46,924 nucleotides of DNA from Pinguiococcus pyrenoidosus. Its lineage: Eukaryota; Sar; Pinguiophyceae; Pinguiochrysidales; Pinguiochrysidaceae. Every line of letters starts with the position of its first letter. Within the stretch, counting starts at the first letter, position 1. The notes beneath the pieces were generated by a model, which saw only the letters and a list, made by a program, of their open reading frames with translations, was not told the origin of the DNA and did no database searches. Location: contig JAAMXY010001643.1 in the NCBI GenBank assembly GCA_019677205.1, positions 1-46,924 on the forward strand, read 5' to 3'. This document shows positions 1 to 46,924 of the stretch, piece by piece. A program made the translations under genes and the position numbers.

Positions 1-70
1 TCCTTCTCGAGCCTGTCCAGCTTGACCCTGCTCCTCTTGGTTGCTCGGCGCCCGACCTCTCCTCCGCGAG

Positions 71-621
71 TCAGCTTGGCAGACCGCCGCAATCCAGGTT
101 GGACAGCGCGTAGTACCCAAAGAAGCCGTTCCATAGTGTGTAGAAGGGATTCGCGACCGAGAGGCGCAGAAGCTCGAACGGTTTGCCCAGAGCCATACGC
201 ATCAGGCCGCCGACACCTCGCTCCTGGATCACTATTGCCTGGCACACGATAAGCTTTAAGACCTACAAAGCAATTCTAGCTCCACGTCATAATCCGCGGA
301 CCAGCAAGCGCAGCACTCGAAGGGGAATAAGAACGGCGTGTCACCTCTATGCTCGCCACGGCGGTGCTCGAGCACTAAATCGGCCCATCCGCAATGCGAG
401 AGATCCGCCTTAACTCACTAACGCCGTGATGATCTGCAGAATCAGCGCCACCAGCGCCAACGTGCGCCGCCGCGAACTCGCAGTCTCTCTAACCATCCTG
501 CCCACGCCACGAAGCTCGTGCACCATACGCACGGCGCCGCGTAGTTGCGGCGCTACCAGCTCGGGATTCTTTTGGGTCGTGGAAACGGCAAGGGCAGATG
601 TGGTGCCATCCAAAAGGCTTT
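71..621 (-). CDS. Unrecognised membrane protein, two 3' exons (5' end unresolved)
   Basis: I read two exons on the minus strand, 621-419 and 238-71, joined across a 180-nt intron with a textbook GTGAGT donor and a CAG acceptor in phase 0. The join removes an in-frame TAA just past the donor, which supports it. The product has a basic stretch (SSRRR) followed by a hydrophobic segment of about 20 residues that only becomes full length after splicing, then an aromatic-rich tail containing NPFYTLWNGFFGYY and a stop at 71-73. A stop codon lies just upstream of 621 after a possible CTTAG acceptor, so an earlier exon probably exists near the AP-3 mu start; I could not place it. The family is not recognised. 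One or two membrane passes are likely. Confidence is moderate for the exon pair and low for the extent. Confidence 0.45.
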
Positions 622-797
622 CTAAGGGCCTCGGTCGTATTCAAAGTATGTTTCGATGCTGACCACCCGAAGCGATCCGGAGATCCGTCTGTCATGGCAG
701 CGCCACAAGGCGCCGAGACCGCACGTTCATCAGCGTGCTGACGCGGAGAGCTCGAGTGGTGCGCACGGCTTGGCGAGCGCTTTTTGGGAGCGCCGCG

Positions 798-2090
798 ATG
801 ATTCAGAGCTTGTTCATGGTGGCGAGCTCCGGCGAGATTGTGATCGAGAAGCACTGGCGAGAAGTGACTCCCAGGAGCGTGTGCGACTTCTTCTGGGACG
901 AGGCGAACTTGCACGAAGATCGCCGCAATGTGCCGCCCATCCTGTTCACGGGCGATGTGTACCTGATCAGCGTTCTGCGAGGCGATCTCTTCCTCATCGC
1001 CACGGTCAAGGAAGAGTACCCGCCGCTTTTGGTCATCGAGTTCCTACACCGCGTTGCGGACATCATTCACGACTACTTCGGCTCGGTCGAGGAGAACACG
1101 CTCAAGGAGAACTTTAGCACCGTCTACCAGCTGCTCGAGGAGATGATGGACAATGGTTTCCCGCTCACGACGGAACCCAACGCTTTGAAGGCGATGATCC
1201 GCCCGCCGTCGATGATCAGCAAGATTGCCGAGGCCACCATCGGGGCGAGTGGCGTGAGCGAGACGCTTCCGGAAGGCACTGTGAGCAACATGCCCTGGAG
1301 GAAGACGGGCGTCCGATACTCCCAGAATGAGATCTACGTCGACATCATCGAGGAGGTCGACGCCATCGTGGACGTGAACGGGCAGGTGGTGAGCAGCGAG
1401 GTCACCGGTCTTGTTCACTGCAATTCCATGCTCTCTGGACTGCCGGATCTGACGCTTGCCTTCGTCGATCCGGACGTCATCGACGACTGCAGCTTCCACC
1501 CGTGCGTTCGATACAACCGATACGACCGCGATCGCGTCGTGTCCTTCGTGCCTCCCGACGGCATGTTTGAGCTGATGTGCTATCGAGTGCGCACCCACAC
1601 GCACGTGGCTCCTCCCCTCTATGCCACGCCGCAGCTTTCGTACGAGATCGGACCCGCGGGAACCGTGGTTGCGGGCCGCGTCTCGCTGCTGATCGGGTCC
1701 AAGCCGTCCAGTTCGCTGAAGATTCCGCCCCGGAAGGGGCCCATCGCTGTGGAGGAGGTTGTGATCACGATGCCGTTCCCGAAGAGCGTGAGGACGGCCA
1801 ATCTTTCTGCTTCCCACGGCACCATTCTGTACGACGAAGCGACGAAGGTGGCGAGGTGGAACCTTGGTACCTTGCCGCGGGATGGACAGGCACAGTGCAC
1901 GGGGTCGTTGGTCATGTCGGGTCCTCGGCCAGAGGAAAGCCCGCCCATAGAGGTTTTCTGGAAGGTACCCAACGCCACCATAAGTGGAGTGGCAGTTGCG
2001 TCTCTTCAGCTGGTCAGTGAGACGTATCGACCGTACAAAGGGGTGCGGACGCTGACCCGAGCGGGAAGATATCACGTAAGAACTTCTTAG
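798..2090 (+). CDS. AP3M: AP-3 adaptor complex, medium (mu) subunit
   Basis: This is a 430-residue, uninterrupted reading frame. The first ATG with a family-like N-terminus (MIQSLFMVASSGEIVIEKHW) was chosen; the frame is open further upstream but that part looks like leader. Residues 1-140 form the longin-like domain, with the conserved stretch ending in VIEFLHRVADIIHDYFG. Residues from about 165 form the mu homology domain, opening with WRKTGVRYSQNEIYVDIIEE and containing LPDLTLAF, DDCSFHPCVRY and FVPPDGMFEL, which are specific to AP-3 mu rather than AP-1 or AP-2. It ends with YKGVRTLTRAGRYHVRTS, also a mu-3 ending. As known for the family, it binds tyrosine-based sorting signals on cargo bound for lysosome- or vacuole-type compartments from the trans-Golgi or endosomes. 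Length matches the family. Confidence 0.95.
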   Translation: MIQSLFMVASSGEIVIEKHWREVTPRSVCDFFWDEANLHEDRRNVPPILFTGDVYLISVLRGDLFLIATVKEEYPPLLVIEFLHRVADIIHDYFGSVEENTLKENFSTVYQLLEEMMDNGFPLTTEPNALKAMIRPPSMISKIAEATIGASGVSETLPEGTVSNMPWRKTGVRYSQNEIYVDIIEEVDAIVDVNGQVVSSEVTGLVHCNSMLSGLPDLTLAFVDPDVIDDCSFHPCVRYNRYDRDRVVSFVPPDGMFELMCYRVRTHTHVAPPLYATPQLSYEIGPAGTVVAGRVSLLIGSKPSSSLKIPPRKGPIAVEEVVITMPFPKSVRTANLSASHGTILYDEATKVARWNLGTLPRDGQAQCTGSLVMSGPRPEESPPIEVFWKVPNATISGVAVASLQLVSETYRPYKGVRTLTRAGRYHVRTS

Positions 2091-2150
2091 AAGAGAACGC
2101 CGCTCTATGCATCACCGCCTTGTTCTAGCTAGTCTTTCAACGCCTCATCT

Positions 2151-2743
2151 TCAAGCCTGCTCCGCCGGCGTCCACCTTTGGATGACAATGACCAGAAACT
2201 CCTCATCACGAGCAACGACGACCTCCTGTTTCTTGCACCGAATGCGTAGGTATTCAAGATTGTCCCGTGGATTCATGTCCCGAACAACTCCTCCCGCCTT
2301 CGCTGCAAGTCTCCGCATTGCCACTTTGGGGGGAGGCGCTCGAGTTAGGACAAGCTGCGGCCGCATCCAATAGGAGAAAGCAGACGGCCCTGGTACCTAG
2401 ATAGCTCTCGGCTTGCTCCGGCGTCATCGTCGGAAATCGCCTGAGGACCGTCCCCTCGGCATTGCAGATGACATATCTGACGCCAAGGAAGCAGCGTGAG
2501 TCAGACGAAGGATTGGAGGACGATCCTCACTCAGCTTACCCAATGACTCCTGGCTTGGTCTTGATCCGTTCGAGCGTTTCTTCGACGTCAGACTAGACGG
2601 AAAGCGGGAAGACCAGCAAGTCGTCAGGCCATTTGCCCTCAAGATCAGCCCCGCGACGCCGCAGTTTGAATTTGAGCGCCTTTCGACCACTTTCAAAGGT
2701 CCGGCCACCACCCTCTTCTTCCTTCCGACTGCACACCTACCAT
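2151..2743 (-). CDS. DYNLRB: Dynein light chain, roadblock/LC7 type
   Basis: Four exons on the minus strand: 2743-2741 (the ATG alone), 2592-2540, 2476-2397 and 2323-2151, giving 102 residues. The spliced protein begins MSDVEETLERIKTKPGVIG, then a YVICNAEGTVLRRF strand, a central helix, and the family hallmark VVRDMNPRDNLEYLRIRCKK, closing with EFLVIVIQ. Length and order match roadblock light chains, homodimers bound to dynein intermediate chains in cytoplasmic, ciliary or intraflagellar-transport dynein. Introns are 148, 63 and 73 nt, all GT-AG and all in phase. The first exon is the least certain part: an ATG sits directly against a GTAGGT donor, and the next exon starts straight after CTAG with the expected second residue. 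Presence of this protein argues for a lineage that keeps microtubule motors and probably a flagellum. Confidence 0.88.
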
Positions 2744-3243
2744 TCTGCAAGCGTCTGGGCTCCTCCTCTCCTATGAACTGCACGTTGTGCCGATCCAAGA
2801 AGCGTAGCTTGATGTTTGGGAGCCTGTGCGGCAGGTCTGAGACCAAGTTCCAAGCTTCTGGCTGGGCCAGGGCAACTCCTTGCTGCAAAGGAAGCTTCGG
2901 AGAGCCACGATGCCGCGCTACTCTATGTGCACACAACAACCGAGTGGCCCCACAGTGCCGCCAAGCCAAATGTTCTCCCTGAGGTCCCCCACCCCCACGA
3001 CGGTTTCGTTCTCTTGGCTCACACGTTGTTTTCGATCCTGAGCACCATATCGATCACGAGCCGAGGCCGAAGAAAGTTGAGTTGGCCAATCAGCTCGGAG
3101 CACGGACTCGCGCGCCTACCGTTTGTCCGTTTAAGCGCCTCTCGATTTGATCGACGCGCAGCGCGCTTCTTGGGGGCGTTTCCCGCTCCATAAGACGTCG
3201 CTTCACTTCGTGCAGCTCTCCCCGCGCGGGGAGGCCTTGAGCG
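2744..3243. other. 500-nt spacer, no supported gene
   Basis: This lies between the divergent roadblock light chain and the unknown gene on the plus strand. Both strands have short open frames. One on the minus strand (about 2970-2750) reads like protein around EAWNLVSDLPHRLP but stops two codons after any splice into the light-chain exon, so it is either untranslated leader or chance. I see no RNA gene or repeat. Confidence 0.4.
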
Positions 3244-4224
3244 ATGCAGGACGAAAATTTCAAAACTGCGCTACAAGATGCGGCGCCCGAAGGGTGCGCA
3301 CGCCGCAGAGCGCCGCTTGCCGTCGTGACGAACGGCCAGCTGCGTCCGGCCGGGGTTGATGACCTCGCTGGTGCTTTGAAGCCCGTCTCAAAGTCGAACG
3401 AGCCGCGGCAGAAAGGACCTGAAGAAGTCACCGACGCAGCATCGTCAGCATCTGGCCAAACCGGTTGCACAGGCAATACTGGCAAAAGTCACTCGGACAA
3501 GTCACCTCGCAGCGCCTCCAAGCAGGAAGCTACTACCTCACAGCCAGCTCGCCCAGAAAGTATAAGCAGCGACGTTGATCAGAGATGCGTGGACCTAGAA
3601 GCGATTGTTGCGGGAATCAAGCAGAACCTGCGACTGGCACGGGAAGACGTTTCCGCCTTGACAGACAAGCGCGTCAAGAAGGACGAGAGCTCAACAGCGG
3701 CTGGCGGGAAAGAACCGCAGCATGTGAGTGTATGCAGCAAAGGCCCAGAAACGCAGAAAGGCGGCAAGAGGAAAGGCGACAAAGACTTGACGAGAACGCA
3801 TGGCGGCGGCCCTTGTGTGGTTGAAAGTGATCGCGGTCCGTCTGCAGCTGGACGTCCGATGACACCCAAGGAGGAGGACGACCAGTTCGACGGACGAAAG
3901 CTGAGGACCTGGAAGAAAGAGCTTCTTGCGTGGCGACTGCTTCAAGAAGAGCACGAAACGCGAAGCAAAGTGAGAGTTCGACGGAGGACCGCAAGCTTGG
4001 CCTACGAGCCACCGGCTCGGACAGCGCCGGAGCCTGTGACGCGATGCAAGGCCACAATGGCAGAGACTGAGACTGCTTTCCCAAGGCGCCCCATAGGTCC
4101 AGCCTCGATAGGCATCTCCCCAGCATTGCGGCAGAGATTGAACACGTGGAAGGAGCGATACGGACGAAGGCAGGGTGACGACGCTGGGCAGACCAGCTCC
4201 TTCTCGATCTCCACAGAAAGCTAA
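3244..4224 (+). CDS. Unrecognised basic, low-complexity protein
   Basis: A 326-residue frame with an ATG start, rich in Lys, Arg, Ser, Glu and Thr and poor in hydrophobic residues, so mostly disordered. A short helical stretch (DLEAIVAGIKQNLRLAREDVSALTDKR, about residues 116-142) and a second one around RKLRTWKKELLAWRLLQEEHETRSK (about 218-242) could be coiled coil or a binding helix. Near the C-terminus there is ISPALRQRLNTWKERYGRR, similar in spirit to the WKKELLAW stretch. No signal peptide, membrane segment or known domain is visible. Its stop at 4224 lies only 9 nt from the lipin stop on the opposite strand, typical of this gene-dense window. A nuclear or cytoskeletal role would be a guess. 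The frame could be interrupted by an intron that I did not see. Confidence 0.55.
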   Translation: MQDENFKTALQDAAPEGCARRRAPLAVVTNGQLRPAGVDDLAGALKPVSKSNEPRQKGPEEVTDAASSASGQTGCTGNTGKSHSDKSPRSASKQEATTSQPARPESISSDVDQRCVDLEAIVAGIKQNLRLAREDVSALTDKRVKKDESSTAAGGKEPQHVSVCSKGPETQKGGKRKGDKDLTRTHGGGPCVVESDRGPSAAGRPMTPKEEDDQFDGRKLRTWKKELLAWRLLQEEHETRSKVRVRRRTASLAYEPPARTAPEPVTRCKATMAETETAFPRRPIGPASIGISPALRQRLNTWKERYGRRQGDDAGQTSSFSISTES

Positions 4225-4233
4225 GACTGCTTC

Positions 4234-5950
4234 TTATCTTGCTGGAAGCGCTACGTGTGAACTACCTGCCAGCTGGCCTACCCAAGCCAGCAAGTTCGGG
4301 TCCGTAAATCCCGCGTACAGCATGCTGCTGCCTGCATGCGATCCGACTGCTTCTGCGCCATTCGGCGGCCCTCCGGCGTCCTGGACAATTTCCGCTTCTG
4401 CAGAACTCGCAAAGGTGATCTCATCAGCAGAGTGTACATCTACCCCATTGTCCACGCCGTCGGCAGCTGAGTGGCATACGGCCAACGGCGGGAACTCTCG
4501 ACTTGCATTCTGAGGCTTCGCCGGCGCCGTCGGCGTCCGCATTACTTCTGACCGTGAATTCACCATGACGATCGCATCCTTTGGCACCCCCACCGATCGG
4601 TACGCACGTGTATCGGTCACGGAATTTCCAAGACCGGCAACGAAAAGGCGCGATCCCTGAGGCTAAGTGGCGTTCCGTCAGACGTGTGCCGTGGGCACGC
4701 GTGGATCGTCCAATCTGAAATGATTCGTACCTTCATCATCCTCCTCCCTGCCTTTCTAAAGACGCTGGCCACGTTCTGCAGAGTGTGCGACTTTCCTTGG
4801 TCCGCTGAATGAGTAATCAACTCGGCGTACAACACGTTGAAGGTGCTCTCCGGACTGCACATGATGGGGCCTTGCGGCATTCCCGTCTTCGGAAGGTGAA
4901 CTGCCTTGCCGGGCTTCTCCTTGCTACTTGCTCGGACGTCCACCTCGGCGATGCCACGCAGCAAGCGGCGGGTAGTCTCCTGCGAAAATGATGCGCTGAA
5001 ACGTCAGTACTTCGTCATTTGCTTGCCACGTCGGTTGAGCAGCGCATAGCCCTGTAGCGCTCCTACCATGATGCTAATCGGCCGACTAGTGAGGTACAAG
5101 ACATGCAGACCCTGGTCTGAGCCCCCCTGGCTGGTTGCTGCTCTCGACTCTGCATGGTCTTTGCGCGGGTTCACCGCAGTCTGTAGAAGATTCGCTATGC
5201 CGCTGTGCGTGTAATCAAAACTCTCCTCATTCATGGCATTCTGGATCAGGCCCATCACATTGCTTCTCGTGATGGTGCCATCGATGTCACACAGCAGAAT
5301 CCGAGCGTTGATCGGCCACAAGAAGATCTTGGCCTCGACGATGAACTCCACGTCGCTGTACATCGACGGCACGCTGAAAATGACGTCGTTCTGACCCTAC
5401 GGACGTCACCGAGGTCTCGTCAGCTGGCCCAAAGCTTCCACGACACCTAGCACTGTCGTACCGGTCGCAACGCCAACGCCTCCAGGAAACTGGAAGGCGG
5501 CTCCCGCGATCCGTCGGAGAACTCGCACCAGCCTGTTGCCGAGTCCATCTGCAACATGGCCACCGTTGCGCCATCGAGGCACAGCTCCCCATTCACCTGG
5601 ACGCTCACGGGTATCAGAGCCCCCCCCTCCGCAGTTGTGGAAGGGTCTCGCTGCTCAAGCGCCTCCGCGGGAGCGCGAGCCTGGCCAACGCCGCCAGCTC
5701 GGGGCGGCGAGAAGAAAGAGAAGATCCGGCAAAGAGCCCTGCCCATCGGGGCCTCCGGCCAGAAGCGCAGCAAGAGCGGAGAGGCCACGACCTTGCCGCC
5801 GGAATCCATGGCCTCGCCATCGAAGCTCGACCTCTCCGCGTCCGCCCGCACGGCGATCACGTCCATCGCGTAGCCGGATTGGCGTTGACACCGCGGAGCG
5901 CCCAAGACGCCTTTCATGGCCATCGAGCTGGGCGCAACTTCGGCCCTCAT
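4234..5950 (-). CDS. LPIN: Lipin-type phosphatidate phosphatase
   Basis: Four exons on the minus strand: 5950-5462, 5390-5067, 4979-4731 and 4656-4234, with introns of 71, 87 and 74 nt; 494 residues if the first ATG (5950) is used, or nine fewer from a second ATG at 5923. The N-terminal part resembles the N-Lip domain (SGYAMDVIAV early, then IPVSVQVNGE). Exon 2 opens the LNS2 domain with NDVIFSV and carries the HAD catalytic motif DIDGTITRSN (DxDGT, about residue 198), then THSGIANL and VLYLTSRPISIM. Exon 3 has GPIMCSPES; exon 4 has FVAGLGNSVTDTRAYRSVGVP, the last conserved HAD block. Each junction was fixed because it restores this block order. The enzyme removes phosphate from phosphatidic acid to give diacylglycerol for triacylglycerol and phospholipid synthesis. 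It is short for a lipin, with little linker between domains; the tail is Ala/Pro/Asp-rich. Confidence 0.9.
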
Positions 5951-6208
5951 GCTGCCACTACCAATACCTCTCTCACAAGTTCTCCGCAGGAAATAAAAAG
6001 GTTTTTTTACCGCCCAAAATTCCCGAGAAGCGCCTTCGAAGGGCCCAAAAGCGGGAAAAACGTGGAAGTACCGCACACGTGAGGTACACGCGGTTTTGGA
6101 GGATTGCGATGTAGCGTTTCAGAAAGGAAACGGTAGAGTACGAGGACGAATCCGGGCAAAAGGCGCCGTTTTGAGGTTCGGAACGCGCTTCTGGACGCGT
6201 AGAGTAGC

Positions 6209-6523
6209 ATGGGAGGGTCTCAGAGCGCTTCCAAAGGCACCGCGCCGAGCGGCTCGTTTGCGGTGGAGGTGACGCCGGCGCTCGCGGAGCAGATCATGAA
6301 TGTGGAGGCCAACCGACGAGCAAAAGTGGAGCAGGAGGCGGCAAAGAGAGACGAAGAGCTGCAGATGATCGAAGCGCTACTGGTCGAAAAGCAGAACATG
6401 GCCGTGGCAGCGCTCGCAGCGGAGCAAGAGGCCATGCAAATGGCTCGGAAGCAGATGGAGGCGCTGAAGGACACAATTCGGAGGGTGAAGGAGCAACGAC
6501 AGAAGGAGTGCGCAGCACTTTAG
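6209..6523 (+). CDS. Small N-myristoylation-type coiled-coil protein
   Basis: This 104-residue frame begins MGGSQSASKG, a good N-myristoylation signal (Gly at 2, Ser at 6). After a short FAVEVTPALAEQIM segment, the rest is one continuous charged helix rich in Glu, Ala, Gln, Lys and Arg, ending KEQRQKECAAL. The order (myristoylated MGG start, a VTP-L-x-E/D-type segment, a long coiled coil) recalls the MICOS subunit MIC19, but the C-terminal twin CX9C domain that would prove it is absent from this frame. A further exon in the 400 nt downstream could supply it; I did not find one. It is divergent from the lipin gene, whose start is about 260 nt away. The assignment is tentative; the reading frame itself looks real. 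Confidence 0.6.
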   Translation: MGGSQSASKGTAPSGSFAVEVTPALAEQIMNVEANRRAKVEQEAAKRDEELQMIEALLVEKQNMAVAALAAEQEAMQMARKQMEALKDTIRRVKEQRQKECAAL

Positions 6524-6928
6524 GCCAGAGGGAAAGCGTCTCCTAAACAAGATGCTTGGACGCGCCTTAAGCGCAGAGTGACATTTTCCGCCGCGGCGCT
6601 CTGCGGTACGACGATCCTCTTGTCTGAACTGACTGAATCCAAGTGAAGGTAGTCCGTGATGCCGAGTTGGGAAGCCACGTGTCAAAGACATGCCGAGTTT
6701 CGGGAGGAAAAGGAAATTGAAAGTGGGCGAATTAATCAGCCTCCCTTGGAAGAGAGGCCTCTAAGAAAATCGGGGACAAAATCTCACACTGCTGCACTCC
6801 GCTTGGATTCCGTGCTATCCGGCTATCAAAACCTCTCTCCAAGCGACGAATTATCAACAAGTACGGATCCCGCGAGTGGCAGTGAAATCGACATCTTCTG
6901 ACAACTACACATGAGAAGATCTTCACTC
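6524..6928. other. 405-nt spacer
   Basis: The spacer lies between the coiled-coil gene and the end of the remodeler gene. An 80-codon frame on the plus strand starting at 6659 has ordinary composition but no recognisable domain and no splice signals linking it convincingly to either neighbour. I treat it as 3' untranslated or intergenic sequence. Confidence 0.35.
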
Positions 6929-9900
6929 CTACCAACGTCCAGATGATAGACCATTCTCAAAAAGGGTTCGGAGCTCTCTAGCTCCCTTCACAAGGGGTTC
7001 TTCATGTCTCTCGGGTTTCGATAAAACTGGTGTCCACAATCGGCGAACCTCTCTAATAAAACACTCTGCGTTGCGGTACCCTCGCGTCTCAAGTCGGATT
7101 CGCAGGGTGGTGAGGTCGCCTCGACCTGACTTTGCAGAAGGCTCGACGAACATGAAAGCGGCGTCTGCATTGCAAAGGTCATCCAAACAGGCAACCATGT
7201 CCATCTCTTCAGGAATTGCAGCACTCTCCTCGACCACTGCAGGAGGAGCATCGGACGTCGAAATGGACGAGGAAGTCTTCGCTCTCTTTGTGGGGCGCAC
7301 TTTGGACTTCTTAGGATTCGGCATTACCGAGCTAGTCTTCCTCTTCTTCGACGGCTTTGACGCCTTTGGCTGCGTGGACTCCTTTCCAGTTGACGATGAC
7401 CGCTCGCGTCTCTGAGGCGCTCTCTGGGGGTTTTCTCCTCTCTGGGCCGTGCTTTGCGTCTGCACGTCGTCCTTGCCGTCCGACCTCCTGTCCGCCATGG
7501 CGGCTTTCTTCTGCTTTTTCCGCTCCTTGTTCGACGGGCTTGCCTTCGCCTTCGCCTTCTTTCCGTCCTTCCCAGGGCTTTCCGGAGACGCCGGGACTTC
7601 CTCAAGATCTTCAAGACCCTCCTCGTCGTCCTCGACCCCGGCGGCGGGTTCTTCAATCACGACCGGCTCGGGCTCCTTCCGCTCAGGCTCGATGGCAGGC
7701 TCTCGTCCTGCAGCCAAACACGAGTTGCACTTGATCCAGTAGCTCTGCTTTCCGTGATATCCCGTTTGCTCCATGTACGCACTGCGCCCGAGACCCTCGA
7801 TCTCCTCCTCCGGAAGGCAATCTTCGCAAAGCGCAATGGGGCACGAGATGCAACGGAAGAGGAGACCGCCCGCAGCTGCTGTCGTGCGGAAGCAAGACGT
7901 GCACTTGTGCTGAGGACAAACCACGGGAGTCGAGGACTGCGCCGCTGCTCCGGCGTCCCGCAATCTCGTCGCCACAAACGCCTTGAGGCACTCGTCATGA
8001 TACACGCGGGGGCAGAATGTACACTTGACATCGCAGGGGCCTGACAACGGCGCGGGGTAAGTGGGAGCTTGGTCTCCGTCGTCCAGACTCTCGGTGCTGG
8101 CTTTCCGAGAACTCTCGAGGGGCTCGGACTCAAGCGGCATCGGCATTTCTCCGGGCGGACTAGGACCATGGCACCAGAGGCAGCGCGTCTGATGCTGCCA
8201 GACGCGCTGTTTCTTGTTCGCCTCACGAAGCGCCGCAGCTTTGGCTGCGCGGGCTTCCGATTCTTCCTCGTGCTGCACGAAGCTCGCAAGTACGGGCACG
8301 GCAGCCCCGTATCCCGTGCCACTGCCATCCACCATCTGAATACGCTGCTTCCTCTTTCTCTGGCCAAAGAGGATCAGACTGTCCTCGAGGGCGCCATCTG
8401 AGCGTTTCTCGTATTTGACGCCATTGAGGGAGCGCACGTCCCGCTCTTTCAAACGCTTCTTCAGCATCACGAGGCTGATGGTGTCCTTCTCGTCGTCTTC
8501 GGCTTCTTCCGCCTTTGTCCTACTAAGCACGGGCCCTTTCCCATCATCCCCCACTTCGCTGTTCGCCTTGCGACCGAGGAGCACGTCTAGATCGGCATCT
8601 GAGATATCATGGTTTTGGGTCTCGATCACTGCGTTTGCTCCAAACCGGATCATCGCTTTCAACTCGGACTTGTCCAAGCCTTGCGAGGCCAGCTCACCCA
8701 TGCTTGACGCGACGCTGTCTGCCTTTGATCTGTCAATGGCATCCTCTTCGGCGCCCCCCCCTTCTTGTACATTCTCCGCGACCATTGCGTTCAAGTACAG
8801 CTTCTTCTCGGCCCGGCTGACCATCCTCTCTTCCACACTGCCGCGGCAAACGAACCGAAAGATAGTCACGGGCTTGGTCTGCCCGATGCGATGAGCTCGC
8901 TCCATCGCCTGCAAGTCCACCTGAGGGTTCCAGTCCGAGTCGTACAGGATCACTGTGTCGGCGGTAGCGAGATTGATGCCGAGTCCACCAGCTCTCGTGC
9001 TGATAAGATACAAGAAGAGGGGGCTACCGGCTGCATTGAAGCGGCGGATGTCAAGGCGTCTCTGCACGCGATTCGTCTCGCCGTCCAACCTCGCAAACTC
9101 GTGCTTCCGAGCCATGCAATACTCCTCCAAGATATCAAGCATTGATGTGAACTGCGAAAAGATCAGGACGCGGTGACCGTCTTCGCGTAGCCGCGGGAGC
9201 ATTCGATCAAGCATCGAGAGCTTCCCCGACCCAGCTATCAAGTCCTCCACTGAGCTCCCTCCGAACCTATTACTGTCCTCGAGCATCAGATTGCAGTGAT
9301 TGCAGATCTTGCGCAGCTGCAGAAGCAAGTTCATCAGCTTCTTGTAGTCAACTCCGACGGAAGGCTCCTGCTTCTTCTCCTCGATCCCTTTGCCGTCCGA
9401 CGAGTCCTCGGTCAAAACCGACTCCAGAGTCGCGTCATCGATGTCGGTCAGAATGCGCTTGTACAGCTCATGTTGTTGGGCTGTCAGAGGCACCAAGACT
9501 TGCAGTTCCTTCTTCGGAGGTAGCGGAATCTCGACGTCATCTTTGAGCCGTCTCAGCATAATGACCGACAGCAGACGGCGGGCAGCGCGCAGACGCTGCG
9601 GATCACATACATTCCGAACTGCATCGAAACCATCAGTAAAGCGCTCGGTACTTGCGGCCGGGAATATGTCATGGAACAAGTAGTGAAGAAGTGCCCACAG
9701 CTCTCGGAGATTGTTTTGCAGAGGGGTCCCGGTCAGCAGCAGCTTGAACACGGAAGGGACCTTGCGAAGGCGCTCGCTGAGCTGGCTCTTCTCGTTCTTC
9801 AGCCGATGGCCTTCATCGACGGTCACCGTTCTCCACACAAAACGACGGCGGAAGAAATTCGAATCCGAGGTGAGCATCTCGAACGTCGTTATGACAACGT

Positions 9901-12900
9901 CGAAGTCATCAAGGTTGCTGAGCTCTTCGTCTTTGATGCGCTGTCGCTCGTCTCTCGGGCCGTGGAAACGGACACAGCGCATGCTGGGGCAGAATCGGTC
10001 CATCTCCTGGAGCCAATTGCTCAGGACGCTGAGTGGCACCACAATCAGGTGTGGACCACTGGCTTTGAGCGTGTCACGCAGGTACGCGATGAAGGCAATA
10101 GTCTGGAGTGTCTTCCCCAGGCCCATCTGGTCCCCCAGGATACTGTTCACGCCACATTTGTACATGTGGACGAGCCAGCTCAGACCAGTGATCTGGTGCT
10201 TGTGCAGCGTCGCCCTCACCGTAGTCGATGGCTCGACGGTCTCAAAATCAGAGCTTGATCTGGGCGCTGAGGCCGAAGCCTTCGTGCCGTCGATCGTCAG
10301 TCCATTCAAGCTATTCGACGAACTCCTGGTGCCTATCTTGATTGAGCGTGCCGCTGGGGCATCGCCATCCCCCGCAGAAGCAGAACCGGCCGCTTCCGCA
10401 ACCGAGCGCTCCTCCGCCTCCTTCACAACGCCAATCGTGCTGAGATAACCGGCTGTCGCTCCCGGGGTTATTACGCTGTCAGGTATTCGGGCGACTCCGG
10501 CATCTTCAACGCGGTCCTGACCAAGCAGAGGTGCTCCTCCCAACTCCATACCCGCGGAGGAGGACGTGCTCATCATTGGCTCCGGATCCAGGTCCACGAT
10601 CTGCTCACCCAGGCCACTCAGCAGCTCCCTCACTTTCTCTCGGCGGAGATCCTCCACATCTTCACGAGCGGTCTTGAGGATGTTGATAGCGTCAATCCAC
10701 GCCTTTTCGGTAAGATTGTAAAGGTTCTCGCACTTGTCCATCACGTTGGGAATCTCTTCCCTGCAGCTTTCAATGGCATCAGCAACGGCGATGTCGAATG
10801 AGTCGGCCAGATTCGGGTCATTCGCGGGCACTCTTCCTGACCAAGTGTCCGGCGCCGTCTGCTTCTCGAGTGCTTCTCGCAACGCTTCGAGTTTCTGAAT
10901 TTCGGCGGTCATGCGGCTCCTTTGGGGATCTGCGCCGCTGGACTTCGCACCCTTGTCGCGCTTCTTCGCTTCTCTCGGTTTAGCTTTGGGCGTCGCCGCC
11001 GGAAGCTGATCTCTACCATCACCTGGATAGCTTTGCGCGGAGGCAGAGCGGTCCTCCAGCGATGCGTGGGCGTGTCGGTGCCCCCCCGGTCCAGACATCC
11101 ACGCGGACGCAGCTGCATCCGGATTCGGGCCAGTCTCAGGAGCCGCCGACGGCTGCAAACTCCCCGGATGCACCATGTGCTGCTGCCGTGCTGTATGCTG
11201 ATCCGGTAGCGGGTTCATGCGTGAATGCGCTATCGTTGCGCCGGGGTAGTTCGGATGCATCAGGCCTGCTGGCTGCATCCGTCCCTGCGAGGCTACGCCC
11301 TGAGGCGTCGGATGTGGATGCTGCATCATCTGGCTCTGCATGTGCGGATGCGGATATCCTGGATGCGCGCTCATCTGCGGGTATCCGGAGGCTGGAAGCC
11401 TTCCAGGTTGGAAGCCATGTGCGTGGATGCCAACGGGAGCGATGCTGACGGATTGCATTGGCATCTGGTGGTAGCCCATCTGATTCATGTTCGTGCCATC
11501 GGGTACGCCAGCATGAAGCATGCCGTGCTGGTTCGATCCGTGCACCGCAATCCCGTGATGGGCCATCTGACCATGTGCTGGTAATCCTGCGTGCATCGGC
11601 ATTCCTGGGACTGCCGAAGGAGGCAATCCTACTGGCTGCAAAGAAGCGCACCCCATCTGGATCGGCATCATCCCGTGCTGGTGGGGATTTCCGTGCCTCA
11701 TGACTGGACTAGGTGCTTGCCTGGTCATTCCTTGCGGGGCGTATCCGCCACTCATGCGCGAGCCGGTAGGATCCACCGCCTGATGTTGCGCATCCCGCGG
11801 ATGCGAGCTCGGCACGTCGCGCTCAGCTTGCACTTCAGACTGCCTTTCCTCGGGCCTCTCCACAGAGGCTTTGGCCTCCAACTCTCGCCGCCTCTGCCTT
11901 TCCTTCTTGGCCACGTCTCTCATGTGCGCCGCCAGGTCCCTTCGCAGGGTCTCGAGACGCTTGCGGATGCTTCTCAGCTTCGAGGCTCTTATGTCTCTTT
12001 GCAGAGCGAATCGCATCAGAAGACTTCGCTGCAGCGTCAGGCGATTCCACGCTTGCTTGGCTTCACGTCTCGCTTGCTGCAGGTTCTCATCGCTGTCCAT
12101 CAGCATTCGGATAATCCCTGTGCTGGGGTGGTCGCTGTGGTGGACCAGCTTCTTCTCCAGAGCAGGATCCAGCTGCGGTACAGCATCGGCCTTCATCTCT
12201 CCTCCTGTTTCGTCCTCGGCCAGACTACCGCTTGAGCTTACTTGCGCAAGCGACGCACCATCGATGCTCTCCCCACGCTGGACAGAGTCTCTTGTTGACT
12301 CCAGCGAGGTTAGGGAGCCATACGATTGACTGACCGTGATCTCGTCTGCTTCTCTAGGCGGTGCTTCTGCAGCCGCCAGGCTCTGCGAAGCGAGATTCGG
12401 CTGAAGCGAGGCGCCGTTGTCGAGAAGGATTGCACGCAAAGGCGCTTGCTCCTTGAACAAAGAGACAGCTTCCAAGTTGCTTGAGCCGTCCTGTCGATTC
12501 TCATTCGGAGCGGTGCCTTGCGCTGCGCCGAGGACATCATCTTCTTCAGTGGCTGCGTTCGTCTTGTCCGCGGACGGTACCGCTTGCCGCTCTTCAGGCC
12601 CAATGTCATCCGGTCCGGCAAGCTGCTGAGAAGCGGGGCCTCCCTCTGATTCTCCTGCGTTCAATCTTATCAGCGCCCCTTGCAGCTCGTTGAGCATTTG
12701 GGGAGCGACAGGAAGATTCAGCTGCTGCGAGTTTCCACCCGTGTCTCCTGCTTCCCCGAGGTGTACGCGGTTCCCAGCACCGTCCTGATTCCCATCCACT
12801 TCTTGGTCTGCAGCGGCGTCGCCGGTGGACTGTGTCGTGCTGTTCCGACGGGAACGGGAGGTCTGCGCCCGGGTCACCACCTTCTTCGAACGCGCATAGT

Positions 12901-15277
12901 CTTTGACCTCGAACTGCCGTCGAGATGACACCCTATCCGCCGCAGTTGGATTCCGGTAATGAAGCAGCAACCACGTCCGCAATCTCTCTTGAACCTCGCG
13001 CGTCCTCTTCATGATCTCCGTGTTTATGTGCAGTGCGTCTCCCTTGTTGACCAAGCGATCAAGCCAGTCCAAGGCATCCACGGCGAAGGTCATCGAAAAG
13101 TTTGCATACGGATTCAGAGCCTCGTGGAACCAGTCTTTCCTCATCTGTCGCTTCAATGGCAAGCTTGCTTTCTCGAGCGGCCGCAACTCTTCCTCTCCCC
13201 AGACAGGGGACCGCGCCGAAGGCCTTGGCTTCGGCTCTGGTAATGCCTGCCCGTTGAGGGCACTCTGCAGAGAAGGTCGTCGCCGGACGATGTCTTGCAA
13301 CGTGCGCTTCCACATCTTATCATAGTGATCCTGAGGGCAGAACTGCCTAGTGATCAGCCGTATCTTCGATGTCCTGGGGTCTACATAGGACACGCGCACG
13401 AGATTGTCCGCCGGCGTGTTTCCCTTCTTGGCATACGAACAGGCATCCTTGATCAAGGCCGGCGCTGGAACAACGAAGGTTCCTGCTTGGAGCCGCATCG
13501 CCGTCACGCGGTCCACTTCGGAGGGCCTCGCACCTGCACGCTCCAAGAAGTACAAGTGCTTCCACGTGATGACGCCCGGAGCCACGGCCTTCGGCAGAGC
13601 ATTCTCCTCGAATCGGATCCCCGGCCACACTACCTTGTAAGACGCAAGCTCGTCCCCACCATCCTCCTCGGTAAGTTCGTACCCAAGTGCTTCCTTCTCT
13701 CCGAGCACCTCGCCGGAGTCAGGATCAAGTAGAAGCGGAGGATTGGATTCCTCATGCAGGGTTGGGTGCGCATCTGGCGGACTCGCAACGTGCCCGATGA
13801 TCGTGTACGGACAGATTCCGTACTCGTCTACGTACGCGTCCGGAGGGAGTAGGCCCGCCCGAATCAGCAGCTTCACCACTTCGATTGGCGTCGTCGTGGC
13901 CGTGAAAAAGGCGTTCCCCTGCTGCCGGTGACCCTTCGGTCCGGCCGCCCTGCCAGTCCCCGGGGACCTGGTGGATGTCTTCCATGCTTCCATCATCATG
14001 CGCCGCTCCTTCTGAAGAAAGTAGTTGTCGTCCTCCGGCAGGAATGGCGTCAGGATCGCGATGCGCTCTTCCATGAAATCATCCCGCTTCATCTTTTTTT
14101 CTTCCATTTCCTGCCGCAATGCCCGATTGTGCGAGTTCCACGCCTGATTCAGGCTCTCATTCATCTTCACGGCTTTCTGCCTCTCCGCCTGGCGAAGCGA
14201 GAGATACGCAGCATGCTCCCGCGCCCGACCGTCACGGTAGTCTCGGCCTCTCCTTCTCGGTGTCATGACCTTCAGCCCCTGGCCCTTAAGTCTGCCGTCG
14301 CCGCCCTTGCCCTTCTCGAAGGACAACGCCGCTGCTTCCGCTCGTTTGATGCGATCTATGTAGTCCGGGTGGAAGCGGTACTGCGACCCGTTCTTCTCAA
14401 GAACACTTTGTGCGATCAGCCGCTGCATCGCCTGCACGTCGGTTGAGGAGACGCTGAGCTAGGGCGCCACCAGATAGCAAAGCTGCGTTCCGTACCTTCA
14501 GAGTCAACGAGTTGAAAGAGGCCCGCTGCTTCTGCTTCACCTCTGGGCAAACGGACATCAGGCTTTTCCGTATTGCCGGCAGGGTGAAGCCATCCCGAGC
14601 AGCGCGTCCTCCGTGGGTGGCGCCCAGGTTGCTGATCGCGTCCATGCACATATCGGCATACGTTCTGTTGCCCTTGGCTTTCCCTTTCTTCTGCTGATCC
14701 AATGCAGACTCCGCGGCCTGGCCTGGGGCTTGCGCAGTACTCGGCACGCTCGCTCCAGGCCCTGGCACGATCAGCTTGCGCCCCGGGGCCGGCTCAGGCC
14801 CGACGTAGACGTGGTAGTCGTCCCCAAGCGTCTCCACGAAGAAAAGGCCCGGATCGGACTCGTACTCGACGGTGAAGGTGTCCGTCTCGGCGTGATACCT
14901 GTCGTGCGAGCGTTCGGAAGGCGTTTAGGTGCGGGACGGCATCGGCGTGGGCGCATCGAAACCGGAAGCCGCAGGACGCGAGCCGATGTTCTGCCAGAGG
15001 CTGCGGCTTACAGCGATCTTCTTCGGTCTTTTGCAAGCACACGCAGAAAAGGCCGGCCTTTCGCGGCGCCACGCACGCTAATCCATTCTTGAGAGCTCCA
15101 CAGAGTCGCTGGCAATGGCGTTGCGCGGAAAGCGTCGGCGTACCTGCGGACGACGGCCTCAAAATACTGCGCTTCGCCATGATAGTACACAGCTACGCGC
15201 CGGCCTTCGAGAGCCGCGCCCATCGGCCCGGTATCGGGCGGCGCCCAGTGCTCCGAGGGGCCTAGAGGCGCCGCCAT
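6929..15277 (-). CDS. Large ISWI-like chromatin remodeler with Tudor-like, H15 winged-helix, SNF2 ATPase and PHD-type zinc domains
   Basis: Three exons on the minus strand, 15277-15144, 14898-14496 and 14431-6929 (introns 245 and 64 nt), give about 2679 residues. Exon 1 and the start of exon 2 join into a Tudor-like strand pattern (RVAVYYHGEAQYFEAVV, then DTFTVEYESD). Exons 2 and 3 join into a linker-histone H15-type winged helix (TYADMCMDAISNLGATHGG to MQRLIAQSVLEKNGSQYRFH, about residues 124-200). A long linker follows, with a Met/His/Pro/Gln-rich tract (about 1090-1300). The SNF2 ATPase has GDQMGLGKT near 10130, DEGHRLKN near 9810 and the helicase C block ending AHRIGQTKPVTIFR near 8880. 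After it, LKAMIRFGANAV and DISDADLDVLL match the ISWI-specific AutoN/NegC neighbourhood. Around 8190-7700 lie Cys/His zinc-binding clusters of PHD type (CTFCPRVYHDECL, CISCPIALCEDCLP). The tail is Lys-rich, then ends with a short folded segment. It should slide or space nucleosomes in the nucleus. Confidence 0.93.
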
Positions 15278-16022
15278 GGCCGCCTTAGGGGGGATGCGAG
15301 TGTGCAAGGTGGCGGGCCGCTCCAAGTCGCAAAACGACACGCAGAGAAGACCGAAAGCGCGCGCGCAGCAAAGTGCGTCGGAGCGCCTTCCGCTTTGCTG
15401 TTCTGCACACAAAATTAGCTGCTTCGGTCTCCTCCTGTGCTTTGGCGGCGCAAGCGCCTTCCCGGCCAGCGGTTGGCCTAGTATGCCCGTATAACGCCAG
15501 CCCGGGCGAACTGCTGATCTTTCGTTTTCAAAACCGGGGCGCGACCCAATGGTCCGACACATCGTGTGTACCCGCCTCCCAAGGGCCAATGCGTGGCCCG
15601 GTGGGCCCGAGAAGGCGCTTCTCTGTGAACCCATTGTACGCGGGAAGCATCCAACCTGGAACGATTGCAATGATTCCGCGTCATCGCCCCGCGAATCCGC
15701 CCCATAGATGCGCAGCATTCACCCGTCCGGAATCTGCCTTCCTGTGTCAACCGCTCGCCGCTTGGGCCGTGGAAGCGCGCTTCTGCTGTCCGCACGTTCA
15801 GCCCAAGGCCAGCCCGCAAACGCGGTCGAGCGCGGACGAGGGAGCCCGGCGCTCAGCCGGTGTCGCGCGCGTCTGCTGCACGACTCGGCTGGCCTCAGCT
15901 CCACCCGCGCAAAAGCGGCGGGCCGTGATCCGCGGGGCGCTCCCGCGGTTTGCCGACGGGCACAGAGGCCGCGGAGCAGCTTTTGTAAATGAGCGCCACG
16001 CGCCTTGGAGTCGGAGACGATC
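15278..16022. other. Divergent promoter region, 745 nt
   Basis: This is the shared upstream region of the remodeler (leftward) and MED31 (rightward). Long open frames on both strands here are a by-product of high GC content and lack any recognisable motif. No TATA box stands out. I found no RNA gene or repeat. Confidence 0.5.
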
Positions 16023-16464
16023 ATGCAGGGCACCAGCGATCTGCCAGATGACGCGTCCCGGTTCCAGCTGGAGCTCGAGTTCGTTCAGCTGCTCGGCAGC
16101 TCCGAGTATCTTCACCGTACGTCGTATCTTGACCACGGATCTGCGCCGCGCCCCCCGCCCTCGCTGACCTGCGCGCTGCTTCGCTGCCGCAGATATTGCG
16201 CAGGCTGGGTACCTCGAGGATCCCGCCTTCATGGCGTTCTTGAAGTATCTGCAGTACTGGAAGCAGCCGGAGTACGTGCGCTATATCCAGTATCCCCACA
16301 GCCTGGGGTTCCTCGACATCCTCTGCGACGACGAGAATGACACCTTCCGGTCAAGTCTCAAAGACGCGGCCTTCCGGGACTTCATCCACAGTCAGCATTT
16401 CCTACACTGGCAGCACTACGCCGGCCAGCGAACGAATCCCATCGCAGACGAACATGAGGCATAG
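16023..16464 (+). CDS. MED31: Mediator complex subunit 31 (SOH1)
   Basis: Two exons, 16023-16116 and 16193-16464, with a 76-nt intron (GTACGT donor, CCGCAG acceptor), code for 121 residues. Exon 1 ends RFQLELEFVQLLGSSEYLH; exon 2 continues IAQAGYLEDPAFMAFLKYL, then QYWKQPEYVRYIQYPHSLGFL and FIHSQHFLHWQHYAGQR. This is the complete MED31 signature, including the LxWQHY end. MED31 sits in the middle module of Mediator and links transcription factors to RNA polymerase II. The ATG at 16023 is the first in frame; upstream in-frame codons lack an ATG. The length equals that of a minimal MED31. It is divergent from the remodeler gene, so two RNA polymerase II cofactors share one upstream region. Confidence 0.97.
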
Positions 16465-16886
16465 CCTTTCAGAAGGCCGAACAAAGGCGACGCAACAAGC
16501 ATTCCTTTCGGCCACTCATGCTTTTCTTCTCTTCTCAACTATTGGGCTCCCGAGAGAGAATGGTGGTGCTGCACAGGCAGCGCCACAACACCCGCCTTTA
16601 CGCAAAGACCTTCCCAAGGATTGAACCCCAAAAGCAGACCAGGAATGCTCCCCTTGTGACATTGACCAAGTCCACAGCATCCACGCGCACGCGCACGCGC
16701 ACGCGCACGCGCACGCGCAACCCTCGTTCATATGATGGACGCAGCAGAAGGGCCCTGCGCGGCCTTCCCCGAGCTGGTGCTGGCTCCGTGGCGAGCCCAC
16801 CCGATGCATCGGCTCTGTCCGCTTCTGGACAGAGCACGAGGCGCACTTGTCGCCAGGCAGAGGAGCGGGCATTGCGAGGTGTTGGA
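16465..16886. other. Spacer between MED31 and the methyltransferase gene
   Basis: The 422-nt spacer holds the six-copy ACGCGC repeat described separately. An upstream extension of the methyltransferase frame crosses it, but its translation is a low-complexity Thr-Arg run at the repeat, so I place the protein start downstream of it. Confidence 0.45.
16683..16718. repeat. Hexanucleotide microsatellite (ACGCGC)6
   Basis: Six exact tandem copies of ACGCGC lie about 170 nt upstream of the methyltransferase start. The alternating purine-pyrimidine CG/CA content is of the kind that can adopt Z-DNA. It may lie in the 5' untranslated region. Confidence 0.95.
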
Positions 16887-17660
16887 ATGTCTCAGAAGCT
16901 TGACGACGCTGATGCGGGCCTGGTGGCAGCAGCAGACACTGCAGAAGTTTGGGAAGATGATGGAGAGGACGATTGGATGCCCTTCCCGCCTGGAGACGGG
17001 GACGAGCGATCGCTAGGCCCCGTTGTGTTGACGCCGCCTCATATCGTTGACAAGCTGATCGGCAAGCTGGACTTGGACGGGACCTTCCGGGTGTATGACC
17101 TCGGGTCTGGGGACGGGGAACTTCTGCTAAAGGTCGCCGAGCAGACTGGGGCGCGTTGCGTCGGCTTCGAAATCAAGGAAGACCTCGTGCAGGCGGCGAA
17201 TAGAATGGCAGTGGAGCGGAAGGTAGGACAGGAATGGCTTCTTTTCGCAGTTGAGTGTCCTTGAGCTCAGTCAACGTGACGGGGCATGCCTTTTCCGTAG
17301 GTCAGTGACAAGGTGGTCTTTCGAGCGGAGGATCTGCTTGACGCGGAGCTGGTGTTGGGGGCGAAGACGGTCCTGATCATCTTCTTGACGCCGTGGGCGA
17401 TGAACCTTCTGGAGGACAAGCTAGCAGAGGCGCTCCAGGCGGGTTGCCGCGTGATTTCTTGTTGGTGGCCAGTCGACGGACTCATAAAGCGCGTCGGCTG
17501 TGATCGAGAAGAGCTGTGGGGAAACACTTATCTGTACTCGATGCCGAAGATGGAAGATCGAGATCAAGACCAAGATCAAGATGGAGATGCAGGTGTAGAT
17601 GAAGACGGAGATCGAGATAAGGCGGGGGAGAAGACCGGTGCAAAGGACGCCATTGGATGA
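16887..17660 (+). CDS. SAM-dependent protein lysine methyltransferase, FAM173/ATPSCKMT-like
   Basis: Two exons, 16887-17222 and 17301-17660, with a 78-nt intron (GTAGGA donor, CCGTAG acceptor), give 231 residues. The SAM-binding motif I is VYDLGSGDGELLL (about residues 69-81), followed by GARCVGFEIKEDLVQAANR. After the intron come VVFRAEDLLDAEL and a hydrophobic strand (VLIIFLTPWAMNLLEDKL) in place of the usual catalytic motif, then GCRVISCWWPV. This order fits the FAM173 family, whose animal members trimethylate a lysine on the c subunit of ATP synthase or on ANT in mitochondria. A mitochondrial presequence is not evident; the N-terminus is acidic instead. The C-terminus is an Asp/Gln/Lys repeat tract (DQDQDQDGD type, about 17553-17620) that looks like slippage-born sequence. 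The substrate is inferred from family only. Confidence 0.78.
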
Positions 17661-17845
17661 CAGAGGGTTGTTTCGCCAGTGTCGTCGCTTTTGCTCCAGA
17701 AGCGCTGGGTGCTCTGCGGTTTTTGCTGGCCCGCCTTCGTCATTCTGTCACGATCTGTATTGCGTGGCACCTGTACCGTGTGGCGAGGTGATGGCTCGCA
17801 ATCCAACTGCAAACCCGCAAGCTTTCAGAACAGGAGCCAGCCGCG

Positions 17846-19212
17846 CTACCAGGATACAGCCGCGGAGTGGCGCGCAGTCCACGCATCTACCTGTCCACTG
17901 AAGTAGGACAGCGCGGACTCGACCTCGTTCCGCATCGCCTGGCGACCCATATCACTATCGATTGTGTGACCTCCCCTCTTTACCAATCGGACATCGACCT
18001 TTGGAGCATCAATGACCTCCGCAAGACGCAGTGCAGTCTTGTACGGCACCTCGTCGTCGTCCATGCAATGCAGGATATGTACCGGGCACTTCAGCTTGAG
18101 CGCCCGCCCGTTCTCATCCACCTTCCGCCCGAAGATGAGATGATTCTTCGCGTCTTCCACAAAGTTACTCGTAATCTTGTACTCCCTCTGGCCCCACTCG
18201 ATGTCTGCAGCCCCTTTCTCGAGGAGGTCTTCTTTGAAGGCATCCCCAAGCGTGGGAAACAGCAGCTCCTCCGTGAAGTCCGGTCCCGACCCCATGGTGA
18301 CAACCCCGTGCACCAACTCGGGCTCGAGCTCTGCGAAGCGGAGTGCAAGCCAGCCTCCGACACCGGCGCCCACCAGCACCACCTTTTCGGTGGGGCTCAT
18401 CGACTTGGCTGGGGTTGGACACACACAGGGCGCATGGACACATGTGAGCCGCGCTGGGCTGCCATTGACCGGACCCAGCAAAGGAAGCTTACCGATATTG
18501 ATGGAGTCCCTGAGCCACCGACTGAGGGTCGCGTCGTCGAAGTCCCCCTGGGAGCGCGCGACGCCAAAGTAGTCGGCCGTCATGAACGCCTGACGGCCCG
18601 ACTGGCGACACATGTTGAAAAGATTGGCGGAGCGGAAGCCATTCTTCGTCCTGTTCAGGGGTGGCAGGTAGAACACCGTCGGACGTAGCTCCCCGAGATC
18701 CCGAAGCCCCGGGTCTACTCGTGGCTCTGGAGGCACCGTGTAGTCGAGCGCGAGATCGATCCCATCCTCGCATCGAAAGGGCACGTTCCGCTTGACCAAG
18801 GTTTGTTGCTGTCGAGCAGAGTAGGACGACGACTCTCCTTAGAGTTCTTCACATCATCTTGAGACTCTCTCACACGCACGATCGCGGCGCGGGGTCACGA
18901 ATTGGCGAGAAGACAGCCCACCAACCGTGAAGATACTGGATCCTCCGCCGAATTCACCGTTTCTCGACAGTGGTCCTCTCACAGAATTTGAACACCACTG
19001 CCAAGCGTCCGGGCCGCTTCACACCAAAATCCCTCTCCCCTCTCACGTACCACTGGCTTGGCCACGGTGCCCTCGTCGACCATCCAAGCTTCGCGGCCGA
19101 TCGCGCGACTGCCGGCCACGGCGGGGCGCTTGTTGGAATAGCGCCATGCATGGCCGCTCTGCACGGCCGCGCCGAAGACAAGGCAAAGTCCCACTACGCT
19201 GCGGACGAGCAT
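17846..19212 (-). CDS. Plastid-targeted alpha/beta hydrolase (ABHD10-like) lacking the nucleophile serine
   Basis: Three exons on the minus strand: 19212-19051, 18808-18493 and 18408-17846 (introns 242 and 84 nt), 346 residues. Exon 1 is a bipartite leader: hydrophobic MLVRSVVGLCLVFGAAVQSG, cleavage near HA, then WRYSNKRPAVAGSRAIGR. The donor at its end is GTACGTGAG. The mature part has LVKRNVPFRCEDGIDLALDY, a GVARSQGDFDDATLSRW block and the nucleophile elbow region VVLVGAGVGGWLALRFA. In the family the elbow is GxSxG; here it is GAGVG, with GGT coding Gly at about residue 175 where Ser belongs. The acid loop (HCMDDDEVPY) and the His loop (KRGGHTI) remain. The 84-nt intron keeps the frame open if retained. 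It is either a non-catalytic homologue or uses another nucleophile. The second acceptor was chosen to keep phase. Confidence 0.8.
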
Positions 19213-19444
19213 GATGTTGGATTCGGAAGGGGGGGAGACTTTCAGGAAAGTGGTGCAAGGCCTCGGCAACTCCGCTGAGACCGTACTTTGCGGCACGTTT
19301 AAAGCGCCGAAGTCGGTGGAACGCCGCGCGCTGTTGCCCTGTGACTCAGCTCTATCTGGACTTCAAACAGCCGAGTTTGCGGCAACTTCGAATCGACCTT
19401 ATCCTCGGGCTTTATGGCTGCTTAGCGAAGGATCTGGCCAGTAG

Positions 19445-19515
19445 AACATATTGAATATATGATATAAAAAAATTAGATTCGACAGAGACCCTTATTATAA
19501 AATTTCAAAATGTTT
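19445..19515. other. AT-rich island A
   Basis: A short stretch of nearly pure A/T (for example ATTGAATATATGATATAAAA) stands out sharply from surrounding DNA that is mostly above 55% GC. Three similar islands lie at 27484-27540, 32836-32890 and 42160-42205, all between genes. It has no coding potential. Confidence 0.6.
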
Positions 19516-19795
19516 GTGTCATCGCTGAAATAAGCGTAAGATATTTGAGAATCTCTCCATTGGGCTGTTTTGGACGGAGGCGAGCAACTGGTGACGTTTC
19601 CTGCCCTTTCGTGGTCTTCATTGGTCCATATAGTCATCGCTTCCTCACGCCATATTTCTGAAATTCGGCCGAACAAGCGGTGTGGGTTTTCCGACCCCAA
19701 TTTACACCAATCCCGAGGGGGATTAGCGACCAATGGGCTGCGTCTGAAATCGGTTCTCGGCGATGCCCGGTGTTCTACACCTCTGTCCCGCGAGG

Positions 19796-19826
<31 letters not shown>

Positions 19827-19838
19827 CGGCAATCGGCA
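19796..19838. repeat. Heptanucleotide tandem repeat, unit ATCGGCA
   Basis: Four exact copies of ATCGGCA are followed by one with an extra C (ATCCGGCA) and then one more exact copy. It lies about 310 nt upstream of the CASD1-like start. Confidence 0.9.
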
Positions 19839-20149
19839 CCGCGCCTTGTTTTCATTTTGTGATACTCCGTCACCTCTGTCGCCTCTGTCGCAAAGAACGA
19901 TTCCAGTTCGGCCGCGCGCACGCGCCCACCTGACGAGCCCTACACTCCTTCTGTGTCGCTCTGGCCACCCCATTGGTGGACACGAGCTCTCCGCGAAGAT
20001 GGCGCCGCCCAGCTGGGCCTTTGAGTACTCTCCGTCCGTCGCAGATGGCGGCGGGACCTGGGCCACTGCGGGCGCCTCAGCTCTGGTGCGATGCCTCTCT
20101 TCCGGCCTAGCCTCCGGCCGATCTCCGTCGCTTACCAACTCCTCAACCC

Positions 20150-23056
20150 ATGCTCTTGAAGGCAATCCTGACGGTCGCAGCAGCGGTCTGCTGGGCAGTG
20201 CTTCACGCCGCCATCGTGAAGGTACCCCTGCCATGTCTTCGGCCTGTTTCTCGGGCGCGAGGCGCAAGAAGCACTCGAGTTGCTAACGTCCTGCATCAAC
20301 AACACTAGTTCAACAGACGAAAAGGCGCGAACGACCCTACCGTGCAATTGTACAGCGGCGGCCGCTCGAGCCCCTTGCGGCTCACCGCGGCGTCCTTCTA
20401 CGCGCTGTGCCGGGATTTTAGCCGATTAGGAGCCATCCTGCTGATCAGCTTCGTCTGCGAGCACTATCCAATCTTCCCGCATGCGAGCAAGCAGCAAGAC
20501 ATGGATCTTTTCTGGTTCCTGACCGCGGCCCTCTTCCTCGGAGCGGCGCTCACGATGCGGAACTCCAAGACCACCGATCTGCTGCATCGCGAGCAGACCG
20601 AAGAGTGGAAAGGGTGGATGCAGTACATGTTCCTCTTGTACCACTACCTCAGCGCGGCGAAGGTCTACAATGCCATCCGCGTCATGATCACATGCTACGT
20701 GTGGCTTACCGGCTACGGAAACTTCAGCTTCTTCTACATGAAGGGCGATTTTGGCAGCGTGCGGGTCTTGCAGATGCTCTGGCGCTTGAACTTCCTCGTG
20801 CTCCTCCTCATGCTCGTGCAGGGGAACACGTACATTCTGTACTACATCTGCCCGCTGCATACCTTCTACTTCCTAGTGACGTACGTGTGCATGCGCGTTG
20901 GCAAGGGCATGAACCGCACGAAGTGGGCAATCCGAGTGAAGGTCTTCGTCTGCGCCGTCCTCATCTTCCTCGTGTGGGACACCAACTTGGGTCTCTTCGA
21001 TCTGCTTTTTGCCTGGGTTGGCAAGGAACCGGTCATGGGAGGTGTGGCGGGTACGGAGTACGAGTGGTACTTTCGAACGAGTCTTGATCACTACAGCACC
21101 ATTCTGGGCATGGTCTTCGCGCTGAACTACCCGGTGAGCAACGCGTTCTTTGCGCAGGCGGGGCGCATGGCCCCGGCCCGGAAGTATGCCGTCCTGGGCT
21201 TCGGATGCCTCTGCGCGCTCGGCATTCTGGGCTACTGGTTGCTGGAATACTACTCGTTGGGAAAGCTGGACTACAACGCCACCAATGCGTACATGGCGCC
21301 TGTCGCGCTGCTCAGTTACGTGTTCCTTCGCAATGCCTTTCCGGAGTTCCGAGCACGGCATTCGTATCTGCTTCATGATATTGGCAAGACCACGCTGGAG
21401 ACGTACCTGCTGCAGCACCATATCTGGCTCACCAGCAACGCGAAAACGCTTCTGGTTCTCGTTCCTGGCATGCCAAAGGTGAACCTTCTCGTAACGTCTT
21501 GCATGTATGTCCAGTTTGCCCAAGAGTGCCATCGCGTGACCATGTCCCTCCGGGGAATGTTCCTGCCTGACGGGAATGTATACGCATGCGTCCGAAACTT
21601 GATCCTCCTCGCGATCCTCTTCGCCTCTGTACTGGGAATCGGCGAAGTTCTGGCAGCGGCCCAGCTCACGAGAGCTTGGCTTCTCACGATCGTGTTTTTT
21701 CTCGGCGTCGTGATTGCGGTCTGCGCCCTGACGTTTCTCGACGCTCTTCGAAGGGGCATGGGACCACGAGCGGTGCCGGAGTTCGTGTTCTTCCTTCCGT
21801 GCTTTGCCGTCCTGGGCGCTTTCTTAATAGCTTTACTGAGTGTCTGGGGGCCCTCCGTTGACAGGCCAATCGTCGATGGGTCGACATGTGTGGATGCGGT
21901 CCAGACAGGCGCCTGGGTGTATCGAAGGCAGCTGAACACCATCGATTGCCTCGGCGCAAACGGTGTGGACCAAGATCATAGACTTGTGCAAGGATGGATG
22001 GCTCTGGAGCAACAGACAGCCAGCTGTGAGACGCTCGCCTGGCAGTGGCGGAGCGAAAGGGGTGCCGTTTCTGGGTGCGGATTTCGTATGGTAGACCAGA
22101 AGACCGCGAAGGCGCGAGTGCCTGTGGACCTGCGGGTCGCCGTTGTCGGTGATTCCGAGGGCAGGAAGATGTACCACGGGCTTCGAAGGCTCTTCTTCGG
22201 GGACGCCGGAGAAGCATTTGCGCACCATAGCGATCTCACGCCCCTGGAAGCAGGACTGGAAGGCCGACAGATCGGGTTTTATTGGGCTCCCATGATCGAA
22301 GATGTGCGGCGAATAGTAGCTGAGCTGTATGCGTCTGCAGCGAGGCCGCACGCGATAGTAATCTCAGCCGCACTGTGGGATGCGCTCCACAACAGAGATC
22401 TCGATGCGTATACCAGGACAGCCAGGACCGTCGCGGATGAAGTGGCGGGCCGGAGCGACGTTGTCTACGTTTTCGTACAGCCGCCGCGAATTATTGACGG
22501 CCTTCTGAACACGGAAGAGAAGCGACAGTTCATGACCGAGAGGATCGTCGCAACTTATCGGCACGTTCACGACATTGAGTTCCGAGACGAGATGGACCTT
22601 CTGATCAAGTTGGACCATCTTACGGGAGAAGCATTCAGTTCGGAGCACACAACGGACGGCGTGCACTATGCGCCGATCTATTACGACGTCGCGGTACAGC
22701 AGATCGTCAATGCGTTGCCATATGCCGCAGAGGAGAGGGGCCTTGGCTGGGAGCTCCCCAGCTTCGACTCCCGAGGCACGGGTGCAATGCAGAATCCGGC
22801 CTATGGGCTTGGGGTGCTCGTCGCCATCGCGGTGATGCTCGTGACATTCGATTCCTTCGGTGGCTACACTCTGTTGGGAGCAGCTGTTTGTGGCTCCAAG
22901 GAACTGAAAAAGTCCATGACGTATGCTGAGGCATTTGGGTCAGTTTTGAACGCTGCCCAAGCGGGCCCACCCTCGCCTGCGCTAGTCGAGCCTGGCACAG
23001 AAGTCCCGGATTCTTCTGAGAAGGTTCCCTTGATGGAACCCGACAGGACAGTGTAG
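20150..23056 (+). CDS. CASD1/Cas1p-like polysaccharide or glycan O-acetyltransferase with permuted domains
   Basis: Two exons, 20150-20221 and 20309-23056, with an 87-nt intron, give 939 residues. Exon 1 is a membrane anchor (MLLKAILTVAAAVCWAVLHA). Residues from about 30 to 525 are the multi-pass Cas1p acyltransferase domain, recognised by NREQT-type LLHREQTEEWKGWMQYMFLL, then TGYGNFSFFYMKGDFGSVRV and LWRLNFLVLLLML. Residues about 560-830 form an SGNH-type luminal domain with VVGDSEGRKMYHGL (GDS block, about 638) and DGVHYAPIYYD (catalytic D-x-x-H type, about 805-810). A last membrane segment follows, then a polar tail. In animal CASD1 and fungal Cas1p the SGNH domain precedes the membrane domain; here the order is reversed. 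The known reaction is transfer of acetyl from acetyl-CoA to sugars in the Golgi lumen. The acceptor sugar here is unknown. Confidence 0.9.
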
Positions 23057-23168
23057 ACCTAGATCGAGCGCTCTTTTCCTAGCTAAGACTAAAGTTGAGC
23101 ATTCCCAGTGATAGCCTGTCCAATGGACCGAAACCAAGATCTCCGTCGATTCCTTGGATGGCGGAATG

Positions 23169-24534
23169 CTATTCGGTTTCCGTTGCAGAGCCAGATCCCA
23201 AGCCAACCGGCAGTTTGCCTTTCCTGCGGTCTCCCAGCGCCTTCGGAGCGACGATCTCCTCAATCACAGCGGAAGCAGCGACAAATCCAAAGCTTCCGAC
23301 GGTGAAGCACGCCGTCCCAAAAGTTGCATCACAGGACGCGCTCAAGCCCAAGGCGTCTTCGCGCTGGACAGCGCAGCTCTTCTGCTGCTCCCGTGTTTGC
23401 TCTAAGCTGTACACGCATGGGAGCCCCCAGGGCGTCGCTACGGAGCGCTTCCTTCTACCAGCCGAGGCTGCAAGCTGCGGACCCTTCCCTTTCTGGGCGA
23501 CCGACCCGTCGGCGCGAGGAAACCCATGCTGCTGCCGAAGCGCTTTTCGCACCTGCTTGAGGAGGCTGTCTCCTCTCACCTCTGTAATGTCACCGACACT
23601 GAAGGGCGCAACGAGGACAAGTTAGTCAAGAGCCAGGCCATGGATTCTCAGATGCGGGCGCTTTGGTACCGAATCTTCGTTGGATCTGCCCTGTCGCCCG
23701 CCGCACCCGCCACAATCAGCGGCACCCCCGCCGCCACGCAAAATCTGATAATGTCTATCTGCAGAGAGGGTCAGCCACGAAGCCTGGCAAGGCGCATCCA
23801 TCTCTCTGCCCTGGTCACCTTGTCGTTTCTACTGTCCACGGCGTCGAGCACGCAGTCAAACTGCTCGAGTCCAAGCATCGGCAACGTGTCCTTCGTTGCA
23901 AAGTCCGGCACTACTTCTAGCTGAACGTGCGGATTTGCGTCACGTAGTCGATGCCGCAGCGTCTCCACCTTGAGCTTGCCAACCGTCGAGTCCAGGGCGT
24001 GCACTTGGCGATTCGTGTTGCTGATGCAGATGTCGTCATAGTCCACCAGGAGCAGCCGCTGAACTCCGCTCCTCGCCAAAGCCTCTGCAGCCCACGACCC
24101 GACGCCCCCAACTCCTGCGTAACTCCAGCCTCAGAGCTTCCAAGAGGACCTACACACCAAATCCCGGACCCACCAATCACACACACATGTGCATTTCGGA
24201 TGCGCTCAAAAGCAGCATCTCCATACAGTCTGCGCACGCCGCCGTATCGGAGCGAGAAATCGTCTTCAGCCTCAGAAGACGTCTCCTTCAGCGCGTCAGA
24301 AGAGGCCTGGGGAACAAAAGCATGATGAGTTGCCTCCAAGTCCCAGAATGTCCGTGACGCAGCACTTGAGCGAGCTACGCCGCTGCCGGATCCGGTCCCC
24401 GTTACCTTGACTTCCGTCGCAAATCGAGCAAGATGGCGTCGTGAAGCGATCAGCGGTGGTGAGAAGCACTCACTGACGATGCAAAAGCCGAAGAAAACCA
24501 CGCAGCCCACTGTGCGTCTACAGGACGGAATCAT
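23169..24534 (-). CDS. tcdA: TcdA-like E1/ThiF-family tRNA threonylcarbamoyladenosine dehydratase with plastid-type leader
   Basis: Four exons on the minus strand: 24534-24174, 24114-23819, 23758-23670 and 23598-23169 (introns 59, 60 and 71 nt), 391 residues. The leader is hydrophobic (TVGCVVFFGFCIVSEC) followed by FSPPLIASRRHLARF, again an aromatic residue at the signal-peptide cut. The enzyme starts at SLRYGGVRRLYGDAAFERI; the nucleotide-binding loop GVGGVGSWAAEALARSGVQ is created only by joining exons 1 and 2. Then come LLLVDYDDICISNTNRQVHAL, VLDAVDSRNDK, an equivalent of the family GGAGG block written AGAAGDRADPTKI, and a C-terminal FGFVAASAVIEEIV helix. TcdA uses ATP to cyclise t6A37 to ct6A in ANN-decoding tRNAs. 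Position and leader suggest work on plastid tRNAs. The GGAGG change to AGAAG is noted; some loss of function cannot be excluded. Confidence 0.9.
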
Positions 24535-24957
24535 AACGACACTGGCGCGGAGAGAGGCGTTTGAGAGAGCCTTTGGGACGGCGATCAGCTGATGAGCCAG
24601 AAAGGGGCGTGACGGATGGCAAAAACGTCTATCAGCTGATACCGGTGCTCCGCGGCTCTGAATCCTGATTTGCTGTCAACATCCCGAGTGTCCAATGAGG
24701 GTTCCGTGGATCTCTTCTTCCTGCAATCCAGTAATACTTCTCGCGTATTGGTCTCTTTTCTAGATTTCCGAGGGAAGCGGGAAAGCAAATCGGGCGTTTC
24801 ATGTCGTGGATGTCCCCCTCTCAGCCGCAGAAAGGCTGCCTTGCGGACCCCGGCCGCTCGCACTCCGTCTGCAGCAGCGGTGCGTTCTCATCCGTGCTCT
24901 GGAGAGGTTTCAGTCGACTGTCTTGGAAGACTGCATCGGACGTGTGGTGGCCAAAGG
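24535..24957. other. Divergent spacer, 423 nt
   Basis: Upstream of the TcdA-like gene (leftward) and a hypothetical gene (rightward). The plus-strand frame runs open back to about 24670 without an ATG that I prefer. No motif or RNA gene is visible. Confidence 0.4.
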
Positions 24958-25494
24958 ATGGCGTCTCTGTCGTTCGACCGGACTCTGCGGCTGGCCAGCG
25001 TCTCTGCCCGCAGGAGATCTTCCATGGAGAAGCAGCGGGTGGAGCTGGCCAGCCAGCGAGCTCTTGCTCAGGAGGAGGCCCTCGCGCAGCGCATTCTGAA
25101 ACTGAATGGCGAAAGATCCGCAGGCACTCGGTGGGGCCAAGGCCTGTTCCGTCGAAGGAAGAGGATCTTCCCCCAGCAGAACGCAGCGGCCCAAGTGAAG
25201 TATTCGCATGCTTTGCTGCAGCTCGATAGTCTGCCGTGCTTGAAGGGCAAGCAAGCGTCGACGACGGCGCGGACGGATCCAGTTTACTCTCCTCCATGGA
25301 CGTGCTCGTCTTGCGAATCGTCGACTCCACTGCGTTTGTCGCCGGCCTCGAAGTGGGACGCCACCAACGCTGTTGTGCCATTGATGCTGCAGTCAAGTTC
25401 TGAGATGTCAGCAAATGCCTCGGCAGGATGTGCACAGACGGCGACGATGGTGGACATGGGCGGCGCTGACGGCAAGAAGTCGGCGGCACCATGA
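24958..25494 (+). CDS. Hypothetical protein, Ser/Ala/Arg-rich
   Basis: A 178-residue frame from the ATG at 24958. The N-terminal half is basic and helical (SSMEKQRVELASQRALAQEE, then LAQRILKLNGE), followed by RRRKRIF; the C-terminal half is Ser/Thr/Ala-rich with a CSSC pair. I recognise no family. It may have further exons upstream, since the frame is open before the chosen ATG. It converges on the coiled-coil gene to its right, with a 143-nt gap. Confidence 0.45.
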   Translation: MASLSFDRTLRLASVSARRRSSMEKQRVELASQRALAQEEALAQRILKLNGERSAGTRWGQGLFRRRKRIFPQQNAAAQVKYSHALLQLDSLPCLKGKQASTTARTDPVYSPPWTCSSCESSTPLRLSPASKWDATNAVVPLMLQSSSEMSANASAGCAQTATMVDMGGADGKKSAAP

Positions 25495-25637
25495 CTGTAT
25501 CAAGAAACGCAATTCTTGGCATCGGCAGCGAGAACGTGGAGATTTATTCGTCTTAAAAGGGACGCAAAGGTCGATGCTTGCCGACGTCCCTGGCCGTAGC
25601 TCCCAACTGGACGCGTGAGAGATGTCCACCGTTGAAG

Positions 25638-27120
25638 CTAGGATAGATGGCGGCCATATGGTGGCCCCTTCTTTGCAGACGCTTCTAAGGAGTAGAGCGC
25701 CTGCTGGTGTAGAGCCCGACATGCGCGCAGGTGACCCTCAATGGCGGTCTTCCACACGCATTGAAGGTCATCTTCCTCCCATATTCCAGATGTCGAGTCG
25801 CCGCCTTTTCCGAATGCATGGCGGCCGTCCCGCGACCTGCTTCCCGTGCAGGTCATCCCGCTTCCGACGGCATACACCAGCCAGTTCTGCTTGGCGCCTT
25901 TGGCAAACCCGCGGGCCATCTTCTGCGCCCGTCGTCTGCGATCGAGAAGCTCGCGGGCAAGAGATACTGCCTGGTCTTGTGTTGCCTAGATCATTTCGCG
26001 AGCATCGCAGTTGGGTTGGCGGGGCAAGGGCATGACGCAAGAACGACGACTGGTTTGGTCTTGCCGTACCTGCAGCTTGGATTCTGTCATCCTTCGCAGG
26101 TCTTCCGCGTCGAGGAATGCTCTGTGGAGGGCGGCTGTTTGAGCAATAAAGCCCTCCAAAACACGACTTTGCAGCACCGACTCTTGAAGGAAGCTCCGGG
26201 CGCTCTCCATTTCTGCCAGCCACCTTTTCTTCTTTTCCTCCATCGCCATCCAACGCTGCCCGTGCAAATCAACGCCATCCGCAAGGACATCTGCAAGAAC
26301 GAGATCCTGCTTGGTCCGATGGGCCTGTCCAGCGATGGCCGTTGCGAGCCGGCTGACAGTGTCCTTGGACGTGGCAAGCTCTTCGACAAGCTGCTTGCTC
26401 TCCCTGCACGCCAGGCCCAGTCTTCGGTAGACGTCTTCTGTAGCTGTCTGCAGCTGCTGGCCGTCCAGGCTCTTCGAGACTTCTCGCTGAACGTTGATCA
26501 GCGTGCGTCGTCTTTCGAAGGTCTTCAACTGCCAGGCTGTGTCATCAGCCCTTTGAATCTCTTCCAGCCGCTCAAGCTCCGATCGCAACGCCTACTTTTG
26601 GATCCCTTCAGTGCCAGATCCTCGCGCTCACGCCGAGCTGTTTGATCAGACCTACCTCGAGCTTGAGGACAAGCTTATCGTGCGTGTCCTGGACCAAGGC
26701 ATAGTGCGCCAAGTCAGCTTCGACCTTGTTCCGAGCAGCTACGGCAGTGCGAAGAGCTCGTCGGCTGCTCTCCCTAGATGATTTGGCACATGCTCGGGTC
26801 AGTGGACGTCGCAACTACCTTTCCCCTGTGAGCGCGCTCAAAGTAACTTTGTGTTTGAGACAGCGCTTCACATGGTCGGCCGACATCGTCTGCTGGCTAC
26901 GCAGCACGCTTCGCTTGTATGCGCACCGGACTGCAACGGCGCTCTTCTCGATATCTTGCAGCCGCTTTCGATGGGCCAGCTCCTGCGCTGCGAGAGATTT
27001 CCGCAGCTCCGCCCTCTCCCTGTCCCTTTCCTCGCGGTTTCGCTCGAGTGCGTCGCGGACCCTGCGTTCCTCGTGCAAGCGCTCATGGACCTGGGACGAC
27101 GAGCGCAGTGATGAGTTCAT
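25638..27120 (-). CDS. Coiled-coil protein of unknown function, four or more exons
   Basis: Exons on the minus strand: 27120-26819, 26773-26656, 26591-26070 and 25985-25638 (introns 45, 64 and 84 nt), 429 residues from the ATG at 27120. All junctions keep phase. The sequence is almost entirely charged helix: VHERLHEERRVRDALERNRE, then RKSLAAQELAHRKRLQDIEK, a middle block AARNKVEADLAHYALVQDTH, and a long block rich in Glu, Leu, Arg and Gln from ALRSELERLEEIQR to AEDLRRMTESKLQ. No motor, kinase or known coiled-coil family signature is evident. A coding-like stretch just upstream (about 27270-27165, PAALIQMPASSASRKAAL) probably belongs to the same gene, but I could not find a junction with an intron of normal length. 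The last exon is less helical and might contain a further intron. A cytoskeletal or basal-body role is possible but unproven. Confidence 0.6.
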
Positions 27121-27756
27121 CTCCGAAGTCAGCTGCTTTTGAACATACTGGCTACCTTGCCCAAAGCTTCCTCTGCGCTGTGAAGCTCTCGCTCCAGGGC
27201 TGCCTTGCGACTTGCGCTGGAAGCTGGCATCTGGATGAGAGCGGCAGGCCTTCTAGCCAAGGCACGCTGGGGCCCGCCATTTCTCGAAAGCCCAGCCAAT
27301 CAAGCTTTTCCTGACCCTCATGCCTCTCGCGCCTTCTCTTGAAAGCGTTCGTCGAACAAAAAGACAAAGAAGTCCGGGCGCCAAGTCCGGACTCTAGCTG
27401 GATCGGTAGTTGTCATGAGTTTGGTATTTGACATTCGAATGCGAGCAATTCTTCCTTTCTTCGGCGCGAGGATGAGTGCCAGAAAATACTTTTCATTATT
27501 CTAAAATGTGTAATTACCGGACTATATATTGGTAGTTTCTATTAGATCGATTCTCACTCGACCAATGAATGATGCGCATGACGTCGTAGTCCGGACCTTC
27601 CGGACTTGTATGTTCTTGCTCCCGAAGAAGAAACCGCCCAGCAACCGCCGCCGGTTGGCGCCCTTTCGGCAGCTATATCGACTTGGCCCCGACAGTCCGT
27701 GCCAACTTGCAGAAGGCAGACGAGGGCCGAAGGTGGCGCTTCCAGCCGTGCCAGCG
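27121..27756. other. Divergent spacer with possible extra exon
   Basis: This contains the probable additional 5' exon of the coiled-coil gene (about 27165-27270, minus strand), AT-rich island B (27484-27540), and an open extension of the calpain-like frame back to an ATG at 27565. Confidence 0.4.
27484..27540. other. AT-rich island B
   Basis: An AT-rich block with CATTATTCTAAAATGTGTAA at its core. The string ATTCTAAAAT recurs in island C (32836-32890). It lies upstream of the calpain-like gene. Confidence 0.6.
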
Positions 27757-30700
27757 ATGGCGCTCTCAGAGGATGACATCATTGCCCAGCTGGAGCTGCA
27801 AGGCGACGGGAGCGTCTTCGAGGACGACTGGAAGGCCTTGTACTTGAACCCCAAGGCTGTTCCCCACTACGACGCTGAGCAAGAGCCCCTCCAGTGGCAG
27901 CGGCCTTGGCAGTTCCTGAAGCACCCGGAGTACTTCCACTGGTTCGGAGACCGCGTGCAGCTGCAGAGAGGCCGCCTCGACGATGCGTGGTTCCTGGGGG
28001 CTCTGGCGGCTGTGGCGAGCCACAAGGAGGGGCTGGTCGACGTGCTGTTCGCGAGCAACGCGGATGACTTCAAGCGCTACGGTGTGTACACCTGCCGCTT
28101 CTGCATCAACGGAGAGTGGCGTGAAGTCGTCTGCGACACCAAGCTTCCCGTGGCTACTCTGCCCAGCACCGCCTTTGATCCGGAGGCCTCCGCCGCCAAG
28201 AAGGCTCCACAGCTAGCGCCGATCTACGGCAGAAGCGCTCATCCCGAAGAGCTGTGGGTCACCTTCTTGGAAAAAGCGTACGCCAAGCTGAACGGCAACT
28301 ACGAGTGCCTGAACGTGGGATCCCCGTCGCAGGCTCTGGTGGATCTTACCGGGGGCAGTTGCATCGAGTATGATCTCACGTCAGAGACGGCCGAAAAGAT
28401 GATTGCCAGAGGACAGATGTGGGACGTCCTATGCGCTCATCTGAACAACCAGGGCATTCTCTGCGCGCAGGCGGCCAACAAGGTTTCCCAGCGCTCCAAC
28501 GAGGCGAAAGAGGAGAAAGACGAGAAGGCGCCAGGGAAGGGCGATGGCCCCACACCTGCCTTCGTGGAACCCGATCCCGAGACGGGCCTCCTGCCAGGCC
28601 TGCTCTACACCGTCCTGTGCGCGCAGAGCGTGCCGGGGGCGCCACAGATGCTGCTCCTTCGAAATCCCTGGGGAGCCGAGGGGAACTGGGAAGGCGACTG
28701 GGGCGAGAAGAGTGCAAAGTGGGAAGACTATCCCGACATCGAGGAGCGCCTCGCGAAGGACACGTCGATCCCATGGCGGCCAAATGGAGAGGCGCCTGGG
28801 GTCTTTTGGATGACCTTTCAAGACTTCTGCTCGGAGTTCAACATGCTCTACATCTGCCGCGTGTTTGATGGCAGGTCCTTCTACCAGTACGCAGTGGAAG
28901 GCGAATGGACGGGAAAGACTGCGGCGGGACCGCCCGCCTTCCCAGTCAAGGCTGCCCAGGGCAGTCGCGACTTCCTGCAAGCCTACCCGCGACGAGAGAA
29001 CCTGCGGACGAAAATGACCTCCACCTTTGCTGGGGGAGTGGAGGCGACGACCTCTTCTGGCTTCGACGCCGCTCTCGAGGGCAAGGAGACGTACTCCCAG
29101 ATGCTCCAACGCTGCTTGGGCCGAGCCGGCCTGATCGTGCCGGAGAGCGAGCCGTTCTGGTTCAACAACCCGCAGCTTCGAATGAGCTCCGATCAAGCCT
29201 GCCGCGTTACCGTGTCCCTCACGCAGAGGCAGGGTCGTCTCGCTGCCACGAACGCCGCAAGGAAGGGTCTGGGCCTTCACGTTCTCAAGCTGGACGACAG
29301 CTGCCAAGGCGGCGATGGACGCGTGTGGGAGCTGAAGAACCTCATCGCCGACGCCAACCAGGATGCTCTCGCCACCAGCGGATCCCTCGCGGAGGTCGTT
29401 TGTCAAGACGTCGCACTGGAGCCGAACGCCACATACATCATCGTCCCCAACGGCGGCACCCGGAGCAAGGAGGGGCGCTTCTGCCTGCGGGTCTTCAGCC
29501 GCAGCGAGCTGCAGCTTGAGCCGGTGGCGGATACACACAGCGTCGGTGTTTCCAGCAGTTGGGAGCGCTCGTCGTCCAAGGACACCTGTGGTGGACCCCC
29601 GCTCATCGCTGATGACCCGCCAAAGGCAGCCATCGCCAAGACGATGCCCCTCGCATCGGCGTCGCCAACGCCAACAGTGGAGTCCAAGGAACCGGAGCGT
29701 TGGCTGCCGAGGCCAGTACCGAACTCTCGCTGGTGCCAAAGCCCGCAGTACTGGATTCGCTTTGCGACCCGGAGCGCCGATCCGCTGGCGCAGAGCACGA
29801 CCTTGAAGATCGTGCTGCGCCGCACGGATCGTCAGAGTGACGACAAGAGCAAGAAGCGGAAGAGCCGTATAGCGACCGACGGAGAGAGCCACGTCGGCCT
29901 CGTGGCCGTCAAGGTCCGGAGCCGCACGGCCAGCGTGGCGTCGCGCCGAAGGCAGCAGAGTCAGCAGCGAGTGAATGCCCTTGGAGAGCCCCTGCCCACG
30001 AAGGAGAGCACTCTGAAGAAGCGCCGCAGTCAGCGGGAGGATCGATACTGCGAAGGTGACGCCAAGGTGGAAGACATGCCACGGCAGATGAAGACGCTAA
30101 GTCGCAAGGAGTGGCATCGCATGACGACCTTCGCCAGCACGGACGTGGCGTGTCTCGCGCTGGAGAATGTCACGGAGGCCTCCTTTCCCGATGGCCTGCT
30201 CGTGAGCACCTGCCTCAGCACCAAGGGAGTCAAGGGCACCTACACCCTGGAGGCGCACAGCTCGCTGCCTCTGCACATCGAGAGCATCACCAGTCCAAAC
30301 GAGCAGACGGTGGCGGGTGACTGGCAAGAGGCCTCTGCTGGCGGAAGTCACATCCACTCCGAGACGTGGAAGAAGAATCCTAAGTTCACGCTGAGCTTCA
30401 AGGGCGTCGGACCTGGGTCCACGCCCATCAAGATTAGCCTCACTCGATCCGAGGACGCATGGCGCAGCCCCATGGCGAAGGACCCCGTGGGCGCCATGAT
30501 CGGCTTCTACGTGTACACTGGCCAGCGTCCGAATCGTGGCGCCGTGACCCTCGTGGGGGGCAAGCCGTGGTCAGAGAGCATCTTCGTCCCCAGCTCCGAG
30601 GTGAGCACTCCCAACGGCTTCACGCTGGAAGCCTTGGGCTCAGAGGACGCCTACACGATCATGCCCACGACCTATGAACCCGGGCACAAGGGTCCTTTCC

Positions 30701-30765
30701 ACCTCACCGTTCGCGCAAGTGTTCCTTTCACATTGAAGAGGGAGAGCGACGCTGCGAAAAGATAG
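27757..30765 (+). CDS. Calpain-like protein without catalytic Cys and His (pseudo-protease)
   Basis: A single exon of 1002 residues from MALSEDDIIAQLELQGDG; an in-frame ATG at 27565 would add 64 residues, mostly basic and less conserved in style. Residues about 45-385 are a C2-type (calpain) fold: WFGDRVQLQRGRLDDAWFLG, VVCDTKLPVA, LWVTFLEKAYAKLNGNYECL, LVDLTGGSCIEYDL, then LLLRNPWG. The catalytic Cys of the LGDCWFL motif is Ala here (LDDAWFL, GCG codon, about residue 75). The His of GHAY is Leu (GLLYTVL, about residue 280). The Asn of RNPWG is kept. C-terminal to this are at least two calpain-type beta domains (FWFNNPQLRMSSDQACRVTV and WCQSPQYWIRFATRS), a basic linker, and a final domain from LALENVTEASFPDGLL. 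The protein is probably a scaffold or regulator; its partner is unknown. Confidence 0.92.
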   Translation: MALSEDDIIAQLELQGDGSVFEDDWKALYLNPKAVPHYDAEQEPLQWQRPWQFLKHPEYFHWFGDRVQLQRGRLDDAWFLGALAAVASHKEGLVDVLFASNADDFKRYGVYTCRFCINGEWREVVCDTKLPVATLPSTAFDPEASAAKKAPQLAPIYGRSAHPEELWVTFLEKAYAKLNGNYECLNVGSPSQALVDLTGGSCIEYDLTSETAEKMIARGQMWDVLCAHLNNQGILCAQAANKVSQRSNEAKEEKDEKAPGKGDGPTPAFVEPDPETGLLPGLLYTVLCAQSVPGAPQMLLLRNPWGAEGNWEGDWGEKSAKWEDYPDIEERLAKDTSIPWRPNGEAPGVFWMTFQDFCSEFNMLYICRVFDGRSFYQYAVEGEWTGKTAAGPPAFPVKAAQGSRDFLQAYPRRENLRTKMTSTFAGGVEATTSSGFDAALEGKETYSQMLQRCLGRAGLIVPESEPFWFNNPQLRMSSDQACRVTVSLTQRQGRLAATNAARKGLGLHVLKLDDSCQGGDGRVWELKNLIADANQDALATSGSLAEVVCQDVALEPNATYIIVPNGGTRSKEGRFCLRVFSRSELQLEPVADTHSVGVSSSWERSSSKDTCGGPPLIADDPPKAAIAKTMPLASASPTPTVESKEPERWLPRPVPNSRWCQSPQYWIRFATRSADPLAQSTTLKIVLRRTDRQSDDKSKKRKSRIATDGESHVGLVAVKVRSRTASVASRRRQQSQQRVNALGEPLPTKESTLKKRRSQREDRYCEGDAKVEDMPRQMKTLSRKEWHRMTTFASTDVACLALENVTEASFPDGLLVSTCLSTKGVKGTYTLEAHSSLPLHIESITSPNEQTVAGDWQEASAGGSHIHSETWKKNPKFTLSFKGVGPGSTPIKISLTRSEDAWRSPMAKDPVGAMIGFYVYTGQRPNRGAVTLVGGKPWSESIFVPSSEVSTPNGFTLEALGSEDAYTIMPTTYEPGHKGPFHLTVRASVPFTLKRESDAAKR

Positions 30766-30806
30766 AGAGATTCCGAGGACGAACAACTTCTCCTTCGCTG
30801 CGTTTC

Positions 30807-31656
30807 TTAAGACACAAACCCAGACGCCTCCGCATCAGGGTCCGTGAGACGCTTCCATTTCTCTCTCAGCGCGGCCAGCTGCCTCGTGCTCAGGTGCACG
30901 CTCTCGCGGACGTTCTTCCTACCGGCGTCATCCACGCTCGTCGTGGGGCTCAACATGGCTTCGAGGCTCACAAAGCTTTCCTCCGACATATGCTCCTGGA
31001 CGTTTGACAAATTCGTCAACTTGGAAGTCAACACGTACCGCCGTCCAGCGAGACCCTGCTTCTGGAGCTTCTTCCGCTCACGGAGCATCCTCCGAAACGT
31101 CGAGTGTACTCGCTGGGGCTCGAGGCTGTCCTGCGGATATGTCGGCGGCCGAATCTTTATGCACTGGTGGTCATAGTCCAGGTCTCCCTCGTCCACGTCC
31201 CCCACGAAACGAGAGCGTTTCACTCCAGAGAAGCCGGTGATCACCCCTGAGAAGGGGTCCTTCTCGGAGTCTTCTTTCTCCGGCAAAGTCGATGAGAGCA
31301 TCGCTGCATTCGGCTGCAGACTTGCCTGCGGCAGCGGAAGCACCTTGGACAGCAACGGCGAGCGGCCCCACAGCACCTCCGACAGCCTTCCCACGTCGCA
31401 GAACAAGGGCAGCGAACACTAAGACGTCCTCCGAAAACTGCTTCCGACGCTGTGCTGTGTACCTGGAGGGCCCGTTTCTGCAAGTGACGCTCTGGCGTCC
31501 GTTTTTCTTCTGCTGCTCTCGAAGCTTTCTCTTCGCATGCAGTCGCCGGATCGCGGTGTTGCGAACATCTGTGGCTTTGCGGACGTTCTCCGCCACGACT
31601 CTCCAGACCAGTTTCCTCTCCTGAGGAGAGGAGCGTGAGGACGACGAAAGGACCAT
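30807..31656 (-). CDS. Unrecognised basic protein, two exons
   Basis: Exons on the minus strand 31656-31463 and 31386-30807 with a 76-nt intron (GTACAC donor, GGAAG acceptor) give 257 residues. Exon 1 is strongly basic and helical (VVAENVRKATDVRNTAIRRL, then HAKRKLREQQKKNGRQ). Exon 2 has an acidic patch (VDEGDLDYDHQCIKIRPPTY), a second basic helix (STFRRMLRERKKLQKQGLAG) and ends in KWKRLTDPDAEASGFVS. There is no signal peptide, membrane segment or known fold. The composition resembles nuclear or ribosome-biogenesis factors, but that is only impression. The splice was chosen because it joins the two coding frames in phase. It converges on the calpain-like gene with a 41-nt gap. Confidence 0.55.
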
Positions 31657-31870
31657 GACATCTGGGCGAGGGCACTGTCTTCGTACCAGCGCCCGACCGA
31701 ATCTAGGGATGACTCGCAGCTTTGGCCGCCGCTTGTCAACGGCGACGATGGCTTCATGGAGTGGCTTGAGCTGATCGCTGTTTATGTGGTCTACGCCGTT
31801 GGGATTCTCCGCCTTTCCCCTGCGCCAGAACTGTTAGTAGAGAAGAGCAGTCGCCAGTCGCTGTAGAATG

Positions 31871-32546
31871 TCAGGGCCCGGACCTGATGAGCTCGTGCAG
31901 CTCTTGGATCTTCGACACCCACTGAACCCGCGGCAAGATGATCTTGAGAATCGCCTCCATGTAGTTGTAGAGAGTCTCGAAGAAGACGCGATCCGGCTCG
32001 CTGCGCTCATAGTTGCTGCACACGAGAACAATTCGCGCATACGCAAGGCTGAGCGTCTCTTGGACGCCGTTCTTGTTGGCGACGCGGGTGGTCCAGCCAC
32101 GCGGGCGGATGTGATTCAGCAATGCCAGCACCAGCTGCATGCCCAATGGCTGCCTGTAGATCTTCAATAGCTGCTTGACGAACCGATCCGGTTGCGCGCC
32201 CTGGTCCTGCTGCAGCACTTCCATCGCGGCATCGGCGACAACGTAAGGATTCAGCATGTCGTCTTGCCACCAGAGCAACAACATGAGAACGTATTGAGCG
32301 ACATTGGACCTGTCATTCTTGCTTCTGCTTCCTACCTCCAGCGCCACGCAGCGTTGCGCGAGAACTCCTTGAGCCGTGACGAGAACCTCCCAGGCCCAAA
32401 AGGGTGGCGTGAGAGCCCCGGGAGTCTCCGCCGGAGCCAAGACTCGTTCGGGACGCAGAGCGCGAAGCGTGCTGTCCTTGCGCCCCCGTGAGGGCCGCGT
32501 ACAGCATGTCCGAAGAGACGTCCGGCTGCTCTGCAGACTGCCCCAT
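31871..32546 (-). CDS. Unrecognised helical protein, 5' structure unresolved
   Basis: The solid part is 32310-31871 on the minus strand: NVAQYVLMLLLWWQDDMLNP, AAMEVLQQDQGAQPDRFVKQ, a hydrophobic helix around QPLGMQLVLALLNHIRPRG, LAYARIVLVCSNYERSEPDR, and a final FFETLYNYMEAILKIILPRV, ending ELIRSGP. It is all-helical with many aromatic and branched residues, so a folded soluble or peripheral protein. Upstream, two frames compete: the same frame stays open to about 32500 without an ATG, and another frame from an ATG at 32546 is Ser/Gly/Arg-rich with repeat-like SRGSHATLLGLGG and SRSSRATLRGAGG. A splice from about 32504 (GTACGC donor) to 32308 (GACAG acceptor) would join the second to the first in phase. 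I do not recognise the family. Confidence 0.5.
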
Positions 32547-33309
32547 GCTCGTTGCGCTCTATTGACTCCCTTACACCCAAAGATCCAATGCTGTGGTCAA
32601 GTTCTCCGTGCCATCTGCGGCCACGGAGCACTCTCCGGCTCCTTTCTGAGCTTCAGGGGCATTCCGGAGGTAACACTGAAAGCAGGCATCCTGATCGCGA
32701 CCAGGCTGGAGCGACGTCGAGAGCACAGGACGGAGGACATCTTCGCAACTGAGGGAGCCGAGACGGCCAAAATGCGCGCCAAACGCACGTTTCTCATCTC
32801 CAGGATCGAAATAGGACGTGGGACATTTTGAGAGATTTCGCAAATATTCTAAAATATAATTATTATTATAATATTGATATTCATTTCTTGGTATCGCGTC
32901 TGATGATTGGGCACACTGCTGTGAAATCCTTATCGCCCAAGAGCATGGCTTCGCAAGCGTTCACGTCGAGCAGCGCAGGTCTTGAGCGCGCCTCTCTCGG
33001 AAGCTTTTGCGCCTGCAGAGGTCGGAAACTTCTACACGGTACGTACCAAGGACGAGGGCTGGACGAGTGATGGTCGTCGCTGAGGAGTTGCGCGCCGCAT
33101 CGAGTCTCTGCGCGAACGTGTCGCGTCCTTCTCCCGTTTCGTACGTCTGCTCTCGCGACCATCGAGTGCAGGCCACTTTCGCAGCGCTTCTGTATGGAGG
33201 GTTCTCCTGCCGCATCGCACATGTCCCATGGATTGTCGCAGTGAAGGAGGAGTAGCAGATCAAAGCACTCAGCAGGACACTGACATCAGATTGGTCTTAG
33301 GGGGGAGAA
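32547..33309. other. Divergent spacer with AT island
   Basis: Upstream of the helical protein (leftward) and the complex I ferredoxin-like gene (rightward). It includes AT-rich island C. A 66-codon minus-strand frame (32797-32597) begins like a mitochondrial presequence (MRNVRLARILAVSAPSVAK) and might be a first exon of the leftward gene, but I could not connect it. Confidence 0.35.
32836..32890. other. AT-rich island C
   Basis: An AT-only core (for example TATTCTAAAATATAATTATT followed by ATTATAATATTGATATT) between divergent genes. It shares ATTCTAAAAT and nearby TAATTA with island B. Confidence 0.6.
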
Positions 33310-33909
33310 ATGCTGTCGAACACGGCGCGCTTTGCACGCGTTGCGGGAGCGCGGAGAGCGCTGAGCTGGGTTGCGGAGCAGACTGTTCGAGTCACCTTTG
33401 TCAACTGTGAAGGAGCGCGGCAGGTACGTGGCGAAGCTCACACGGATGAAGGCATCTCATCCGCGTATTCCCGTGATCTGATCCGCCTCCCAGACCGTGA
33501 ATGGTCGCGTCGGACAGACGATATATGATGTGGCTCGGAGCTACGACGTGAATCTTGGTCTTGCGGCGCATGGCCTGCCCCGCGAGCGCAAGCGCAGCGA
33601 GGTCTGGACCGAGCAGCTCTTCGGGGAGGACGCATGTGACTCCCATGATCACGTTTACGTTCCCCCCGAATGGAACGCGAAGGTTCGATAAGCGATGGGA
33701 CTGCTGAACGGTCTGCCTTCAGGCTGACATTCCTTCCCTTTCTTCAGCTTCCGGAACGGCGGCCGTATGAGCTGCAGATGATCTCCGATCACTGGGCACC
33801 GGAAGAGATTTCGGATGCATCCCGCTTAGCACACAAGATCGAGTTGACGAAGGACTTGGATGGCATCACTATTTTCATTCCAGATCAGCTTCCGGACGAC
33901 TACGTCTAA
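33310..33909 (+). CDS. Ferredoxin-like subunit of mitochondrial complex I (C1-FDX type)
   Basis: Three exons, 33310-33423, 33494-33682 and 33748-33909 (introns 70 and 65 nt), give 154 residues. The N-terminus (MLSNTARFARVAGARRALSW) is a typical mitochondrial presequence, Arg/Ala-rich without acids. The body starts VRVTFVNCEGARQTVNGRVGQTIYDVAR, a ferredoxin beta-grasp opening. Instead of the 2Fe-2S cysteine loop it has EDACDSHDHVYVPPEWNAKL, then a segment ending ASRLAHKIELTKDLDGITIFIP. This combination (E-x-x-P/W-x-x-K-L-P, then R-L-x-x-x-I-x-L-T-x-x-L-x-G) matches the plant and algal MFDX/C1-FDX proteins that bridge the membrane and peripheral arms of complex I with gamma carbonic anhydrases. 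Only two Cys remain in the whole protein, so a 2Fe-2S cluster cannot form by the usual ligands. The role is structural by inference. Confidence 0.85.
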
Positions 33910-34180
33910 GTGGAGAGGCAGAGCGCAGAGCCCGTCGCCAGGTGTCTGGGACAGATCTTTCCTAGCTGCTGCTCTTTGAGATAGCGCCTTGGAATGAAGA
34001 GTGTAGTACCTCTGTTGCTGGGCTTCAATCATGTTCGCTCCGACCCTCCGGGGGGAAACTGTCTCAAAGTCGCAACTCAATGCGCGTCCTACAATGCACA
34101 CAAAGATCTCAGCTGCACTTTCCCTCTCCGCGATCGCGATGACCTGGATGCTGCGCTCGGCAGGCTGTCCTCGAGCCTGG

Positions 34181-36475
34181 TCACGGAGCTGGGAGCGGTC
34201 CTCTGCAGACTGGGCATTCTGCCCGTTCTTCCATCCATCTGAGTAGACAGTCGCGATGGAAGGCATGACCACAAGGGGCCACCATGACGTTGTCCAGTCC
34301 GCCCAGTTCGCACATGCAGATGACGCAGTCTGTCCCCTCGTTCTCGGGAGGAACTGGGCGACGATAGTTGTACTTCTCCGGCAAGAACATGGCCGGGACG
34401 AAGAACTGGGGCCCCAGCTTCTCCTGTAGCAGCAGAACGCCCGCCTGCACTCCCATCCAAACGACCAAAGCTACACAGAAGGCCGCGTTGGTATCCGAGA
34501 CGGATCCGTCGCCCCCGTCGATGTCCGGATCCTTGCTTTCGAACACATTCAGGATGTTGGCCGGGCACCCGTAGAGGTACAACGGGATTATCAACCGCGT
34601 CGCTGACATGGTCGCGAGATACGTGCGGCACAGAGGTGTCCGGCTCTCGCGCCTCACATTCTCTATGATCTGAGGGACCCAGAAGGAATGCCCCAGCAGA
34701 AGTACGAACGGAACTGCCGACGGCGTGAACACGTTGAGAAGATAGATAAACACCATGAGGGCCATCAAAACGCCGTAGAAGTACGCGTGCAAAGACGCCA
34801 ACCTTCGTCGAATCTCCGCCCATCCCCCCGCGAAAAAGTCCTGATCCTGGCGGGCCTGAAATATCAGAACCATGTACCGCATCTCGAAGATGCAGAATAT
34901 GATAAGCTTGAAAAACGCAATGCTTGCGAACGCAGCAAACAGCGACTGAATCACCACACAAAGGAGAAGGTGTAGAATACACAAGAGCGCGTCCATGAGG
35001 GCTTGCATGGCAATGCACAGCAGGCTCATTCGCGCCGCCGCTGCCTGGGTGTTCGTATGCTGCAGCTGTTTTAGCAGAGCAGCAATCTGGAGCACGGAGG
35101 CCAGCGTCATCGTCACGGAATAGTTCGTCGCCTTCGCCGATGCCTTCTTCCAATCCACGCGGAGCGCAGTCAGCGTCATGTTGAACTGCAAGCCACAAGG
35201 GACGGAGGTCGCCGTCAGGAGCAACGACGACGCCGGGGCTTTCTCCATGCTCTTGAGGCTGTCCGGATCCTTCTCGCGGAATGGTCGGATTTCCCCGCTG
35301 ATCACCAGCTTACACGGAACTCCGGCTCTGTTCGTGTCGATGGGAAATCCCTTCACGCCGGTCGGAATAGGGATCTTCAGCATACCCCGAGCATCTTCAA
35401 TAGTGGTAGCTGCCTCCTCCTCTCCGGCCCGGTCTGATTTGCGCTTCTCCGCCAAGAGGGCCTTCAGCGCCTCATCATACAACTTCCTGCTCCTCAAGGC
35501 CGGGTTGCCTCCCTCACTGGCACCCACTGTGCCTCCCCTCGGGGAAGAAAAGTACGAGCCGATCTTCCACCAGGCATGTCTAACCAGCTCGGCGAGAAGG
35601 TCGTGGGGAGCTCCGCCGCCTTCGAGAAGCGGCAGGCCATCGGATCCCTGCATGAGCTCATCGATCCCATTACCCGCAAAAGTGTCAGAGTAGGGCCCTT
35701 CCATTGAAGCCCGTTCGACCAGCTTTCTTGCCGCGAACCTCCTCCCGTCCGCCTCGCTGTCGGCGTTCGGTCGGGCTCCGTCCAGGGCGAAGCTCGACTG
35801 CGTCACGTCCACTTCACTGAGGCTGTAGCTCTCATTAAGATGCGGCGCGTCGTTGGGAAGATACACGAAGACCTTGTCTTCAAGTTCCTCAACGGCCTTG
35901 AGAAGGACTCGGCCTGTGTGGTGGAACACGAAGCCCTGGACGGCGAGGGTCACGTCCTGCACAGTCGTGATCATCCCATCCCGGAGGCGAAGCCCGCCAG
36001 ACACCGTGCTCATGCCGTCCACTCCGGGGACACTGTTCATCTGAAGCTGCAAGTGCGCCCGTCCGCTGCTCCGGGAGAAGTCCAACACATCCTGTTCCTT
36101 CGCCAGCTGGACATGCAGGGGCGTCAGAGCAGATCTCGCGCTTCTCGTGTTTCCATATCTTACCTCCTGCTCAGCCGGCGACTGCTCTGCGTCTGCTGCT
36201 CTCCTCCACATTCCGCGGTAGGTTCCGCTGGCATTGTGCGCATACACCACGTCTGGTGCGGGTCGCGAGTGGTAGTAATCGTTGAGAAGCTCCGCTCCCT
36301 CGATGCTGGGCACCGGCTCCTCCACTGGATTCGTGAGCTCCTTGTGTCTGTCGCCCGGAGGCGGGGGCTGGCTGTCCAGCAGCAGCAGCACGATGCAGAT
36401 GAGAAAGGTCGTGTGGAGCGTCCGGCGGCACCGCAAGCGGTTCTCCAAGGTGTCTCCGCCCGGGTCAACGAGCAT
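34181..36475 (-). CDS. Transmembrane RING E3 ubiquitin ligase, Tul1/FLY1 type
   Basis: A single exon of 764 residues. Near the N-terminus a hydrophobic segment (TTFLICIVLLLLDS, about 23-36) is a signal anchor. A long luminal region follows, about 40-430, rich in charged residues and including FVFHHTGRVLLKAVEELEDK and IPIPTGVKGFPIDTNRAGVP-like stretches. From about 440 to 680 there are about seven membrane segments, among them CILHLLLCVVIQSLFAAFAS and FYGVLMALMVFIYLLNVFTP. The family mark LGPQFFVPAMFLPEKYNYRR precedes a C-terminal RING-H2 (CVICMCEL, APCGHAFHRDCLLRWM, CPVCRGPLP) with all eight metal ligands. Tul1 in the fungal Dsc complex ubiquitinates membrane proteins in Golgi and endosomes; plant FLY1 acts in the secretory path on mucilage pectin. 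The ATG at 36475 is the first in frame. Confidence 0.9.
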   Translation of the reverse strand: MLVDPGGDTLENRLRCRRTLHTTFLICIVLLLLDSQPPPPGDRHKELTNPVEEPVPSIEGAELLNDYYHSRPAPDVVYAHNASGTYRGMWRRAADAEQSPAEQEVRYGNTRSARSALTPLHVQLAKEQDVLDFSRSSGRAHLQLQMNSVPGVDGMSTVSGGLRLRDGMITTVQDVTLAVQGFVFHHTGRVLLKAVEELEDKVFVYLPNDAPHLNESYSLSEVDVTQSSFALDGARPNADSEADGRRFAARKLVERASMEGPYSDTFAGNGIDELMQGSDGLPLLEGGGAPHDLLAELVRHAWWKIGSYFSSPRGGTVGASEGGNPALRSRKLYDEALKALLAEKRKSDRAGEEEAATTIEDARGMLKIPIPTGVKGFPIDTNRAGVPCKLVISGEIRPFREKDPDSLKSMEKAPASSLLLTATSVPCGLQFNMTLTALRVDWKKASAKATNYSVTMTLASVLQIAALLKQLQHTNTQAAAARMSLLCIAMQALMDALLCILHLLLCVVIQSLFAAFASIAFFKLIIFCIFEMRYMVLIFQARQDQDFFAGGWAEIRRRLASLHAYFYGVLMALMVFIYLLNVFTPSAVPFVLLLGHSFWVPQIIENVRRESRTPLCRTYLATMSATRLIIPLYLYGCPANILNVFESKDPDIDGGDGSVSDTNAAFCVALVVWMGVQAGVLLLQEKLGPQFFVPAMFLPEKYNYRRPVPPENEGTDCVICMCELGGLDNVMVAPCGHAFHRDCLLRWMEERAECPVCRGPLPAP

Positions 36476-36852
36476 TATTCCTTATGACGCATGCACGGAA
36501 TCACAAGCGAAGGTCGCGCGCGGCATGAGCAGTCACTTGGCCCAGTCCACGATACGGAGTGCAGCCCATCCGCGCAGTTTGCGCTTGCGAAAACGCGGCG
36601 CGGATCGAACGCCTCCGACTTCTGGACGAGGTTTGCCAGCGGCCTCTATCTGGCCTTGCAATGCAGTAATAAAAAATCAGAAACTCTCTTTCAGATCCTT
36701 GCTCGCGCATGCTTCGCACGCGTGGGGAGCGAATGTGAACCCATGATTGGGTCAAAGTGGATACTCCTTGGTACTGCGACCTCCCAGTTCTGCGGCTCCC
36801 GGCTTCCCGCCATTTCTGGGCGATTTGAATCCGAAGCCTCGAAAGCAGCGAA
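36476..36852. other. Divergent promoter, 377 nt
   Basis: Shared by the RING ligase (leftward) and prefoldin 3 (rightward). Long frames on both strands lack motifs. Nothing else is recognisable. Confidence 0.45.
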
Positions 36853-37683
36853 ATGGCTTCCATGGCGGACAAGGCCGACGAGAAGGCCCAGGAGAACATC
36901 GACATCGAGCAAACTCTCTTGCGCGGCCAGAACGAGCGCGGTATCCCGGAAGTGCGCTTCATTGTGAGTCAAGCCAAAGACTGTGCTGTGCCGCGTGTGA
37001 CCTCTTGTGTGAGCTCATGGAGTATCGCAGGACGACGTGGAGTACTTCCTGGAGACCGAAGTGAATGGCGCAGCGGTGGAGACGGTCATCGGCGCGTACA
37101 CCACGCTGCTCAGCAAGTTCCGTACCTATGAAGTGAACCTCATTCAGCAGCGCATGAAAGCGAAGCTACGAGTGCCGGAGATCGAGAAGACGCTCACCAT
37201 CATCAAGCAGCTTGAGAAGGCACAGGAAGAGGTGAGGCCCACACGTCAGATTCTTCGGTGGCCGGCTTCATTGGAAAAGGCTTCGGCTCATTTTGCCTTT
37301 TTGCTTCGTCCTTTTCTGCCTTTCGGGCATTTCGGCATGCTCAGGCTGGGGAGGAAGCGACGCTGGACACGCATTACAATCTGAGTGATGTGCTCTATGC
37401 GCGAGCAGAGGTGCAGTGCAGCGGCACTGTGTGTCTCTGGCTGGGAGCGCAGGTCATGGTAGAGTTCACGTACGCAGAAGCCACGGCTTGGCTGGAGAAG
37501 CACCTCGAGAGAGCAAGAGCGCGTCTCAGCAGCACCGACGAGGATCTGCAGCATCTCAGGAGCAACAAGATTTTGACAGAGGTAGCTATCGCACGCGTCT
37601 ACAACTACGACATCAAGAGGAAGAAAGCGGTCAACGGCCACAGCGACGATGCCGGGGTGGAAGAGGAGAAGACTACCGCTTGA
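36853..37683 (+). CDS. PFDN3: Prefoldin subunit 3 (VBP1/PAC10)
   Basis: Three exons, 36853-36963, 37031-37231 and 37345-37683 (introns 67 and 113 nt), give 216 residues. Exon 1 ends RGIPEVRFI, exon 2 starts DDVEYFLETE and continues LLSKFRTYEVNLIQQRMKAK and IPDIEKT-like VPEIEKTLTIIKQLEKAQEE. Exon 3 has LSDVLYARAEVQCSGTVCLW, LGAQVMVEFTYAEATAWLEK and the closing ILTEVAIARVYNYDIKRKK. This is the full alpha-type prefoldin layout: two helices around a beta hairpin (VCLWLGAQVMVEF). Prefoldin hands unfolded actin and tubulin to the chaperonin CCT in the cytosol. Two ATGs lie close together (36853 and 36862); I chose the first. The C-terminal tail is acidic. Confidence 0.95.
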
Positions 37684-37984
37684 GGTCTTCTTCGCGTGCC
37701 GACAGGAAAGAACCGCGTTTTTTTTCTTTTTCTGAAGAGCTGTCGCCCAAGATACTCCAACCTGTTTCGTCACGTTACGCATCCTTGCCTCCTCCCCCCC
37801 TCCGCGCTGCGTGTACCTGTTGAGTCGGTGCATCCACAGCTGCGGTCTTGACGACCCTTCCGCGCGAAGTGGCCCGAGCCGATTTCCGTCTGTCACAAGG
37901 GTCAGCGGGAGGCGCAAGGTGGAGTTTTGTGCCCCGAAGGCGCCGGCAACTTGGGTACTTTGCTTCAGATCTGGTCGCAATGCG

Positions 37985-38545
37985 ATGGCGACGTGCCCTT
38001 TCTGCAACCGCAGGCTTCGCTCCGCCGACCGAGGCTTCGTGGAGCACCACCTGAAGCAATGCCGCAGCCGAGTGAATGCGCTGCCGGAGACGCAGACCTG
38101 TCCGGTTTGCTCGAAGACATTTTCCAACATCAGCGTCTTCCGCTTCAACCGACATGTCGAGAACTGCGTGGAACGCGAGACAGGAGGGCTGGAAGCTGCT
38201 CCGAAGCGGCGCGCCCTGAAGCTCTGCGCGGCAGATGAAGATGCGAGCTCCGGTGTGCGCCCGGCGGAACGCTCGAAGAGCCCAGCTCGAGACTCACGGG
38301 TGCCCCGGAAAAGGAGGAAGGTCTCGCCAGTCGCCTCGGGAAGACGCCCGTCCCATGAGACAGCGAAGAGGACAGAGGAAACTGGTGGTGCGATGAGTGG
38401 GATGGAACGGGGTCCATCTTCAGCAAACGACGCTTCGTGCGCTCGAGTATGGAGGGAGTGGACCGCTGTCCGAGCAAAGACCGACGAGGAGCTGCGCAAG
38501 GCGTGCCTCCAGTATCTTCTGGAAATCGCCGATAGAGAAGCGTGA
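37985..38545 (+). CDS. Protein with two N-terminal C2HC (UBZ4/BED-like) zinc fingers
   Basis: A 186-residue frame. The first finger is CPFCNRRL followed by FVEHHLKQC (about residues 4-26); the second is CPVCSKTF followed by RFNRHVENC (about 41-63). Both are Cys-x2-Cys, about a dozen residues, then His-x3-Cys, the layout of Rad18/SLX4-type ubiquitin-binding zinc fingers and of some nucleic-acid-binding fingers. The middle is basic and disordered, with VPRKRRKV as a likely nuclear localisation signal. The C-terminus is a compact helix (RVWREWTAVRAKTDEELRKA, CLQYLLEIADREA). A DNA-damage or ubiquitin-reading role is plausible by domain type only. The ATG at 37985 sets the Met directly before the first finger; the frame is open upstream without better evidence. 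Confidence 0.7.
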   Translation: MATCPFCNRRLRSADRGFVEHHLKQCRSRVNALPETQTCPVCSKTFSNISVFRFNRHVENCVERETGGLEAAPKRRALKLCAADEDASSGVRPAERSKSPARDSRVPRKRRKVSPVASGRRPSHETAKRTEETGGAMSGMERGPSSANDASCARVWREWTAVRAKTDEELRKACLQYLLEIADREA

Positions 38546-38757
38546 ACGTGGCGGCGTAAGAAAGAGAGATGCGCGAGCCATTCAAGATCCGAACCGCTGC
38601 AAGAAAGCATCTTGCCTCATTCGCCACTAGAACGCCGACGTGCAAGATGCGCAGTCAGACTCTTCCTTCTCTTGTGCGAAGCAATCTGGGACGCCACCAG
38701 TACAACCAGGCTAGTCCATCTAGACGGTCGTGCCAAAGCAACCGTAGTGGCCTTCAA

Positions 38758-41700
38758 CTACATGCCTGCGGAGAGAAGCGTGTGGACCTTTTCCTGCGCC
38801 CACTGCGCCGACTTCGCAGAAGCGGGTGGACCGTGTAGTCCTTCATCGATAAATCTCCTAATGATGTCACTGCCTGCATACTTCCTGAAGTGCGGCCCCA
38901 AGCTCCATGCAACATCACCGATCACGTCGCATGCTTGCTTTATCAGATCATCTGTTCTCAGCGGATCTTGCTGGATCCGCTGAAGCAGAACAAGGATATT
39001 TGGAAGATAGTTCACCAGCAGTTGCTGCTTCCGATCCTCGATCAGACCCTGCAGGATACCGGTGAAGGCCTCCAGGACGCTGACTCGTAGCTCCTGCAGA
39101 AACTCCTTCGCGTCCTCATCCTGCTCGTTTTCCACAGTGATTGCCGCCGCGCTGGACAGCGTGTGCATAACCTTGGGCACGTACTGCTCAAAATTCCCGC
39201 CAATGGCGATGGCCAGGTCGCTGAACACACTCAGGAGGTGCGGCTTCACGTCCTGGTGTAGATTTGCGTTGCCCAAAGCGCCTAGCAGGTTCTCCACAAT
39301 CTCGTTGCACTGTCCAAGGATTTGCCGACCGAGCGCACGGCAGACATCTCCAAGGACGTTCACGGTGGTCTTGCAGACTTGCCATTCTTCAATCTGCTGC
39401 AGGCCTCTGATGATGAAAGGATAGAAGCTCGCGTAGTACTTGAGGAAGTTTTCCTCAAGAGCATCTGCAAGAGCCCCGACGGCGAGATACGCGTCCTCCT
39501 GAGCGATCGCATTCTTCACGCTGAGCACATTCAGATAGCATTCCATCATGGAGTCCGCAAAGCCAGCGATGTCGTTCCCCAGCTTCAGCGAACAGCACTG
39601 CAAGACACCGCAGAGGAGACCCTGAAGTCCTTGCTGGTGCTCTCGGTCGTCGCGGCTCAACACCTCCATCGAGAAGGTCCCCTTCAGCTTCTCGACGATG
39701 TGCGGGACCATCGCACCTATCACCGGAGTCACGTCGGACGCCGCGTTCTGCACGAGCCGATTCAGCGCCTCGTACGCATTTACGCGAATGTTGTACTCAA
39801 CTGCGTCAGGCCTGTCGGCCGCATCAATCAGCGCCTTCGCAAGCGCTTCGAAATGCGGGGAGAGAGCGTTCGTCTCCCCGGTGCCCGACGCCGATTCGAA
39901 AGCCGCTGCCAGATTGTGAATCGCCGAGCACGACCTCTCTGCAACTCGTCCAGAAGGCCCGCCAAGAAGGAGCATCAGGGACTCGATCAGCTCGGGAAGC
40001 TGCTCCTGAGATATAGCAGTCGGGTGGAAAGAGCACATCTCTCCGACCGTCCAAGCCGTACTGTCCTTCACAAGCGGATGCTCGTTCGGGTTCTTCAGCT
40101 GCTGGATCAGAAGTGGCGTTGCCCCGGTGATGTACTGCTGCAGGCCTGGAGGCGATACCCCTTCCATGATGGAGCCAAACGCGATGACCGCGGCTTCCCT
40201 CTGGCGCCAATCATGGCTCTGGATACTAGTCGTGATGAAAGGCATGATGAAGCTCATGATATCGTCCATGACCGTCGTCGCAAGAAGCCGAAGGCAGGCG
40301 GCGCCGCTCATGCTCAGATTCCATTCATCCTCGTCTGGGTCCTCGTCTTGCTGCAGCAAGCAGTACGTCAGCAGGGGAACGAGACGATTCAGAGCCTGCT
40401 TGGCATAGTTCATGCATTGCCGCAGATTCTCCAACGGCTCCCCGTACTCGGTAGCTTCCCTGATGTTCATGAGAATGAGGCTTTCCTCCTCGCAGATGGT
40501 CGACCAAAACTCGATTGCCTGCTGCGCAACCTGCTCCGGCTGCCCCTGGACGCTGCCCATTGTGAGATCTGCCAGGACATCCACGTAAGGCTGGAGGTAC
40601 TGGTAGTAGCACTTCGCGATCTGTGCGATGCATTCGAAAGCAACGACTCGAACTTTCTCGTCCTTGCATTGGGTGGCTTCACAGACGACTTGCATGATCA
40701 TGTTCCGCTCAACCTCTTGCGCGAAGTTTGCGCTTGCAAACTCCACGGAGTTCCGCAGTGCGGTCGTCGCCGCAAGTCTCATCTCTTCTGGATGCTCCTG
40801 AAGCATCGAATGGATTATCACCGTGAGCATTTCGTTCGTGGTGGCCTCGGGCAGCATACACTCATTGAGTGCCAGCTCTTCCGACATGAAGCCGAGAGTC
40901 TCCAGGGCTGCGACCTTGACGCTGACGGGCTCCTGCGGGGCTTGCACGCGCTCTTGCAGCTGGCGGATGAGGTTCCCCCATTTCTTATTGGGAACCTCAA
41001 TGGAACCTATCTTGGCGGTCACTTGAGCACCCGCTCGACGTGCCAAGTCAGAATTGCTACTCAGAGACGACAGCGCCCCGATCTTGATGTGCTCTCTCAC
41101 GTCCACGGGGATCTCCGCCCAGGCGTGGAGCTTCTGCTGGAGCAAGGCAGGATTGTTCGCCGACAGGGCATTCTTAACGTAAAGCCCAGCAAGCTGGCGT
41201 GCTGGCTCCGCCTTGCCATCTGTGGCCAGGATGGCCACCAGCTGCAGCAGCAACTGGCCCTGCGCGAAGAGATCACATCGCACCGTCAGTTGCCCGATAC
41301 ACAAACATCGCTGTTTTAGCGGCCCTCAGCCCCGTGGGCGTCCAAGCCCATCCCTTCGTCCGTCTGTGCACTTCCTACTCCTCAGCTCCACCTCCGTCCA
41401 TTCCTCTCCCTCTGCGCGTCACCCCTCCTGCAAGCTTGTTGGAAGGGACCGGACCCGCCAAGACCGTCTTCCGGATCCAACAGTTCAAAATTGCGCCGAG
41501 CCCTCTGACTCCTCGGAAGCCAACCTTCACAGCCCAGCATCCACGCAGCTTCGGAAAGGTCAGTTTCTCCACGTACCAGATCCTCCCTGGCGAGCTTGGC
41601 GAGATGCTCTTCGGCCTCATGCACCGTGTCTGAAATGAAAAGATTGAGCGGCAAGCGATATTAGTGCGAGGTCTGGAGAGCCCGACAGCCCCGGAGCACT

Positions 41701-41838
41701 CTCCGCCGCTTTTCACAAAGCACACGCAACGACGTTTCTCCACAAGTGCTGAATCGAGCGCTTCGCGCCGTTCCCGTGCGAGTTGTCCAGGGACGTACTT
41801 GGATTCTGACAAGCGAGGAGAACTTCTTGGAGATCCAT
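38758..41838 (-). CDS. KPNB1: Importin subunit beta-1 (karyopherin beta)
   Basis: Three exons on the minus strand: 41838-41799 (40 nt), 41629-41577 (53 nt) and 41259-38758, with introns of 169 and 317 nt; 864 residues, close to the family's usual 860-880. The spliced N-terminus reads MDLQEVLLACQNPNTVHEAE, EHLAKLAREDLGQLLLQLVA, the expected first HEAT repeat. The body shows HEAT repeats throughout, with the family blocks ARQLAGLYVKNALSA, WGNLIRQLQERVQ, RLLATTVMDDIM, REAAVIAFGSIMEG, STAWTVGEMCSFHP, NLAAAFE, DREHQQGLQGLLCGVLQ, DAYLAVGALADALEENFLKY and INLLGDVCRALGRQ-like VNVLGDVCRALGRQ. It carries importin-alpha-bound cargo through nuclear pores and releases it on RanGTP binding. Both donors of the small exons are GTACGT. 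Confidence 0.96.
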
Positions 41839-42577
41839 TTTGCCGACGTCTCGCGCGCTCCGAGGTGCCTCCTAGGTATCACAGGTCCCTTCAGACCGCG
41901 CTCGCTCGGAATTCGATCGGGCGGCTTCGGTAGCGCGGTGGCGCAGTGGGAAAGCGCGATTTCCAGCACGTGAACAGAACGGGGTGGTCAAGGAGCTCTC
42001 GGCCATCGGATGCGGGAATCGTGAACGAAAACAGGAGAGGCGGATCACAAAATTACCACCCGCAAAGCATAGCTGGTTAATGGCAAAATCTCAGACCATC
42101 AGTGGATCCTGGTTGATCAAGGTTTTGCGGATTCTCAGCCTCGGCTTCTGCGGTTGATCATAAGTTTGTCAACTATCATATCATATCAAAATTATGATAT
42201 TCAGATAGATGTAACCGCTCTTCGAAGTGAGTGCGCTGGACAGCGCTCGTAATCGGTCGCTGCTCCCAATCGGACTGCATCCCGCTGCTCAGGAAAGCCT
42301 CCATCAACGAATGAACGCCGTTCGCCCTCGGACCATCGCATCGCACAGCGGTGCAATGGTTCCTCTTCTCGTCAGATCTGATCACTGGTTTCGGCACTAT
42401 TTTCCCGCATGATGCGGTAATTGCATGCTGGTGATGGCCGTTTTTGATGCATGGTTGTGCTGACCAAGCGCTGGAAGTTCGGCTGCCTCGACCAGCCTTT
42501 GGGAGCGCTGCGGCGCGGAAAGGACCGGTCTGTCCACCATTGATTCTCTGGCTTCCGCCCTGAACGTGCCGCCGGAG
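41839..42577. other. Divergent spacer, 739 nt
   Basis: Upstream of importin beta (leftward) and the ABC transporter (rightward). It contains an AT-rich island with a perfect inverted repeat (42178-42200). Around 41934-41975 a D-arm-like GCGC stem occurs, but no full tRNA can be folded by eye. No gene is supported. Confidence 0.45.
42178..42200. repeat. Inverted repeat within AT-rich island D
   Basis: ATATCATA (42178-42185) and TATGATAT (42193-42200) are exact reverse complements separated by 7 nt. The surrounding block 42160-42205 is AT-rich. It lies about 380 nt upstream of the ABC transporter start. Confidence 0.8.
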
Positions 42578-44955
42578 ATGGCCTGGGCGGCGACGACTGT
42601 GGCAGGCCTCCTCGCAGTGCTGCTGCTGGCAACGAAGACTCCGGAAGTGCTGAGTTTCCGCACCTCCGCTGCGACAGCTGTACGGAAACCCCTGCTCTCG
42701 GGACGGCTCGCCCACGGCAAGCCTGTCAGGAGCCATGTCGTGTTGAAGGAGCAGCGACAAGGTGAAGCGAGCCCTGACATCCAGCCAGAACCTTGGGACT
42801 GGGACGGAGTTTCCGCCAAAGTAAGTAGCTTTACATGGCCGCAAGGAGATGATATCCGTAGAGCGAGCAGTGGACTCACGTCGCGAGCTCTGGCGGATAG
42901 TTCAAGTCCTTCTGGCAGCTGTCCAAGCCCTATTTCATTGAAGAACCATCTGCCAAGTGGCTGCTGGGCGGCGTGGTTGCTCTGACGCTTCTGAACAGCG
43001 GCGTATCCGTGGCCTTCAGCTACCTCTCGAGAGACTTCTGGACCGCGCTCAACGCCAAGAGCGCAGAGGACTTCCAGCAAGTGCTATTGAAGTTTTCGGC
43101 AGCATTGGCCATCGGGGTGCCCATCACGGTGTACTACGCCTACCAGCGAGAGCGACTCGCTCTGCAATGGCGCAGTTGGATGACGCAGCGGGTCCTTACC
43201 CTCTATGTTGGCGGTGACACGTCGGAAGCAGCGGCCGCATCAGCAAGCGACGATTCCAGCAATGCAGAGGTAGACGGCCGCAACTCCTCCTCCTCCTCCT
43301 CAACCTCCTCCTCGGCCTCCCCGTCGTACTTTCGAGGTGGATACTACGCGTTGGAGCGCGCGTCAACCGGAAGAGACGCCGTCGCGCTGGACAATCCGGA
43401 TCAGCGCATTGCAGAGGATGTGGCCTCCTTTACGCGTGCCTCTCTTCGACTGCTGATATCGGTGCTTCGGGCTGTGATAGACCTCTTCAGCTTCTCGGCG
43501 ATTCTCTACTCGATCTATCCGCAGCTGTTCGTCGTCATCATCGTGTACGCTTCGATAGGGACCTTCGTCACCGTCCAGATCGGAAAGCAGTTGGTCAATC
43601 TCAACTACCAGCAGCTGCGCACGGAGGCTGACTTCCGCTTCAGCCTCGTGCGCATCAGGGAGAACGCCGAGGCCATCGCCTTCTACGGCGGCGAAGACCT
43701 CGAGAAGTCCGAGGCACAAAGCCGCCTGGACGCGGCTGTGGACAATCGGGCGAAAGTGATCCTGACCGAGAGGAACCTGGACTTCTTCACCACTGCCTAC
43801 CAGTTTCTCATTCAGGTTCTCCCGGGCGTGGTCGTCGCTCCGTTGTATTTCTCCGGACGGATCGAGCTCGGCGTTGTCAGCCAGTCTTTCGGAGCTTTCA
43901 ACCACATCTTGAACGATTTCAGCATCATCATCAACCAATTCGAATCTCTCTCACAGTTTTCTGCTGGAGTGGACCGCCTCGGTGAGTTCGCTGACCGTCT
44001 GCAGTTGGAAGTTCAAGACAAGAAGGCCGACAAGACGGAGAGCGAAAGTCCTCTCGCACTCCCTGAGACGGGGCTGTGGCTGAAAGGCGTGCAGAGGAGC
44101 ATGGAAAGTGCAGCCGAGGAGCTACTGAGCGGCCAGTACAAGGCGCCGGTGCAGGAGCCCGTCGAGGGAATACAGCTTGAGATCAACGAAGACGTCACCC
44201 TGGCGGTGGACCATGTGACGCTCCGCACTCCTGACGGCAGCAGAACGCTCGTCCGCGACTTGAGCATCAGCCTTTCTGATATGTCCGTTCCAGGCGAGGC
44301 CAGTGGAAGAGGAGCAGCGCTGCTCGTTTCGGGTGTGAGTGGCGCTGGGAAGTCGAGCTTGCTTCGCGCAATTGCGGGACTCTGGACCACCGGGGAAGGC
44401 GTCATTCGCCGGCCGCCTACCGGACCAGGCCAGACGTTCTTCTTGCCACAGCGCCCCTACTGTCCCCCCGGCACGCTACGGGACCAAGTCATTTATCCCG
44501 CAAACTTTGACGTGTCGCGGCATAGTCAAGAAGAGATTGAAGCCGTAGACCAGCGCATCACGGAGATTCTCCAAACAGTGCGTCTCGGGGACTTGGTTCA
44601 GAGATTCGAGGGTGCCAATGCTGGAGATGACGAAGAGTCCCTCCATGGGCTGGATACCATCAGGGAATGGGGGCAGATTCTGAGCTTGGGTGAACAGCAG
44701 CGAATATCCTTTGCGCGACTGCTGTACAACGGTGCGAAGCTTGCCATTCTGGATGAAGCGACAAGCGCCCTCGATGTCGACAATGAAGCGGTCATGTATG
44801 AGGCATTGGCGAACTGTCCGAGCATGTCCTACGTTAGTGTCGGGCACCGTCCAACGCTGGAGCGCTTCCACGATCTGAAGCTGCGGCTTGCTCCCGATGG
44901 TGCCGGAAGCACCATCGAAGATCTCCGAGGCGTCGCTGTTCCGGTGCGGAAGTGA
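42578..44955 (+). CDS. Plastid-targeted ABC half transporter, ABCD2/SbmA-BacA-like
   Basis: Two exons, 42578-42820 and 42901-44955, with an 80-nt intron (GTAAGT donor, GATAG acceptor), give 765 residues. Exon 1 is the leader: MAWAATTVAGLLAVLLLATK, cut near PEVLS, then FRTSAATAVRKPLLSGR. The membrane domain (about 85-400) starts FKSFWQLSKPYF and has VALTLLNSGVSVAFSYLSRD, ENAEAIAFYGGE (EAA-like loop) and VVVAPLYFSGRIELGVVSQS, typical of ABC_membrane_2 proteins. A serine run (SSSSSSTSSS, about 210-222) is inserted in the first half. The nucleotide-binding domain has Walker A GVSGAGKSS (about 558), Q-loop LPQRPYCPPGTLRDQVIYP, signature LSLGEQQRISFARLL, Walker B LAILDEATSALD and H-loop SVGHRPTLERF. 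All catalytic residues are present. It should act as a dimer in a plastid membrane; the substrate is unknown. Confidence 0.93.
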
Positions 44956-45385
<430 letters not shown>

Positions 45386-46126
45386 CTACCCCGCGGTACG
45401 CTTTCGTGCACTGCCTTCTGTCTCCACCTCGTCTTTTGCGCCGTCTTCCGCCTTCGCCGCGGGAGGCAGCGGTGCTCGACTGATGCTCGCCTGCGGGAGA
45501 ATGTTGCTTGGAACTGGCACGAAGCCCCCGGATCCGTTCGGCTTGAGCATCATCAGGGTGCCGCCATTCTTTGCTATGTGGCTGCCGAGCTGGTTGCCCA
45601 TCAAAATTCTAGCTCCCGGTGGTAGCTTCAGCTCCTTCGGGATCCTTAGGGGCCCAGCACTACCAACCGAAGCGTTCTCAGCTGCGGCTGCGGAAGTGGC
45701 TGGCGACGACGGTCTTGCCCAGGACCTTCGACCCCTCGGCATGGTGTCCAGGGGCCCGACCACGGGAAGAGGAGCCTCGCTTCCCTGCTGCTTTTCGCCT
45801 CTCACTGATTCTCTATATTTCGACAAGTACATCTCCAGCGGCTCGAGGTATCGCTCGAAGCCCAGCGTGCTCATCGCCCAAAGAAAGTCGTCTCCGTTCA
45901 GCGTTTTCCGCTTCTCCTGGATACATTTGTCGGAGGCTTCTCCGGTCACGAAGCTAATGAACTCGGAGACGCACTCTTGCACCGCCTCTTTGGTCTCCTT
46001 GGCGATCTTGGCGTTCTTTGGCAAAGCTCGCTTCATGATGCGAGCGATGTTGGCGACGGGAAGATATCGGTCCTGCTCGCGCGCCTCTTCGTACACCACA
46101 TCCTCGTCCTCGTCCCGAGACGTCAT
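45386..46126 (-). CDS. NF-YB: CCAAT-binding factor NF-YB (HAP3)
   Basis: A single exon of 246 residues. The histone-fold core runs from about 18 to 110: [20 protein letters not shown], then [60 protein letters not shown] and [11 protein letters not shown]. All residues typical of the B subunit are present, including DRYLP, the KxAK loop and the EKRKT(L/I)NGDD signature. The N-terminus is acidic. The C-terminal half is Pro/Ala/Gly-rich and disordered, with [20 protein letters not shown] and an ending rich in Lys and Glu; this extension is longer than in plants and fungi. NF-YB pairs with NF-YC, then binds NF-YA and CCAAT boxes. A CCAAT box lies 204 nt upstream of its own start. Confidence 0.97.
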
Positions 46127-46279
46127 CCCGGCCCCAGCTCCAGAAGCAAGGTGAACGGCTCAGCTGGTGGACCTCGCTCGAGAGCCGCGCATGTGCGACA
46201 GCTCTCGGCTGTCTTTCAAACCGCGCGCCGCCGACGAGCTCCAAAAGCTGCGATGCCAATCTTTCTCCTCTCCTCGGCA

Positions 46280-46301
46280 CGCGACACGAATCCGTGTCGC
46301 G
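46280..46301. promoter_or_regulatory. Perfect 9-bp inverted repeat in a divergent promoter
   Basis: CGCGACACG (46280-46288) and CGTGTCGCG (46293-46301) are reverse complements with a 4-nt AATC loop. The repeat lies 154 nt upstream of NF-YB and 286 nt upstream of the rightward gene. It could be a dimer-binding operator or an extruded hairpin. Function is inferred from position only. Confidence 0.5.
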
Positions 46302-46329
46302 CGGACATCGACGGTCGCGGGCCAGTTTC

Positions 46330-46334
46330 ATTGG
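46330..46334 (-). promoter_or_regulatory. CCAAT box upstream of NF-YB
   Basis: The plus strand reads ATTGG, i.e. CCAAT on the strand of the NF-YB gene, 204 nt before its ATG. NF-Y recognises this pentamer. Five bases occur often by chance, so this is a candidate only. Confidence 0.35.
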
Positions 46335-46586
46335 TCGTGCGCTCGTGGGCCGTCTGTCACAGACGCGTCGTTTGCGGGAGATAAACTTTCGAACGTGAAA
46401 CGGAACGTGGAAAGCGGCTGTATCAGAGCTGCGCTGCCACGCCAGAATGCGCGGTCTGACGCACACTTGAACTAAGCGCTTCGATGGCGAAGTCTGAACG
46501 GCGCGTCTTTTGTCTCACAGCCTTGTGAGATCTTTCGCTGAGAGCCCGACGACACGTGAGCAGCGCTTGTGGCTGTCCGGAGCATC

Positions 46587-46924
46587 ATGCAGACTTTCAG
46601 ACTGGTTCTGTGCCTCTTGCTGGCGGCCGCGGCGATGGCGTTCCGCACGGCGGGGGTTGCCCGGGGACTGCAAACGCACGGGCTTTTGGCAAGTGACAGG
46701 TCAGTACCTCCATTTCCAACGGGATTCTGCAGCAAGGTGGAGGCCGCTCGGGGTGGCCCTTGTGAGGCGCGCAGGCACAGAGGATGGGACGGCCGATCGC
46801 CGCCTTGAGACGACGCTGCCAACCCTTCGCCGACGGTGTCTTGGGGTGAACAATGGATGACTTGCGAAACCCTTTTTGCTGCTTGGTGTGATCTGGAGCA
46901 TGCCAAGAAGTGTCGGGGTGCTTG
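46587..46924 (+). CDS. Plastid-type precursor protein, first exon only (cut by window end)
   Basis: The ATG at 46587 opens MQTFRLVLCLLLAAAAMA followed by FRTAGVARGLQTHGLLASDR. This is a signal peptide with an AMA|F cut site, the ASAFAP-like motif, and a transit-like stretch. The first exon ends at 46699 with a GTCAGT donor in phase 2; the in-frame continuation past it reaches a stop and looks non-coding. The next exon is either in the last 200 nt, where I could not recognise it, or beyond the window. The product cannot be named from the leader. Confidence 0.6.

Follow-up and report, generated by a model that had tools for sequence, protein, structure and literature searches.

The window, a stretch of 46,924 nucleotides from the alga Pinguiococcus pyrenoidosus, encodes a remodeler of a SNF2 family that is sister to ISWI, in which a Tudor-like domain, a linker-histone-type winged helix (H15), the ATPase motor and an NSD-type zinc region are united in one protein of 2679 residues. 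Computation established the gene model and the domain set, the existence of the family and its position next to ISWI, as well as the intact helicase motifs. From these we infer a way of working that we consider probable. The Tudor-like domain and the PHD-C5HCH region would bind histone tails and thereby choose the nucleosome according to the marks read, and H15 with its basic flank would contact linker or dyad DNA, possibly in competition with histone H1. Through this contact H15 would sense the linker, a task for which ISWI uses HAND-SANT-SLIDE, and the ATP-driven motor would then slide or space the nucleosome; sliding or spacing is the most likely activity. Positioning through linker DNA by a different module had been suggested in an earlier note on this DNA, and H15 would be that module. 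A bolder formulation, which we put forward tentatively, holds that the family is a distinct class which has captured a linker-histone globular domain and uses it, in place of HAND-SANT-SLIDE, as the linker/dyad gauge, bringing the motor to the H1 site and achieving spacing by H1 mimicry.

The family appears to be undescribed in the literature that we found, and HAND-SANT-SLIDE, which it lacks, was either lost or never gained. No earlier description of a motor in which a linker-histone-like domain and a likely methyl-mark reader replace the ISWI tail was found among the literature searched. Among the papers listed, none described an H15-SNF2 fusion, although the directly relevant Grau-Bove 2022 survey, reportedly one of chromatin evolution, may describe one.

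The H15 domain (residues 124-203; 14360..14663, minus strand, as are all features given here) is split by intron 2 and was recognized by profiles and by the model of a relative. The earlier note expected the joined protein to match the profiles of its domains. The match to SNF2 was strong, and on the first 247 residues Pfam matched Linker_histone (0.0022) and PTM_DIR17_Tudor (0.0061), both below the curated cut-offs; in the unspliced frame 14400-14924 neither of the latter two matched. PF00538 matched all eight H15 segments (window plus seven relatives) at E <= 1, with a best value of 3.4e-15, and the window segment at 3e-4 (21.4 bits where the cut-off is 22.4, so slightly under when taken alone). 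Similarly, PF21743 matched five out of five Tudor segments (window plus four relatives) at E <= 1, with a best value of 1.1e-5 and the window at 5.4e-4, below cut-off. The weak scores of the window protein become solid at the family level. The H15 profile also matches the winged helix of KAT6B (6.9e-5), and the MORF winged helix ranked 6th in a fold search with a relative's H15 model. The winged helices of KAT6A and KAT6B target DNA by binding, for instance, unmethylated CpG. A domain of that kind would recruit the remodeler to promoters or CpG-rich DNA and have no part in linker or dyad sensing, and the Tudor and PHD modules are compatible with promoter targeting. Given that the best H1/H5 chains outscore the KAT6B/MORF winged helix in sequence as well as in fold, we regard this explanation as rather unlikely. 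An H15 family search of the genome itself, to which split exons are invisible, returned one other place only (C159), a giant chromatin-type protein with H15 and WSD. A chicken H5 query recovered no stand-alone H1 from this genome; it was run without a positive control and absence is not claimed.

The Tudor-like domain (residues 25-77; 14802..15205), split by intron 1, was identified by Pfam, by a profile match to PDB entry 7de9 (2e-6) and by alignment. Its aromatic-cage positions are Y32, F39 and Y57, and at the cage positions of RDM15 the relatives and the window protein show W/W/W/W/Y, then F or Y, then Y. The cage is retained among the relatives, and the domain is a likely reader of methyl marks on lysine.

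Between the N-terminal domains and the motor lies a family motif around PFLPExNYF (residues 295-325; 13994..14086, from the relatives' alignment), which is followed by a stretch of about 1260 residues that precedes the ATPase. Within this insert, BLASTP and alignment revealed a module in common with the relative P0128 (13208..13594), comprising residues 490-587 (2.7e-7) and perhaps 459-482 (only 0.02), which the earlier note had overlooked. The Met/His/Pro/Gln-rich tract that had been noticed before is indeed present by composition, as residues 1075-1279 (11132..11746) contain 10% M, 11% H, 15% P and 11% Q. An AlphaFold2 prediction of the insert with two sequences had a mean pLDDT of 38.9 and was not interpretable, and a MAFFT alignment including the full insert misplaced the N-termini and was replaced by others. 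The size of the insert bears on a reading that we consider improbable, namely that Tudor and H15 have degenerated into modules for protein docking, specificity being provided by the insert and partner proteins. The window scores below cut-off and the 6-7 extra residues that separate helices 1 and 2 in the window H15 would fit such a reading, but both the basic charge of H15 and the aromatic cage are conserved among the relatives.

C-terminal of the motor, the PHD-type zinc fingers that had been proposed could be specified as an NSD-type PHD plus C5HCH region (residues 2263-2417; 7718..8182) on basis of Pfam and a Cys/His alignment, in which 14 Cys and 3 His columns are invariant over six rows. 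On the cut segment PHDvar_NSD reached 27.4 bits (cut-off 27), on the whole protein 23.5, below cut-off; a SET domain was not matched by Pfam anywhere in the protein. The C-terminus itself (residues 2580-2679; 6932..7231) resembles a degenerate bromodomain in a profile comparison with PDB chains and in alignment, a divergent end that had also been overlooked. Most PDB rows listed align over the second half only, and GCN5 over profile positions 24-100. In an ungapped reading against BRD4, the BC-loop Asn is kept in P0001 alone out of six, and the window protein does not have the complete bromodomain with this residue.

The motor consists of SNF2 lobe 1 (residues 1591-1894; 9287..10198), with GDQMGLGKT and VDEGHRLKN, and Helicase_C lobe 2 (residues 1916-2029; 8882..9223), matched by Pfam in the whole protein at 3.6e-73 and 5.9e-24, respectively. 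In the ATPase tree, from which seven of 53 rows were removed for long branches or doubtful models, the 15 rows of the family are monophyletic (100/100, stem 0.83) and group with ISWI (99/96). With all 53 rows the family again obtains 100/100 and adjoins ISWI, which itself has 82/84. The earlier designation of the ATPase as ISWI-type therefore stands in the sense of a sister group and falls in the sense of membership, given the family's own stem and the lack of HAND-SANT-SLIDE. As had been remarked before, a C-terminal HAND-SANT-SLIDE is missing: Pfam matched none of the three at E <= 1 in the window protein, P0001 or P0002. The post-core segment (residues 2100-2225; 8294..8671, by hhalign) starts with an IRFGANAV part common to ISWI and continues with a RKRKQRIQMVDGSGTGYG part, a family motif for which no ISWI counterpart was detected. 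The RFGA segment aligned to ISWI with 97.5% (2e-11) in hhalign and, with other bounds, with 95.2% to ISWI, 37.1% to CHD1, 4.8% to CHD8, 0.1% to CHD4 and 0.0% to SWI/SNF. A first alignment had suggested a later part as well (the KRxRK stretch and the start of HAND), but alone this gave 0.1% against ISWI, with CHD1, CHD4, CHD8 and SWI/SNF as controls, and only the RFGA part is counted as common. DEGH, earlier pointed out in contrast to the DEAH of ISWI, marks the whole family (it occurs in 15 of 15 rows, whereas six of six ISWI rows have DEAH), but as an odd feature DEGH was rejected, being common in SWI/SNF and several CHD-like rows. A plain pattern test for an AutoN-type R[HK]R before the ATPase picked out residue 1002 as the single site in the window protein and one site each in four of the 14 relatives (P0001, P0121, P0123 and P0129), with no shared aligned position seen. 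Pfam matched neither Chromo nor HSA in the whole protein, and the ATPase falls outside the CHD and SWI/SNF clades.

The order Tudor-like/H15/SNF2/PHD, sought elsewhere, recurs in four relatives, each time in one predicted protein. A viral scan returned 29 loci with generic SNF2 similarity only (22-37% identity). The genome itself contains two ISWIs with SLIDE above cut-off (C146 and C595) and a third SLIDE place below it (C135), while HAND was found at C146. The SLIDE matches at C146 and C595 also serve as the control for the missing match in the window protein. A replacement of ISWI by the H15 remodeler was rejected on this ground, and the latter is an additional protein. That the protein is simply the ISWI orthologue of the alga, fulfilling the ISWI role and differing by additions to its N-terminus, is very unlikely. 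Among solved structures, a SMARCA chain and ISWI come closest to the ATPase, and five of the 14 relatives carry the JGI name "SMARCA member 5"; against this stand the missing HAND, SANT and SLIDE, the separate clade and the two ISWIs just described. The tree refutes orthology unless C146 and C595 represent contamination.

The gene model joins exons 15277-15144, 14898-14496 and 14431-6929 into a single open frame of 2679 codons, with an ATG at 15277, a stop codon at 6931-6929 and no internal stops. Exon 1 (15144..15277) carries the start codon and the first half of the Tudor-like fold, exon 2 (14496..14898) the remainder of that fold, H15 helices 1-2 and the start of helix 3, and exon 3 (6929..14431) everything from the remainder of H15 to the stop codon. 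Both introns are GT..AG, intron 1 (14899..15143) measuring 245 nt and intron 2 (14432..14495) 64 nt. The latter lies within H15 helix 3 (SLTLK/AMQR), a site that P0123 reads through uninterrupted as SLTLKALTK. A profile of the N-termini of seven uncultured relatives, with the window protein left out, scored 112.5 bits on the joined residues 1-350, against 44.7 for the start of exon 3, 28.7 for exon 2 and 12.1 for exon 1. With HMMER default filters, none of 1000 shuffled controls reached E <= 10, and of the 697 window frames of at least 40 codons only the three bearing the exons did so. Junction 15144/14898 is the best of 34 open-frame GT-AG pairs (112.6 vs 95.8 bits). For 14496/14431, one rival among 23 pairs scored 113.5 against 112.6 bits with the whole N-terminal profile, and the junction ranks first only with the H15-only profile (42.6 vs 34.2 bits). 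The profile and junction tests thus corroborate the earlier proposal that two upstream exons complete H15 and the Tudor-like domain. That exons 1 and 2 are part of a different gene, with the remodeler beginning within exon 3, which does sit in a separate frame of 2509 codons, is extremely improbable, as the relatives are colinear, the junction tests favour the joined model and exon 3 by itself would start midway through H15 helix 3.

A central question is by what means remodelers gauge linker DNA, and HAND-SANT-SLIDE is the solution found in ISWI. A sister family with the same motor but a linker-histone fold instead would be a natural domain swap, and removing H15, or putting SLIDE in its place, would show directly whether spacing needs no more than some linker-DNA binder. 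In addition, a remodeler family is added for algae and uncultured eukaryotes, which are thinly annotated.

Compared with known systems, the family is closest to ISWI (SMARCA5/SNF2H, yeast Isw1), with which it shares the nearest ATPase and the RFGA segment past the core. It differs in lacking HAND-SANT-SLIDE and an RHR-type AutoN at a conserved place, in having DEGH for DEAH, and in the addition of Tudor, H15, PHD-C5HCH and bromodomain-like modules. Like CHD3/4 (Mi-2) it is a remodeler with PHD fingers, but without a chromodomain match, with an ATPase of another clade and with the PHD C-terminal of the motor. The zinc region resembles PHD5-C5HCH of the NSD family in Cys/His pattern and PHDvar_NSD profile, whereas here it is joined to a remodeler with no SET match. 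H15 shares the winged-helix fold and sequence profile with the globular domain of H1/H5, yet resides within a large enzyme, the window copy having its helix 1-2 insertion and scoring slightly below the Pfam cut-off. Finally, the Tudor-like domain agrees with those of plant RDM15 and PTM/DIR17 in profile and aromatic-cage positions, and differs in its host protein and in the absence, from the window protein, of the Asp pair for monomethyl-lysine.

The remodeler gene on the minus strand consists of three exons that join in frame (15277-15144, 14898-14496 and 14431-6929), separated by two GT-AG introns of 245 nt and 64 nt, and its joined product comprises 2679 residues. Against an N-terminal profile of seven relatives bearing H15 (a linker-histone-type winged helix), from which the window protein was left out, joined residues 1-350 obtained 112.5 bits and the separate exons summed to 85.5 bits. 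With this profile, 0 of 1000 shuffles and, among the 697 frames of the window, solely the three exon-bearing ones appeared at E <= 10. The first junction ranked top among 34 open GT-AG pairs with a margin of 16.8 bits. For the second, one rival pair scored 0.9 bit higher with the whole N-terminal profile; with an H15-only profile the proposed pair came first among 23 (42.6 vs 34.2). Intron 2 interrupts helix 3 of H15 between SLTLK and AMQR, where the metagenome relative P0123 has an unbroken SLTLKALTK. The exon joins and coordinates proposed in the earlier note are right to the base, with more support than the sequence alone could give.

Within this minus-strand product, Pfam identified SNF2-rel_dom (residues 1591-1894) and Helicase_C (residues 1916-2029) beyond doubt, the helicase motifs being intact by reading, and an NSD-type variant PHD in the C-terminal part (5.9e-5). 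The H15 and the Tudor (PTM/DIR17-type) that had been anticipated at the joined N-terminus gave weak Pfam matches, and their order is colinear in the relatives; F39 is one of the cage residues of the Tudor, and H15 has a net charge of +8 and a basic flank. Also as anticipated, HAND, SANT and SLIDE gave no Pfam match after the motor.

Used as a search query, the joined protein recovered two proteins from metagenomes in which H15 and SNF2 occur together (P0001 and P0002), and a profile of these and the window protein added 12 relatives (sources jgi, ena, lgn, merc and ncbi). Among the best 120 of 309 matches, the 14 relatives scored 1301-2725 bits and the next match 587. The same N-terminal order recurs in them: the Tudor-like domain is present in 4/14 (P0001, P0002, P0121 and P0122) and H15 in 7/14 (these four, P0123, P0124 and P0128), the remaining 7/14 starting farther downstream. 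P0128 (2045 aa) starts just ahead of H15, without Tudor, and has an HMG box besides the family domains.

The best solved-structure match of the window ATPase was a SMARCA chain (2e-134), taken as SMARCA5/SNF2H. In the main ATPase tree (46 rows) the 15 family ATPases form one clade (100/100, stem 0.83), ISWI a separate one (92/83), and both group against all others (99/96); in a 53-row tree, with 7 long-branch or doubtful rows added, the family is still 100/100 and adjoins ISWI (itself 82/84). Motif II reads DEGH in 15/15 family rows and DEAH in 6/6 ISWI rows; DEGH also occurs in SWI/SNF and several CHD-like rows. Of the ISWI-type ATPase with DEGH claimed earlier, the motif and the proximity to ISWI stand, but the family lies in its own clade outside ISWI. 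In both trees the window protein branches first and the P0128 group second, so an insert module (window 13501-13208) common to P0128 alone among the 14 relatives (BLASTP E <= 1) may be ancestral.

In the own genome (23.7 Mb, 768 contigs) the family ATPase profile gave the window gene 970 bits and, as next loci, the two ISWIs on contigs C146 and C595 (540 and 531 bits). SLIDE was found on C146 and C595 and HAND on C146, and the ATPases of both fall inside the ISWI clade (53-row tree). The second SLIDE-bearing ISWI, on C595, groups with P0004 and P0005 (100/100, same tree), which have an HMG box among their Pfam matches. The sole other place with H15 in the family search was contig C159, where an open frame of 4835 codons (L074 1205-9901, running into L075) has H15 (1.3e-7) together with a WSD/D-TOX E motif (1.3e-14), a motif that occurs in ISWI partner proteins. 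A light-harvesting-type match lies ~4 kb from this frame; the genome holds 29 such matches, some being fragments of a single gene. The cytosolic HSP90 of the genome shares 88 and 87 % identity with two sequences, one of them from MMETSP, and no more than 78 % with the remaining 118 among the rows listed. Two plant rows (67-68 %) lead by bits owing to their length of ~1180 residues, and all other named rows are stramenopiles; going by this single protein, the host may be an ochrophyte alga. Ten other window frames were scanned with Pfam: 3 had no match, and 7 resembled commonplace families, namely AP medium chain, a methyltransferase, Cas1p-type acyltransferase, calpain, DUF2921-RING, importin beta and an ABC transporter. 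The frame with the methyltransferase matches (16458-17264, plus strand; DOT1-like, 1.7e-4, under the cut-off) is divergently oriented to the remodeler.

Directly after the motor lies an RFGA segment common to ISWI (hhalign 97.5 %, 2e-11); with other bounds, ISWI reached 95.2 % vs 37.1 % for CHD1, 4.8 % for CHD8 and <= 0.1 % for CHD4 and SWI/SNF. A continuation of the ISWI likeness into HAND was dropped, as the subsequent KRxRK stretch, compared alone with ISWI, had no detected counterpart (0.1 %).

By analogy with the family, the intact helicase motifs make ATP-driven translocation likely. HAND-SANT-SLIDE contacts linker DNA, and H15 is the sole comparable DNA-binding module found in the window protein. 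In the simplest proposal, H15 would gauge linker or dyad DNA, while Tudor and PHD-C5HCH would choose nucleosomes through histone marks. The main rival is that H15 would serve KAT6-like DNA targeting. Both the H4 tail and linker DNA regulate ISWI (PMC5305211). The gene does not encode a machine of a new kind; it represents an SNF2 family adjacent to ISWI whose set of domains is unusual.
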